The notes beneath the pieces are model-generated. The model was not told the origin of the DNA. It was given only the letters and a program-made list of their open reading frames with translations, and did no database searches. A program made the translations under genes and the position numbers. From Moniliella sp. 'wahieum' (lineage: Eukaryota > Basidiomycota > Moniliellomycetes > Moniliellales > Moniliellaceae): a stretch of 64,000 nt of DNA. The DNA lies in NCBI GenBank assembly GCA_003971905.1, contig RSEE01000068.1:1-64000 (forward strand), given 5' to 3'. Shown piece after piece: positions 1-64,000 of this stretch; within the stretch, counting starts at the first letter, position 1; every line of letters begins with the position of its first letter.

Positions 1-2217
1 ATCCTGTAGGCCTTTGCCATTCGTACTCCGTGCTTTGAGCACAGAGATGAGCCGGGAGCTCCCGGCGGTCAAACGGGACAGGTTCCCACCTGAGCCATAC
101 AAAGGCGGATCAAAATCGGGGCTGCTGGAATCCGATTGTCCTCCCGCCGACTTTTGGGTGTCAGGCCGAGGTTCGTATGGACGGGATGGAGAGAACGTAG
201 AGAGGAAGTTCCATTCGCCACGGACGAAGCCACTGCACGCATGGGGTTCATACTTGCGGAGGGCTCGAAGGACTTGCTGGTCAGATTGCTCTTCCGGCCC
301 GGTTTGTTGTTTCCGTCGTCGCCGCGCCCGCTACTTCGCTTCCACGCTTAAACACAGTAAACTTGGATCGCATTGACCGCGTTTTGTCCAAGTTGCTGCG
401 ATCCATTGTTTCCAGCTGGGCACGGTATTCGGGCGGGATGACCTCAGAGAGGACAAAACCAAGCGCCTTCCGTGCGCGGGTCCAAGTCTTCCTGCTCTTG
501 CCACCCGCCGACAGGGATGGAGGTGGGCGTGGGGACCGACTTGTACTGCAGCACCACAAAGTTAGCTGGGCGGTGCGATAGGTCATCGCGGTTGCTCCAC
601 CTGCCACCGAGGAGGTACTCCGCCCAGACCTCGGCAAACATGGGATCAAAGTGGGGCGCCACCTCTCCGGGCGCCGAGGGAGAGGAGATGATCCTTGGTT
701 GGGTAGAGTAGGGGAACGAAGGCAGACGATCGGTGGCCTGTCTTAGACGCTGAAGGAGTGCCTGCCTTTCGTCTGGCCGTGGCTCGCGCGCCACTTCGAA
801 CTGGGCTTCGAACTCTAGGATGGAATCGAGATTGTCTCCTCGCCAAACCCAGCATGCTCAAAGTCAGACCAGACCACCGCGTTGGGTCGCACTCTCTGGC
901 GTTTGCGTTGCGTTTCAGTCAAGTCAAACTGCAACTTGCTTTCGTCGGTGGCTTCAAACCCAGTAGAAGCAAAGCTGCCCCACTCTGCCTCGGCAAGGGA
1001 GGAGGCCGACTGTATGCCCGACTGGGCCGGTAGCTGTTGCAGGGCAAGTCCAAACGGCGCCGATGCACTTTGTCTGGGCGTTGTCGTCCCGCCCTGTACG
1101 CCACCGGTAAAGCAAAGCAGTTGCGTGTCCGTGCCGAAAACTGTGGCCGCGCTCCGTACTGATCGTTCTGGGACAAACACGCGTCCCACTCCCCACAGCC
1201 CTGGACGGGAGCCAAGCAGGCCGTCTGCACCAGGTCGGGACTGTACAGTGGCACATTCCACTCCAGCACGGTCACCGGTTCCTGATGGATGTGGGGCTTG
1301 ACCTGCCTCCCGTCCCCCCCATCTCGCATGACTGCCACATAACGCCACATGCTCTTGTAACCGGACAGGCAGCGGGGAGCTAGCCCCCACCTCGCGAATG
1401 TACGCCAGAAGAAGATGCTCCGCCGCATGCCCGCCTGCACGTACGCGGCATATGTCAACCCAAACGTTCATCCTCTGGTAGACCAAACAGCAGCGGACCA
1501 AAACTCGCCCCAGTCGTGAGGGAGTCATTCCATTCTTCAGGGAGTAGGCCACCGTCGATGAGAGAAGGGAGAAAAGCGATTTGGAGGAGACTCCGTTCGT
1601 TCGGACCCAGCTGAGAAGCAAAGAGAGAAAAAGCTTGGGGCGGGAAGCCGGAGCCTATTCGTAGCGTCAGTCAGAACCATGTGTGGGTGGGGGGGGACGG
1701 GAAGGCAACTGAAGAGGGGGGAGGTAACGCACGTTGTTCGGTTGCGCGCCACTGGATGTACGTGCTAACCGGAGGAAACCTCGATGCTGCGTAGCAAGGG
1801 TATCGGGAGCGCCTGTTGCGAACGAAGAAGAGCAGCTACTCTGCTACGAATCCGACACAGAGCCCATTTAATGAGTGCTGCCAGGTCCACCGGGTTGGCA
1901 AACGCACATTTGGGCAAAGGCAGGCGGGATGGGTTGGTCGGGCGACGGGGCGTGTGGGGTAAAGGTTGCTGGAGGCTGGGTGGGAGTAAGGGCGGGGAGG
2001 CCCAAGTAGGCACGCAGCAGGGAGGCGCAGCCGTCGGGGCTGAGGCCTATGGCGAGGGGGGAGAAGAGAAGGGGCGTGTCGAGGGCGCGCTGGCGGATGT
2101 GGGTGCCGCAGAGACGCACCAACGCCTCGACACGCGGAGCATCGAGCTCGATGTCTGCGGGGGGGACGAGGGCTCCATAGGAGCGCACGAGCCGGCAGCG
2201 GAGGCTTGGCCCGCCAT
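1..2217 (-). CDS. Msb1/Mug8-type Rho-GAP-like morphogenesis protein, 3' end off the left edge, frameshifted
   Basis: Family role: Msb1/Mug8 proteins act with Rho/Cdc42 signalling in polarised growth of fungi. The N-terminal part (about 2190-1870) reads VEALVRLCGTHIRQRALDTP, the middle (1621-1500) NGVSSKSLFSLLSS then AYSLKNGMTPSRLGR, and about 905-850 LQFDLTETQRK then VVWSDFEHAGFG; further on come LGGRWSNRDDLSHR, LQYKS and SEVIPPEYRAQL. All are in the order I know for this family. An intron with a GTGCGT donor and a CTTCTCAG acceptor probably ends near 1613. Frames change near 1910, 838 and 465. The change near 465 is repaired by shortening TTTT to TTT, the one near 838 by adding a base. The ATG at 2217 is tentative, because the Pro-rich open frame continues upstream. 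The tail below 280 is Ser/Pro-rich and open to base 1. Confidence 0.72.
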
Positions 2218-3180
2218 GGCCAGTGCGCTGCGCGCTGCGCGCCAGAGGCCGAGGCCGAGCCAGAGGCGGAGCGGGCGCGGGCGCGCGCAGGCGCAGAGGG
2301 CGGTGCAGGCGCAGGAGGCGAGAGGTCCAGTGCGCTCTTCCACGGCTCGAGAGGCGGGAGGGAGGCGGCGGAGGAGGAGCGGAGCGGGGGCGGAGGGGGG
2401 GGCGGGGGAGAGGGCGAAGATGGCGGGCGCAATGCTCGGCCGGCGCTGAGGCGCGGCGGCAGCGCAGCGGGCAGGCGGGCGGAGGAGCAAACGCAGGCGG
2501 CGGCGCGGCGCGGCGTGGTGGGCGAGTCCAAGCGGCTGGTGGGGAGGGCCAGGGAGGTGTTGACGGGGAGATCGGCCGCGAGGGAGAGGGTCAGCGGCAG
2601 GCCTAACCACGCCCGGCCACGCCCAGGCAGGGTGACATGTGACAGCCATCGGCTATCCTCGCAGCCGTGCGGAGTCCCGACAGCCTCGAGTCGCCAACTC
2701 TTTTACTCGACGCGCGCTGCCCCACTGCCCGCCAACACTGCCCCCGTCCCCACAGCCGTCCTGTGTGCGCTGGTGCGCCTCTGTCACACACCCTGACATG
2801 TCATGCATCGTGTCACCCGCCTATCACTTCCTCGGCACCTGTCCACAAAAATGTCACCCCCGCCGCCACTCCCCACACCCACACACTCCACCCTCATCCA
2901 CCCATCGACCGTCGCCATGCCATTCCTGCCGCCAGGCTGTGCCGTGGGCGAGACGTCTCCCACGCATCGGACCCCGCCGAGGCAACCCATCACCACTGGC
3001 GTTGCCTGCAGCATCCGGAAAAAACGAAACGGTCGAGTCCGCACCAGCACCGCTGCACCGTTCATCAGGAGCGCTTTTGGCGACCCGCATGGGGTGTGGC
3101 ACCAGGCCAATTCGAAACAGGGGTCATCGTCCACATGGCCACAGGCCAACCAAAGAGTGGCGCAGAGTGTATCCGTGGGA
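2218..3180. other. Intergenic, no gene recognised
   Basis: The segment contains GC-rich, Pro/Arg-biased open frames on both strands next to the Msb1-like start, then C-rich sequence with no conserved protein signature. It may hold the Msb1-like 5' leader or an N-terminal low-complexity extension. Confidence 0.5.
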
Positions 3181-3185
3181 AGCGT

Positions 3186-3422
3186 GATGATACCTGGAGT
3201 GAAGATGGTCTCCTCGAGGGTGATGCAATCGCACTGGTGGTGGTGGTGGTCTATAAGCCAACCATCAACGCCTACAGAGGAACATCAAGCAGCGATTCGC
3301 CCCAGGGGTTAAGCTGCGGAACAAGGAAAAACAGGAGAGAGAAGACAACGGAACTCCTATAGGCCTGAGGAAGAACTGAAGGGACGTTGACCGAAAAGCA
3401 CGTACGAGCCACTCGGTTGCTC
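3186..3422 (+). repeat. Dispersed repeat family, copy A
   Basis: This interval aligns with 9958-10205 (same strand) and 18562-18786 (opposite strand). Shared landmarks in order: a gatgatac/gatgag start, GATGCAATCGCACTGGTGG, a short GGT run, AGCCAACC, CAACGCCTACAGAGGAAC, GCTGCGGAACAAGG, GGCCTGAGGAAGAACTGAAG and a final GAGCCAC hairpin-like end. No coding potential and no clear terminal repeats were seen. Confidence 0.75.
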
Positions 3423-4286
3423 CACATTGTCTCGAGAGACTATAGGATAAGTACATCAGAGTTAGCGAACGGAGACGTTGACCGTATAGACGGTTGAACG
3501 TTGAAGGGCAAATGATCCGGGTTCTGGTGTATGTATATATGATGTAAGATGCATGGGGTGGATGAGGTGGAGCAGCCATTGTAAGAGGAAGCATGTCTTG
3601 TTCCTGCGGGTCTTGATGCATCTAATGCCCGACCTCCTTTTATCTCCGGCGCCAGCATGGAAGCTGGGACGTTGAACGTTGACGCCATAGTATACCGATT
3701 GCGAACAAGCGTTTACTCAACAAGGCCATACAACCACTAGCACACTTGCTGCACATATGGCCTCAGCGCAAGGCGATTAGCGAGGTGGCGCAGATGCGCC
3801 GTGCATTGGATCGGCTGATTGACGAAAATCCACAGTCCACACGCACGAGGGAAGGGTTCAACTTGAATGTTAAACGTTAAACGTAACGTTAACACTAGTA
3901 CGTCAAGGCAGCCATTGGCCTTAACAGTGTTGATAAGGACTTTAATGACCCCACCCGCCACACCCCCGCTTTTCCGCGGCTTTCCCCTCCGCGGCTCTCC
4001 TCCATTTAATTCCCATCCGGCACGCACGGGCCCACGTGCCACCACGGCGCGTGCTGGCCTTCCTACGGACACAAGCGCCCACACCTCGGCGCCGCTCCAC
4101 TAGCCCCATTCAGCCTCTGCTCGCCAGACGCGACAACAGGCGACAAGTCAAGATGCCTGACTCTCATCCCAGGCGAAATGTATATATGTGCGGTAGATGG
4201 CCGCCTCTCTTCGCCTCCCCTTAGGGTTAGTGCTCCACCTGATACGCACCCCGCCTCCAAGTAACTCTACAGACACCACCGTTCCC
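3423..4286. other. Intergenic upstream of the dehydrogenase gene
   Basis: No gene was recognised. AT-richer sequence with GAACGTT-type repeats (3660-3690 and 3863-3895) leads to a TATATAT box at about 4181-4187, roughly 100 bp upstream of the ATG at 4287. Confidence 0.5.
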
Positions 4287-5200
4287 ATGTCGGCCGCACC
4301 CAAGATTGTTCAGCAACTGAAAGGCCAGCGCTCCGTCGTGCTGGGGGGCACGTCTGGGATTGGCTATGCGATTGCCTCGGGCCTGGTGGAAGAAGGAGCG
4401 CGCGTGCTTGTCGCCTCGTCTTCAGCGAGCAAAGTCGAGGCGGCTGTCCAGTCTCTGTCAGACCCCAAGGCGCAGTACAATGCATCTGCTTCCCGTGTCG
4501 CAGGGCGGGTGATCGATCTAGGCCAGGGGGCCAAGACGGAAGCCGCGTTGGAGACGTTGTTGCCTCGCTCCCGCCCGATTGGGAGGGCAAGGTAGACAAT
4601 GTTGTGTTTACCGCCTCTCCCTTGCTGGTCCGGCCATTGGGCCCATTGATCAGTTGGACTATGCGACGGCAGTCAAGACGTTCGAGGGACGCATTGGCGT
4701 TCCTCTCCTGATCGCCAAGGTGGCATCGAAATATTTCGCCAAAGGAGGCGCACTGCTTTTTACGGGGGGGATGTTTGTCTTACGTCCCAATCCTTCCATG
4801 GCGGTACGTTCTTTCCCTTCGTTCTTGTATCCCCATATCAGTGTGCGTTCCCCTGTCAAAGAATTTGGCACTGACATGAGCATGTGCATGGTTCGTCATA
4901 TGTGCACAGCTGGTTAGCATCTCTGCCACGCTTTCCTCGCTTGCTCAGACCATTTCCTTGGACTATGCCCAATCGGGCTTAAATGTACGTGTGAATGTGG
5001 TTTCCTGTGGGCCGGTCGACACCCCACTTTATTCTTCCTTCCCGCGGGCTGCCCAGGATGCGCTCAACAGCCATCTTGTCACCAAGAAGCCAGCCAGTCC
5101 CTTCACTATTGCGCAGTCGTACCTTTCCCTTCTCAAGGATACCACTGTCATTGGCCAGACCATCCTGTCCGATTCGGGATACGTCGCCAGCCCGCCTTGA
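4287..5200 (+). CDS. Short-chain dehydrogenase/reductase family protein, lacking the usual YxxxK, frameshifted
   Basis: Rossmann-fold SDR, presumably NAD(P)-dependent; substrate unknown. GGTSGIG about 25 residues in is the nucleotide-binding turn, followed by EEGARVLVASSSASKVEAAV (second strand and helix), DNVVFTAS (the NNAG-like position), GGALLFTGGMF, and NVVSCGPVDTPLY, the usual SDR proline loop. Where most SDRs have Tyr-x-x-x-Lys, this one reads SISATLSSLAQT, so the standard catalytic pair is missing. An intron spans 4804-4909 (donor GTACGT, acceptor GCACAG). Two single-base losses, near 4570 and near 4640 (in a GGGCCC run), break the frame; adding one base at each restores it. Length (about 265 aa) fits the family. 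The start is the first ATG in frame with the Rossmann motif, after a TATATAT box. Confidence 0.82.
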
Positions 5201-7615
5201 ACCACCAAAAGGCAAAATGGTTGAGAAGCACTGGGAGGATTTGGTTGCTCTTTCATTTTCTGGCTGTGTCCTCTCCCTTGTGCCATACTCCTTCCTGTGG
5301 ACTCAAGACCGTACCCTCATCTCCTTTCCCTGGTGTATAGTGCGTATACACGTAGTACCTCTCTGTAGTAGCAGCAGCGTGAGACCTTTATTATAAGCCT
5401 CTTGCCTTACCTGTCGCATCCAGAAACCATCCCATCAACGTTCGTCCCATCTTGTATTCAGAGTTCGGTGTGATATGCATGTAAGGCAACCTCCGCATTT
5501 TTTTTGCAGGAAGAAAGCACCATCACATTTGGTATCTGTATACTACCAACAGCGAAGTTCGAATGCCCTCCCAGTCTAGAAAAGCCTACATCTCCCCGCC
5601 GTTGTGTGTTTCCTGTGTTTCGCGCGAGTCCTCCGTACTGAGTATTTATTGTCCGTTCGACCACATCCAGTTGTGCTTCTCGTTGTCAGAAGAGTAACAT
5701 GACTCATGGCATGTGACAGGCCTCATGCATGACGCCGCTGCTGGGAGCCTATGCGGTCCGGTTCCACGTCCTGTAGCTAGATAAGGTTATCGACCATGCG
5801 CACCAAATTGCTCTCCTATTCCGGTGGGGGGAGGGGTCTGAAGAACGAGGAAAACGCCATAGATTACTTAGTACTGCCAGCTGCGCGATCACCTCGCTGG
5901 CAAATTTAGTTTCACCCTGCCTCACGGGTTTCGCCCTGTGCCCTGTGCTCTGTCTCCTGTGCCGTTCTTCATTCCGCCTCTGCTCTTGTTTCTTTCCCAC
6001 GAACAAGATTGGCACATGCGCTGACTTGGGTCTGCGCTCTGCTCTCGTAGGCTTAACGCAGTTGTCCCTCGACTGTTCTGAGTGAGAAGAGTGAGACCAC
6101 CACGTTTCCCTGGGCCTTCTGCCTCATCACTATTTCATTAGTCACTTCGAAACGTCGTTACTTTTGCGTGGAAGACTGATACTGGCCGGTGAAAGTCTTC
6201 TAGAAAGCATCGCTACAACCCGCTTGCTTGGATTGGGGCTGGCGAGGTAAGCCGATGTGGAGATATTTTGCTTTGCGGGGTTCCATTCTAGAATGCGACC
6301 GAGTACTCCGACCAAGGACACTGGGCACTGCGAGTTACTGAGCGCGTGGAGTCCGTCGAACGTTGAACGTTGAACGTGAATGTTAAAAACTACGTACACG
6401 CTGGCCATTGACTAGCTATTGACTGCAGAAGTGTTGCATGTTGAGTACTGAGTAAGACTGAGTTAGCCATACTGAGTACGTTGGTGTTTCCCTTCGAGCT
6501 TCACTGGCTTAACCCGCCCCTTGGCTGTCCCCAGGCTGCGCCTTAGTAGGAGAGGTGGCGTGGAGACAAAGGGTGGCCAGGGGCAAAGGGCGAGCTTGCT
6601 CTAGTCGCTCGGTCCCCAAGGCCTAAGGGGCCTAAGGCCTAAGGCCTAAAGCCTAAAGCCCAAGGCCCAAGGCCCAACACGCACGAGCATGCTGCCATGT
6701 CACAGTCGCTAACCCCGACCTGCGTGATGCGTGACCGGTGACTGGACAAGCGCGCGCGTGACCCCAACGTCTTCCCCAGCTGGCCTAGCTGGCCTAGCCC
6801 CGCAGTTGGAGCTTGTGAGAGGTGTGGCCAGTGAGCGATTGGTGGGGTCTTGGCGTTCTGAGGCCTAGGCCTCAGGTCTGGGCGAACCATTGCATTCCCC
6901 AGGCCTTGGAGCAAGGTTGGACTTCTGGGTTGGTAAGCCCCTAAGGCCTAAGGCCTAATCAGGGTAACATGTAACGCGCAAGGTGCACCCAATCCCATCC
7001 CCTGGTTGGCGTTTCCCACCTGGTTTCGGCTGGCCTGTGTAGTCAGTCCCTATTAGCGGCGAGCCTCCTCGCAACGCTGCCCCCTACCCAACCACGCTGT
7101 GACATGTGGCAATGTGACATGCTAGTCACATTTGGCACCAGGCCGATAATCGATAATCGATAAGGCCTGCCCATCCGCCAAGCAGGTCTGAGGATTAGGC
7201 CTGAGGGCCTGAGGGTCTGAGGGCCTGAGGGGGCTGGGTTGGCGCTACTATCGTAAACGTGAGTCGAGAGCACAAGGGTTGAATTGAAGTTGAAGGTCAC
7301 CTGGGCGGGGGGGGTGGGCGCACGGCTGTCTGGGACTTGCGCCGGGCATCCCTGTGCGCCAGCCTATCGTACTGCTTGCGGGTACCCATCCTCGATCCGG
7401 GCCGCCGCATCTGCCCGGCGGGTCCCATCCGTACGGCGAGAGCGAGTGACTAGGCCACGCTTGCACTGGGCTCGTCTATAACCCCTTCCCCCCGCTTCGT
7501 CAGCCCGCTCACAGCCCGCAAACAAAGACACAGCATGGTTCGTAGTGCGCGCCAGGAGCGAATCCTGGCCGGGGGAAGAAGCAGAAAGGGAGCAAGGGAC
7601 AAGGGAGGAAAAGAG
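5201..7615. other. Intergenic with heptamer repeats, no gene recognised
   Basis: The stretch lies 3' of the dehydrogenase and 3' of the endosulfine gene. It holds AACGTTG repeats (6359-6377), AGGCCTA repeats (6618-6672 and 6943-6958), ATCGATA repeats (7145-7165) and a GGCCTGAG-type array (7195-7235). Open frames here are short and match no family I know. Confidence 0.6.
6618..6672. repeat. AGGCCTA heptamer repeat, decaying
   Basis: AGGCCT occurs at 6619-6624, 6635-6640 and 6642-6647 (the last two exactly 7 apart), then degenerates to AAAGCCT and AAGGCCC copies. Further AGGCCTA copies are at 6944-6956 and around 20549-20620. Confidence 0.8.
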
Positions 7616-7672
7616 CAACCAAGCAACCAAGCAACCAAGCAACCAAGCAACCGAGCAACCGAGCAAGAAAGC
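7616..7672 (+). repeat. Period-8 tandem repeat (AACCAAGC)
   Basis: At least four near-perfect copies of AACCAAGC run from 7616, grading into AACCGAGC and AAGAAAGC variants. The tract ends about 75 bp from the 3' end of the endosulfine gene. Confidence 0.85.
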
Positions 7673-7745
7673 AAGAAAGCAAGCCGTGGTCTTGGCTCGG
7701 CCCAGTCTGGCCCGGATCGGATCGGGTCCCCCCACTCCCCTCCAC

Positions 7746-8605
7746 CTAGCCCATCACCGTATCCTCCGCATCAGCGGCGGAGAAAACTTTCCCTGGAGAG
7801 GTGAGACGAGGTGCGGGTCGGCCGGTCGTCTTCCGGGATGGATTCGCCGGGGTGGGCAGTGTGGCTTGCCGCGGCGGTTGGCCCGGGAGGGAAAAGGAGC
7901 CCGAGACGCTGGACCGGCCGTGGGGGGAGCCAGCGTGGTGGATGGGGATGGTGGATACGCGCGCATGGGTGGTCGGGAGCCCGTCGTAGGCATACAAGCT
8001 ACTGCCCAGCGGGCTGCCTGCGATCGAGCCACGAGGCGCACCGGGCGCGGCCGATCCGGCACCGGGCCCTGTTGGGCCGAGGGAGAGGGTGCGGGCAATG
8101 GGCGAGGACGGGCGGGCCCGGGAGAGTGGCGGACCGTGGCAGGGGAGGGGCATCGAGCGGAGCCGAAGCTGCAGCCCGCGGGCTGGACGGGGAGACGGGT
8201 GCCGGTGGAGGCAAAAAGGGCGCCATCTCTCGGGGGGGAGCTCTTCGGGCGCACCGACGGTGGCCGAGCCCGGCTGCTCGGCCGAGGCAAAGCTAAAGCC
8301 AGCCTCAACGTGCGGCGAGGCGGGGGGGGACGTCGATGGTGCCGGCGCCCAGTGCCTGCGGGGTGGCGATTTGCTGGCCTACATCCGTGTCGGGAGACTG
8401 GCCGGCCTGCTTCAGCGCATAGTCGCCCGAGTCAAAGTACTTGCGCTCCTTGAGGCGCTGCTGCAGCCAGGGTTTCTTGCCGGGCAGCTTGCCGCCGTAG
8501 CGCGCCGCGAGCTGGGCCTCTTCCGCTGCAAAGGGGGCCTGGAGGGGGGGGGGGGGGTGAGTGGTCGGAAGCGGGGGAGGGGGGGAGGCGGAGACGTACG
8601 GCCAT
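7746..8605 (-). CDS. Endosulfine/ARPP-19 family protein (Igo1-like), frameshifted C-terminus
   Basis: Family role: after phosphorylation by Greatwall/Rim15 kinase, endosulfines inhibit PP2A-B55 and control quiescence and mitotic entry. The signature KYFDSGDYAL lies near residue 40, after RYGGKLPGKKPWLQQRLKER, the conserved basic stretch; the Ser in FDSGDY is the family phosphosite. The start exon is only ATGGCC (8600-8605). The intron 8539-8599 has donor GTACGT and acceptor CTCCAG, and the joined product begins MAAPFAAEEAQLAARYGG. After the core the frame closes at 8305; a Ser/Pro/Gly-rich tail appears to continue through two or three frame changes to 7746, with GSIAGSPLGSSLYAYDG near 8010. 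Core identification is firm; the tail is inferred. Confidence 0.85.
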
Positions 8606-9957
8606 TGTGGGAGGGACGGGGTGGGGATGGGGGGAGGGGATGGGAGGCAAGCACTGGTGGGCGGATGGACTGGAGCTGGCAGGCTGGGCCGGGGGCGGGA
8701 GGAGGCGTGGGTGATGGGGGGGGGGGTGACGGGCGGCAGGGGGCAGACAGACAGGGCAGGCAAGCTGCAAGGGCCAGCCAGCGTGCGCATGGCTTGGCTG
8801 CTGCCCGGCCGTCGCCGTGGCTGGGGGCGTGTGGTGGGGTGCGGCGTGGTGCTGCGCCGGGCGAAACAAAGCGACGCGGGAGCGTGCCAGCACGCAGCAC
8901 ACCGCACCCGCTGCCCCAGCGCCACTGTGGGCAGGCGGCGCACGGGCCCAGCCAGCGCGTATCAATATTCAATCTCCAGCACCCAGTGTGTCGCATGTCA
9001 CTAGTGTCACTGTGCAGTATCAGTCCGCTGTATGCGGCTGCTGCGGCGGCTGGGGCAGCCGGGCGACAGCAGGCGGCCACTGGCAGGCGCGATCGCATGC
9101 GACGGCGCTGGCGCAGTGCGGCCGCTGCACCGAACCGATTGCATCGCATCTCGATCGCAAGATGCCAGCAGCAGTCCTCGTACTCAGTATGCGCAACGTA
9201 CTCACCCCATCAGGCATCCCGTCGTTCATTCCCACAATCAGCGCTCAGCCGCGGCATTAAACCCCAGCTGTCCCCTGCTGCGTGCTTGTGCTGCCTTAGG
9301 TAACCCACCCGTCTCTACTTTCAGTTCGAGATTCGATGGCATCTGACATGGTGGGACCAGCACCCGCACGCGCACCAAGCAACCCCTTTTGCCGACGATG
9401 CAGGGATCGCCCCCACGACAGGCCACCCCCACCCAATCCCCTGTGTGGCTGCAAAAACAACTCAGCAGGTAGCCCACCCGCATGCCTCATGCCTCCCCTC
9501 CCTGCCAGCCCCTCCCAGATCCCACGTCCAAGTGGGTCCGTTGGGTTACTGCGCCCTCTCACACCTCACCGGTCTCACCACGCATAGTAATGTCCGCGAT
9601 GTTTTCGCGCAACTCCAACTGGGCCCCATGATCCATCTGATCGATGCCAACCGCACCAACAAGTCCTCAGGTTCCAAACTCATTGCGGGTGTCTTTGGAC
9701 CACGTGGAATGGTCCCACCATGTTGGGACACTCCTACCCTGTGGCCCCACAGGGCGACATCGATATACCGTGGCGAGGGGGGGGGGCATTGGTTCCACCT
9801 ATAGCTGCGTAGAAAAGATGCGGTTGTACCAACGAGACTGTATAACGTCTCCAAGTCGCCTGCGCAAGTGCATCTGCTGCAACCCGCTGGTCAGTCAATG
9901 AAAGTGGCGTGCACGGCCGCCGTACATTCAGCAGGCTTTTGCCACTCCCTCACTATC
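8606..9957. other. Intergenic, no gene recognised
   Basis: Upstream of the endosulfine gene the sequence is very GC-rich to about 9150 with long but compositionally biased open frames. From 9330 to 9800 a plus-strand open stretch contains FAQLQLGPMIHLIDANR and could be a remnant, but I cannot assign it to a family. Confidence 0.4.
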
Positions 9958-10205
9958 TGATGATGAGATCTAGAATGATGGAGCTCTGATAGTCCTCCAG
10001 GGTAGTGCACGCACTAGTGGTGGTAGTGGTGGACTAATCAGCCAACCAACCACGCCGAAAGATGAACTTGACCATCAAGCAGCCAGTCGCCACCAGAGGC
10101 TAGGCTGCGGGCCAGGGAAAACAGAAGCGAGACAACAGTGCAATGACTCCTATAGACCTGAGGCCTGAGGCCGAGAGACTGAAGGAACAGTTGGCCAAAA
10201 CGCCA
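9958..10205 (+). repeat. Dispersed repeat family, copy B
   Basis: Diverged copy of the element at 3186-3422: it starts gatgatgag, has a GGTGGTAGTGGTGG run, then AGCCAACCAACC, GTCGCCACCAGAGGCTAGG, CAGGGAAAACAG, ACTCCTATAGACCTGAGG and ACTGAAGGAACAGTTGGCC. Confidence 0.65.
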
Positions 10206-11414
10206 AAGCCACCAACACTGCGGGCAATCCCAATGTCCGTGTGGATTGCCCGCAAGTCAGTTGCACTAGCAACTGTTGGCCCCGAGATCTGAGTACTCGG
10301 CGTCCGTCCGTCGCAACTGCACTGGGACAAAGATAGAGTCCACCCAGTGGAAAAAGTTTGCTAGTACGAACGGTAATTATCCCGAGATCGTGCAGGCTAT
10401 GCCCAAGCATGCATCATCATTGATGCCTCGGGGCCTTAAGGTCCTCATCATGGACTAGGCCAACTCCCAACCTATATATTGAAGCAACAGCAAATGTGAC
10501 CTCTCTTTTGCTCTGCTCGTCCGGCCAATAAGCCGATACTGACGTTGCTAGATTCTGAGCGACGTGGCAAGGGCAGTAGCCAGCAGGCAGGGGGTAGAAA
10601 AAAGGAAGGCGCTAAGGGTCAAACCTAAGGTCAGGAACGGAAGGAGGATATAGAAAGGGCGTCGGAGAGAGGCCAGTGATCCTGCTGCGCGTGGCGCTGG
10701 CATCACAAAAGTCCATTAGTGTGACGTGTGACATCACATGTGACGTGAGTGGTGGCTGCCAGAGGCTGTCTGCGACCCTACCGTTTCGGTCGAAACACCA
10801 ACAACGCAACAGTCCTCACTAGGTCTGAGGTCGGAGGTTGCATGTTACATTGACAGCCTAGTAGTAGGGACTACCGGTGGTAATCGGCAAAACGGTTGTT
10901 GAGCCTATAGGCCATGGGTGAGGCAGCCCAGATCACTGGGGCTCTACGGCAATTCCAAGTTCCTGTCGAACTCACTCGGCCCTGTCTAGCCCCCATAGCA
11001 CAACTTTGCTCGGCGTGCTCAGGCTGAGCCCTGAAGCTCAGGCTGAACCAACCGAACACCAGGGAAGGAAGACAACAGTGTGCGACATATAGCACTTCAT
11101 GGCCATGCGCACCATGCATCCTGCATCCTGCATCCTGCGTCCTGCGTCCTACATCCTACATCCTACTTCCTACTTACGCCATCCCCGTCCTAGCCGGCAG
11201 CTCCGGTGTGCACGACGTGCACGATGGACAGGCATCTTTGCCAACAACAACAGTAGTGTACTAGGCGGGCCGGCCACCAAGCGGGTGCAGGCTGGTACAA
11301 TGGCGGTCACTTATAACCGCATGACAGGGGGGGTGGGGGGGGGGCAAGGAAGAAACCCCAGCGCTTGGGGCAAAGGCAAACGTGGAGCCGTAGGGCCGGA
11401 CAGACCGGGGGCGA
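10206..11414. other. Intergenic between dispersed repeat and TPR gene
   Basis: No gene recognised. A CATCCTG-type array (period 7, drifting to CGTCCTG and CATCCTA) lies at 11113-11172, and a short sequence at 11060-11085 weakly resembles the dispersed repeat. Confidence 0.5.
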
Positions 11415-13308
11415 CTACCTCCGTGCGCGTAGCGGCGACGACTTGGGCTTCGCCTTGGACTTGGGCGAGAGGCGGGGCGGGACAGAGGCAGGTGGGTGTA
11501 GCGGTGGCAGTGGCCAAGCCGAGCAACGCGTCGACTGCCGCGCCGTCCTGGTCGCCGGACCCGGTGCGGGCGGGTGCGCCGGCGCCGGCGCCCCGAGCGG
11601 AATCCAAGCTGACTGGGGCGGCGGCTTGTACATCAGCGGCCTCCGTTCCGGCCGGCTCGGGGGGGGCAGGAGGACGAGGGTATCAATGTCGACGGGTTCG
11701 GGTCGGTCCAAACCGGCCAAGCAGGCGCGGAGATGGTCCATGCGCGCACCGGGACCGGAAGTGGCTTGTTCAGCGCGTCGCAGGGCCACTTCGGCGTCCT
11801 CGTTGTGGCCCGGGGTGTGGAGGTAGAGACAGGCGAGGTTGAACCACGGTTCGGGCAACGACGGTCCGCGCTGCGCGGCCTGGGCCAGCGCAAACAAACT
11901 GTCTCGGTTTGGTTCGTGCGGTAGTAGAGCACGCCAATCGCGTTCCAGATGCGCGCATCCTGAGGCGCGAGGCGAATGGCCTGTTGGTACGCGGCAAACG
12001 CTTCGGTCACCCTGTCCTGCAGCGCGTACAGATCGCCAGAGAGGTAGGCCGTGCGTGCGTCCAGGTCTTTGCCCTCCTCCGTGTCGAGTGGGCCAGCAAA
12101 CTGGACGGCTTCAATGTGTTTGCGCGCGCGGTCCAGGTCGAGCAGGCCGGCGTAGCGCGAAAGGTAAAGCGAGGCGAGGGCTTGGTGCGCTTGGACCTTG
12201 ATCGCCCTTGGAGCCTGCAGCGCCCGCTCCCACGCGTCCTGAGCCGAGACAAAGTCCTCGGCAAGCGCATACACTCTCCCCAGCTCGAGGTACACCTCCC
12301 CGACCCCGCCTGGCGCAGGCGGGGCGTCAACGAGCAAAAGAAAGGCGCGTGCACTCTCGGGATACAGACCTTGTTGCCGATAAATTAAGCCCAGACGATA
12401 GAGCACCTCGGAAAGGTGGCGGAAGCGTTGGGGCTGGCAAGCACTTGGCGTATCCTTTCCTCCTCTCTGTCCTCCGAATTCACCGCAACGGCCACCACGC
12501 GTTCCAGCGCCTGTTGAGCGTACTCTAGCGAGCCATACCGCTCATACAGGATGCCAATCGGGTACCACAGTTCGGGCAGATTAGGGTCGGGAAGCAAACG
12601 GAGCGCATGCTGGTACGCTTCGTACGCCTGCTCCAGCTGGTCGAGGGCGAGATAGGCGTCGCCCATGGTTTGGTACGTCGCGCCTTCGTTGGGGTCGAGG
12701 GAGAGGGCGGTGTGGAGGGCAGTCAGAGCGTCGTCCGGTTGCTGGCCAAGATCGAGGTAAACGCGCCCGAGAAGACGGTAGGCGGGAGCCGAGTTGGGGT
12801 CGTGTTGCAGCGCATGCTGCACCGCAGCCAAGGCATCCTTGGGTGCCTCCTCGCCTCCGACCGCGACAATGGCGGAAGCAATGGCGAGCCAGGCGTCGGC
12901 GTTGGCACGAACCAGTTGTTGCTTCAGCTGGACCACGGGACTTGAAGAAGAGGCAGGGCCGGGAGGAGGCAAGGTAGGGCCAGGGCTACGATCAAGGCTG
13001 GGGCCGGGGCCGAGGCCGGGGCCGGGAGGAGGAGCCGGGGGGAAGTACATGTGGTGTGGGGGAGCGGGGCGGAGGGGGAGGGAGAGGGCCGGGGCGATGC
13101 ATGGCGCCCGGAGGCGTCCGCGGGGGGGAGGAAGCGGCATGGACATGGGCCGGCGGGAGGCGGCATGGCGGCGAAGGGCATGGCGGGCACTGCGCCGGGC
13201 GGGAGGGGCGGGGTAGGGCGAGGGCGGGGCGGAGGGCGGGGTAGGGGGGGGGGGGGGGGGGGGAGGGGGGGGGGGGCGGTCGGAGTAGCGGGGGGGAGCG
13301 TAGGCCAT
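11415..13308 (-). CDS. Cyc8/Ssn6-like TPR transcriptional corepressor, frameshifted
   Basis: Family role: Cyc8/Ssn6 pairs with Tup1 as a general nuclear corepressor. After a Pro-rich N-terminus with a polyproline run (G-tract at about 13243-13280) come tandem TPR repeats of about 34 residues: AYRLLGRVYLDLGQQPDDAL, TYQTMGDAYLALDQLEQAYE, LWYPIGILYERYGSLEYAQ, VLYRLGLIYRQQGLYPESA, VYLELGRVYALAEDFVSAQ, AYLSGDLYALQDRVTEAF, IWNAIGVLYYRTNQ and PWFNLACLYLHTPGHNEDA. GILYERYGSLEYA and IGVLYYRTNQ are close to Ssn6 TPR sequences. A basic tail (KSKAKPKSSPLRARR) could be a nuclear signal. Losses near 12410 and near 11900 (an AAA run) break the frame. At about 630 aa it is shorter than yeast Ssn6, with little beyond the TPR array. 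Confidence 0.78.
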
Positions 13309-15487
13309 GGCGGCGGGGCGGCGGAGGACGCGCGGGGGGGACGGCAGGTGGGGGCGACGCGGCGAGTGGTGGAAGCACGAGGGGAATGGAAGCGGGGGAG
13401 CGATGGCGGTCACCCGTCTCAGCGGAGGGGCGCGCGGGCGCCGGATATTCTGGGCAGGGCGCCTGAGTCAGGCTCGGCGCTGCGGCTCAGGCACGCACGC
13501 CCTCAGCAGCTGACATGTGACGGTGAATGTGAGTGGGATGCATGTGACGCTGTGACGGCATCCTGGGTACCCACACGCTGCTCGCACAGCACAACCCAGC
13601 CGGCCCGCCGCCGCAGTGCCGCTGCGTCTGCGCGTGCGTGCTGCGCGGGGCTGCCGCACACGCCACAGCGCTCCCGTGCGGCGGGCACATGCGATGCAGA
13701 TGCGATGCAGCACATGCGATGCAGATGCGATGCAGCAGCGCAAGGCTCCGTCGGTGAATGGCCGGCATCCCACAGAGCGGCCCTGAGACGCTACGCCAGA
13801 GCGGCTCATCCATCAGCCAGCGCTCACGTTCAGCGCTCCAGCGAGCGCAGGACCAGCATGCATCACGCGTCCGCGCCTGCTCGCTTCCTCGCGCCAGCGC
13901 CCAGCGCTGCCTGGGATGCATCATGCAACGCATATGCATCCCACGGTGCATCCCATGTCGCGTGTCACATGTCACCCATGCACTCGAACATCATGCACCG
14001 CATATCACGCATCATGCATCCCACGGCATGGGATCCGCGTCTCAACCGCCTCCGCGCCTCGGCGCCTCAGCCTGAGTACTGAGTCATGCCGCTGCTGTGC
14101 GCTGCTGCCGCCGACCAGCCCCGACAGGCGCCGACGACGTTACTCGATCGATTTGGATCGGTGATCACGATCATCGTCATCGATCAACCATGGACTAATC
14201 TCGCTGCTTGGCTCTGCAAGCTGCACGCTTCAAGCTTCAAGCCGCACGGGCACACCCTGCCCAGGCACAGTGCGGCGGTGGGTGATGCATGATGCTCTCC
14301 TGCTGGCGTCTCCACTGGCCAGCTGCGGCGCAGGCCGATGATCGATGACTGGCCCTGGGCCAGCCACGCACGACAGGCGTATCGTCACTTGGCTAGTCAC
14401 TATATAGTCACTTGGCTAGTCAGCGCTCCGCTGGGTGGCCATCTGTGTGAGGCCTTTTAGGGTTACCGGTTATCCATAACCCTCTCAGGGCAATGGCTGG
14501 GATTCCCCACCCCACCCCCAGCACGTCCACGTTTACGGTTACCGGTTACCACGGTAGTCGGGCTTCAGAAGGTACCCTTGGGCCATTCTCCGTTGCCCCT
14601 TGGCGTCGAGACGCTGCTCTATGTAACGTAACGCATTTGCATATCATGCATCGTGTAACATGGAACGGCCATCATTTTACGTACCCAGGACCAAATGAAC
14701 TCTTGGCTCGGCTTGGTGCCCAGGCTGAGGGAATGGTAAATGAGCTGTCGGACTCCCAGTCGGCAGCAGCAGAGACACGTGCTCACTCCAGGCTCCGTGG
14801 AGCTTGAGCGTACCGTTGCCATGCGGTCAGTTAGCTTACCTATTAGAAGGTTTCCTTTGCCTCTTGTAGCATCGCCTGTATTTGCTACCCATCACTGCGT
14901 CTCGCTCCCGTTTATCCTCGATACTCCTCCTCTCCTTCTCCGCTGTATCCGCTGTCTGTATCGTAGAGAGACTGCTGTGTCTCGAGTGCGTTCTGGCATA
15001 CTTGCGTCGCTACACCATTCCCATATCGAAAGCGAAATCATCTACTCCAAGAACGCCTCATGTCGGATCGGGAACAAAAAGTCTCTCGCTAACCAACGAA
15101 CGGCGGCATGTGGTACTTCGCATAAATATGCCCAGGGCGAACGAGAAAGCTATAATATGCAAGGTGCACGCTGTGTCGCTCCGTCTATTCCTTGTCTCTG
15201 TCTACAGAAGTGATAGGATGAGTAGCATACTGTTGACCGCATTCAGTCACAAAACAAATGAGACAAAAGGCAGTGGACGACGTAGCCGGCACTCATGTAA
15301 GAACCAATAAAGTGTCCTGGCACTCCAAGCGATGACGATGGCCGGGGAGTGGATGGGTTTAGACTGATTAAGCCAGTGCCGTGGAAAAACAAGACAATGC
15401 TACAGAAAGCCAACATGTGACTGACGGACGGTGGAGAAGGGCCGATGAATATACATGACGGTAGCATGTATGCAGGAGGGGGGAAGA
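13309..15487. other. Intergenic, no gene recognised
   Basis: ATGCAT/ACATGT-rich spacer (13500-14040), a GGTTACC pair (14537-14550), a duplicated CACTTGGCTAGTCA (14387-14421) and AT-richer sequence up to 15300. The plus frame 14882-15310 is open for 142 codons but has no motif and no support. Confidence 0.5.
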
Positions 15488-17175
15488 TCAAGTCCGGTTG
15501 ATGAAGAGTGGAGAAAGGAAACACGAGTGCATGTGGCGTGCACGAGTGCTGGAGTGCTTGAAACATGCGACGATCCCGGCGGTTCTGGACCGAGAGTCAC
15601 ACCGGAACCAGCAGAGCGGGGGCAACGACCGTCGTACCTGGCTGATTCGCAGGCGGTGGGGTGGTGGGGGAGCGGCAAAAGCAAAGTCAGGGTAGGTTGG
15701 GGGGGTGCAGACCGCAACCCCGGCGGGGAGGGGAAAGACGGGTGGCGGGTAGAGGAGCGGGTAGGAGTTCAGCGGAGTAGGCATAAGCGGCTGTACAGCA
15801 TATCTGCACCACGGTGCATCGAGCGACTTGAGTAATGGGGAAGAGTTGAGCGGGTCCGTCGTTCGCGTGACGGCTCTGGTGGGCACGAGCGTGCAGCTGG
15901 GCCGGAGAAACGTGGGCTTGTCTCGAAGGTAGGGGAGTAGACAGGCGATTGGGGGCTCACCTGTTCCTCCCACGGGTCAGTGACAACGACAAGTAGGTAT
16001 AAGGGGTGTAGGGGGGTATTGAGGGTGGCGCTGTCCCACATCAGAATCGGCGATCTAACGGAAGGACAAAAGAGGCGAGGGATAGGCACCGAGGGGACAG
16101 AGTTCAAAGGAGTTGCTGGTGCAAGGAAAAGGGAGGTGGCAACCTCGGAGGGTGTAGAGGGAAAGCCTGCGGCGGAGAGACAGCCAGATATGGACCGCCG
16201 ATGGAGGGGCGGAACAGGGGAGAAGGCTGAGAGGCAGTCTATTGCAGTGACTGTGAAAGTGGTAAGAGACGCACCCAAGGGGGGTCAGTGGAGGGGTGCT
16301 CCGCCGTTCATCCTCCGAGGCTTGGAGACGCACACAGGCTTCCTTCCTCTCTGTGGTGAGAGCTTGGAGGCGGTGGGACCACTGGTCAAATTGTTCGTTG
16401 GCACGAACACCGTCATGCCCAGTCCACGCCAAACTCCCGCTCGGCACGGGTAAGGGTAGCAAGGGGGATGGCGCTCATCTCGGACCTTTGGTGGTGTGGT
16501 GTGGTGTAGGTGTTGTCGTCCAAGTACTTGTTGGCCAGCATGAGGGATGTGATGGCGGCCGCAGTACTCCGACCCTGACGCATAATGCCAAGCTGGCTGG
16601 CGCGCCTCGAAACGATAAAGGAAGTAGAGGGCCAAGAGTACCGTAGAGGTGGAGCTGGGTGGTGCGCAGAATCTTGCGCACAAAATGATAAAGTCAGGGG
16701 CGGGGTGCAAACGTCTCTGTTGTATCTCCGTCGCAGCGGAGCGGACGCAGACACGGGGAAACCTTCGGTTGCCAGCGACGAGGGACAGGGAAACAGACAC
16801 AGGCGAAGCGGCAGCGGAAGGACCGGGGGGGGGCGGGGCGTACCAGAGGTAGCAGGTGAGATTGGCGAACCACTCAGCACGGGGGCAGAGTGCCGGACGC
16901 AGGATACAGCGTCGACGCTTGGGAGGACTGGGGCGAACGTCCGAAGAAAGGGCTGAAAGCAGCAGGGTAGCAGCAGCCGCGATGGCAGCCGCGGGAGGAG
17001 CACCGGAACGCCGGTTGACAGAGACGGGTGGTGCGTGCGTGAGTTGGGAAGCTCGGACAGCGGCAGAGGAAGGGATGGGGGTGAGGGTGAGCGGTGAGGC
17101 GGGGCGATCGACGTCCGCTTTCGCTTCAAGGGATGGTTGGTTGCGTTGGCTGTGTAGGAGCAGCAACGGAGACAT
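15488..17175 (-). CDS. PCL-type (Pho85-type) cyclin, frameshifted
   Basis: Cyclin box of the Pcl/Pho80 class, a likely partner of a Pho85-type CDK. In order: CPRAEWFANLTCYLW (about 16900-16845), an intron (donor GTACGC, acceptor AACAG near 16715), FVRKILRTTQL, STVLLALYFLYRFEARQP, ITSLMLANKYLDDNTYT, SEMSAIPLATLTRAEREFG and VRANEQFDQWSHRLQAL. LMLANKYLDDNTYT and the following AIPL and AEREF are diagnostic. A second intron with donor GTGCGT probably begins near 16275. The C-terminal Pro/Ser-rich exon (15970-15500) is the least certain part. At least four single-base frame changes lie between 16690 and 16470. ATG 17175 is the first in frame. The upstream region has four ACGCGT sites and one TGTGAACG. 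Confidence 0.75.
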
Positions 17176-17399
17176 GGGAGAGGCAGGGGCCAGCGGTGGG
17201 GCGCGGATGGGGCATGGATACGCTTGAAGCCTGATGCCTGAAGCTGTGAACGGGGGGACGGCAGCAGTAGGATGGGCTGGAAAAGGAACGGGGGTAGGAT
17301 GTTTTTATATATCGGCTGGAGGTGGGATGTGGGTGCAGAAGCAGGACGCAGCTGGTCACGCGTGGGCTGCGTCGCGACGAATCGCAGACATCGATCATC

Positions 17400-17419
17400 A
17401 TGCATCATGCATCATGCAT
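17400..17419. repeat. ATGCATC heptamer repeat
   Basis: Three exact ATGCAT units at 17400, 17407 and 17414, each separated by C. A two-unit ATGCATG version is at 45742-45754. Confidence 0.9.
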
Positions 17420-17561
17420 GGATGTTGACGTGCTGGTGTGGCACCGCGTGGCCTGCGTGACCTGACGCGTGACGCGTGACGGAGACACGGGGGTTGCGAG
17501 GGGGTGGGAGCGGTGTGGGATGGGCAACTGAAGTAATGACACATGTACAGCATAGGCCTGC

Positions 17562-17615
17562 AGCTTCAAGCTTCAAGCTTCAAGCTTCAAGCTTCACGCT
17601 TCAAGCTTCACGCGT
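17562..17615. repeat. AAGCTTC heptamer repeat
   Basis: AAGCTT at 17568, 17575, 17582 and 17589 in exact 7-bp register, then a variant CACGCTT unit, AAGCTT at 17603 and ACGCGT at 17610, still in register. Confidence 0.92.
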
Positions 17616-17763
17616 CACGCCCCTCTGTTTTGGATTGCCTGGCTCTCCGATCTGAGATGCGATCGTGAGATCCGACGTGTGACATGTGACGCACGACTGC
17701 CGGTGGGGAAGGAAGGGCAAAGTGATCGATGAGGCTGAGGTTGATCAAGTCGATGAAGTCGAC

Positions 17764-17820
17764 GAAGCTTGAAGCTTGAAGCTTGAAGCTGAAGCTTGAA
17801 GCTGAAGCCTCAAGCTTCAA
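17764..17820. repeat. AAGCTTG heptamer repeat
   Basis: AAGCTT at 17765, 17772 and 17779 in 7-bp register, followed by slipped GAAGCT copies and closing CAAGCTTC. The orientation of the spacer base is opposite to the 17562-17615 array, so the two could fold together. Confidence 0.9.
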
Positions 17821-18561
17821 ACCCTTCAATGCCTCAGGCCTCATCGACCTCATCGATCATCTGTATCCCTGAATAGCATTTTCGGTTGTACTCGCAGCCC
17901 TACATGTTCGCACAGTGTGCGCAACACGCGTATATACTCGTAAAGCGGTAACCGGTAGCGCCTAAAGCGTAACATGTAACACACGTTATGCAAAGCGCGA
18001 AACTCGTAACGCGTAGTGGCGTAACGCGCAGTATCTATACTCGCACAATGATTAATGAATGAACGGAAGATAATTTAAGCCTTGGGTAGAACTTAGACCG
18101 AAAAAACCTAAGCTGGTAACCAGTAAAGCTAGTAACTGGTAACCGGCAACCGCAACCGAACAAATCCTAGCATCGGGGAACGCACGTAGTACTAAAGTAC
18201 CCCTATGCGTGCATCCTATTCATCGGATCGATCGACGATCGGCCACCGGCTCAGCGCTCATGCGCTCATCGATCATCTCAAAATTCGCCGGAAGGTCGCG
18301 TAGCATTTATTAATTGCTGTGCGTTTTTACGCGTCTAAGTAGATATATACCAGGTGTACTAAGTAGTGCGTTAACCGGTTACCGTAACCCTTCTGCATCG
18401 ATCCAAATAAGCGAGCGTCACGCGTTCCGCGTCACGCGCCACGAGTCCGTCAGGGGAACCGTAGCACAACTATACCCTCAGGCCTCTTTCACAACAGATC
18501 TCACATTGCAGGATACGCGGCATACTTCTCCTGTCGTTCACCTTCTCGTGCGTTAAATGTT

Positions 18562-18786
18562 GAGCCATCGGGTGGCTCGTGCTTTGGCCAATGTCCCTTC
18601 AGTTCCTCCTCAGGCCTGGGGGTTCCGTTGTTTTCTCCATCTTGTTTTTCCCTGTTCCGCAACTTAGCCCCTGGTGGCGACTCGCTGCTTGTTGTTCCTC
18701 TGTAGGCGTTGCTGGTTGGCTTAGACCACCACCACCACCAGTGCGATTGCATCACATTCGAGGACCATCAGGACTCCAGGTCTCAT
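18562..18786 (-). repeat. Dispersed repeat family, copy C (inverted relative to copies A and B)
   Basis: Reverse complement closely matches 3186-3422, including GATGCAATCGCACTGGTGG, AACGCCTACAGAGGAACA, AGGCCTGAGGAGGAACTGAAG and the terminal GAGCCACCCGATGGCTC hairpin. It is closer to copy A than copy B is. Confidence 0.8.
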
Positions 18787-20102
18787 CACAGGCAATAACA
18801 GGGCCGAGCAGGTCTTGTCACTGGAACAACTCAACGCTCGTATAAGAGCGCAGCGGAATAAGGGAGGATTCGTATACGGATCAGACTGTGGATATTGAGT
18901 TCGACAGAAGTCGTTGTGCCCTGTCGTAGAGATGCTGGACTTCGACGGCCATAATGGCTGCCCGCCGGTTTAGAGGAAACTGGAAAACCCAAACTGTATA
19001 TATAACGGACTACAGGCACGTGTAGCGACGTACTACGTCAGGCAGACGGGGCAGTCTGGACTACCAAAAGCAGATGAGCGAGAATGAGAGGTAACCGGTA
19101 ACGAGTTGAGCGACGAGGTGGCGGTGGTAGGGGGAACAGAGGAATGCGCCACAGGGGTGTCTACTATACGAGCGGCTTACAACAATTGGAACGATGTGGA
19201 GGCGCCACGGATAGGACGCGCGGTGCAGGGTACGCCTAAAACAAACCTCTAACTAGGGCAGTCCCACTCACAACAACCACGGTGCAACACACGCTTGTAA
19301 TCTTGCTCGTTCCCAGCGTCTATGCCGCGTTGTCACGAGAGCCGGCGCCCCAATTTAAAGTTGCTTCACCTCGTCTCTACCCTTCCGGATCTGCCAGTGG
19401 CGTTCAACGTTCAGGCTCAATCGACCGTGAAGAGTGCCGTGCCAGCCGTCCTTCTCTAAAACGGAAAGCATCCCTGTACACTGTGGGCCGCCCCCCAGTC
19501 CTCGGTTCTCGCCTATATGACAACACCTTTCAGGTTTGATCCACCTGGCTCTGCTGTCCGTGTGGTGTACTGTGCAACGTTTGGGGCCTGTTGTCCTTGA
19601 TACAACTATGTTTTGGCAGAAGAGAGAGGCCAATAACACTGGGGGTGCAGCATAGCGATGATGACTTCAAACTATGCCTTGCCCCATAACCGCAACGCAT
19701 CGACGTAGATCGGGAGTCGGTATCGGCATCGAAAAGGACGGTTGCTTCGTAACGCGTAAGGTCATGTGGCGGCAGGCTCATCCTGCGCGGCTGCCTATAG
19801 AATGGTGCGGTGGATGCAGGATGGGCTTGAGTAAAGCTAGTAATCCTTTTGCGAAGGTCGGCGCTGATGTCATCGCTCGCGGTGTCTGTGCCTGGGGGGC
19901 GGTTACCGGTTTATGGTTACTGGGAGTCGCCCCCCTTAGGGAGAAGGCACGGGGGCAGCCTGCAGCCTGCCTGCCGTCTTGGGTTCTGAAATCGCATCTT
20001 CCGTTGTGCATGTGATGTCCTCCCGGCGATCCTTTTTCGCCAAACTGCTGCTGCCGCTGTCGTGACCATGTGACATGTGACTGAAGCGTCTGAGGGCCTT
20101 AG

Positions 20103-20152
20103 CGTCGCCCATCGTCGCCCATCGTCGCCCATCGTCGCCCATCGTCGCCCAT
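20103..20152 (+). repeat. Five tandem copies of CGTCGCCCAT
   Basis: Perfect 10-bp unit repeated five times, about 690 bp upstream of the magnesium transporter start. Confidence 0.95.
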
Positions 20153-20548
20153 CGGCGTGCGCGCCTCGATCTGGGATCTGAGATCGGACTGCCGTCCAGC
20201 CCAAGTCGTTGCGCTGCCCAAGCCCACTATTCTTCTCTCAGCAGCACGCCCTGAATTGTAGCCTCCCTTCGGCCTTCGCTTCTTTCCGTTGACTCTTCTC
20301 CCGCTCCCACTGCGCTCTCTAGTTTAACTTCTGGAGACTTGCCACGCCGTCCGCTCAGCGCTCGGTTTGCTTGCGCCCCCCATGTCCAGCCCTCACACCA
20401 CCGCGCCCCCTCTGCTGTCGAGGACGCGCAGCTGCAACAAGACCGAGTCGGCCCGCGAAATTCAGCGCGCTCGTCGTACCAGTATGTCTTCGTCTCCTAC
20501 TTGCCGCTGTCACTATTAGTCACTTGCGCTGCGGGCCATCATATGGTC

Positions 20549-20620
20549 GACCGCTCCTAAGGCCTAAGGCCGAAGGCCTTCCTAAGGCCTAATGGGCTGC
20601 GGGCCTAAGGCCTAACCCCC
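20549..20620. repeat. AGGCCTA heptamer repeat
   Basis: CTAAGGCCTAAGG-type copies with slips, ending in a C-homopolymer tract at about 20617. Confidence 0.75.
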
Positions 20621-20839
20621 CCCCCCGCCGCCGCCCCGGGCTCAGCGGCTCAGTGCTCATGAGTCCTTTAGTCTTCTTGCACTCTTCCCCCGTTCGACCC
20701 ACTGTACCTGCCCAGATCACCAACTCAAATCACATGTCACATCCGATTTTTTTCCCCTTGGCCTGCCGCCGCACACCGCGAAATCAGCGAGACTAACTTA
20801 CCTCACTTGCCTCCAGGTTCTCTTGTGCTACTCACCACC

Positions 20840-23512
20840 ATGCGGCCTTCCCACTCTCGCAACGGCGCAGAGGGGGAGGAGAGGGGTGCGCACGCGTCCC
20901 CAGTTCCCGCGACGGTACTCGAAGGCAGCTCGGCGCTGCTCGCGCACTCGCACTCGCACTCACATTCGCCCACCTCGGCGTGGCCAGCGTCGTCGCCCAT
21001 CACGTTTGCCAGGTCGCCACCGGGGCTTGGTGAGCGGTTTTCGGCCCAGCAGCGCGTGCGTGGCGCGAGTGTAGATTCGGACCGGAGCCATGCGCATGCA
21101 GAGCCTGGGTCGACCTGGATCGACCACCGGCTGTCGCAAGCCGCGCCAGCGAGGGGGGACATGGCGTCGTCGTCCCGCTCGTCTGGCCTGGTACGCAACA
21201 GCTATTCGCCCGTCCAGCGGGGTTGCGGCCAGTCTCCCTTGCCGGCGCGCAGTAGGACCTTTGATTCGGCCCGTTCTCGCGCCGCAGGCGTTGGCTCGCT
21301 GGACGCGCATCGTGCCACGCTGAACTCCCCCCATCTGTCCCCCCCCCCCAGCGAGGCGAACGCAGAGGACGATGTTTGTTTTCCTAGTCCTCCCCCCACC
21401 TGCTCGACGAGCTCAACCGGGATTCGGAGCCCGTCGGGACGCCACGGTGCAAGATGCGAGGGGAACGCGAACGTGCACAGTGCGGGCCCGGGCCCAGTCG
21501 GTGCTTCCCCCCGGCTACCCCCACGTTTGATCTCCAAGCACTCGACGAGTTTGTTCGCCAGCAACGGGACGAGGCGGATGCGATTCCAATTCAGGCACGG
21601 GTGGTGACTGGGATGCGGACGGGCTCAGGGGCGGTGGCCAAGAGTCAGCCGGCAGCAAGCTCTATGGGTACCGGGAGTTCCTTTTATTCCCGCCGCCGCG
21701 GAAGCAGGTTGTGCCAGAGGGGACGGAGTGGCGGGACCTCCGCATCCCTCCTCTTCGGTCTTTTCTCAGCCCGCGTCGGCGCCAGTGGAGCCGTCGAGTA
21801 TGGCGGGACGGTACCAACGCAAACTGGCATTGTTTGAGGACCAAGTCGGGACCGCTCCACCGCCTCCTCCAGGCCAGTGGGAGGAGCCGACGGCCGTGTC
21901 GGATGGAACGACGGTGGGTGGTGCGAACGCTCCAGAAGCAGGGCACGCCACTGCTCGTACGTCGCTTTTGGACCGCAAGGAGGCGCACGCCGCACCGAGC
22001 TACGGTGTGAGAGAGGACGAGGAGATGCCCGAGGCGCCCGCGTCCGTGCGCGGTCCAGTTTCCTTCCTTCGGCGCAAGAGCACCCGCGCTTCTGTTCCGG
22101 GTGCCCGCGGGCGGGTAAGCGCCGAAGCACGCTACGATGCTTCGGGCGAAAAGCAGAGACCGTTCCGGTTTGCCTTTTACAGCAATGCGCTCAACAGCAC
22201 CATCCATGCGCGCCAGCTGTACGAGCTGCCCGGGCCAGGACAGACATTTGAGGACTTGCTCACGGGCCGGCCAGCTTCGAAAGTTGAGATGGATCCCGTC
22301 CCCGAACAAGCAGAGGGCGACACGGATACCCTAGGAGGGACCACCAACCCCGACTTTCTGGGACCGAGCGCTTCCGAGCCGCGCGAGCGGACCCCCGCTG
22401 CCGGCCGGGTACCCGTGCCCTGCCTACTGGGCTGGGTCGCGTGCCACCCGATCCGCTGGGCAAAGGAATGCCAACGGGGGGGATGCTGACGACAACGGCT
22501 CAGGAGGATACCAATACCTGGTGGTTGGATGTTCAGAGTCCCACTGTGGAGGAGATGAAGGTGATCAGCCGCGCGTTTGGGATTCATCCCTTGACGACGG
22601 AGGACATTCTGATGGAAGAAACGCGGGAGAAGATTGAGCTGTTCCGCAACTACTATTTGGTCTGTTTTCGTTCGTTTGACCAAGACCCCTACAGCCCCAC
22701 CTACCTCCAACCGCGCTGAACATGTACATCGTAGTGTTCCGCGAGGGCACACTTTCCTTCCATTTCCGCAGCACACCGCACCCGCACCATGTGCGTCGGC
22801 GCATCAAGCAGCTCAAAGACTATATTCAGGTTACCTTGGACTGGATCTCGTACGCTTTGATTGACGATATTACCGATGCGTTTGGCCCGTTAATCCAGAG
22901 CATTGAGTACGAGGTGGATTCGATTGACGAGTTGGTCTTGATTTTGAAGGAGGCCGAGCAGAGCGATATGTTGCGGCGCGGAGCGTGCCGCAAGAAGGTG
23001 ATGGGGCTGCTGCGTCTGATGGGGAGCAAGGCAGATGTGGTCAAGGGACTGGCGAAACGGTGCAACGAGAATTGGTCGGTGGCGCCCAAGTCGGACATTG
23101 GTCTCTACCTCTCTGACATTCAGGACCACTTGATCACCATGACCCAGAACCTGAACCACTACGAGAAGATCTGTCCCGCTCTCACTCCAACTACCTCGCC
23201 CAAATTTCGATCGAGATGACGGACGCCAACAATCAAATTAACGATGTGCTGTCCAAGCTCACCGCTCTCGGTACCGTTATTGTGCGCCGCTCAATATTGT
23301 CACGGGTCTGTGGGGTATGAACGTAAAGGTGTGTGTCTTCTTCTTCTATCCCTCCTCTCTTGCTTGGATGATATATGATAACTGATCTTCCTTAGGTCCC
23401 TGGGCAAGTGGATGAGCATGACAACCTCTATTGGTTTGGTGGAATTGTGGCCGTCATGGTGGCCATTGGGTTGGGTGGCTTTATTATAACCCTCCGCTTT
23501 CTGCGGCGCTGA
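20840..23512 (+). CDS. CorA-family magnesium transporter (Alr1/Mnr2 type), frameshifted
   Basis: Membrane channel for Mg2+ (vacuolar or plasma membrane in fungi). A long Ser/Pro-rich cytosolic N-terminus with a HSHSHSHS run precedes FAFYSNALNSTIHARQLYEL then PGPGQTFEDLL (about 22170-22260), typical of fungal CorA. Next come WWLDVQSPTVEEMKVI, FGIHPLTTEDI, YIVVFREGTLSFHF, a long coiled domain (SIEYEVDSIDELVLILKE) and, near the C-terminus, GLWGMNV, the CorA GMN pore motif (about 23305-23325). The second membrane helix is GGIVAVMVAIGLGGFIITL. An intron at 23329-23395 (donor GTGTGT, acceptor CCTTAG) separates the two. About five single-base frame changes occur (near 21500, 21700, 22440, 22690, 23200-23290). 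ATG 20840 follows a likely 5' UTR intron acceptor (GCCTCCAG, ends 20817). Confidence 0.88.
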
Positions 23513-24354
<842 letters not shown>

Positions 24355-24844
24355 TGCTGTTGACACCAGAATGGTAGCGTGTCAAAAGAGGGGGGGATGC
24401 CACGGGGGGGTACCGCCATCGAGGAAGATGGGGTAGTGGAGACATGTGGCAACACATGGAAAAAAAAGACTTACTTTAGGAGAGTGTTAGTTGCGAGAGA
24501 AAACGGCGAGTTGATGGGAGGGGGAAAGCTGCGTCTGCGCAGGCGAGCGCAGGGGCCGAGGGTATAGCAGAGTGGGGGTCGCTCGGGGGGGGCAGGCGGG
24601 GCTGGAACGGTGGGGAGTCAGCGCTTGCGCTTGCGAGGCGAGAGAGATGTGCCAAGTGCGGCCAGGGCGTGAATGGCGGTGCGGATGCGGCTGGGAGCGC
24701 ACGGCGACTGGGCTGTTGCCGGCGCAACCACTGTCCCCTCCCACCGCGCAGGCAAAGGAGGTTAGTCACACCTGAGCTGCGTGCGGCCGCCAGGGGAGGA
24801 CCACCAGGAGGGTGAGACAACTTCTCCCTGTTCCAGCGTGCGCT

Positions 24845-25128
24845 TGTGAACGTCCTGGAAATGTCCGCAGCCCAACGTTCACACGTTCACACGTTCACAG
24901 CATTCCAGGAAGTGAGACATGCCTCCGTCGCACTCTGCCGCAGTGCTGGGCCCAGCAGCGCCCATCATGCATCCTCCACCGTGCATCATGCATCACTGGC
25001 CACCTTATTAATTATTGCACCGCCCTGCTGCAGCCTCCTGTCGCCCACCAACGCAACACGTTGTGAACGCGCGTCGACTGCAACGACTGACAAGCACGCG
25101 CTGTGAACGTCTCGAGTCGATGTGAACG
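24845..25128. promoter_or_regulatory. Histone H4/H3 divergent promoter with seven TGTGAACG octamers
   Basis: Exact TGTGAACG at 24845-24852, 25062-25069, 25102-25109 and 25121-25128 on plus, and its complement at 24876-24883, 24884-24891 and 24892-24899. The last plus copy overlaps an ACGCGT at 25126-25131. A TATATA box lies at about 25213-25220, 65 bp before the H3 start. The clustering between two histone genes, plus one copy before histone H1, makes this a candidate S-phase control element. Confidence 0.65.
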
Positions 25129-25284
25129 CGTGGCCGACGACCTGCACGACCGACGCGCTGACACGCCTGCTGCCCGCCCAACAGCTCGAGGGAGGGAGCC
25201 AACGCAGCCATCCATATATACCCACGCCTCCCTAGCCATTGGTGCCCCCTTCCCCCTTACCCTCTCTCTCTCGTCTCTCTCACT

Positions 25285-25757
<473 letters not shown>

Positions 25758-26223
25758 GACCTACCCCGTCTAGGTATGCACACCTTACGTCCCTCCCGCT
25801 GTACTTTACCATGTACAATACATGTTCTCCCGGAGCTTGTCCTGTTTCCCTGTTGGTCCCGTAGTTGGTCCCTGCGCGTGAGCAGCAGAGCCTGGTTGGA
25901 GCCAGATGGGAAGCTTGAAGTAAGATCAGAGGGCAGAAAAGTCTCTTGTAAGAGATGAGGATCGCAACCTCGGTACCTCTCAGTCTATTAGTTTCCGTTC
26001 CCCGCCACCTACTCCGTACCAACTGCGTACTTCTGGCCAAAGCTGCGTACGGCTACGAGCGAGATCTATAGCAGACAAGCGAGGGGGGGGGGGGGTTGCG
26101 TAATGCATCCTGGACTAAGTCCCGCCGTGCACGTGGGGGTAGATGGGAGATGGATAGCGATGCGAAAGAGAGCGCAGGGGGAGGGGGGGGGGGGGGAAGA
26201 GGGCCTTGGGCCCGCCTTACGGG
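25758..26223. other. Intergenic, 3' of H3 and of the Pho80-like cyclin
   Basis: G-homopolymer tracts (26083-26097 and 26180-26200) and a GGTTACC pair at 26222-26235 that overlaps the cyclin stop region. No gene seen. Confidence 0.55.
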
Positions 26224-27569
26224 TTACCGGTTACCAGTTACCACGCAGGCTGTCGGGGAAAGTGCGTCCCGATCGGGCGGGGCATGGGACTGCAAGCCCG
26301 CTAGCCAAGCAGGGTTAGAGCTAGGCATGACCTGGGGGCGGGGCAAAGTGAGCGTGGTGCGCCAGGGCGGAGGGTGGGAAGGCGCGGGGCGTGTGCTGGG
26401 TGGGTGGTTAGCCGGGTGGACATGGGCGTGGGCGTGGGCGTGAGCGTGAGCCTGAGCGTGGGCACCTGCCTTGCCACTGGCCGACTCGAGCGAGACCTGG
26501 CCCGAGCCAAACTGCAACAACTGGTCCGCGTAGCGTTGGAACTCGTCGAGCGGGATGGAGAGATGGAAATCGTTGAGCAAGAGGAACTGCAGTTCGAGCT
26601 GGTTCAGCTCGGTGACGCCCAAGCCGCCAACCTTGGCGTAGCGCGAGTTGGTGTAAAACACGTCGGAGAAAAATTTGCTGGCCACCGTGATGCCGGCAAT
26701 GACCAGCCGATGCACATTGTACGAGTCGATGGCAAATCCCTTCATGCCCGGGTACACCAACTCTTCCTTCTCCTGCGCCGCCGCGGAGGCGGTAGGAGCA
26801 GGAGCAGGTGACTGAGCCAGCTTGTCCAGCGGAGGCAAGCGGGTATGGGTCAGGCTGTCGGCAGTGACTGGCGCACGCGGTGCGTCACCCGAGGAAGGGG
26901 AGGAGGGAAAGGTGGCGCCGCCCATGCGGCTCATCCGATCAAAGTACACCCAAAAGGGAGATGAAGACCTCGTTGGTGGTAGGGCAGTACTTGAGAATGC
27001 GTAAGAGGTAGTCGGCAATAGAGTGCTGGGTACAGTTCGTGCATGGAAACAAAGTGTGCTGCCCACCGTAGTCAGTGCGCCCTGGGCGGCCGAAGTCATC
27101 TGGGGGGTGCCACTGATTCGGTCCAAGCTGGACTCGCGCCTCTCGCCGCTGGCTCGCAGTGGGCGTGCCAGTCGTGCCAGCGGAGGAGGCAGGACCGGTG
27201 AGCTGGCTGTGGCTGTGGGGCTGCCGTAGTCGGAGTCTCCTCGGTCGCAGATGCAGGATTGGGTATCGTCGCAGCCGCTTGCCGCGAGTGGGAGGGGGGC
27301 TGGGAGGAGGAGTGGGAGCGAGAATGGGAGGGGCTGTTGGACGGAGGGCGCAGGCGGTCGTTGGCACTGGCGATCTGCTGCAAGAGCGCAGCCAGTATCC
27401 GCAGCAAGTCACGGCTAGGGAAGGTGGCCAGGTTGAGATGTGGCCTGGGCTGGGCGGCGCCGTCTGGGCCGGGCGGGGGCTGGGACCGCAGGCGATCGGA
27501 TGACGATGCGGGGGGCGAGGGGGGAGGGGCGCGCGCGAGGCTGCGGAGGCGGGCCGGCAGACGCAGCAT
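26224..27569 (-). CDS. Pho80-like cyclin, frameshifted
   Basis: Cyclin subunit for a Pho85-type CDK (phosphate and nutrient signalling in yeasts). Read across frames: PSRDLLRILAALLQQIASAND (the usual Pho80 start), a Ser/His-rich linker, CFHARTVPS, IADYLLRILKYCPTTNEVFI, VYFDRMSRMGG, GFAIDSYNVHRLVIAGITVA, KFFSDVFYTNSRYAKVGGLG and TELNQLELQFLLLNDFHL. The YNVHRLVIAG, ASKFFSDVFYTN and GGL motifs are diagnostic. The C-terminus has a run of HAHAHA/QAHAHA and Pro-rich sequence. Frames change near 27110, 27020 and 26950. ATG 27569 is chosen because it is in frame with the conserved start and shortly upstream; a longer Pro-rich start near 27856 is possible. Confidence 0.88.
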
Positions 27570-30230
27570 GCGCAGGGCATGGCCAGCGACGGACGGCGGT
27601 TGCGTCTGCGGGGGCGGGGCGGGGCGGGGGGGGTTGTATGGGCGGACATGGCGGGGGAGGGGGAGGATGGCGGAGGGGGGGCGGGGGCAGGGGCGAGGGC
27701 AGGGGCGAGGACGAGGGCGAGGGCGAGGGCGAGGGCGCCGGGTGTGGTGCTGGGGAGGCGATGTGGTTGGGCAGGTGCTGGCCCAGGCACTGCGACTGGC
27801 AGCGACGGCGTGCCCCCAGCAAGAACGTGCGGAGGCGAGGGGAGGATCAAAGCCATTCAATCTTCAAGCTTCAATGGCGGCGGATGCGCTAAGCCTGGCC
27901 CGGAAGAGGCAGCCCTGATCATCCATCCACATCACCCGTCCTCCACAAACCAGCCATGCCACACTGCCGCCCTGCCCGCTCGCCCCCCCCCAGCGCCGTA
28001 TCACGCTCACGTCGCGCGTCACGCTTGAGCTTGGAGACACAGCCAGCGTGTGACAACCAGGGACATGCGACACTGGCCCAGGCGCCTTTCGGAGAGACGC
28101 TCTGAAGCTTGAAGCTTGAAGCTTAAGGCCAATGAAAAACATTCCCATTCGCCGTCTCTTGAGAGTGCCGCCTGCAGCATCGCCTCCTATGCCTGACATC
28201 CAACGGTTTCCCGCGCCGCAGCACCTCTGCAGACTCCAGCCCCCCTATCATCGTCTATGCCATGTCTCGTGGAGGGGTCCCCAAAAGCCATATAGTGCGA
28301 TAGCAATGTAACATCGCATCATTGCCCAGCCGTCAGACCGTCGGATACTGGTTGCAATCTGGCGGCGTAGTAGGACCAACAACGAAGCTGGAAGCAGGCG
28401 CGTGCGGATTGCTGGTGCGCGTTCCATACTCGTCTGTTGGCAGCTAAAAACCACACGCAGATACTTACGCCCGCGGGTCGCAAGCATCCGCCGCCGCGTG
28501 CCCAAGTCACGGGGCCGCGACGGCCGCGGACGAGGGTCGGCGGTTGGAGGAAGATTCCATTGCATGTGGAGCACGCCGAGGAACACCAAGGACTATGGCA
28601 GTGCGATGGGCTACGGCAGCGGCGACCACCAGCAGACACGCTGGCTTGCGCACGTGCGACGAGTGCTGTGCAGTGCCCAGCCCCCGTGTGGTGCAGCCTG
28701 CTCGCACCTCTCCATCCCAGGCCGCATCGGTGCAAGTCCCCATCGTCCACAATGCAATGTTCACTACGCCAGGTCGGCTCCACGGTCACGTGCCGCTGCG
28801 GTGGGTGCGCGGGCCAGCACGCACTGCAGGGGCTGGCAGACAGAACACGTGCGCCCCGGTTCATCCATACCGCCCATCCCCCGCCTCCACCTCTTTCCCC
28901 CACATCTCCTCCACCGCGCCGGGTTGCCCATCTCTAGCAAGCATATCTCCTCTCCGAACCGCACCGCCGAGGCTTGGTTTTCAACGCTTTTCTCGAGGGC
29001 CTGAGCGCAGTGAACAACCAAGACCTGGTCCACTCGCGCAGAACACAACGTGGTCAGGCCAGTGGATTGGAGCACAAGTAGCTCTCCGCATTATCCTTCA
29101 CTTCATCTTCCTCTTTCGCACGTGGGAGGGCCGCCATAAACCCCCGCCTCCATCACCGTCTTCACCCTGTTGCATCGTACCAGCCCACCCAAGGATTGGG
29201 TCCCCAAGGTGGGTGCACTAATGAGCAACTCCGTGAGTCCTCACACACCGCGATAATTGAATTAGCGCAGGAGAAGCCGAATGGGTCGGACGGATGCGAT
29301 GCGAGGCGGTAGAGGGACTTGGGTGCCTCCTGAGCTGCTGCACGTGCTACAGCAAACCAATCCATCCATGGCGTGCTCAGGGTCAAGGGGCAGGGGCAGT
29401 GGCAGCCAAACCCACTGCGGACGCAGTGGAGAATCGTATGACGCCGCCAGAGACCGAGCAGGACGATCTTTCAACATCAGCAGGCTGTCCAGCGAATCCA
29501 TCTGGACACGGCCCCGCCCCGACCGCCTCCAGGCCAACTTGGAGCAGAAAACAGGAGGACCTATGGACCCAGAAAGCAGGAGGAACGGCGACAGTCGCTC
29601 CAACTCGCTTCCATTGACAAGCAAGCCAAGGTAGCAGGAGGCCGTAACACGGGACAAAACGTGCCGTGAATGGAAGAACCAGGTATGCCCCTCCGTCAAT
29701 CCGTTGAACGTTGACAACCAGAGTGCTTACGTTGTGAGGAGGTTCACCGGAGGCACCATGCGCCAGTGCCCAAATTGCAGGGCCGGATAGCTCCACTGCT
29801 CCTTTTGGGACGGCACTTGACTCACGCCCTTGTTGTGACCACCCTCTTATTCCTTCGGCGGTCTGCCGACTAGCATGCAGCTACGGCTTAAATTCGACAA
29901 ACTAATCCACCTCGCTTGGGCCATGTGTATTGGAGACAGGTAACCGAGCCGCTGGTCCCCTGCCTGCCAAACTGGAACCGGGCCGGTCTATATTGGAGGA
30001 TGGGGCACAGGATCAGGGAAGCCGATGAGGAAGTACATTGTACAGGGATGGAAGCAGATGCTACCAACGAGAGAGGGAGCAGGGAAGGGCATCAGGGTAA
30101 GCGGAGGAGGGGGGAGGGGGAGGGGTACATATTACCAGAGACGATCGCCCCGAATCCAAGTCAATGGGGGGGCACCTTGCTCGCGTCCTTCCATCAACCA
30201 GAGCAGGTTCAAGATCTAGGCTACGGCGAC
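27570..30230. other. Long intergenic region, no gene recognised
   Basis: GC-rich low-complexity DNA to 27860, then AAGCTTG repeats (28105-28124). From 28140 to 30150 there are only short open frames on both strands with no motif I recognise. This is an unusually large gene-free space between a cyclin and histone H1; an unrecognised gene could lie here. Confidence 0.45.
28105..28124. repeat. AAGCTTG heptamer repeat
   Basis: AAGCTT at 28105, 28112 and 28119 in exact 7-bp register. Confidence 0.9.
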
Positions 30231-30857
30231 TTAGGCCGCGACCTTCTTGGCCTTGGGGGCTTTGCCTTGGCGGGCTTGGCCGACTTGGCCGTCTTAGCCT
30301 TGGAAGTCTTGGTCGTGGTGGCCTTGGCCTTGGAGCGGCCTTCTTGGTCGCTGCTGGCTTTCTTGGTGGTGCTCGACGCCTCTTAGCCGTCTTGGTCGCC
30401 GCCTTCTTGGGCGCAGGCCGCCTTGGGGTGCCGCCTTCTTGATGGCGGCCACCTTGGCGGTTCGGAGCAAGCTTCACCTTCCCTGCCGGCGCCTTGGGAG
30501 AAGGAACACGTTCTTCTCGGCTCCCTTGGCGATGGCGCGCGAGATGAGACCGCTAAAGGTCGCTGCAGGGCGCGCGGCCGTGGCGGGGTGCTTGGCCTGG
30601 ATCCACTTCTTGAGCAGCGGACGCGACAGTCCGACGCGCGAAGCTTCCGGGTGGGCAAGGATGGCCTCCTTGATCATCTCCTACAGGTGGGTACGGTTGT
30701 TAGTTGGGCTTGCCCACGAACCGGGGCAGGGTGGCAACCGCCCCCTATCTTTTCCCATTTTCACCCGGTCACGCGCAGCGCGCAGGGGGGGCAACAGGGC
30801 ACGTACCTCGTAGGATGGCCCTTCGGGCTTCTTGGCAGCAGTCTTGGCAGTAGGCAT
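30231..30857 (-). CDS. Linker histone H1, frameshifted tail
   Basis: Binds linker DNA. Exon 1 (30807-30857) encodes MPTAKTAAKKPEGPSYE; the intron 30681-30806 (126 nt) has donor GTACGT and acceptor CTGTAG. Exon 2 begins EMIKEAILAHPEASRVGLSR, LLKKWIQAKHP, FSGLISRAIAKGAEKNVFLL, the winged-helix H15 globular domain. After that the frame is lost near 30505; the Lys/Ala/Pro-rich tail (repeated AK, KKAA, TKTAK) is best read by switching frames to reach AAGGTCGCGGCC and TAA at 30231. Length (about 165 aa) fits a fungal H1. The promoter side carries one TGTGAACG (31072-31079) and a TATATG box near 30960. Confidence 0.92.
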
Positions 30858-31071
30858 GGTGGTGGGGGATCGGGTGGTGGTGGGGTGGTGGTGGTAGTGG
30901 GGAACGGGAGGGCGGGCGGGGGACAGAGGGAAAGAGAGCGGGTCTGGTGCCGAGGGGTATATGTGCCAGGGAGGGAGAGGTCTCAGATGGAGCTGTGTAC
31001 TAGTTGAGGCTCGAACTGATTGGGCAGATCGGATTGCGAAGCGCCGAGGCTGGCTCAGGTGGGAGGACATT

Positions 31072-31079
31072 TGTGAACG
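31072..31079 (+). promoter_or_regulatory. TGTGAACG octamer upstream of histone H1
   Basis: Exact match to the octamer clustered between H4 and H3, 215 bp upstream of the H1 ATG. Confidence 0.45.
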
Positions 31080-31248
31080 TCTCCCTTGGGAGACCCGTGT
31101 GCGTGCAACAAACGCATCAAACTCGCTCCGAGTGGCTTATTACTTACCCAGCATACGCGCTCCAGACGCTGGGCATCTCTCGCCACGCGCCACGGGGCAC
31201 AGTCGCTGCCACCGACTAATCAACTACTTGCACAATGAACCCAGGCTC

Positions 31249-31566
31249 TCAGAAGCTACAAGAGGTACGACCGGCACCCGCGCATGGGGAGAACTGAGAG
31301 GAAACCACTGCTATTAGTAGGGTGGGGTGCGTGTTTTGGCACAGGGTGTCTCTCCTCGTAGTCGAGTCTAATAGCAGCTGCCTCGCCAGCGCCTCTCTGG
31401 CAGCGCGTACTGTCCAATACGCCGACCGCAGCAAACCTCGGTCTTGGCGCTGTTTCCGCAATGCATTGAAAGCGGGCGGCGTCTCAATCTCATCGTTGCT
31501 GGCCAAAAGCCCATACTCCTCGAGTAGAACAGCAGCTCCAGGAGGTACTTTGAACGAGGTTGGCAT
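31249..31566 (-). CDS. Hypothetical protein, about 105 aa
   Basis: Open frame from an ATG at 31566 reading MPTSFKVPPGAAVLLEEYGL, then NDEIETPPAFNALRKQRQDR and YWTVRAAREALARQLLLDS. The N-terminal two thirds look like a helical, charged soluble protein; no signal peptide or membrane segment. I do not recognise a family. It may be a real small gene or part of a decayed one, since coding-like fragments continue to 33680. Confidence 0.35.
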   Translation of the reverse strand: MPTSFKVPPGAAVLLEEYGLLASNDEIETPPAFNALRKQRQDRGLLRSAYWTVRAAREALARQLLLDSTTRRDTLCQNTHPTLLIAVVSSQFSPCAGAGRTSCSF

Positions 31567-31599
31567 GTTTAATGGCTTAACGTTTAGTTTTTAGTGCGC

Positions 31600-33700
31600 A
31601 CCATAACCATCCAAAGTGTTCATCAAATCACCAATCATGAATCACCCGAAAATCGTAGCAAACGGTGAACGCAACCCACACCTCCGCCTCCGCCCCGACG
31701 GGAAGACGGAAACCCACACTCGCCTGTGGGAGCTGGGACGACGACATCGCGCCCGCTGTCCCGCGCATGCAGAGAGCCGTTCGGAGGATCGAGGGTGGTG
31801 AAAATGACACGCAGTGCGGCCAAAACCTCCATCGCGTTGCACACATTGAATCCGTGTGGCATGCCGCTCTCCCCGGCTCTCGGACTCGTGAGCAATCCCA
31901 CAAGAGCGGAAACGCGCCAACAAACCCCTACCATCAGCACCTCTCGAGTTCACTCTTGCGCCATCCGGCCGGAAGACACAGGCCTGCTCGATGACCCGAT
32001 AGATTCAAGACGCGTCAGGCGTCCAGCGTCAGGGGGACGGGTCGGGGCTGCATGACCACAGATACACGTTATGGCCTAGATGAAACGCGCCTGCCGAGCC
32101 ACAAAAGATACGGTCGAGAAGCGTACCAGGTGCCCCAATTCGTTCTCGCCATGGTGGTACCAATGGCCGTGTCTATGTGAGCGAGCACAATACGCGCCCA
32201 ACGGTCCTTCGTGACATTCTCAAGGCCACCTCAACCCGCACGGTTACCACCCTAAAAGAAAGGTGACGAGGGGCATGAAGTGCCGCTCCCCAGATGGCCC
32301 CACACCCATGGAGGCGAATACAAAACCCAGCCACCACAGGGCCGAGCGGGAACTTGAACAGGCCCTGTAGTGCCCTGCGGTTCAACCCACCTCGACCACG
32401 GCTGGACGCAACTGGCATCCTCTCTCCACAGATGGCACGTCGGAGTGGGTCCTGTCCCGCGGCCCGGCAGATCTCACCAGAGTGGGCCATTGGATCGCTC
32501 CCCGTACCGCTCTCACTACACGCTCCCTCACCGCCACCAGCACGTTCCTGGACCCGGCCATCCCCTCGAGTGAGATGCAGGCTGTGCTTATGGGATTAGG
32601 CATGGCTCTTGTCTCAATAGCCCTGCAGCTGTGCGAGCGCGGCCTGCTTGTCTAGCCCCGTACATGTGCGCAGGATGGCGTTGCAAGCGGCATCGCCCCG
32701 ATGCTGCTTGAGTAGCAGGCGCGTTGTGTCACTGCCGCCACGGATTTGCGGAACTGAGAACCTATAGCCGAGGTGGCTGACGATCTAGTCATACTGGCAG
32801 GGTAGAGGGGCTCGACATGGCCACCACGGCTGAGCGTATATCCCCGACCAGCCGTGTGGTCGGTTCGGGTGCACAAGCCTCTGGGCAGAGACACGACGGG
32901 TAGCATTCCCGCCCCGCGTACTCTTGCTCAACACCCATCACAACCGACTGGCCTCTCCTACGGGGCCGTTCTTCTCACCCAGGCCCACTGTTCCTGGAGG
33001 AGCAGCGGCGATTGAGCCTTGTCAAGAACAGGCACTGCTAGACGTGACGCGTGACGGGCTTGACCCACCTGTCAAGCTAAGTCGAAGACATTCGACGTGC
33101 TCATTCATCTGCCGGAACGCTGTAGCCATGCTCGAGTGTGTGCCCCGGCGCATCCAGCGCGGCGTTGGTAAAGGTTCCTTGCGTTCCGTGGATTGCACGC
33201 CGCCAGGTCAGGATCGCCCATATGACCGTGAAGACGCCCATGGCCGCGCATCCAGTTGGAAGTGTTGACCGTCGTCTCTTTGTGGCGTCGACCAGGCTCG
33301 GGTTAGGCCTTCGACCGGGCACGAAGCGGCTGTTCGTTGCGGTTGGGTCCAAGTCGGTCTAGCACGGCGGTTCCTGCGGCTGCAAAGCATGGTTACTGCC
33401 GCTCCCAAATGCACGTGTGAAAGGCTTTCTATTAACCGCATCTTTTCCCAATCGCCTATACCGAAACTTCGCCCTCCATGCATCTCTCTCCACTTGTCTT
33501 GCGGACCGTGTCCAACGACGCCTGTCACGGCAATATAATCCCTTTGCGGTGGTCAGTGGGATGGATGGCGGCGTATAGTCGTACTTGATACGGATGTCAG
33601 CCGCTCCTTCCCCGACCTCTTTCCAGCTCAAGTCAATCTCTCCGCTCTCATCTTCCTTTACCACCACATGGACCCCTCCACCCCCTACATCGGCTCATAC
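31600..33700. other. Stretch of coding-like fragments, possibly a decayed gene or element
   Basis: Short open pieces with balanced composition occur on both strands: plus GRVYVSEHNTRPTVLRDIL (about 32165-32230), plus WVLSRGPADLTRVGHWI and MQAVLMGLGMALVSIALQL (32440-32655), minus KEDESGEIDLSWKEVGEG then DIRIKYDYTPPSIPLTTAKG (33660-33550), minus MEVLAALRVIFTTL (31840-31800). None can be joined into a protein I recognise. Confidence 0.35.
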
Positions 33701-33808
33701 CAACAAAGGTAGTCCTCCTGTGCTGATCAAAGTGTTTTGTGGCATGGGAAGCCGCGAAAAATCAGAGTCCATGGTGGGGCCAAACAAGCAAAGGTTCTTG
33801 CAGCAAGC

Positions 33809-34873
33809 TTAGAGCAGCGTCTCCCCCAGGGCGGCACGAACAAGCGAGCAACCAATCGCGACGGTCGCATCGGCGTGCTCGGGAGACAGAGCGGGGTTGA
33901 CCTCCATAATGTCCATGGCAACCAAGCTTCCGTCTCGTACAGTGCCTCGCAGATGTAGTGACCCTCACGGAACGTAAGGCCACCTCGGACGGGGGTGCCC
34001 GTGCTGGCGGCCACAGTGGGGTCCATAGCGTCAACGTCAAAGGAGAGGTGGATGGGGCGGTCCCGCTTGCCCTGCACACCGTCGTTGAGGTAGTCGAGCG
34101 CCTTGTCGACAACCCCAATGCCATACTTGTCCACCTCAAACATAGAGTAGGCCTTGATGCCGTACTCACGCAGGATCTGCTTCTCCCCAGCGTCCACATC
34201 ACGCAGCCCAATAAACACGAGGCGCTTGGGGTCGAGGAACTTGCCTGCGGGACCGGGGAGCCACTCAAAGGGTGAACCAAACTGTCCTTCAGTCCAAGCA
34301 GGAAAGAAACGGGACAGCCGTGCAGATTGCCACTCTCGGTCGACTTGGGCGTGTTGATGTCGGCATGAGCATCGACCCAGATCAGCCCAGCGTCGGGGTG
34401 AGCAGTCAAGGTGCCAAGCACCGTACCCAGGCCCTAGTCGCGGAAAAGTCAGTACGGCTGTAGAATACACAGCGGGCAAGGGGAGCACGCGAGGGGTGGG
34501 AGGGTGGGAGGGGCGTACAAGGCTATGGTCGCCACCGAGGGTGACGGGAATCTGGCCTTGGGTCGCGTGGCTGGCAACCACTTCGGCGACCTTCTTGGCG
34601 ATCGTCGACACGGTACGGGGCTTCTTCATGCCGTCCAGGTCGGTGTCCTGGGCCACAAATTCCGGGGGCGCAAGGGCGGCAAAGTCCTGGTGGCCTTCAA
34701 ACTGGACGTGCCAGCCAAGCTGCTCGAGTTGAGCGGGAAGGCCAGCGTTGATGAGAGCATGGGGCCGTGCTCGACGCCAGCCTTGCCCTGGCCAGCAGTG
34801 CTGGGGCAGCCGATGAGAGCAGCAGTGTTGCTCTTGACGTAGCGGAGGTGGTGCTGGGGGGAGTCGGCGACAT
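33809..34873 (-). CDS. Arginase, frameshifted
   Basis: Hydrolyses arginine to ornithine and urea; a cytosolic binuclear Mn2+ enzyme (EC 3.5.3.1). Metal-binding motifs in order: GGDHS (about 34522-34540), DAHAD (34361-34380) and SFDVDAMDP (34018-34042). Also seen: [17 protein letters not shown] (substrate loop near the start), [54 protein letters not shown] and [18 protein letters not shown] before TAA at 33809. The intron 34434-34518 (donor GTACGC, acceptor GACTAG) sits right after GGDHS. Single-base changes occur just after the start, near 34765, near 34280 and near 33930. ATG 34873 needs one added base to enter the frame. Family length is about 310-320 aa, as here. Confidence 0.93.
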
Positions 34874-35586
34874 GGTGAGGGTGGTGGGGAGAACGGGGCG
34901 AGGGGGGAGGGGTGGAGGGGTGGGAAGATGGCTGGCGGGAGTGCTGAGCCGTGGAGGCTGAGTGGGGTTAACGTGGTTAGGCGCTGGAAGCCTCGGAATC
35001 GGAAATCAGATCTCGCATCTCGTCTGTCGCATCTCGGGTGCGACGACGGATTAAATGAGCGCGCACAGGGGCACTGGGGCAGTCTTCAGCCTCGTACTGA
35101 ATATGCCTCCGACCGGTGGCGGAGTAACTAGCAACTAGTCACGACCCAAATTAAATTTGCAAATCAAGAGACCCTGCTTCCTGAGGAGGCCTTACCAATG
35201 CAAACACCGTTGGGGCTTGCCAAGGCTCCCTTCTGCCATGCCCGATGGCCCACCACCAGGTACCTCACACATTGGTGGGGAATACGCCGTGGCTGCCGGC
35301 TATCCCGGCTATTCGCGGCCAGGCCTCCTCAATCTCTCGCTGACTGCAAACGTGTGGCTCTAGTCGGAGGCAGAGCAGGAGGGCATAGGAGGAGAGGCCA
35401 CACGATACTAATACGGGCTTGGGCTTCTAAGAAGCTTGGTTGGGAAAGAGCAAAGTCGTTCATGAAAAGGGGTGACAGGCTGGCACCCACGGGGGTAAGA
35501 AGGATCTGGGTGAAGATGGCATGAAGAGAAAGTAGGGCAAAGAGCGAGGGAACGGGATGAGAAGAACCACATTGAGAAAAGGAGGC
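34874..35586. other. Intergenic between arginase and POL1
   Basis: Arginase promoter side to about 35150, then the POL1 3' flank. No gene seen. Confidence 0.55.
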
Positions 35587-38500
35587 CTAAGCGAATGCTA
35601 CCCCTAGCCGCTTGGGCGCTGCCGTCGAACCCGAGAGGGTGATGCCAGCAAAGAGGGAACCAATATCGACGTAGCGCCTCGCGGAGCGCGAGAGCATACG
35701 GTCAACCGTCGTGTAGAGCACCTTGGCCACTCGGGCGTGCGCATGCGCAGCTGCAGCACCGCACCGGGGCCTTGTGGCCTCGGTGGAGTTGGCCACGGCG
35801 GGGAGGTCAAACAGATACTGGTAATACGAAAGTTGGGTGTACAAGTCCTTGTCCGTGTACTCCTCTACCGTCGTTCCAGGGCATCCGCGAGAACGGCAGC
35901 GCATCGCATACACCCCGGCAACCGGCAACGTAGCCCACATGCCGAGTCGGTACAGATCCGCCAACCAGCGTAGTAGCGATTGATGTGCTGCTGCATCCGA
36001 CGGTTCAGCTGAACCGCCAACAACGGCAGGCCGAGCGTCCGCTGGCAGCCAGAGCAGCGGATGCCCACGCTGTTGGCCGGGACGACCGTGGGGCCAGGGA
36101 CAAGCTGATCCTTGGCGAATGCAGGCAGCAGGCCGTCAAACGCCGTGTCGGCACGCAGGACGGGCAGTGGAAAGTAAGCTTGTCGCAGTGGCCATACCGC
36201 TGCTCGGCGTGAGCTGACTATCGAGCGGAGCAAACGCGCGCCCCTGCGCTGCCCACACGTCATTCTCACTCGCTTGGGTGTACGGCGAACATCGAGGCCG
36301 AGGCACTCGGCCAAGCGGGCGCGATCGGTACCCTCGATGCTCTCGCACAGACGCTCAATGGGGGGCAGTACTTGCAACGAGAGGTAGTACTCGAGGTCCA
36401 CTTTGAGCGAGCTTCCATCACGACGAAGGTCGTCCGGGTGGTAAGCGCGCGATGCTTGCGCCGACTTGGTCGATGCTTCCTCTCCCTCGGGAACAGTAAA
36501 GATGTACGGAATCACATCCCCAGACCGAGCAGACAGACCCTTCTCCTTCATCCGCAACGCCACTTGTACATGTGGCTGGGACTTGACGTCAGGGTAGTCT
36601 TCTGGGTTTTTACCCAGGCGCTTGTAGATGATGAATGAATCGAGTGTTTCGTGGCCCTCACGGACCTCAGTCGCCAGTGTGCGGAGGTACTCGTGGACCT
36701 CACCTACCACGGTCTCTGTAGCGTCTCCCGAGAGGATGTAAGACAGACACAACTGAGCATACGTGGTGAGTAAGGGGAAAAAATGCAGGAGAAAAAACGT
36801 ACTTGGAGGCGTCTTTGGAAAGCTGGCAGTATTCACGACGTTTCATATCCAGACCTTTGATTTCTTTGGAGCGAGTTCCATCATCCTCGACCTTGAGAGC
36901 AGCATACTTCTTCTTTTGAAGAAGGAGCATACGCTCAAACACGGCATCAATGTCGATCTCCAGCAACTTGTAGTGCTTGTTGACCGCTTTCTTGAACTCG
37001 CGTCCAATCTGCATCGCCTCCTCGTAGGTCACCTTGTTGGTGTTGATCATGACGGAATCAGTGTCGCCATAGATGACCTCAAGGGAGATCCCTTCGGCCA
37101 GCTCGCGGGTTTGCCGCAAAATCTCACGGCCTTTAAAGGTGGTCAAGGCAGCCAGAGGCCGGGCATAAAATCGAGAGTTCTCAAAACCCAGACACCCGTA
37201 CATACTGTTGGCCGTCAGCTTGAGCGCAAGTTGTTTGACGTTCCACTGGGCCAGCTGCGCCTTGGTCGCCCGCTTGTCCTTCATGAGACCCTTGACGGCC
37301 CGACGCTTGTCCACCAAGGTAGCAATGAGCGCGGGCAGCACACCTCGTTCAACATCAGACGGAGGCACATCGGGTACATCCTCTCGCGCGATGGCCTCTT
37401 CCCCTTCGCCCGTCTGTTCGACCGGACTGGGGTCTCCCTTGACCCGCTCAACCGTGGTGAAGTCAATGTTGAACTCCTGGATGATGGAGGGTACAGCGAG
37501 TTAAAGTCCATGACCAGGACGTACTTGTCGCACAGCCCGCGCTTGGGCTCAAACACCAAACCACCCTTGAACTTGTCGCGCTTGACCTTGGTCGGCGCCA
37601 CAACGCGGGCTGGGGTACGTTGAACTTGTCCCGGATGCGCTTGGCGTGCATACGCTCCCGCCCAGTAATCTTGTCGGGCAGCACGTACTTCTTGTCGTAA
37701 AAGTCATGGAGCAGAATGTACTCATTCCTCTCTGCGCGCCCACCGTTCAAAGTCCGGTTCCAGCTGTTGCCGGCAATGTTGGTGAGTTGTTTTGTGAGCG
37801 CGAGCACTTGCAACTTGGCGGCAATGGCCATGACGAGCCAGGTGTCCATCTCGCAATGGCTTAGGAACAGACAGATCTTGGCCGGATCCAGGAACGCGCC
37901 CGCCGTCTCATCAGGGTCAATCTCGTCGCGCGCAAGATGCCAAGGTGGGTGGACGCCATCTCGGTAAGCGACCATGAGGTGGAGGCAATCATGCTCTTTC
38001 CACAGTCCGAGGAGAGATCCATCAACAACCGGCCGGCCATGATGTAGATAGCCGAGTTGGCCGTCAGATTCGGCCATGCTCGCCGGCGCATCCGACCGAC
38101 GCGCGACCATTGGTCCGACTTCAGCTCCCGCATCCGATGCAGCAGCACGTCCAGAGACACCCAATCATGTCGTGGCCCACAATCACGTCGGGATCTTGCG
38201 CTTGGATGTGGGCCAGAAGCCCATTGAGCAGCCCACGTTCATAATTGACCGCCACAACCTTGGAGCGTTGCCGACTGACCAACTTGTCAAATCCGTCGGG
38301 GAAACTCCCCCCAATGGGTCGAACAAAACTCTTGATAGTTGAGGGTCGCTTATCAAACGGACGATCGTCGAACTTTCCATTGAGTGGCTTATCGTCTTCC
38401 AGCGCATAGTCGGACCACGTTCGTGCCGATGCACACAGCACCTCGCGCTGATTCGCCTTAAAGTTCACCACGGTGCGCACGCTCAGGGACATGATCCGCA

Positions 38501-40500
38501 GCGGCGGTGTACCGATGGTGCGTCGGGCATGGAGGCCGTGACAACCGAGACGGATTTGGGTTCGTCCACTGACAACTCGGTCTGGCACCAACTGACCACC
38601 TCGTCACCTGTATGAACCGGCTTACCCCGAACCGCACGGGGGGTAGGATCTCGAGCCGGAGCCAGCAGGGGCCCATAATTCGCCTTAAGAAGGAAAAGCT
38701 CAAATGCCGATGCGCCAGTACCAAACACACGAGCAATTTGGTCTCCCCCTCCGACTTGCCCAGAGCCTGAGCAATCGTCTCTTCCGTCAAATCGTAAGGC
38801 AGTTGCGTCTCATCAAATCCGTACGCACTTTGAGGTAGCGAGATTGGCGTGGCACCTCGGGCAGTTCAAACGCATAGTCACGCAACACCCAGGTTGTGAT
38901 GAACGACTTGATTCCAAATTTGGATCGAAGGGCATCAAACTCGTCAAATACTTCCTCCTGCCATGGCTGCTCGTCCTCTTCGTCAATCTCCATATCATCC
39001 ACATTCTGCCCCCGACGTTTCTTGGCACGACGAGCCAGCTTGTCCTCCCGGATCTTACGGGCCGCCTCGAGATCTAGAAGGAGGTTAGTACAATGCGACT
39101 CAACGCGGAGAGAGACACGAACCCTGGTCTTGGATCCCGTTTGGCAACACATATAGACACCGCCGCATGCCCTCGACCGTGACGCAGCAGCTCTCCCACT
39201 CCTGGGTGGTCTTGGAACGAATCTTGCCAATCAGGTGGATTTTGTCGCCTTGCTCATAGTGGTCCAGCCAGTAAAAGTAAACACCTCCGTCGGACTCGTA
39301 GTACGCCTCGCGCACCTTGGTATCACGGTCATCCAAAGCAATCTCCGTCATTGGATCCTTCTTGCAGGGACGGGGGACGGAGAGCGGGCGCGCTGCGGGT
39401 GCGTGCGCGTGAGCCTTGAGTCCTGCATCCTCCTCCATCAAGTCTGCCTCCCAATCGTCGTCGTCCATGATGAGCGCCTCATGGATTTGGCGCCAGTCAA
39501 TGTCGAGTTTTGCTGGTGCAGCCGACGCTGGTGCTGCCGTTGCTGATGCGGTGGCAGGAGCAGAAAGGTTTGGTCACGGGCGGGCGTGACTGGGTCGTGG
39601 CGCGCTCAAATTTGCTTTGTGGCTGTACGGCACGCACGCCTTCGTCCTCGCTATCGTCCTCGTCAAAGACGGAGACCTGAGGCTGGACTGCGGCTGCGAC
39701 CGCATCCAATGCGGCGGGAGTAGCTTGGGTTTTGGCGCGTTTTACCGTCGCACGTTGAGGGGGAGGCACAGGGGCCTCGTTGAGCCAGCTCAGTTCATCA
39801 TCCCCAGTAGGCGCCGGCTGCATTATCCGTACCCTGGGAGTGGAATTGCCCTTGGGTGGGCTCTCGAGCATAGGATCGCTACTGGGATGTGGGTCGCGCT
39901 TGTGACGCTACTTGATGGACTGACAGGAGCGCGACGAGCGGTCCGGAAGCGCTCGAACCCACCAAACTCGAGAGGGCGCGCTCGCTTCTGACCCTGCAAG
40001 GGTCGCACGATGGCAGCGGGAGGGCCTCCTCCTGGGCATCCAGACCATTGAGAATGTTGTTCATAAACTCGTCCTCATCCTGTTGGATGTTGGGCAACAG
40101 GTGTCGTGCCAAAGGGTGCGCGCGCGGGCGGGGGGGTTGTGGGTGTGGGCTGCAGGCTTCTTCTGCCTGGGGGCCGATGAGAAGTAGTCGCCCTGCTGGG
40201 GGAGGGTGCGCTTGGCCTTCTTCTTGCCGGTACCAAAGTGGCGACGATACTCTTCCTCCTACTATCCGCGCCGTCGCTAGCCCACTCGTCTTGCCCATGG
40301 TCGACATAGCCACTGCCATCGTCGTCCTCGATGAAAGTGTCGGCGAGCACACGGCCACGCACATAGCTGTTGTACTCGGCCTCGGAGACCTCGTCGTAGA
40401 TGCGGCCGTCTTCGTCCGAGTCGCTGGTGGGGAGGGCATGGCCCTTGCGCCGCGCAGCAAGAGCCTGCAGGGCGGAGGCACGGGCAGCGCGAGAAGACAT
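35587..40500 (-). CDS. POL1: DNA polymerase alpha catalytic subunit, heavily frameshifted
   Basis: Family B replicative polymerase that extends primase RNA primers (EC 2.7.7.7), nuclear. N-terminus [19 protein letters not shown] and [16 protein letters not shown] (Pol alpha N domain), then [43 protein letters not shown], an intron 39074-39122 (donor GTTCGT, branch TACTAAC, acceptor TTCTAG), [29 protein letters not shown] (inactive exonuclease region) and [19 protein letters not shown]. Catalytic motifs: A, DFNSLYP (37489-37508); [13 protein letters not shown] (about 37190-37225); C, YGDTDS (37054-37071). Motif C retains both Asp. An intron near 36800-36740 follows KDASK. C-terminal zinc modules: CSGCQRTLG (about 36040-36060) and a later C-x-C region. 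More than ten frame changes. Start ATG 40500; stop 35587. Confidence 0.95.
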
Positions 40501-40579
40501 GCGTGGTGGTGGTGGTGGTTGGTGGGTGGGGAGGAGACGCGACGCACGCAGCTCAGCCCGCCGTCTTTTAGCACGCCAG

Positions 40580-40618
40580 ACGCGTCCCAGTGGGCGTCAC
40601 GCGTCACGCGTCACGCGT
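40580..40618. promoter_or_regulatory. Four ACGCGT (MCB) sites in the POL1 promoter
   Basis: ACGCGT at 40580-40585, 40599-40604, 40606-40611 and 40613-40618, about 80-118 bp upstream of the POL1 ATG; the last three form a 7-bp-register ACGCGTC array. POL1 is a classic MBF target in yeasts. Confidence 0.65.
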
Positions 40619-40917
40619 TCGGGTTCCGCCAGCCCCTCGCGGTGTCACCCACTGCCGCATCTCACCCTTCAGAAGCAGGACGCGACGCGGCCCTCAGGGC
40701 ACTGCGCCAGTCTCCTCCCACCACCAGCGGCATTCGGATCAGCCCGCGCGGTTTGTTTCAAATTGCAGATGCCGCGTCGGGCGTCGGAGGCGCTGCATCA
40801 TGCAAGTCCCACGATGGATTCTCATTGATGTGCCTCACCAGCTCCCACAGCTCCAGCCGCCCCCCCAAGACCGTATAGAACACACACACAGATGCTAGAA
40901 ACAGTGGTTGTGCAGTG
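40619..40917. other. Short intergenic region between POL1 and the acidic protein gene
   Basis: No gene seen. Holds the remaining POL1 upstream sequence and the 3' flank of the acidic protein gene. Confidence 0.5.
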
Positions 40918-42043
40918 CTACAGAATCGAGTCCAGAAAGTCCTCGGCATCTTCCACTTGATAGGGCCATCGTGTGTGGGAGCCGCGCCGGTCTTGGCCGC
41001 CGCCGCCGCCGCGCGCGCGAAGAGCCAATTGTGCGCTTGTCGATCCCCCCATGCACCGTGGCTCCCGTCACTTGCCCGCCCCCCACGAGGAGCGGAGAGG
41101 TCGAGGGTGCGGCTTGCGTCGTTCGCTCCCCGAGGCTGCGCCCGGTAAAGCGTGCCTTCAAACCTGCGTTTGCGTCAGCACTTCTACGACCCGTCGCGTC
41201 CAAGTCCGTACCGCCTTTCCTGGACCAGGACCGCTCAACATGCCCCCATCCTACAGGAGCAAGACGTACTGCGCAAATGCTCGGCATGTTGTTTTTCTCA
41301 ATCTCAGCGAGGAGGGCTAGTTCCTTGTCCATTTCCTCCTTGTCAACGCTTTGGGTGTCGGCCGAACCTCGTTCTCGCTGCGCACTTTCTTGCCCTGGGC
41401 TTGGGCGCGCGCTTGGGCACGCGCCGTCAAATAGTCCAAATCGTGATCAATGTCCTCTTCGATCCGGCGCCGACGGCGTTCCTCCTCTTCAGGATCCCGC
41501 TGAGTCTGGGCCTGGCACGGTCGCGGGCAAGGAGGCCATCAAAGGGCGCCCTTGGAAGTCCAGCTGCTTGACCTTTTCCATTAGCTCCGTCAGGTCTGCT
41601 TCGGGTTCCACCTCCTCCTCTTCGGCCAATCTAGGATCCTTGGGGGCCAAGTCGGCTTGCATCTGTGCAAAGCGCCACGCATTGGACTGCAGCGGTCGTC
41701 GTGCATACCGTTTGTTCGCTTGCGCCTCCGACTCCTCCTCTTCCTTCTGTTTCGTCTGCTCGGACTGGGAGGGGTGCTGCGCAGCCACCTGGAGCGTAGG
41801 GAACTCGCTGTCCTTCTTGGCGGCTTGATCTGCCTCCTCTGCATCCTCCTCATCCTCCTCATCCTCCTCCGCCTCCGCTTCGGACCCCTCGTTCCTCCCG
41901 CCCGGGAAAGCCGGAGGTGCCAGCGCGCCCGCCTCCACGTCCGCGTCCGCGTCCTCGCCACGTCCACGCGCCTTGGGCTCCATCCCATGCGCCGCACGGT
42001 ACCGCGCCGAAGCACGGGCCTTGTACTTGTCCTGCAACACCAT
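40918..42043 (-). CDS. Unrecognised acidic, coiled-coil-rich protein, frameshifted
   Basis: No family assigned. From ATG 42043 it reads MVLQDKYKARASARYRAAHG, then a very acidic block (Glu/Asp/Ala-rich, about 41900-41800), KRYARRPLQSNAWRFAQMQ, ADLTELMEKVKQLDFQGRPL (a helical segment) and, after a frame change near 41490, EEDIDHDLDYLTARAQ, EEMDKELALLAEIEKNNM, and LKARFTGRSLGERTTQ. A further frame change near 40990 leads to DAEDFLDSIL and TAG at 40918. The composition (long charged helices, acidic block, no membrane segment) suggests a nuclear or ribosome/splicing-associated protein, but that is inference. An upstream first exon is possible. Confidence 0.55.
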
Positions 42044-42067
42044 CCTCGCCACCAACCGAGTGGGCAC

Positions 42068-42838
42068 GAACTAAGGACGCCCCGCCTCTCTGCTCTCAGA
42101 ATCTCACCAGTACCTGTTGCATCGTCACCAACAAGACCGAGCAGAGCGGAATCTCATTTAGGAGGCGGGGGAGCATGGGCGCGGCGGGCAGTTTGAACGT
42201 TCAATATTACATCCAATCGATCCAATCCTGTTGAAGTTCAACTTTCACGTTTCAATTTTCGACGTAACGATCGACGTTGTCATTCGCAGCTGGGTGCGAC
42301 ACCAGTGTCGGAGTGCCAGAGTGTCTCCGCCACGGGTATATAACGCCTAAGGCCTAAGGGGTACCCCCATCCATTCACACACGGAATGCACGCCTACTAT
42401 CTTATCTGCACAGCAGTCGCCATCAACTCATCGAAGCCGGCCTGGTGCGGCGCATCAACGGAACAAACGCAAGTACTAGTCATTACAATGGGACCAAGCG
42501 TCAAGCTTCAAGGCTGTGGTCCTCAATCGTCGCGAGCAAAAAAAACGGGAGGGTATGAGCGGGCACCGCGGCACAGCCGTAGCATCTCGGTGGGGATCAC
42601 AAAGGTGCATGGGAGGGGGGGAGAGAGGTGGGCAGGAAGGAAGTGAAAAGAAGGACATGGTAGTTCATGCAGCAGGCGTTCAAGGTGCATACCTCACAGA
42701 GGAGGATTACATCACGGTGCAATTGGCTTCCCCTTCGGTGTGAGCGCGCTTGCGGCCCGGTACGCCGAGTCGCACGGACTTGGATGGTTGTGGAGCCTGC
42801 GGGGCAGGTGCGAGGAGCGGCGCTCGATCATTGGCGAG
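42068..42838. other. Intergenic
   Basis: TATATAA box and AGGCCTAAGG repeat near 42338-42360. No gene seen. Confidence 0.5.
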
Positions 42839-44450
42839 CTAGGCGTAGGTGGGGTGGAATCGACGGGGCTGCGAGGGACCTTCGGTTCTTCCTCCAGGAT
42901 CGGTACGACAGGCAGACGGCGTTCGAGCTGAAGGGGTGCAGCGGGGGCCTCCTTGACCACCGGCTGGGCACGCGCTTGAAGCCGAGGGGTAGTACGGTTG
43001 GAGGGGGGCGAAGAGGCAAGTGCGGCGCGGATCGCACCGAAGCCGGCCATCGGGGTCGGCGTACGAGCATCTTCCGTCGGGCTCACTTCCCTCCACATCG
43101 GGGGTGGCCGTGTGACGCATGCTCCGCAAGGCACTCAGGCTTGCTTGCACGCTCATGTCCGGCTGCTTGAGGTCGGCGCCGGGAAGAGGAGCTGTGCTAC
43201 CAGCGGTCAAGGTTGCGCTGCGGGCACGCGTATCGGTGCCGGAGCTGGCGGGAGCTGGGAGAGTTGTAGGACGAGGAACGTGCTGCTCGCCCTTGATACC
43301 AGGGGTGGGGGGTACGGAACGGGCTTCACTCGTCCAGCTTGTGCCCATGCTCAAGCCCGAAGTACTACTTACTTGGGAGGCCGTCGAGGCGAGAGAGCCT
43401 TGATGATGCACGGTCCTCAACGAGCGCTCCTTGGGGGGCGTACGGGGCGAGCTGCGGCCCAACCCAAGGAACGAACGCTTCTTGTCGGTCAACTTGTGCC
43501 CCGAAGCAACGCCAAACGCCTTGCCCCCCGTGGTACGAGACTCGATCTGGTTGAGGGCGAGCTTACGCGCCAGGCTGACGTCCTGGTAGCGTGCCAAGTA
43601 TTCCTGTGCCGAGGGAAATTCCAATGCGGCGACAAGAACGGGATCGTCAATGCCCAGGCGGTGACCCTCGGCTTGACGCCGTTCAAACTCGGCTTGCACC
43701 GGGTCAAACAGGTCCTTGTCCCCCAGACGCGGCATGCACCCGGTCCAATCTTCCGGGTCCTTGGGCGTAGGTGGCACTTCTTCGCCCGAGTAGCCCACCA
43801 AGAATTGGCTCGGGTTTGCATTGACCAGCTGCGCAATCCGGCCTTGGTACCGCGCCTTGGGCACCCACTGCCATTTCTTCCAGCATCTTGTCCAGAACTG
43901 CCAGCGCCACATCACGGGGGTAAGTGGGATCCGTGAGGATCACCCCGCATAGCTCATCCTCCTCTGGCCGGCCAGAGGAGAGCCAGAAAATCGGTGGATT
44001 CGAACTGGACTTGGTCGTTCGGCGCAGTCTCCTCTGCCAAGTCCTGTGGGTACAACGGAATGCATCCTATGGTTAACTCTGTTTTCTGGATCGACAAAAG
44101 CCAACGCAAGAGAAGGACGTACCTTGGCATCAGACGCCATTTGGTCTTGCATCTGCTGCCTCCGTAGCCAGCTGAAAGGGCTCAAATCCCATGCCGCCAG
44201 AAGTGGGATGCGGTGCGTGCTCTTGTCCTGGGTAAAGATGATGGCTCCGTCTGGAAAACGAATGGATCGACGGTCAGGACTTCGTCTCTTCATCCGCACC
44301 ATCCAAAAGAAAGGGGTGCGGGAGGAGGAGGGGGGGCTAACGTACATAAGTGCCTGCATAGACGGGGTCCAAGCGGAAGCAGAGAGAAGAGTCTCTGGGG
44401 TCATCACCACGCCTCCCAAGAGCAGAAACGGGAGGAAAGGGAGCGTACAT
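42839..44450 (-). CDS. Possible YKT6-like longin-domain protein with an unusual C-terminus, frameshifted
   Basis: Pieces resemble the longin fold of Ykt6 v-SNAREs: HRIPLLAAWDLSPFSWLRR (about 44215-44160), then after an intron, AEETAPNDQVQFESTDFLAL and, across a frame change near 43960, CGVILTDPTYPRDVALAVL then DKMLEEM (the ITDxxYPVRPAFSLL position of Ykt6). An extra segment of about 90 residues follows (NPSQFLVGYSGEEVPPTP, DLFDPVQAEFERRQAEG), then LEFPSAQEYLARYQD, which matches the Ykt6 linker. No R-SNARE helix or CAAX end follows; instead the tail is Ser/Pro-rich with a GTAAGT donor near 43375. The N-terminal exon with ATG 44450 is tentative. It could be another longin protein. Confidence 0.35.
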
Positions 44451-46397
44451 GGCGAGTGGTGGTCAGAAGCGGGGTGGATGGGGGATGTGGCGAAGACAGG
44501 TAACAGAGATGATCTGGATGAACATGTTGCTCAGAGTGTGGTGGCTGTAAGAAACCGACGGGTGTGAAGCCGGAGGAAGAGAGTGCTTCAAGCTTAGAAA
44601 GGGCGAGGAAGGAAGGAAGGCCGAGAGGTGGGAAAGAAGGAAAGAGAGGAACGTGTTGCGGTTGCCCAGCGTGTGGTGCGTCAGCATCTTGTAGCAGCTA
44701 CGAGTAAAACCCCATACCAGGCCGGATCGGCTGCTCCTATAGGAGCGGGTGTACCGCTCTTCATCTTGCCGGTTAGGGCCACTGCCAGCGCAACCACCAA
44801 AGTGTCCAGTGGCTAGTGGCAAAAGAAGCCTGAAAATCACTTGGGCCCCTCACTCCGCCCAAGGCGAATGGGCACTGTGCAACCTCGAACCAGATTGGAC
44901 ACTGGCGGGATGCGGCATCTCCCGGCCGGGGCATGAGGTGCAAGAGGGCCTGGGATCTGAGACCAGAGGGCGTGGCCGGGCTCAGGAGCAGGGCCAGTGT
45001 CCACACTGGAGGCGCCCCCGCACCGCTCCGATGCGGAGGACGCGGAAGAAGCCGGCAAGCACCCGGTACGCCTTGCGACGCCCTCGGGGGTCGTGTCAGC
45101 ATGTCAGATCGTGTCACTGTCACTTGCCCAGCCACTGTGACATGTGACATGCGACTAGTGACAAGGCACTATTAGTCACTGTCCTGCAGACGAAGCTTCA
45201 AGTCGATGAAGTAGCGCCACCGGCGGTAGTAGTGGGCCTTGGGCCGTTTTGCCTTGGTCCGCGCTTAGCGGTTCCCGGGTACCAGTTGGACGAGTGACGC
45301 GCATTGACGAGTTACGCGTTACGAGTGACTAGTTGCTAGTTGCTAGCTACTGGTTAGGCCGTAGGGTGAAGCGCTACACCCACACGCCAAGGTCTGCCAG
45401 GGTGCCGGATACATTGGGTGGCTCGGGGAGGGGCAGAGGGGCAGTGTGTTACACCCCGGCGGGTGGGAGCGGCAAGCCGCAAGCCACCAACTGGCGCTGC
45501 TGGCTTGTCGCATGTCGTGGCGCACGCTGGCAACAGACGCATGTTGCGGCTCCCGCCGGCGGTGTGCCCTGGCACACCCTGGTGCCGAAGGGTCTGAAGG
45601 GTCCCGGACCCAAAGCTAGCATGGCGTCGCGTGGGACGCAGCACTGAGTACTGACGCCGGCGGCGACGGCGGAATGGAGAAGTTGCAAGCTGCAATTGCA
45701 AGCTGCAACAGGGAGATAATCAATGGTCGATGATGTTGATGATGCATGATGCATGATGGTTGGAAGAGGCAGACGGTATTCAGTTGAAGCGCTGCGCAAA
45801 AATAGTATCGGCGTCCAGCTTCCAGTCGCCCCAGTCGCCTCCAAACCAGGGCCCAGTTCCGACCACCCCCTGGCGTTGGCAGTGGGCAGCTGGGGAGCAG
45901 CACTTCTGAAAAATGTGTATTGTTGTCGGCTCAGCCTGAGCGGCTCAGCGCGCGGCCAGCAGAAACGGCTCCTCTTTTTCCCCATGGCCCACACGTCTCG
46001 CGGCTATTATCCCTGTGACTTTGCATGCTCTCGCTGTACTTCAAGCTCTTCAATGCGCGTGAACTTCAAGCTTCCTTCGCTCATATCTTAGCGCTTCGTA
46101 GCTCTTCCCTCTCCTGAGGCCTGAAGCCTTTTCCGACAGATCCGCCATCTTCACACGCCATCGCCATCGTCCTGCCAGCAGCACGAAACATGGCCACACT
46201 AAAGCGCAGGTCCAAGATTCTCAGGCCTCAACGGTTGATCGAGGCCTCATCGGCTACAGCAACTGCCAGCATGCGCCAAACACACCCTACCATGTGTATA
46301 CATGTCACACCACGATCCCACGATCTATCCTCGATGGCCGCCCTTGGTCGCCTCTCCAAGCGCCAAGCTCCGCAAGACTCTACCATTTGGGCCGGAC
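44451..46397. other. Intergenic, no gene recognised
   Basis: Contains ACATGT/ACATGC motifs near 45138-45152, ATGCATG repeats (45742-45754) and no coding signature. Confidence 0.5.
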
Positions 46398-46637
46398 TGT
46401 TGGCCTAGGGAGCCGGACGGGCAGAAGGATGAGGAGAAGGTGATGGATTGGAGCCAGAGTTGGGTCTGGGTACAGAGGCATCTATATAGGAGGCTGGACT
46501 AGGCACAGGGACAGTGAGTCACACAGGAGAGAGTGCAGGGCACAGGGACAGTGACACGCAGGGACGTCAGCGTGGAAGCCGATGGAACCGAGGCGAACCT
46601 GGTCTACCGACTGGGAGCCAGAGGATCACAGTCAACA
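46398..46637. repeat. Left LTR, 240 bp
   Basis: Identical to 47558-47797. Contains a TCTATATAGG promoter-like box at about 46491 and an internal duplicated GCACAGGGACAGTGA. Confidence 0.85.
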
Positions 46638-47358
46638 CCCCCGCTGGCCAGGGAACCCGGAGACATCGGTTGTGGGATGAGCTCCTGCCAGTGGATGTAG
46701 AGAGGGGAGGACTTGAGTGGCAACCGGGACGAATGGCCTGGAGTTGTGCATGGCCACACGACTGGCCTACACCCCCGCTGTCCAGGATGACACCTGAACG
46801 AGCCGAGCGCTTGTGGTTGGTGTATTGTGCGACCGCCAGATGCTTGTAGAAGTCTTAGAAGTAAAAGTAGTAGGGGTTGCGCCCCGAAGCGATTTGGTGG
46901 GCAAAAGTAAAAAGCACCAGTTATAGGTGTAGTGAGAAGAAAATTGGAAACTTGGAGTAAATGCGGTCCAAGGTCGTTTGGCATCAAAATTGGATGCGTT
47001 TGGTAGTTGTTTGGTTCCGCATGCCTGGTGCCAGTGGGGTCCATTGGGCATGGGAAATGAACGGGCGCTATGCGTCAACCGTCTTGATCTGTTTGGGTTC
47101 TCTTTGTTGTTGAAAAAGAGGAGTGGAAGAAGTTGGGTGACCACCCCCCCCATCCTTTCCCAGGTGCCCCGGATGAATTGGCAATCCGGGGCGTGTAGCC
47201 GTGGGTGGGGCACTTGATGAGCAGCCACCCCCGCTTCTGCGATTCGCCTGCGCCGTTTTGTCGTTGGAGGAATTTCGTCTCGTTGACGATACCCGACACG
47301 TTTTGTTCCGTCGTGTGTTGTCCCTAAAAATCATTGCCCCATCTGTGGGGGACGAGTG

Positions 47359-47431
47359 TGCCGATTGTGGCGGTAGTATGCCGATTGTGGCGGTAGTATG
47401 CCGATTGTGGCGGTAAGGTGCCGATTGTGGC
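47359..47431 (+). repeat. 20-bp tandem repeat inside the LTR element
   Basis: The unit TGCCGATTGTGGCGGTAGTA is repeated about 3.5 times, the last copies slightly altered. Confidence 0.9.
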
Positions 47432-47557
47432 GGGTGGTGTTGTTGGGCGGGAGGACGGGTGTGTCTTGTGGGCTTGGCGGCTTAGCTTGGGCTTGTAGGC
47501 TTGGGGGTGGGCTTGCTTGAAGAGCGCTCCCCTTCCGGGGGGATCAGATTGTAGCTC

Positions 47558-47797
47558 TGTTGGCCTAGGGAGCCGGACGGGCAGAAGGATGAGGAGAAGG
47601 TGATGGATTGGAGCCAGAGTTGGGTCTGGGTACAGAGGCATCTATATAGGAGGCTGGACTAGGCACAGGGACAGTGAGTCACACAGGAGAGAGTGCAGGG
47701 CACAGGGACAGTGACACGCAGGGACGTCAGCGTGGAAGCCGATGGAACCGAGGCGAACCTGGTCTACCGACTGGGAGCCAGAGGATCACAGTCAACA
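47558..47797. repeat. Right LTR, 240 bp
   Basis: Identical base for base to 46398-46637 by eye, implying a recent insertion or gene conversion. Confidence 0.85.
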
Positions 47798-47862
47798 TTC
47801 ACATGTCACACCAACTTATCCCACCGCACCTGTTACGCAGTCCGGGATCAGTATCGTAGATC

Positions 47863-47875
47863 ACATGTCACATGT
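47863..47875. repeat. ACATGTC heptamer repeat
   Basis: ACATGT at 47863 and 47870 in 7-bp register. Confidence 0.8.
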
Positions 47876-47989
47876 CACAGGGCCTTCCCTCTGGCGTTCT
47901 GTAGTTAGCCCAAGCTTGCTTGTGACATGGATCACTCTCGCGCAGTGTCACAAGCGATATGGTTAGAGTTAGTAGTTACTCAAGTACTC

Positions 47990-48032
47990 AAGCTTCAAGC
48001 TTTAAGAGCCTCAAGCTTCAAGCTTCAAGCTT
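47990..48032. repeat. AAGCTTC heptamer repeat
   Basis: AAGCTT at 47990, then 48013, 48020 and 48027 in 7-bp register, with a decayed AAGCTTT copy between them. Confidence 0.88.
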
Positions 48033-48294
48033 CAACATCTTGGGTGCTCTCAGACTGAGCACTGCTCAGCCAAAGTGAGCGCAGCTGAGCTGACTGAGTT
48101 ACTGAGCTAGTAACTCGTACGCAGTACTCAAGTACTCAACGTCGGCGCGTCAACGTATCAACCGAGTTCCCAACAGAGCTTTGTGGTTAACGACATTAAT
48201 AAAGGGAAGTGCTGAGGCCCAGTGCAAGTGTGCAAAGTCCCAGCTGACGGTCTGGAAAACTAGCTTTGACGCCCAAGGTGCGTGAGTGTGCAAA

Positions 48295-48389
48295 GGCAAT
48301 GTGCCCGAGCGGTTAAGGGGATTGATTCGAATACGCTTCGAACTATCAATTAGGCTTCGCCTGCACAGGTTCGAGTCCTGTCATTGTCT
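48295..48389 (+). tRNA. tRNA-Ser (CGA) with a 13-nt intron
   Basis: Acceptor stem 48295-48301 pairs with 48382-48388 (one G-T). D arm CCC/GGG encloses GAGCGGTTAA. Anticodon stem ATTGA (48321-48325) pairs with TCAAT (48346-48350); loop TT-CGA-A, anticodon 48328-48330, intron 48332-48344 placed one base after the anticodon as is standard. Long variable arm AGGC-TTCG-CCT as in serine tRNAs. T arm ACAGG-TTCGAGT-CCTGT (48365-48381). A T-run (48389-48395) gives pol III termination. The discriminator would be T, whereas serine tRNAs normally have G; a lost base is possible. Confidence 0.93.
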
Positions 48390-48395
48390 TTTTTT
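48389..48395 (+). terminator. Pol III oligo-T terminator of tRNA-Ser
   Basis: Seven consecutive T immediately after the acceptor stem. Confidence 0.85.
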
Positions 48396-49302
48396 GCCTC
48401 GAAATGGCAGCGTGGAAAGAAAGCCACGAAGACAGCGAGTTGGATTGAGGTGATTGTATGGTGCACAGAGAGGCGGGTCGGCGAAAGGGAATGTTATTAG
48501 GGCCTTTACGGCCGGCGGAGGACCGGTGAACTTGGGCCTTGTTGAGTTGAACTTCAGTCAACGTTGAACGCCAAAACGTATATAATAGACTTCAACGTAA
48601 GAGTGGACTGGGCTGAATCGAGTCACCAGCGATGGAGGAACTACATTTTACGCTCAGCGGAGTGAGTCACTGAGCCCCACGATTGAACTCGCTCACGGTA
48701 TGCGTTTTTTCGTCAAAAGGGATAAAATGATCTCTGTGAGGGTAGCGCGCTATGCGCACATCCTGAAACTGAGTGCAGGTTCCGTAAAGCTCTCAGATGC
48801 AAGCGCACGAAACGCGTTTGACGTACATGGGAAATTCTTTTCGCTCTCTATTTGGTAGCTATTTGGTATGGTGTGTGCGGGTGGGCGCGGCCCGAGAAGA
48901 GGGAGGAAGGAGAGAGGAGCAGGGCCAGGGTCAGAAAGGAGAAGCATGGGCGGGATGGACATGCGTATACTTGGCACGGGGAACATCAGAACTTCTATAG
49001 GGAAAGAAATGGGGGAGGCACTTGGGGTCTGGTCAAGTGCTAAGAAAGGGATGAAGAAAGAGGTGAGCACCGAGTACTGGTAAGTGAAGAGTAGGGTAGC
49101 ACAAACGTTGGCAAATGGACATATGTGTCAAGGCAGGAGGCAAAAAGGGTCATGGGAAGGTATGGTGGTAAACGTAGATGTGAAAGACGGTAAGGCGGGA
49201 AATGGGACGGCAAGGAAGAAGGTGCGGGAGAGATGGGAGCGTGGTGGTGTGGTGGTGGCGAGGGACAGGGGGGAGGGGGTATATGACGGGAGGGCGAGGA
49301 GG
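48396..49302. other. Intergenic
   Basis: No gene recognised; purine-rich sequence with short minus-strand Ser/Pro-rich frames that might be the 3' end of the next gene. Confidence 0.5.
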
Positions 49303-50372
49303 TCAAAGGCCAGTCTCGCATGATCCCATAGTTGGTCGGGAGTAAAGGGGACGTATGACTGGTTCCGTCAGAGAGGGAGAGGACTCTTCACTGGACAGTT
49401 CGTGGCACAAGATCGAACGGGCGCGTACCGTCGGGCCGAGGGCAGCGGCGAGAAAGCAGGTTCCCGCCCCATCGTCCGTGGAGGGTGGGAGAACGTGGCT
49501 CCCCGTGCCCTGGACGGGGGGGAGGGGCGGAAGCGGGATTTGAGGCGGCGGTGTGGCGGCCAGGTGGGGGTGGTAGGTCATTGAAAGAGCAAATCCGTCA
49601 AACCGTGACGAGGTGAGGTGGTTATGCGGGACGAGGAGCGGGGAGAGCGGGGAATAGAACGAGCTTGCCTCCGCCACCTCAGGAAGGGGCGGTAGAGCCG
49701 GAGCCGAGCCGACGGTTCGTGCCGTGGACGGCCGCCCTCCAACATCTCTGTTGGCATGGACAGGCCCCTGGCCCTCCCCTCGTGCGGTGGATGGGGGAGA
49801 CAGCTGCCCCGGCTCTCCTCGCGCAGAGGAATACAACTGGGCCATGCTCTCCTCCAGGGAACGGAGGGCAGATTGGGTGCGCTCACTGGGCCGCAACTGG
49901 GGGGAGGAGGCAAGCTGAAGCAGGCCGAGGGTGGTATCGCTCAGAGGAAGGAAGGTGCGCTGGCGCGGGGTCTGGCTGGCTGCGTCTTCGGGGGCCAGTT
50001 CACTGTGCCCGTCGTCGTCGTCTTTAGGCAAGAGGGGCAGGGCATGAAGAGACAAGATGGGAGAGGGTGGTTGGGCACCACCGTGCCGGGCGGCACGATG
50101 GACTGAGAAGGCGGGAAGAGGCGGCAGAGGAATGTTGGGTGGCCCGCCAGGGAGCGGAGCGGGGGGAGGTGGGGCAGGGTCGGGCGGACGCTGGGTGGGG
50201 TGAGAGATGGATGCGCTGCGGCGGTGGGGGGTGGGGGTGGGCGTGGCAAGGGGCATGGTGGGCTGCTGTGGGCAGGCAGGGACGAGGGGCGTGTGGTGTG
50301 GGTGTGGCTGCGGCGGCGCTTGACCTGGGCGACAAACTCGCGGCGGCGGCGCAAGAGCAGGTCGGCGTCCAT
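49303..50372 (-). CDS. Low-complexity Ser/Pro-rich hypothetical protein
   Basis: ATG 50372 starts MDADLLLRRRREFVAQVKRR, a basic helix, and after a probable one-base change near 50310 the frame continues open for about 330 codons with HRRSASISHPTQRPPD, ALPLLPKDDDDGHSEL, DTTLGLLQLASSPQLRPSER and TQSALRSLEESMAQLYSSAR (an amphipathic helix). Long Pro-rich stretches connect these. No domain recognised, no membrane segment. The continuous frame and the balanced helical island argue that it is real. Confidence 0.5.
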
Positions 50373-52772
50373 GCCAGCGAGAGGGGGGGGGGATGGTGGA
50401 GGGGGAGGTGTGGCGGGGAGGAGCGCCCGCGACGTGCGCATCCAGGATGCATCCACGCAGCTTGTCGCGTGTGCTGCCTTCGAAGACACTGTGTTGTTGA
50501 CATGGAAGGGGTCCTGTCATGTCACATGTCACCGGTCACCGGCCACACCACTGGCCCTGTGCCGATGCCGAGGGTGGATCGCCGCAGGCCGGCGTGCATA
50601 AATGATGCACACCGCATCCCAGCGCCTGTGCGGCTCCCACGTCAGCGTCAGGCAGCTGCAGCCCAGCGCCCGGCCCTGCCCGGCCGCGCCCGATTTGCCG
50701 CAGGCTGCCAGGGGACAGTCGGGAGAGTGGGCGGCCCCTCGCACGGGACACTGCGTACTGCATGCGCACTGCACGGGCACTGCACGCGCACCGCACTGGC
50801 ACTGCACGGGCACTGCCCTGGCGACCCAAGCTCCAACGTACTCCAACGCTGCTCATTGTGAATGGGTGACAGCGGTATGTGACAGCGTCGCACAAACAAA
50901 AAACAGCCCAATCGCGCCGGGACGAGACAGCAGGCACGCGCACTGGGGCAGCCCAGCCACCCACGCCCACCCGACGCCCACCCACGCCCACCCAGATCCA
51001 CCCCCTGGCGCATGCCCAGCTCCCACGCGCACTGGCGCCCCAGCCAGCTGGCTACGGCCAACGCCACCCTGACTGTCATGTGCGGGGTACACAAGCGTAC
51101 ATGGTACACGTTACACCCCCTGCAGCCCCCCCATGCGTTGCCCCACTGCTTTCCCAAGGCATGCACATTGCATGCAGGCCTTGCACAACGGCACCACTCG
51201 CCCGGTTCCCTCCGATCGCCAGGCGCCGGAGGAGTCTCTACCACAGTCAGCACGCCGTCTGTGACATGCATGTGACACGTGCCATGTGAGCAATCAGTAA
51301 TCAGGATCATCGATCAGGTCGATCGGCCATCGAGCATCAGCGATCGCATCTCAGGTAGACCAGACAACCCAGAATCCCAGACCCAGGCGTCTTCGATCAT
51401 CGACAGGCGGGCCCCGGTCCGTGATAATGGGCGGGGAAACGCTCGGCATTTTGTCCTTCTACCGGCTACCTCTACTCGACTTTTTTTCCCACCGATCACT
51501 AGTTAGTCCGCGCCCAGAGACGCTCAGGCTGCCCTCTATAAAACGACTACGGCCTGTGAGATCGGAGATTTCTGAGGCACTCAGGAAGCTTGAAGCTTGA
51601 AGCTGCAAGGCTTGAAGTGAGGCCGCCTGGCAATGATTTTCTTCGAAAAAGAACGGTCTCATCGGTCCTAAGGCCTAACCTGTCGCGGCTAGCCCCACGA
51701 CCTTCGTGTGTCCAGGGCACCGGCGATCAACGCATGGACGTCAGCACGTCAGCGCTACGTCAGTACTCTGTACTCTGTTCCTCATATACCGATTCTATGT
51801 GCTCTGCCATATTGAGGCTTTTGATGATGGCCGGTGGTGGCATGCATGAAAACCCTCCACATCTTGTTTTTTGGTTTCCTTGGCGCCAAGGTCTCGTGGC
51901 AGAAACCGTATATAGCACCAGTGATGCATGTGGTGCATGATGCAGATGCCCGTGGAGGGAACTATATACATGTGAGAGAGGGTATATCGTGCTCGAGATG
52001 GTTCCTCTGCGTGAGGTCCTCTTCTGATTGATCGGTGTCACTCGCTTAGTACTTAGTGCGCTTAGTGGACAAAGGGTTCCACTCGCACACTGCGCACGCT
52101 ACGTCCTTGCTCTGCCGATCGATCATCGCCGCTCTGTGTCTCCTCTGTCCTTCGCCTCAGATCAGTGTGCTTGAAGCTTGCAGGCTTGTGGCTGGCTCAC
52201 CACCACGTTGCCTTCGCGCCTTGTCGGGGGCTGAAGGCTGCTCTATACTGCAGCTGAACCCACATAGGATCCCCGAGTGCTCCCTCCCAACTTGCTCTCT
52301 ATAGTAGACTGCATAACAATGCAGCTTATAATTGTGCCCCACAGGACAATCCCTGCGGTTTCCCTTCTTTTTTGTGGTAGCCCCTTTTTTCCCACCGTTT
52401 GTTGCCCCCATCGTTATGCATGCGGAAGGCGAAAATAACGCTGTACTGACAACCTTGCCCACGGAGGCCGAGGAGAAGCCAGATCTCTGGCACGTTGAGC
52501 AAGGAGAGTAGGCTTACGCTCGAAGCACCTAAGAGCTTCTCGTTGCAAAGAGATCGTTGTCCCTCTGTCTTGGCTATTAGAGGTATCCTCCTGGGGCTGA
52601 GGGCTATATAGCGAGGCCGACGGTAACGTTGAGGGGGGGAGCCCCATTTGGCTGAATCCGCCCCCAATTAACCGATGCAAGAAGTTGGCCGCTCCCATAT
52701 AAAGACGCTGCGGTGGTCCTGAACTGACTTTTTATATAGGAGTTGGGCGCATTCTACAAACGCCTTTTGGCC
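50373..52772. other. Intergenic, no gene recognised
   Basis: Contains a GCAC-rich degenerate array (50758-50820), AAGCTTGAAGCTTG (51589-51603) and AT-richer sequence from 51400. No coding signature. Confidence 0.5.
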
Positions 52773-53560
52773 TTAGTTGTTCGGGTCGACATGCACCCCT
52801 TTTGAATCTATTACCACGTAACTAACAAAGGCACAACAGGGCTGATGGAACCGAGACTTCTGCCGAAAGGCATAGAGCTTGTTCTCCCAGAGTCGAGTCA
52901 CCACGTTGTACACGAGAGCCGGATGTTCCTCCTCGGTTCGCAGCATTGAGCGGATGGCACCATAAGACAAACCACTCCTGCGCCAGGCCTTAGGACCAAA
53001 CGCCACGGAACATCGGGTTCACCCAAAGAGATGAACGTCGCCGGCGGATTCTTCGTGGTCAGGCCGTTGTTCATAACGAGGTTCTCAGAGGCGCCCATCG
53101 TTGTCACAAAAACAGTCGTCTTGGGACGTGCCCCTCCAATACACAACCCGATGAAAGGGCCTGACACAAGTCAATGGGAAGTAAATATATTCGTCCCTTG
53201 AAGGGTGTCCAAAGCAACTTCTGCCAAGAGCGGCAAAGCAACCTGGTTCTTGCAGATATACCAAGTCCAGACCCTGGGATTAATAACCACGGGACTTAGA
53301 TCGTCCGTCTTGTTGATGTAGAACACAGGTGGGCCCTACGGTGAACGAGACCGACGGATGCATCCTCGTTCGAGGTTCTCCTTGATCCAAAACAAGCGCG
53401 GTGGGCTTCGGCCTCGTCTGGGGGTCAATGGGTACGAACGTGAGAGTGTTGGATTGGCACCTTCTTGGGTCTCAATGGCGTGGTCAAAACCTGGCGGGTG
53501 AGGGGTGAAGAGGCAAACAGTTGGCTCGACGAACGGGAAAGCCATCAGGAAAGTCCCTCT
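52773..53560 (-). mobile_element. Decayed Ty3/Gypsy reverse transcriptase fragment
   Basis: Reading minus across frames gives the order of a chromoviral/Gypsy RT: DHAIETQEGANP with YPLT (the DHxIxL start block), KENLERGCIRRS (the LKRGFIRPS block), VFYINKTDDLSPVV, the palm region as TTVFVTTMGASENLVMNNGLT with PATF (normally FRTRYGxFEYLVMPFGLTNAPATF), and EEHPALVYNVVTRLWENKLY then SYVVIDSKGVHVDP (normally YVISPEGIxxDP). The YxDD block between them is not recoverable. Many stops and shifts; clearly inactive. The element ends abruptly near 52773 before RNase H. Confidence 0.72.
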
Positions 53561-55121
53561 ATTACCGCTGGGGCAGTTCGCATGTGATAGTCACTTCGTT
53601 CAGAGCTAGGGTATGTTCGGGAAGAGGGGGAAAGAGACCACTTTGACCGTGCAAGGGCGAGTCACCTCCACTGTTGACGACTGGGGCAGAATTGATGCGT
53701 CGGTGTGGTTCTCGGCAACTACTGCGAGGTTCAGGGAGGCTATGCGGCCAAACTGTGCGTCCGACAGGTCCTCCCTCTCTCTTCCGGACATCGTTTCCTC
53801 CCCCGCTCCGAGGCGTTCGCCAAGGCTACAACTCGCCTCGCTGAAACTGCCAAGCGCCATAAACACTATGCCAGCAATCAGAGTCTCTCCTGGCAGCTTC
53901 ACTGGACTTGAAAGGCAACAAGAATGTCTACAGTATTACCGGCTGGACTTTACCTTGGGGCCTCTCCTCAAAGTGACCTCTTTGGAACCTCTTCGACCTG
54001 GCCTTGTCGATGGCCGCTCCAAACCCCCAGAGGGGCTGGCGCTGGATATTGCCGATGGTCGGTAGACCTACCGTGTCGAGATGCTCGACCGTCGCCGGGA
54101 CAGAAGGACCCACTTGGACTTAGCACCGCGTATGCGGTGGACGACGTTCGTGCCCGAACCGCGGCCACTGCCCACATCAAGGCGTTGCGACCCGAACAGA
54201 GACCGCACGCGAGCACACCCTGCGCATCGACCGGATCGTGGACATGGGCCCTCGCAGAGGCACTGCCGACCGACGATAACCGCTGCGCGCCTGGCCCAGG
54301 AGCAGCACAAGGGCGTGCCGCGGTAGCCGGCTGACGAACCTGGGGTACGACACGAACGTGCTCCCCCCCCACCCCGCGACGGGCAAGCGTGCTCGGCGCG
54401 AGCGCGAGCGGGCGCCCCAGGCCGACGGCGTAGGGTACTACACGTTCCACCAGCTCGGGGCACACGACTGCCGAGTGCTGCGCCCTCCAGCACCGCCGTG
54501 CCGAACCGCATCATGCTCCGCCCACCTAGCGCCCTGTCCCTTAGCCCTCCAGACCCGTGCTTGGCGCAGCTTACTCTCCTCCGCCGCCAGGGCGGCCTGG
54601 TAGCCAGCACGGTCCACGGGCTCGTGGTCCGCCCTACCGAGTATCGCCTTGGCCGCCTCCGTCTCCGCCACCGCCACATTTCCTGCCCCTGCTCGCCAAA
54701 GCAGTAAGCAGTAGGAGCTCGCGGCGGGTCCGTCGCTGGCGCCACTACCGGTGCACCTGTGCTCGCGCTCACCACTTGTGGAAAGAAGCGTAGCATCCTA
54801 AACCCTTTTTCAATAGGTTCACCCTGCAGGTTTGCGTTATATTACACGGTAGTCTCAAACTTCATGGTTGGCATGCCGATTTTGCTCCGTGGGAAGCCGA
54901 ATGCGGGCGCAGGGTTGGTGGATGGGACCATGGTCGTACCTGCAGGATACTATTTCTTGGAAGCCATCATCATCGCGGGATAGGCTGCCGGTCCTCCGTT
55001 TATCGATTTGTTGATTAACACGATCCAGGACGGAGGGCGGCCTGGACGAGGTTAGAGAGATTGGGAGAAAAAAAAGCGCAACGCGGCGTGGGTTGGGGAC
55101 GCCACGTGACGCGTGACGGGC
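53561..55121. other. Unassigned stretch next to the RT fragment
   Basis: Should contain the gag/protease side of the Gypsy remnant, but I could not identify zinc-knuckle or protease motifs. A plus-strand open frame at 54822-54983 reads VSNFMVGMPILLRGKPNAGA then TMVVPAGYYFLEAIIIAG, which looks coding-like but is not recognised. Confidence 0.4.
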
Positions 55122-55170
55122 TACGTCATGGTTACGTCACAGGCTACGTCACTGGGTAGCGGTTACGTCA
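55122..55170. promoter_or_regulatory. Four TACGTCA (CRE-like) half-sites in 49 bp
   Basis: TACGTCA at 55122-55128, 55133-55139, 55145-55151 and 55164-55170. This core is bound by ATF/CREB bZIP factors. The nearest recognised gene is the MARVEL protein start 1.1 kb downstream. Confidence 0.45.
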
Positions 55171-56275
55171 TGGCCCCTGGGGCCTGGCTGAGCTCGGCGG
55201 AGCCAGCGCTGATCCCGAGCAGCCTCAGGCAGGCGACGGGCCTCAGGCTCAGTCTGGGCACACTCAGTCTGAGCAGGTCTGAGCCAGCCGCCAAGATCAG
55301 CGACGACAGCAGCGATCAGTTCCACGGACAAGACGGCATCGGATTGTGGGGATGCGAGACGAGTTTGGTTGGTTGGTTGGTCGGAATGGCTGACACGCCC
55401 GGATGGGATGGTACTGGGGAGGCCTGAGCCTGAGGCGACAGTTGATGCGCCCGGGGCCGATGGCCACCAGCATCGCTGGTACTCGGACATTCCGTTCTCA
55501 GGCGTTAGGTCTTAGGTCTTTAGGCCTTACTAGTCAAACTTGCAGCTTCATGTGCTTGCCTCTGCAAGCGGCGCCTCCGGCCTGGCTTGGCGGCCGCGCT
55601 GGCGGGACGGGGAGGTTGAAGATGAAGGAGACGCCGACGCTGGGAACTGGAAACAAAAAAGAACTCCCTAGAAGGGATGACCAGTGACTAGTGAGCGGTG
55701 ACCAGTCGATCAGACCTACAAGAGCGAGCTGGGCAGGGCAGCACGCGCGACCAGCCGCGGACGGGGAACGGCGCTGCTCAGGCGCTCAGCGCGCTCAGCC
55801 CAGGAAGCAGGCAAACGCCGGGCGTGTCTCCGCGGGAGGGAGGATGCGCATGCCGCTCATGCATCACATGTCACACATCAGCGTCCTACCTCAGGTGCGC
55901 GTTTAGTTGGGCAGGGCGCCCGGGCAGCGAGCATGCAGCATGGGCGATCGGGCACAGGAGCAGTGCTGCGCACGGCTGCGCGCCCGCGCATCCCCGGCTG
56001 CGGCTTATAACTCAGTATTCACGCACAGCAGCCCACGCGCTGCGCTGCCCCGCCCATCACACACTGCCCCTGCGCCCGCCTTGGTCTGTGCGCCCTCCTG
56101 CTGCCGCTCGCTGGCCGCCTGGGGCAGGGCGCGAGGTATAAGTATACGCTCGCCACCCTCTCCCACCCGCGCTTCACACGCCCTGCGTTTTGTCTTTGCA
56201 CCGCTCAGCCCATCCTCGTTCCACCCCACCCACCACCACCACCACCACCACCACCACCACCACTACCACCCCGCC
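55171..56275. other. Upstream region of the MARVEL gene
   Basis: No other gene seen. A GGTATAAGTATA box at about 56130 lies 145 bp before the ATG, and a CCA repeat (about 56230-56270) fills the 5' leader. Confidence 0.5.
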
Positions 56276-56910
56276 ATGGTTGATGCCAGCACCATTGTCC
56301 GCCGCGGCGCCCCGGTCACTCTGGGCGTGCTCTCCCTCTTCTCTCTCGTCGTTGCCATCATTGCCTCGGTCTTGGTCCACGACTACAATGCCAAGGATGC
56401 TGCCAAGGGCGAAAAGTCGTCCGTCAAGGCCCGCGTTCGCTTCTTCTTGTTTGTAGGCTGGTTCTCGTTTGTCTTCTCGACAGCTTATGTGCGTCTTTTC
56501 TCCTTGCCTCCTCGCTCCCATCCACATTCAGCGCTGGGCCGCTGGATGGCTGGCCGGTTAGCCGACCCGCGTACACGTACTAACCCGCCCCCTTGCTTCC
56601 CCTTCCCGCAGGTCGTCTGCTTCCTGACTGGCATTGGCGGCGTGTTCACGTCGATCGTCTCGCACTTGATTTTCATTTTCCTCGACTGGGTCTTCTGGCT
56701 CTCGGCCGCGGCGCGCTCACGTCGTCCATGGGCGGCGGCCAGAACTGCTCGCACTCGTCGTTCAAGTACTGCTCGGCGAACGAGGCGCTGATTGCGTTTG
56801 GGTTTATCAACTTTGTATTGACAACGTGCATGCTGTGCGTGGTGACCGTCATTGGAGCCGGTGCGTTCCGTGGCGGCTTGAAAGAAACGTTTGGCAACTC
56901 GAGGGCCTAA
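56276..56910 (+). CDS. MARVEL-domain membrane protein, one frameshift
   Basis: Four-helix membrane protein of the fungal MARVEL group (Nce102-like in topology; role in eisosome or plasma-membrane organisation is only a family possibility). Helix 1 PVTLGVLSLFSLVVAIIASV, then HDYN, VKARVRFFLFVGWFSFVFST (helix 2), intron 56489-56611 (donor GTGCGT, acceptor CCGCAG), VVCFLTGIGGVFTSIVSHLI and DWVFWLSAA (helix 3), GGGQNCSHSSFKYCSANEAL (the conserved cysteine loop) and FGFINFVLTTCMLCVVTVIG (helix 4). VHDYN, RVRFFLF and the NCS..YC loop match the family. A one-base loss near 56712 changes frame between WLSAA and ALTSSMGG. The start ATG 56276 follows the CCA repeat; stop TAA 56910. Confidence 0.87.
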
Positions 56911-57703
56911 AGAACGCCTAACGCCTAATGTCTAATGTTCAACGCCTAACGCCTAAGCACGGTCTGCCTGCCCGCTCTGCTCTGCTCTGCGCGCACTCGG
57001 CACTCCGATACGATACCCCCTTTACCCCCTGTGGCGTGTACCTCGCTCTACTGGGGTACGGGCTTTCCCCCCCCTCGCTTTCTCTCTCTTTGTCGTTCTA
57101 TGTCGTTAAGACCACCTTGTTTTTCTTGCTCCCTTACCGTCCCTATCTTGCCTCGCCTCGCCCTTGGCGCAAGTTTGTAGGAATTGTACATGTGCCTTTG
57201 GCTCGATCTGCCTTTTTGAACGCCGTGAATGTCTTTCCCCTTACGCCTTCGACGCCCGACGCACGGTTGGTTGCTCGCCCGGTTCCTCTACGGACAGGTG
57301 CCATGTAAATAATGCAATTGAACCAGCGTATGATGATGGGGTTCAGCCATCCATCCACCTCATCAACCTGATTGGAACTGAATATTGAATCTCGACATTG
57401 TGCAGCATGCCCTCGGTAGAGCTCATTGAGGTACGAGCTAAGTCCGACGTCCACCAGGCCAGACTAGCATGAGCGGCCATAATTAGCGCTTAGAATGCAC
57501 AATGGGACCTGCGATTGAACCTCCTGGATGCCGGACTGCCGGACCGTCGCCTGGCCATGTAAAGCTGCATGTTGCTCTCTGGGGCACCACTAGAACCTAG
57601 CAAACGGGGTAGACAGGCAGGCAGATCGGGTGCTCGCTCGGGACGCCCGGGACGCGTGCGCGGGACCCAAACTGGCCATCCATGACCATCACCAATCATT
57701 AAA
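56911..57703. other. Convergent intergenic region
   Basis: CGCCTAA-type repeats (56915-56957), pyrimidine tracts and no coding signature. Carries both 3' flanks. Confidence 0.6.
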
Positions 57704-60062
57704 TCATCTTACATTTTCCCCTTCTTCACTCTTTCTCCGCACGGCCCTCTTGCTTGCGCGCAAGCCAGACAGGTACTGTTCGATCCACACGTCCCGCTCC
57801 TCGGGGCGGTGGGCAAAGGCGCGGTACCGTGCATCGTCCTTCAACACAGCACGCACCTCATCCAGATCAAACTTCATGCCCAACAGATCCTGCTCCATCT
57901 CCTCGTCCGCATCTGCGTCTGCGTCGTCGGCCGAGTCGGCCGGGCCAGGCTGCTCCGAGCCGGAAGCAGCGTGTCGGAGCTCCTTTTTGGTCTGCTGCAG
58001 GCGCCCCCAAAACTCCAAAAACGCATTCTCGCGCAGCATGGTCTGGAACGCCTCGTACGCACGTTGGGTCCGCGCCTCGTTCCACGCGACAAAGGACCGC
58101 TCCAGCGCGTGCTCGACCGCGTCCCCGTCGGCGTCGGCGTCGGCGCCGGCGCCATGAAGGTGGAGGACGAGCTTGTCGAGCCCGAGGCGGGCAAAGTCGC
58201 GGTCCTCACGGACCTGGGGCACAGTTTCGTCCATGGACCGGTCGAGCGTCGGCGCGGCACGGGCAAACAGTTGGTCCAACTGGGACTGTTTGCGGGCCAG
58301 AAGACGGGCCTGGTGCGCCAGGAAAAGCGATTGCTGTTCGCCCGGCGAAAGCGGCACCGCCCCGCCCCACACGTCGCGCGAGACAGCGAGCGAAAAGGGC
58401 AGGTAAGCATCCTGCACCTTGTCCACCAGGCGTTGCTCGTACTGCGCGCGCGCCGTGTCGTGTTCAGCGTGGTGCGCGACGGAACGCAGCGTCGAGGCCA
58501 GCCGGCCTTGTGGCGCGCGACTTTGTCCCTGCGCTGCGCAAGCGCTTCCTCTTGCTTGGAGCGCTTGGTTGTCGTCGTAGGGGCTGGTGCGGGCGGCGAT
58601 GCCGGAGCCGGAGCCAGCGCGCTCGCTACCCATTCGGCCCACAACTGAGCCCGACGCGTCGCGCTGCCCACCGCATCGTACCGCACATCGCGATCGAGAC
58701 CGCGCTTGACCCGAGGCCAAGCGTCGGCGACCAGCTTGGCGCTGGCGTCGGGCGCGAGCGAAGCGACGGACCGCCGGAGCGCAAGCTTTTCCTCCGCCAC
58801 CCGTTCCTCGAGCAAGTGCACAAACGCTTCCTCGGCCTGCTGCGCTTGTCTGCGCTTCACCTCGCCCAGCTGACGAAGATGGGCCTTGAACGTGCGCTGG
58901 TCCGGGCGGAAACGCGGGTCTTGGCCATAGGCCTGTTCAAAGTCGGCCCATTGGGTCCGGGTCGAAGTCACCTTGTCCTTCAACAGCGCGAGGAAGTCGT
59001 CGTCTTGGTTGCGCGACACGGCGGGGGCGGAGGAGGTAGAGGGAGAGGTAGAGGTAGAGGCACGTTGTGCGGCGGGATGGGAGTCGAGGTGGGTGGCAGT
59101 GGAGGTAGATGGCGCAGCTTGAACGCGGGCCTGTTTCGCCGCTCGTTTCTCCTTCAAACGGAGCTTGCACCATTCGTTGAACGCGTCTTCGCGCTCGCCT
59201 TCGGGCACGCGGGCGTACGCGGGCAACGAGTCAAACTTGCCCTTCTCCAGTTCCCAGGGAGCCATCGCGTTCACCTCCTTGGCTGTGCCCGTGAGACTGG
59301 TGAGCATCGCATAAATGCCTGCACTGGGTCTTCCTCCTCCGCGACGGCAGTTGCCGCTGCCTCGCCTTCTGCCTCCTTGTCCTCCGTCGCCGAGGCAGTA
59401 TCCGTTTCAGCCAGCCGCTGCGCCTCAGCGCCTCGCCTTCGGCAGCTTCTGCTTCAGCAGCCATCTCGGCTGCCATTTGGAGTTGCCATTCTTGATCATC
59501 ATCATCATCGTCGTCGTCTTCGTCGTCGTTGTCGTTGTCGTTGTTGTTGTTGTCGTCCTGTTCCTCCTCCTCCTGTTCCTGCTCCTGCTCCTGCTCCTTC
59601 TCTTCTTCCTCTTCCGCCCTGTCGTCATTGGTATGGACAAGCGGGGATTTCCCAGGCGCGTGTTGGAGCGGCTGGGCGGGGGCGGGGGAGGAGGCGCGTG
59701 GGCGCTTGGCCGGGTGGTCGGGGGAGGCAGCCCTGCGCTTGGGCGGGGCGGGAAGGTGCCAGAGACTCTGCTGGGTGTCGGGGTGGAAGAAGAAGCGGTG
59801 GTGGCGGTTGGTCGTCACCCGCAGCCACGGCCGGCCGGGCACCCAGGCGTAGGAAGCGCGGTCTCCCATCGCGCGGGGGCGGCGGCAGGAAGCGGCGGCG
59901 GAGGCAGGGCAGGTGCGGAAGCCGGCGCAGAAGAGGCGCAGAAGCAGGCGCAGAAGAGGGCCGCTTGTAGGTGCTGGTGCGGGAGGCCTTGCCAGTAGTA
60001 TGTGTGGCCCTGGGGGCCTTGTGCTCCGTCCAGCCGGCCGGCAGCGGAGGCAGCGCTCCCAT
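57704..60062 (-). CDS. WW-FF domain protein (TCERG1/CA150 or Prp40/Urn1 type), frameshifted
   Basis: Likely couples splicing and transcription by binding Pro-rich splicing factors (WW) and the pol II tail (FF). Start MGALPPLPAGWTEHKAP with HTYYW and TSTYKRP is WW1; PGRPWLRVTTNRHHRFFFHP then QQSLWHLP is WW2 (about 59840-59760). An acidic/polar run (poly Glu/Gln, Asn, Asp; 59620-59490) follows. FF1: MAPWELEKGKFDSLPAYAR, DAFNEWCKLRLKEKRA (59270-59140). FF2: DDFLALLKDKV, WADFEQAYGQDPRF (about 59010-58910). C-terminal FF-like: VRAVLKDDARYRAFAHRPEE and WIEQYLSGL. Several frame changes, for example near 60010, 59310 and 58500. Divergent from PDS5 with 302 bp between the ATGs. A plus-strand frame of 738 codons across it is a shadow of codon bias. 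Confidence 0.85.
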
Positions 60063-60364
60063 CGCAGCAGTTGGAAGAGCAAAATACTTCCGTCCTGGGG
60101 GTACTTTGGCAAATGCGCTCCCCGCCGCACGTGACCCCTGGGGCCTGAGGTAAGCAGCATGAACGTTCAGCTGCTGGGCCGGCACGCCTCACCGCACCGC
60201 GTCGCGTTGGCTGCCCCGTGCCGCTGCGCGCTGCGCGTGCGGGGGCACGGCGCCACTGCCGGCTGGGCGGAGTGGTGATTGATGACTGGTGATTGCTGCG
60301 TCGCCGCGTCGCCGCGGCCACTCGACTGGACGACACGCCCCCCCCTCTCCCCACCACCGCCGCC
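60063..60364. promoter_or_regulatory. Divergent promoter region between the WW-FF gene and PDS5
   Basis: 302 bp separate the two start codons. No TATA box or ACGCGT was seen. Confidence 0.5.
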
Positions 60365-63300
60365 ATGTCGCAGAGCTCGGTGTTCGGCGCTGCGCCGCCG
60401 CGCCAGCGCTCCCGCCTCAGCTTCAAGGGCAAGCTCGCCAGCAAGGGCATCAGCACCGACCGCCTCCTCCGCGACCTCAAGACCGTCCAGGCCGAGCTCG
60501 CCCAGATGGACCAGGACGACGTCGACCTCGACTCGCTCCTGCCCATCACCAAGCAGCTCGTCCAGCCCACCCTCATGCTCCACAAGGACCGCGGCGTCAA
60601 GATCGCCCTCGCGTGCTGCCTCGCCGATGTCCTGCGTCTCTTTGCGCCCGACGCGCCCTACACCGCCCTCGAGCTGCGCGTGCGTACCCCCCCCCCCCCT
60701 AGCCCGCGTCGCGTGTGCGCACTAACCCCCCCCCGCCGCTTCCCCCACAGGACATCTTCCAGTTCTTCATCCACGAGCTCACGCTGCCCGCCAAGACTGG
60801 CCACGGCTTGGCTGTGCCCCAGGGCCCGCGCTACTCGGACTACTTTTATCTCGTCGAGTCCCTGAGCACCGTCAAGTCGATCGTGCTTGTATGCGACCTG
60901 AATGGCGCGGAGGACATGATGACCGACCTGTTCCAAGGCTTCTTTGAGATTGTCTCGTACGTCCTTGCTGCGGTGTGTGTTGGGGCGGGTCTTTTTGTGC
61001 GTGTACTTACTAGCCCCGGATCCGCGCTGCGCAGACCGACGATGGCCAAGAACCTCGAGATCTGCATGGCGGATATCCTGGCCCAACTGGTGGACGAGGC
61101 GCAACAGGCCCGAGCCGGTCCTCGAGCTCTTGCTGGTCAACTTTAACCCGCAGGCGATCAAGGCCAATCCCGCCGCGCACAATTTGGCCGTGCAAGTGTG
61201 CCAGGCGGCCGAGCACCGGCTGCAAAAGTATGTCGCGCACTATTTTACCGATGTCATCACCTCGTCCCTTGACGATGAGCAGGACCGGAACGAGCGGGAC
61301 GGCAACCTGACCCGCACCTACACGCTCATCATGGAGATCAACCGTTCCGTTCCGCCTCTTTTGCTCAACGTGGTGCCCCAAATGGAGGGGGAGCTAACGT
61401 CGGAAGACCAGAGCTTGCGCTTGATGGTCACGCGCGTGTTGGGCCAAATGTTTGGCGAGCGTCGTTCGCTCGCTGCGGCCGGCTCAACGTCGGAAGGTCT
61501 GGCAGAGGGCGACTTTGCGCGGACGTACCCGGGCGTATGGAAGGCGTGGCTGCGCCGTGCCAACGATAAAAGCTACCATGTGCGCATTGTCTGGCTCGAG
61601 TCGGCTCAGGGCATCCTACGCTACCACCCTTCGCTCGTACCCGATATGATTCCCATCTTGACGCAAAACTGCTCGATCCGGATGAAAAAGTGCGCACGAT
61701 TGCGGCCCGTGTGCTGGGCAGCATGGATTACGAAACGGCACTGCATCGGACGCCCAAGGTGCTGCTGGAAGCTCTGGCGGAGCGGTGCATGGACAAGAAA
61801 CGTACTGTGCGGGAGAATGCAATGAACGCGCTGGGCCGCCTATTTCACCTTGCCTTCCCTGAAATCGAGAGCCACGACCGCGGCGATTGAGCAATTTGCC
61901 TGGATCCCAAGTGCGGTGCTTTCCGTGTTGAAAACGTCGGATGTATCGGACCAAGATGTGGCGGATGTGGTGGAACGGTGGATTTTGCCCTTCCCTTCGT
62001 ATGGGCTGGGCTCGAACCAGACCAAACTCCGTTCCTCCCAGTCTTCTTCCCAAGGTTCCAGCCAGTCCCAGAGCCTGACGGCCGGCGTGGCGTTTACCGG
62101 GGCAGCGGATGAATCGGCCTGGGTGGGCCGGCTGCTGTTGGTGCTCAAGTACGGGGATGGGTTTACCAAGTCGGTCATCTTTAAGCTGGGCAACCTGGTC
62201 GAACCGCTGAGCATCTGGGCGCGGTTTGTCGATGCGTGTGAAGCGTACAATGGGGGCACGATGGACGAGGACGAAGTGCGTAAGAAACAGGAGCTCAAAG
62301 TGTTGCTCAAGGCGGTGGCCAAGGTGTTGGGGGAACAACCGGGGGCGGATAAAGTGGCGAGTGAATTGCTCGAGTTTGCACGGATGAATGATCTGCGTGC
62401 GTACCGCCTGTTGCGGGTCAGTATGGACCCGAAACAGGACATGAAGAGTCTGCTCAAGGCGCGCTTGGAACTGCGTCGTCGCTCGAGGCCAACAACAAGT
62501 CGCTCGTCCCGACCCTGATGCATTTTTGGCGCGGGGCCAGTTCTCCCGCTGGTCAACCGTACCACGGTGAGCCAGTTGCTCAAGGGCATCCAGCAAGGCC
62601 CTGGCTCGTCGGCCGCGAGCCAGGCCAGTGCCGATTCCCTCTTGCCCCTCGGCCCCAACAAGGTGAGCTTGGCGGGTACGAGGTGTTTGTGGAAAACGCG
62701 ACGGCCGTCTTGACCCAGGTCACCAAGTCCCACCCCCATGCTCATTCCCTTTGTGCCCGAACTGATCCGGATCGTTCGCGATGGCGAGGCCAGTGGCGAC
62801 GAGAACCCGTACGCGACGACGGTGGCGCTGCGTGCGCTGGCGGTGATTGCTCGTGGGGACGACAAGCGACCAAGTTGATGCGCGAGCCCAAGGCCATCGA
62901 CGCCCTCTGCCATTTCGCCCTCGAGGGCCAAGTGGAAGAAGCCAAGTTTGCCACCGAGACGCTGGCGGCGATGAGTGAGCGCGACACGTTGCTGCGGCAA
63001 GGCGAAGGTGCCGCGCGGTACACGGCGCCCGGCGGGGCGCCGCTGGCCAAATCCGATCTGCTCACCGCGCAACACGCACTGCACCACGTGCTCACTACGA
63101 TTTCCGATCAACTGAGTGTGGTACGGGAGGGCAAGTTGGCCAGTCACCTGGCTGCGCTCCTGGCTTTGGTCAAGTACGCGCCCGATGTATTTGAGGACCG
63201 GGCCCAGTCGATCATCAAGGACGTGCTGGCCGCAATCAAGCGGCCGTGGATGGAAGTGAAGGACGAGGCTGGCGGCATGCGCGCGGTCCAAGCCGAAGAG

Positions 63301-64000
63301 TGGATGGAGGAGGAGGAGCAAGAGGAGTGGGTCGAAGCGGAGGATGTGGACGACAATACGCGGTCGCGCATGCTGGGCTTGCGGGTGATCACCAAGCGGG
63401 CCGAGGTGTATGCGCATACCGAGCACGCCGAGATGACCGTCAAGCCCATCTGCGGTTTTTGTACCATGCCCTGGGCGCCGGCGAAGTGGATAGCGCCACG
63501 GGCGAGCCCAAGAAACCGAATGCGTTGCCTGCCATGCCGGGCCACGCGCGCGCCTGGCTGCGCTTCACGTCCGGCCGCCTGCCTGCTCAAGTTGGCGCGC
63601 CACAAGGCGTATGCGATGCTGGTGACGCGCCAAATGCTGCCGTTGGCATTTGTGGTGCAAGACCGAAGCTTTGGGGTGCGCAACCTGTTCTTGCGCAAGC
63701 TGTGCGCCTACCTCTCGTGCAACAAACTGCCCCCGGCGTTTTATGCGGTCCCTTTCCTGGTCGCGTTGGACCCCGAAGAGGAAAACTTGCATCTGGTGCG
63801 CTACTTTTTGCGCAAAGTCATCTGGGGCGTCTCGACCGCCCAACGGTTCAAGACGGTGGAATACACCTTTGCTCGCTTCCTCCACCTGCTTGCGCACCAC
63901 CCCGACTTTCACCGGGAGGACGTGACGGAAGCGCTGTTTGCTCGCTATGTCGACTTTTACCTGACCAGCGTGGCCAACGAGGAGAACATCAATTTGTTCT
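60365..64000 (+). CDS. PDS5: Sister-chromatid cohesion protein Pds5, 3' end off the right edge, frameshifted
   Basis: HEAT-repeat regulator of cohesin in the nucleus. Start MSQSSVFGAAPPRQR, KGISTDRLLRDLKTVQAELA, then the Pds5 signature VKIALACCLADVLRLFAPDA, DIFQFFIHELT, YFYLVESLSTVKSIVLVCDL and MAKNLEICMADILAQLVDEA. Introns: 60680-60750 (donor GTGCGT, acceptor CCACAG) and 60957-61034 (donor GTACGT, acceptor GCGCAG), both restoring family sequence. Later HEAT segments: MEINRSVPPLLLNVVPQMEG, AARVLGSMDYETALHRTPKV, MDKKRTVRENAMNALGRLFH, LCHFALEGQVEEAKFATETL and LASHLAALLALVKYAPDVFE. Single-base frame changes occur near 61110, 61670, 61850, 62490, 62650, 62870 and 63450. The window stops inside the gene. 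Confidence 0.94.

Follow-up and report, generated by a model that had tools for sequence, protein, structure and literature searches.

Seven-base palindromic scars at TNA triplets in a Moniliella genome: possible footprints of hairpin-sealed DNA breaks

The closest described counterparts of the insertions discussed here are footprints of DNA breaks with hairpin ends. In V(D)J recombination and in Transib-type reactions, a blunt hairpin is formed on the flanking end and short P-nucleotide palindromes of even length result. Hairpins opened by Artemis are cut preferentially two bases from the tip. Target duplications made by Transib and RAG measure 5 bp, whereas the geometry of the scars reported here is one of 7. 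A different kind of palindrome is found in HIP1-like families, which consist of one fixed palindromic word. Among DNA transposons, P-nucleotide palindromes that arise when hairpins are opened and the ends joined are documented for Ac/Ds, in yeasts and plants alike (PMC5873905), and for TcBuster (PMC3499496). Basidiomycetes harbor transposons with 7-bp target duplications as well, namely hAT7 of rust fungi and Kyakuja of Laccaria (PMC12730594).

The locus compared here is the window, i.e., the whole analyzed stretch of 64,000 nucleotides, together with samples of the assembly it belongs to. The scars follow the rule TNAwx to TNAwx-yz-TNAwx, in which yz is the reverse complement of wx, or the mirror form of this rule. 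They resemble the footprints of Ac/Ds and TcBuster by having duplicated target copies with palindromic bases at the joint, of the kind known as P nucleotides (PMC5873905; PMC3499496). The duplication length of hAT elements, usually 8 bp and 7 bp in hAT7 (PMC12730594), is compatible too, the restarts of the scars reaching seven bases from the tip and then dropping. Unlike in the scars, where the palindromes are even and 2 nt long, hAT palindromes center on the complement of the element-adjacent base and vary in length (PMC5873905). The 7-bp target duplications of hAT7 and Kyakuja in basidiomycetes form a further likeness (PMC12730594); a matching element was not found in the 264 kb searched, nor a domain over its cut-off in the assembly. 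In contrast to HIP1-like families, there is no one fixed word, as 16 different cores are used. With microsatellites the scars share tandem period-7 arrays of varying unit number, but they differ by a templated seeding insertion, a single period and a near-compulsory T.A frame. As judged from the sequence, the scars probably are of a kind already known, i.e., hairpin-type break-repair footprints, and their genome-wide, T.A-centered two-base form appears to be new. Among the open-access papers listed by text searches, none describes such a genome-wide signature in its title or at the start of its abstract, which is no proof of its absence.

Similar-looking arrays occur in other genomes. The 20-base AAGCTT heptad pattern (AAGCTTC/AAGCTTG arrays) is present in Pseudomonas and several other bacteria, in at least 120 stretches, and in 58 IMG/VR contigs, where the reversed pattern is present in 2. 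No core apart from AGCT rises above background, either in the 120 bacterial loci listed (30 of 528 sites, 5.7%) or in the viral contigs (36 of 815 sites). From their sequence, these arrays look like a different, sequence-specific phenomenon.

Insertion rule, geometry and abundance of the scars

The scars and chains of scars in the window (no strand is assigned to them) and one gene block are as follows.

17398-17414: TNA-palindrome chain, core TGCA twice (array 17396-17419)
17463-17479: chain, core CGCG twice
17566-17596: chain, core AGCT four times
17601-17617: mixed chain, AGCT then CGCG with one TCA in common, possibly two events at one TNA
17770-17819: three neighboring AGCT chains (17770, 17790, 17810)
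17834-17859: single scars GGCC (17834) and TCGA (17850; TCATC.ga.TCATC)
6364-6373: chain, core ACGT
6633-6649: TAA-type chain, core GGCC twice
6942-6958: TAA-type chain, core GGCC twice
7147-7163: TAA-type chain, core TCGA twice
28103-28119: chain, core AGCT twice
40597-40613: chain, core CGCG twice
45740-45756: chain, core TGCA twice
47861-47877: chain, core CATG twice
48011-48034: chain, core AGCT three times
48126-48139 (from 48123 in the initial annotation): GTAC array, ACTCAA.GT.ACTCAA, as printed in the sequence; its class is enriched
55857-55873: mixed chain, TGCA then CATG
33727-38591, minus strand: gene block (arginase, DNA polymerase alpha), chain-free in the cluster listing

The initial annotation, of which a direct check found the sequence present in 15 of 15 coordinate ranges, had read such loci as period-7 microsatellites built from a self-complementary hexamer A-wxyz-T and one spacer base. 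As a whole, this reading is partly supported. Tandem arrays do exist, but in 166 of 210 clusters a single core is flanked by two TNA triplets, and the unit is therefore not in the first place a microsatellite; 40 clusters have two cores and 4 have more. Likewise, the palindromic hexamer is present, but the unit of the event is the TNA with two flanking bases and a two-base mirror copy, from which the palindrome results as a by-product. Different cores following one another in one 7-bp register are genuine (10 of the 44 multi-unit clusters, the other 34, by subtraction, repeating the same core). The GTAC array reads as described, but does not form a separate period-8 class, as ACTCAA.GT.ACTCAA is a one-base-longer form of the same rule.

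The expected preference for palindromes at period 7 was borne out. Perfect tandems of at least two copies were listed for each period and the unit was scored as palindromic when all but one of its bases formed a self-complementary sequence. Of 64 perfect tandems at period 7 in the window, this holds for 36, whereas the 7-mers of the window itself predict 7.4 (binomial p about 7e-18). In an independent sample of 200 kb, composed of 20 stretches of 10 kb taken at a fixed position from each of the contigs C1-C20, it holds for 57 of 133, vs. 13.4 expected (p about 1e-22). These p-values are generous in treating units as independent; the effect is nonetheless large and replicated. An excess comparable to that at period 7 is found at none of the other periods surveyed (3-12 in the window, 3-14 in the sample), the lone low p-value belonging to period 13 (1 of 4 units, p 0.016, in the 200-kb sample). 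The A...T frame with its single spacer is genuine as well: in sites of the form T[N]A-xxxx-T[N]A in which both triplets have an identical N, xxxx is palindromic in 262 of 456, where 6.25% is expected. Markov simulations of orders 1, 3 and 5, with 20 runs each, average 6-15 palindromic sites with a maximum of 20, and do not reproduce the pattern. The mutational signature is strong and real, and the pooled 200-kb sample repeats what the window shows.

The frame is carried mainly by two types of triplets. Palindromic cores make up 218 of 370 sites for TCA/TGA and 44 of 86 for TAA/TTA, while no other triplet that has more than 20 sites exceeds 14%. All 16 four-base palindromes occur as cores when counted on TCA/TGA sites. 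Inverted arrangements are few but exceed 6% (8 of 49 for TCA..TGA and 10 of 35 for TGA..TCA). Single sites are mostly asymmetric. In TCA-type sites, the period-7 match continues for two bases past the TNA on one side only in 28 (1,3) and 13 (3,1) cases, on both sides in 8 and on neither side in 10. This mostly one-sided extension indicates that the typical scar is TNAwx-yz-TNAwx or its mirror. Of the 409 sites with C on both flanks, about 83 match no further and are probably background.

To describe the geometry, direct repeats around T.A were scored for tip position, mirror length and restart point, reading both strands and counting units within arrays more than once. A single geometry stands out, with the tip two bases after the A and a mirror of two bases. 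For this geometry, 302 of 398 repeats that restart at the T have the mirror (24.9 expected), as do 21 of 63 that restart one base before it (3.9 expected) and 25 of 52 that restart two bases before it (3.2 expected). A restart one base after the T is weak (20 of 144, 9.0 expected), and three bases before the T there are too few repeats to call enriched (1 of 7, 0.4 expected). Tips at one or three bases and mirrors of three or four show at most weak enrichment in small classes, the larger counts among them being the same sites restated (a mirror of three with restart at N, or a mirror of one with restart one base before the T). Where mirror length can be distinguished, i.e., in the 8- and 9-bp forms, it is two bases. 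Odd palindromes are at most weakly enriched (15 of 87, 5.4 expected), and plain 7-bp duplications that lack a mirror are not enriched at T.A (32, vs. 36 for A.T). Among eight other centers the mirror is found in 3-12% of repeats, C.A being the highest (21 of 176), and the main class counts 303 against 7.0 expected from the 15 other centers pooled. Insertion rule, polarity, T.A center, two-base mirror and the drop beyond seven bases are all properties of the sites as observed. This geometry suggests that the break spans seven bases centered on the TNA, and that one end gains two mirrored bases whereas the other usually loses two.

The scars are abundant but unevenly spread. The pattern AAGCTTSAAGCTTSAAGCTT has 1050 matches in the whole assembly and its reversed control has 0; the pattern reads identically on either strand, and the count includes matches that overlap within longer arrays. 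The window, with 80 clusters in 64 kb, is denser than the sample, with 130 in 200 kb. Multiplying the 0.65 clusters per kb of the 200-kb sample by 69.5 Mb, with both haplotypes counted, gives an estimated 45,000 scars for the assembly. Excision footprints are normally studied at reporter loci, whereas here this number is found in one assembly. The uniformity of the scars permits target preference, stagger and the presumed hairpin-opening position to be read directly from the sequence, and they show that microsatellites can be seeded without a pre-existing repeat. Mapped against genes, the scars are depleted: 1 of the 80 window clusters lies inside the 10.7 kb of Pfam-supported blocks, where 13.4 are expected.

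Insertions caught between paralogues and alleles

Insertion events can be observed directly between copies of an LTR-like element of about 850 bp, of which 40 copies with pairwise identities of 85-100% were aligned. The alignment resolves 14 different alleles that carry insertions of at least 7 bp, 8 of which obey the rule or a close form of it. Six of the eight have a repeated sequence of five bases: TCAAG.ct.TCAAG, TCACA.tg.TCACA, CCTCA.gg.CCTCA, TAAGG.cc.TAAGG and double insertions at TGTCA and TGAAC. The repeated sequence has seven bases in the remaining two (CATGACA.tg.CATGACA and GCTCAGC.gc.GCTCAGC). The double insertion at TGAAC measures 13 bp in the alignment, but its exact strings are two 7-bp units. 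Each derived string is confined to one copy. For seven events, 34-38 of the 39 other copies have the empty site with at most two mismatches, and for TCACA 8 of 39 have it; for neither TCACA nor TGTCA did the LTR-like copies yield an exact empty site. Double-unit events (copies L061 and L052) account for 2 of the 6 period-7 events, in both cases with the same core. The other 6 of the 14 insertions are off-rule, including one of 7 bp (L057). No rule case of 7 bp was present in 22 rows of a 230-bp solo-LTR family read by eye, and the indel spectrum of a local self-BLAST, with too little aligned DNA, had no clear 7-bp peak.

Alleles provide a second record. Two pairs of loci, L085/L086 on contigs C69/C13 (9 kb, 94.9% identical in the alignment and 97% per aligned base) and L087/L088 on contigs C1/C25 (5.9 kb aligned, 95.5% identical), align as alleles, which indicates that, in these two places at least, both haplotypes are present in the assembly. 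In L087/L088, one allele carries TGACT.ag.TGACT and TCATT.aa.TCATT and the other carries CTCACG.cg.CTCACG, and for all three scars the opposite allele has the exact empty site. The TCATT and CTCACG scars lie about ten bases apart on opposite alleles, near GAACCATTCATT, and form a natural double experiment; in the automatic alignment these two neighbors masked each other. A TGCA array in the same pair has two units in one allele and three in the other, showing that arrays also change by whole units. The 9-kb pair L085/L086 contains no 7-bp indel, and at 8 bp it contains a near-rule array change and one ambiguous TAA-ACGT-TAG case. Expressed per substitution, there is about one scar per 90 in L087/L088 (three in about 5.9 kb) and about one per 170 in both pairs together (about 15 kb). 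At another site of L087/L088, TTACCGGTTA in one allele corresponds to GTACCGGGTA in the other. Both outer bases differ in concert, a pattern that joint conversion of the two flanking triplets would produce.

Source of the breaks and rival explanations

Hairpin-type repair had been named initially as a process that could create palindromic units, and it finds support in the insertions between paralogues and alleles, which are templated on the neighboring two bases. Self-complementarity whatever the sequence points to strand pairing rather than to a base-reading protein, while the fixed T.A center and the seven-base limit point to the involvement of a protein. By analogy with known hairpin reactions, a hairpin end opened two bases off its tip could account for both signals. 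We consider it moderately probable that each unit is the repair scar of a hairpin-ended break, that the breaks stem from excision of a transposon with 7-bp duplications and that slippage or re-hits build the arrays. The breaks most likely originate from a DNA transposon that duplicates 7 bp of its target and is then excised, or from a related nuclease.

The sequence of events would be as follows. An enzyme, most likely a cut-and-paste transposase, would prefer NNTNANN and make 7-bp target duplications, and excision would leave two copies of abTNAwx around the excised element. The flanking ends would be sealed as hairpins, which an opener would cut 2 nt from the tip. One end would retain the opened strand and thereby gain two P nucleotides (TNAwx+yz, with wxyz as self-complementary end), whereas the other would be trimmed, mostly back to the T. 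End joining would then yield TNAwx-yz-TNAwx with a net gain of 7 bp, or of 8 or 9 bp with less trimming. Any sequence would become a palindrome in this way, because wxyz would be the tip of the opened hairpin. Later slippage, or new hits at the same TNA, would extend some scars into arrays. We infer the hairpins, their opener, the transposon and slippage as the main array route. At one scar per about 90-170 substitutions, even rare excisions would accumulate, and a handful of mobile copies might suffice. Independent insertion and excision would not give so many same-core doubles, which calls for a subsequent step of slippage or recutting.

A candidate element was sought in 264 kb, i.e., 0.4% of the assembly, a sample that low-copy mobile elements would escape. 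In these 264 kb, inverted ends at 7-bp duplications are about as frequent as chance predicts (1 hit vs. 0.9 expected), with 3 vs. 1.1 expected for exact 6-bp inverted ends and 61 vs. 43.5 for 3-bp ends; CA..TG ends inside 7-bp duplications number 18 pairs vs. 13.1 expected. The best of 256 end-dinucleotide pairs, AT..AC (19 vs. 5.7, p 8e-6 uncorrected for the 256), was rejected as an element signal: the 19 pairs have no longer ends in common, and 8 are left when one per word and locus is counted. An excess of inverted ends for duplications of 4-6 bp is largely due to AAGCTT arrays pairing with one another.

Domain searches of the assembly, run exon by exon, gave no match over the cut-off for hAT, KDZ, MULE or Plavaka, and of the controls only that for MULE matched. 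The hAT domain PF05699 reached at best 19.7 bits, below the cut-off of 21.4, at one locus with two alleles; PF14372 and PF14291 (hAT) and PF18758 (KDZ) had no match in the assembly, and no control genome matched any of the four. The sub-threshold match, to the hAT dimerization region, has an internal stop and adjoins a ketopantoate hydroxymethyltransferase gene (C69:124946-125089 and C13:751845-751988). Being a single locus in two haplotypes, it was dismissed as a mobile family. The match is probably due to chance. The 200-kb sample has 118 ORF candidates that do not overlap, and the 20 of them that were examined contained no transposase. The footprints are, moreover, unusually uniform, real excision footprints being more varied. 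Uniform footprints, even palindromes, frequent doubles and the lack of an element or a transposase over the cut-off keep two alternatives to transposon excision alive, i.e., a transposon-free nuclease and template switching.

The first of these, which we hold to be unlikely, is a resident nuclease, e.g., a domesticated transposase, that would cut at TNA with a 7-base stagger and whose hairpins would be opened 2 nt off the tip. As the site would survive repair, it could be recut, and arrays would arise in one go. Such a nuclease would explain the double-unit events, the two different cores on one TNA in 10 clusters and the missing element and transposase match over the cut-off. However, no such enzyme was found in the assembly, low-copy mobile elements would equally escape the 264-kb sample, and, to our knowledge, known transposase-type hairpin formers act at element ends and not on bare target DNA. 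It is similarly unlikely that a resident V(D)J-like activity has written the tens of thousands of self-complementary insertions in both haplotypes and is the main source of period-7 short tandem repeats.

A slim chance is given to template switching during replication, in which a strand would copy the opposite strand for two to three bases after TNAwx and realign upstream, once or more. The same product would result, several units at once with ease, as in the double-unit events observed; yz could be read as yzT, the last T of which could realign on the T of the TNA. Nevertheless, the complementary centers G.C, C.G and A.T should then serve too, yet the mirror is found there in 3-6% of repeats. 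The uniform two-base mirror of the 8- and 9-bp forms also speaks against template switching, which moreover gives no reason for the drop beyond two bases before the T and would have to act at empty sites that have no repeat to prime it.

Ordinary slippage, in which hairpin-forming loops would survive better and favor palindromic units, is highly improbable. Existing arrays do differ by one unit between alleles, as for the TGCA array, and slippage appears to operate on such arrays. As the origin of the scars it is already contradicted: first-generation events begin at a single TNAwx, with no repeat to start from, and the effect is limited to period 7 and nearly to T.A. Selection for spaced protein-binding sites, suggested initially together with a palindrome-binding protein, is extremely improbable, for although TGAC-like words recur across many units, neither proposal fits the use of all 16 cores, scars that are single-copy and scattered, also in LTR-like copies and as unique alleles, and the depletion from genes.

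Other features of the window and the assembly

Gene fragments in the window, apparently interrupted by introns, encode parts of DNA polymerase alpha, arginase, Pds5, a cyclin and proteins with TPR and FF domains. The nearest PDB match of the arginase is 5ynl, which we take to be the enzyme from Glaciozyma. In the assembly sample, the alpha and beta parts of tryptophan synthase lie in one frame. In a profile search of the assembly, chlorophyll-binding/light-harvesting protein and RuBisCO large subunit were absent, while the controls matched. A plastid or green-alga origin was rejected on these grounds, and the fungal-looking genes make a basidiomycete host likely.

Repeats other than the scars are present as well. 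The 230-bp solo-LTR family is represented in the window at 18558-18789, 3185-3428 and 9961-10203 (TGTTGAG...CTCATCA), the third copy being only about 70% alike. Several of its copies are flanked by 5-bp duplications, and about 40 copies are found among the assembly matches listed. At 46397-47797, two identical 241-bp repeats ending in ...CAACA lie 0.9 kb apart and probably belong to a young, short LTR element; between them lies a 20-bp tandem repeat (47355-47433). Finally, a tRNA found with Rfam at 48295-48389, and missed by ARAGORN, is 95 bases long and therefore probably carries an intron.
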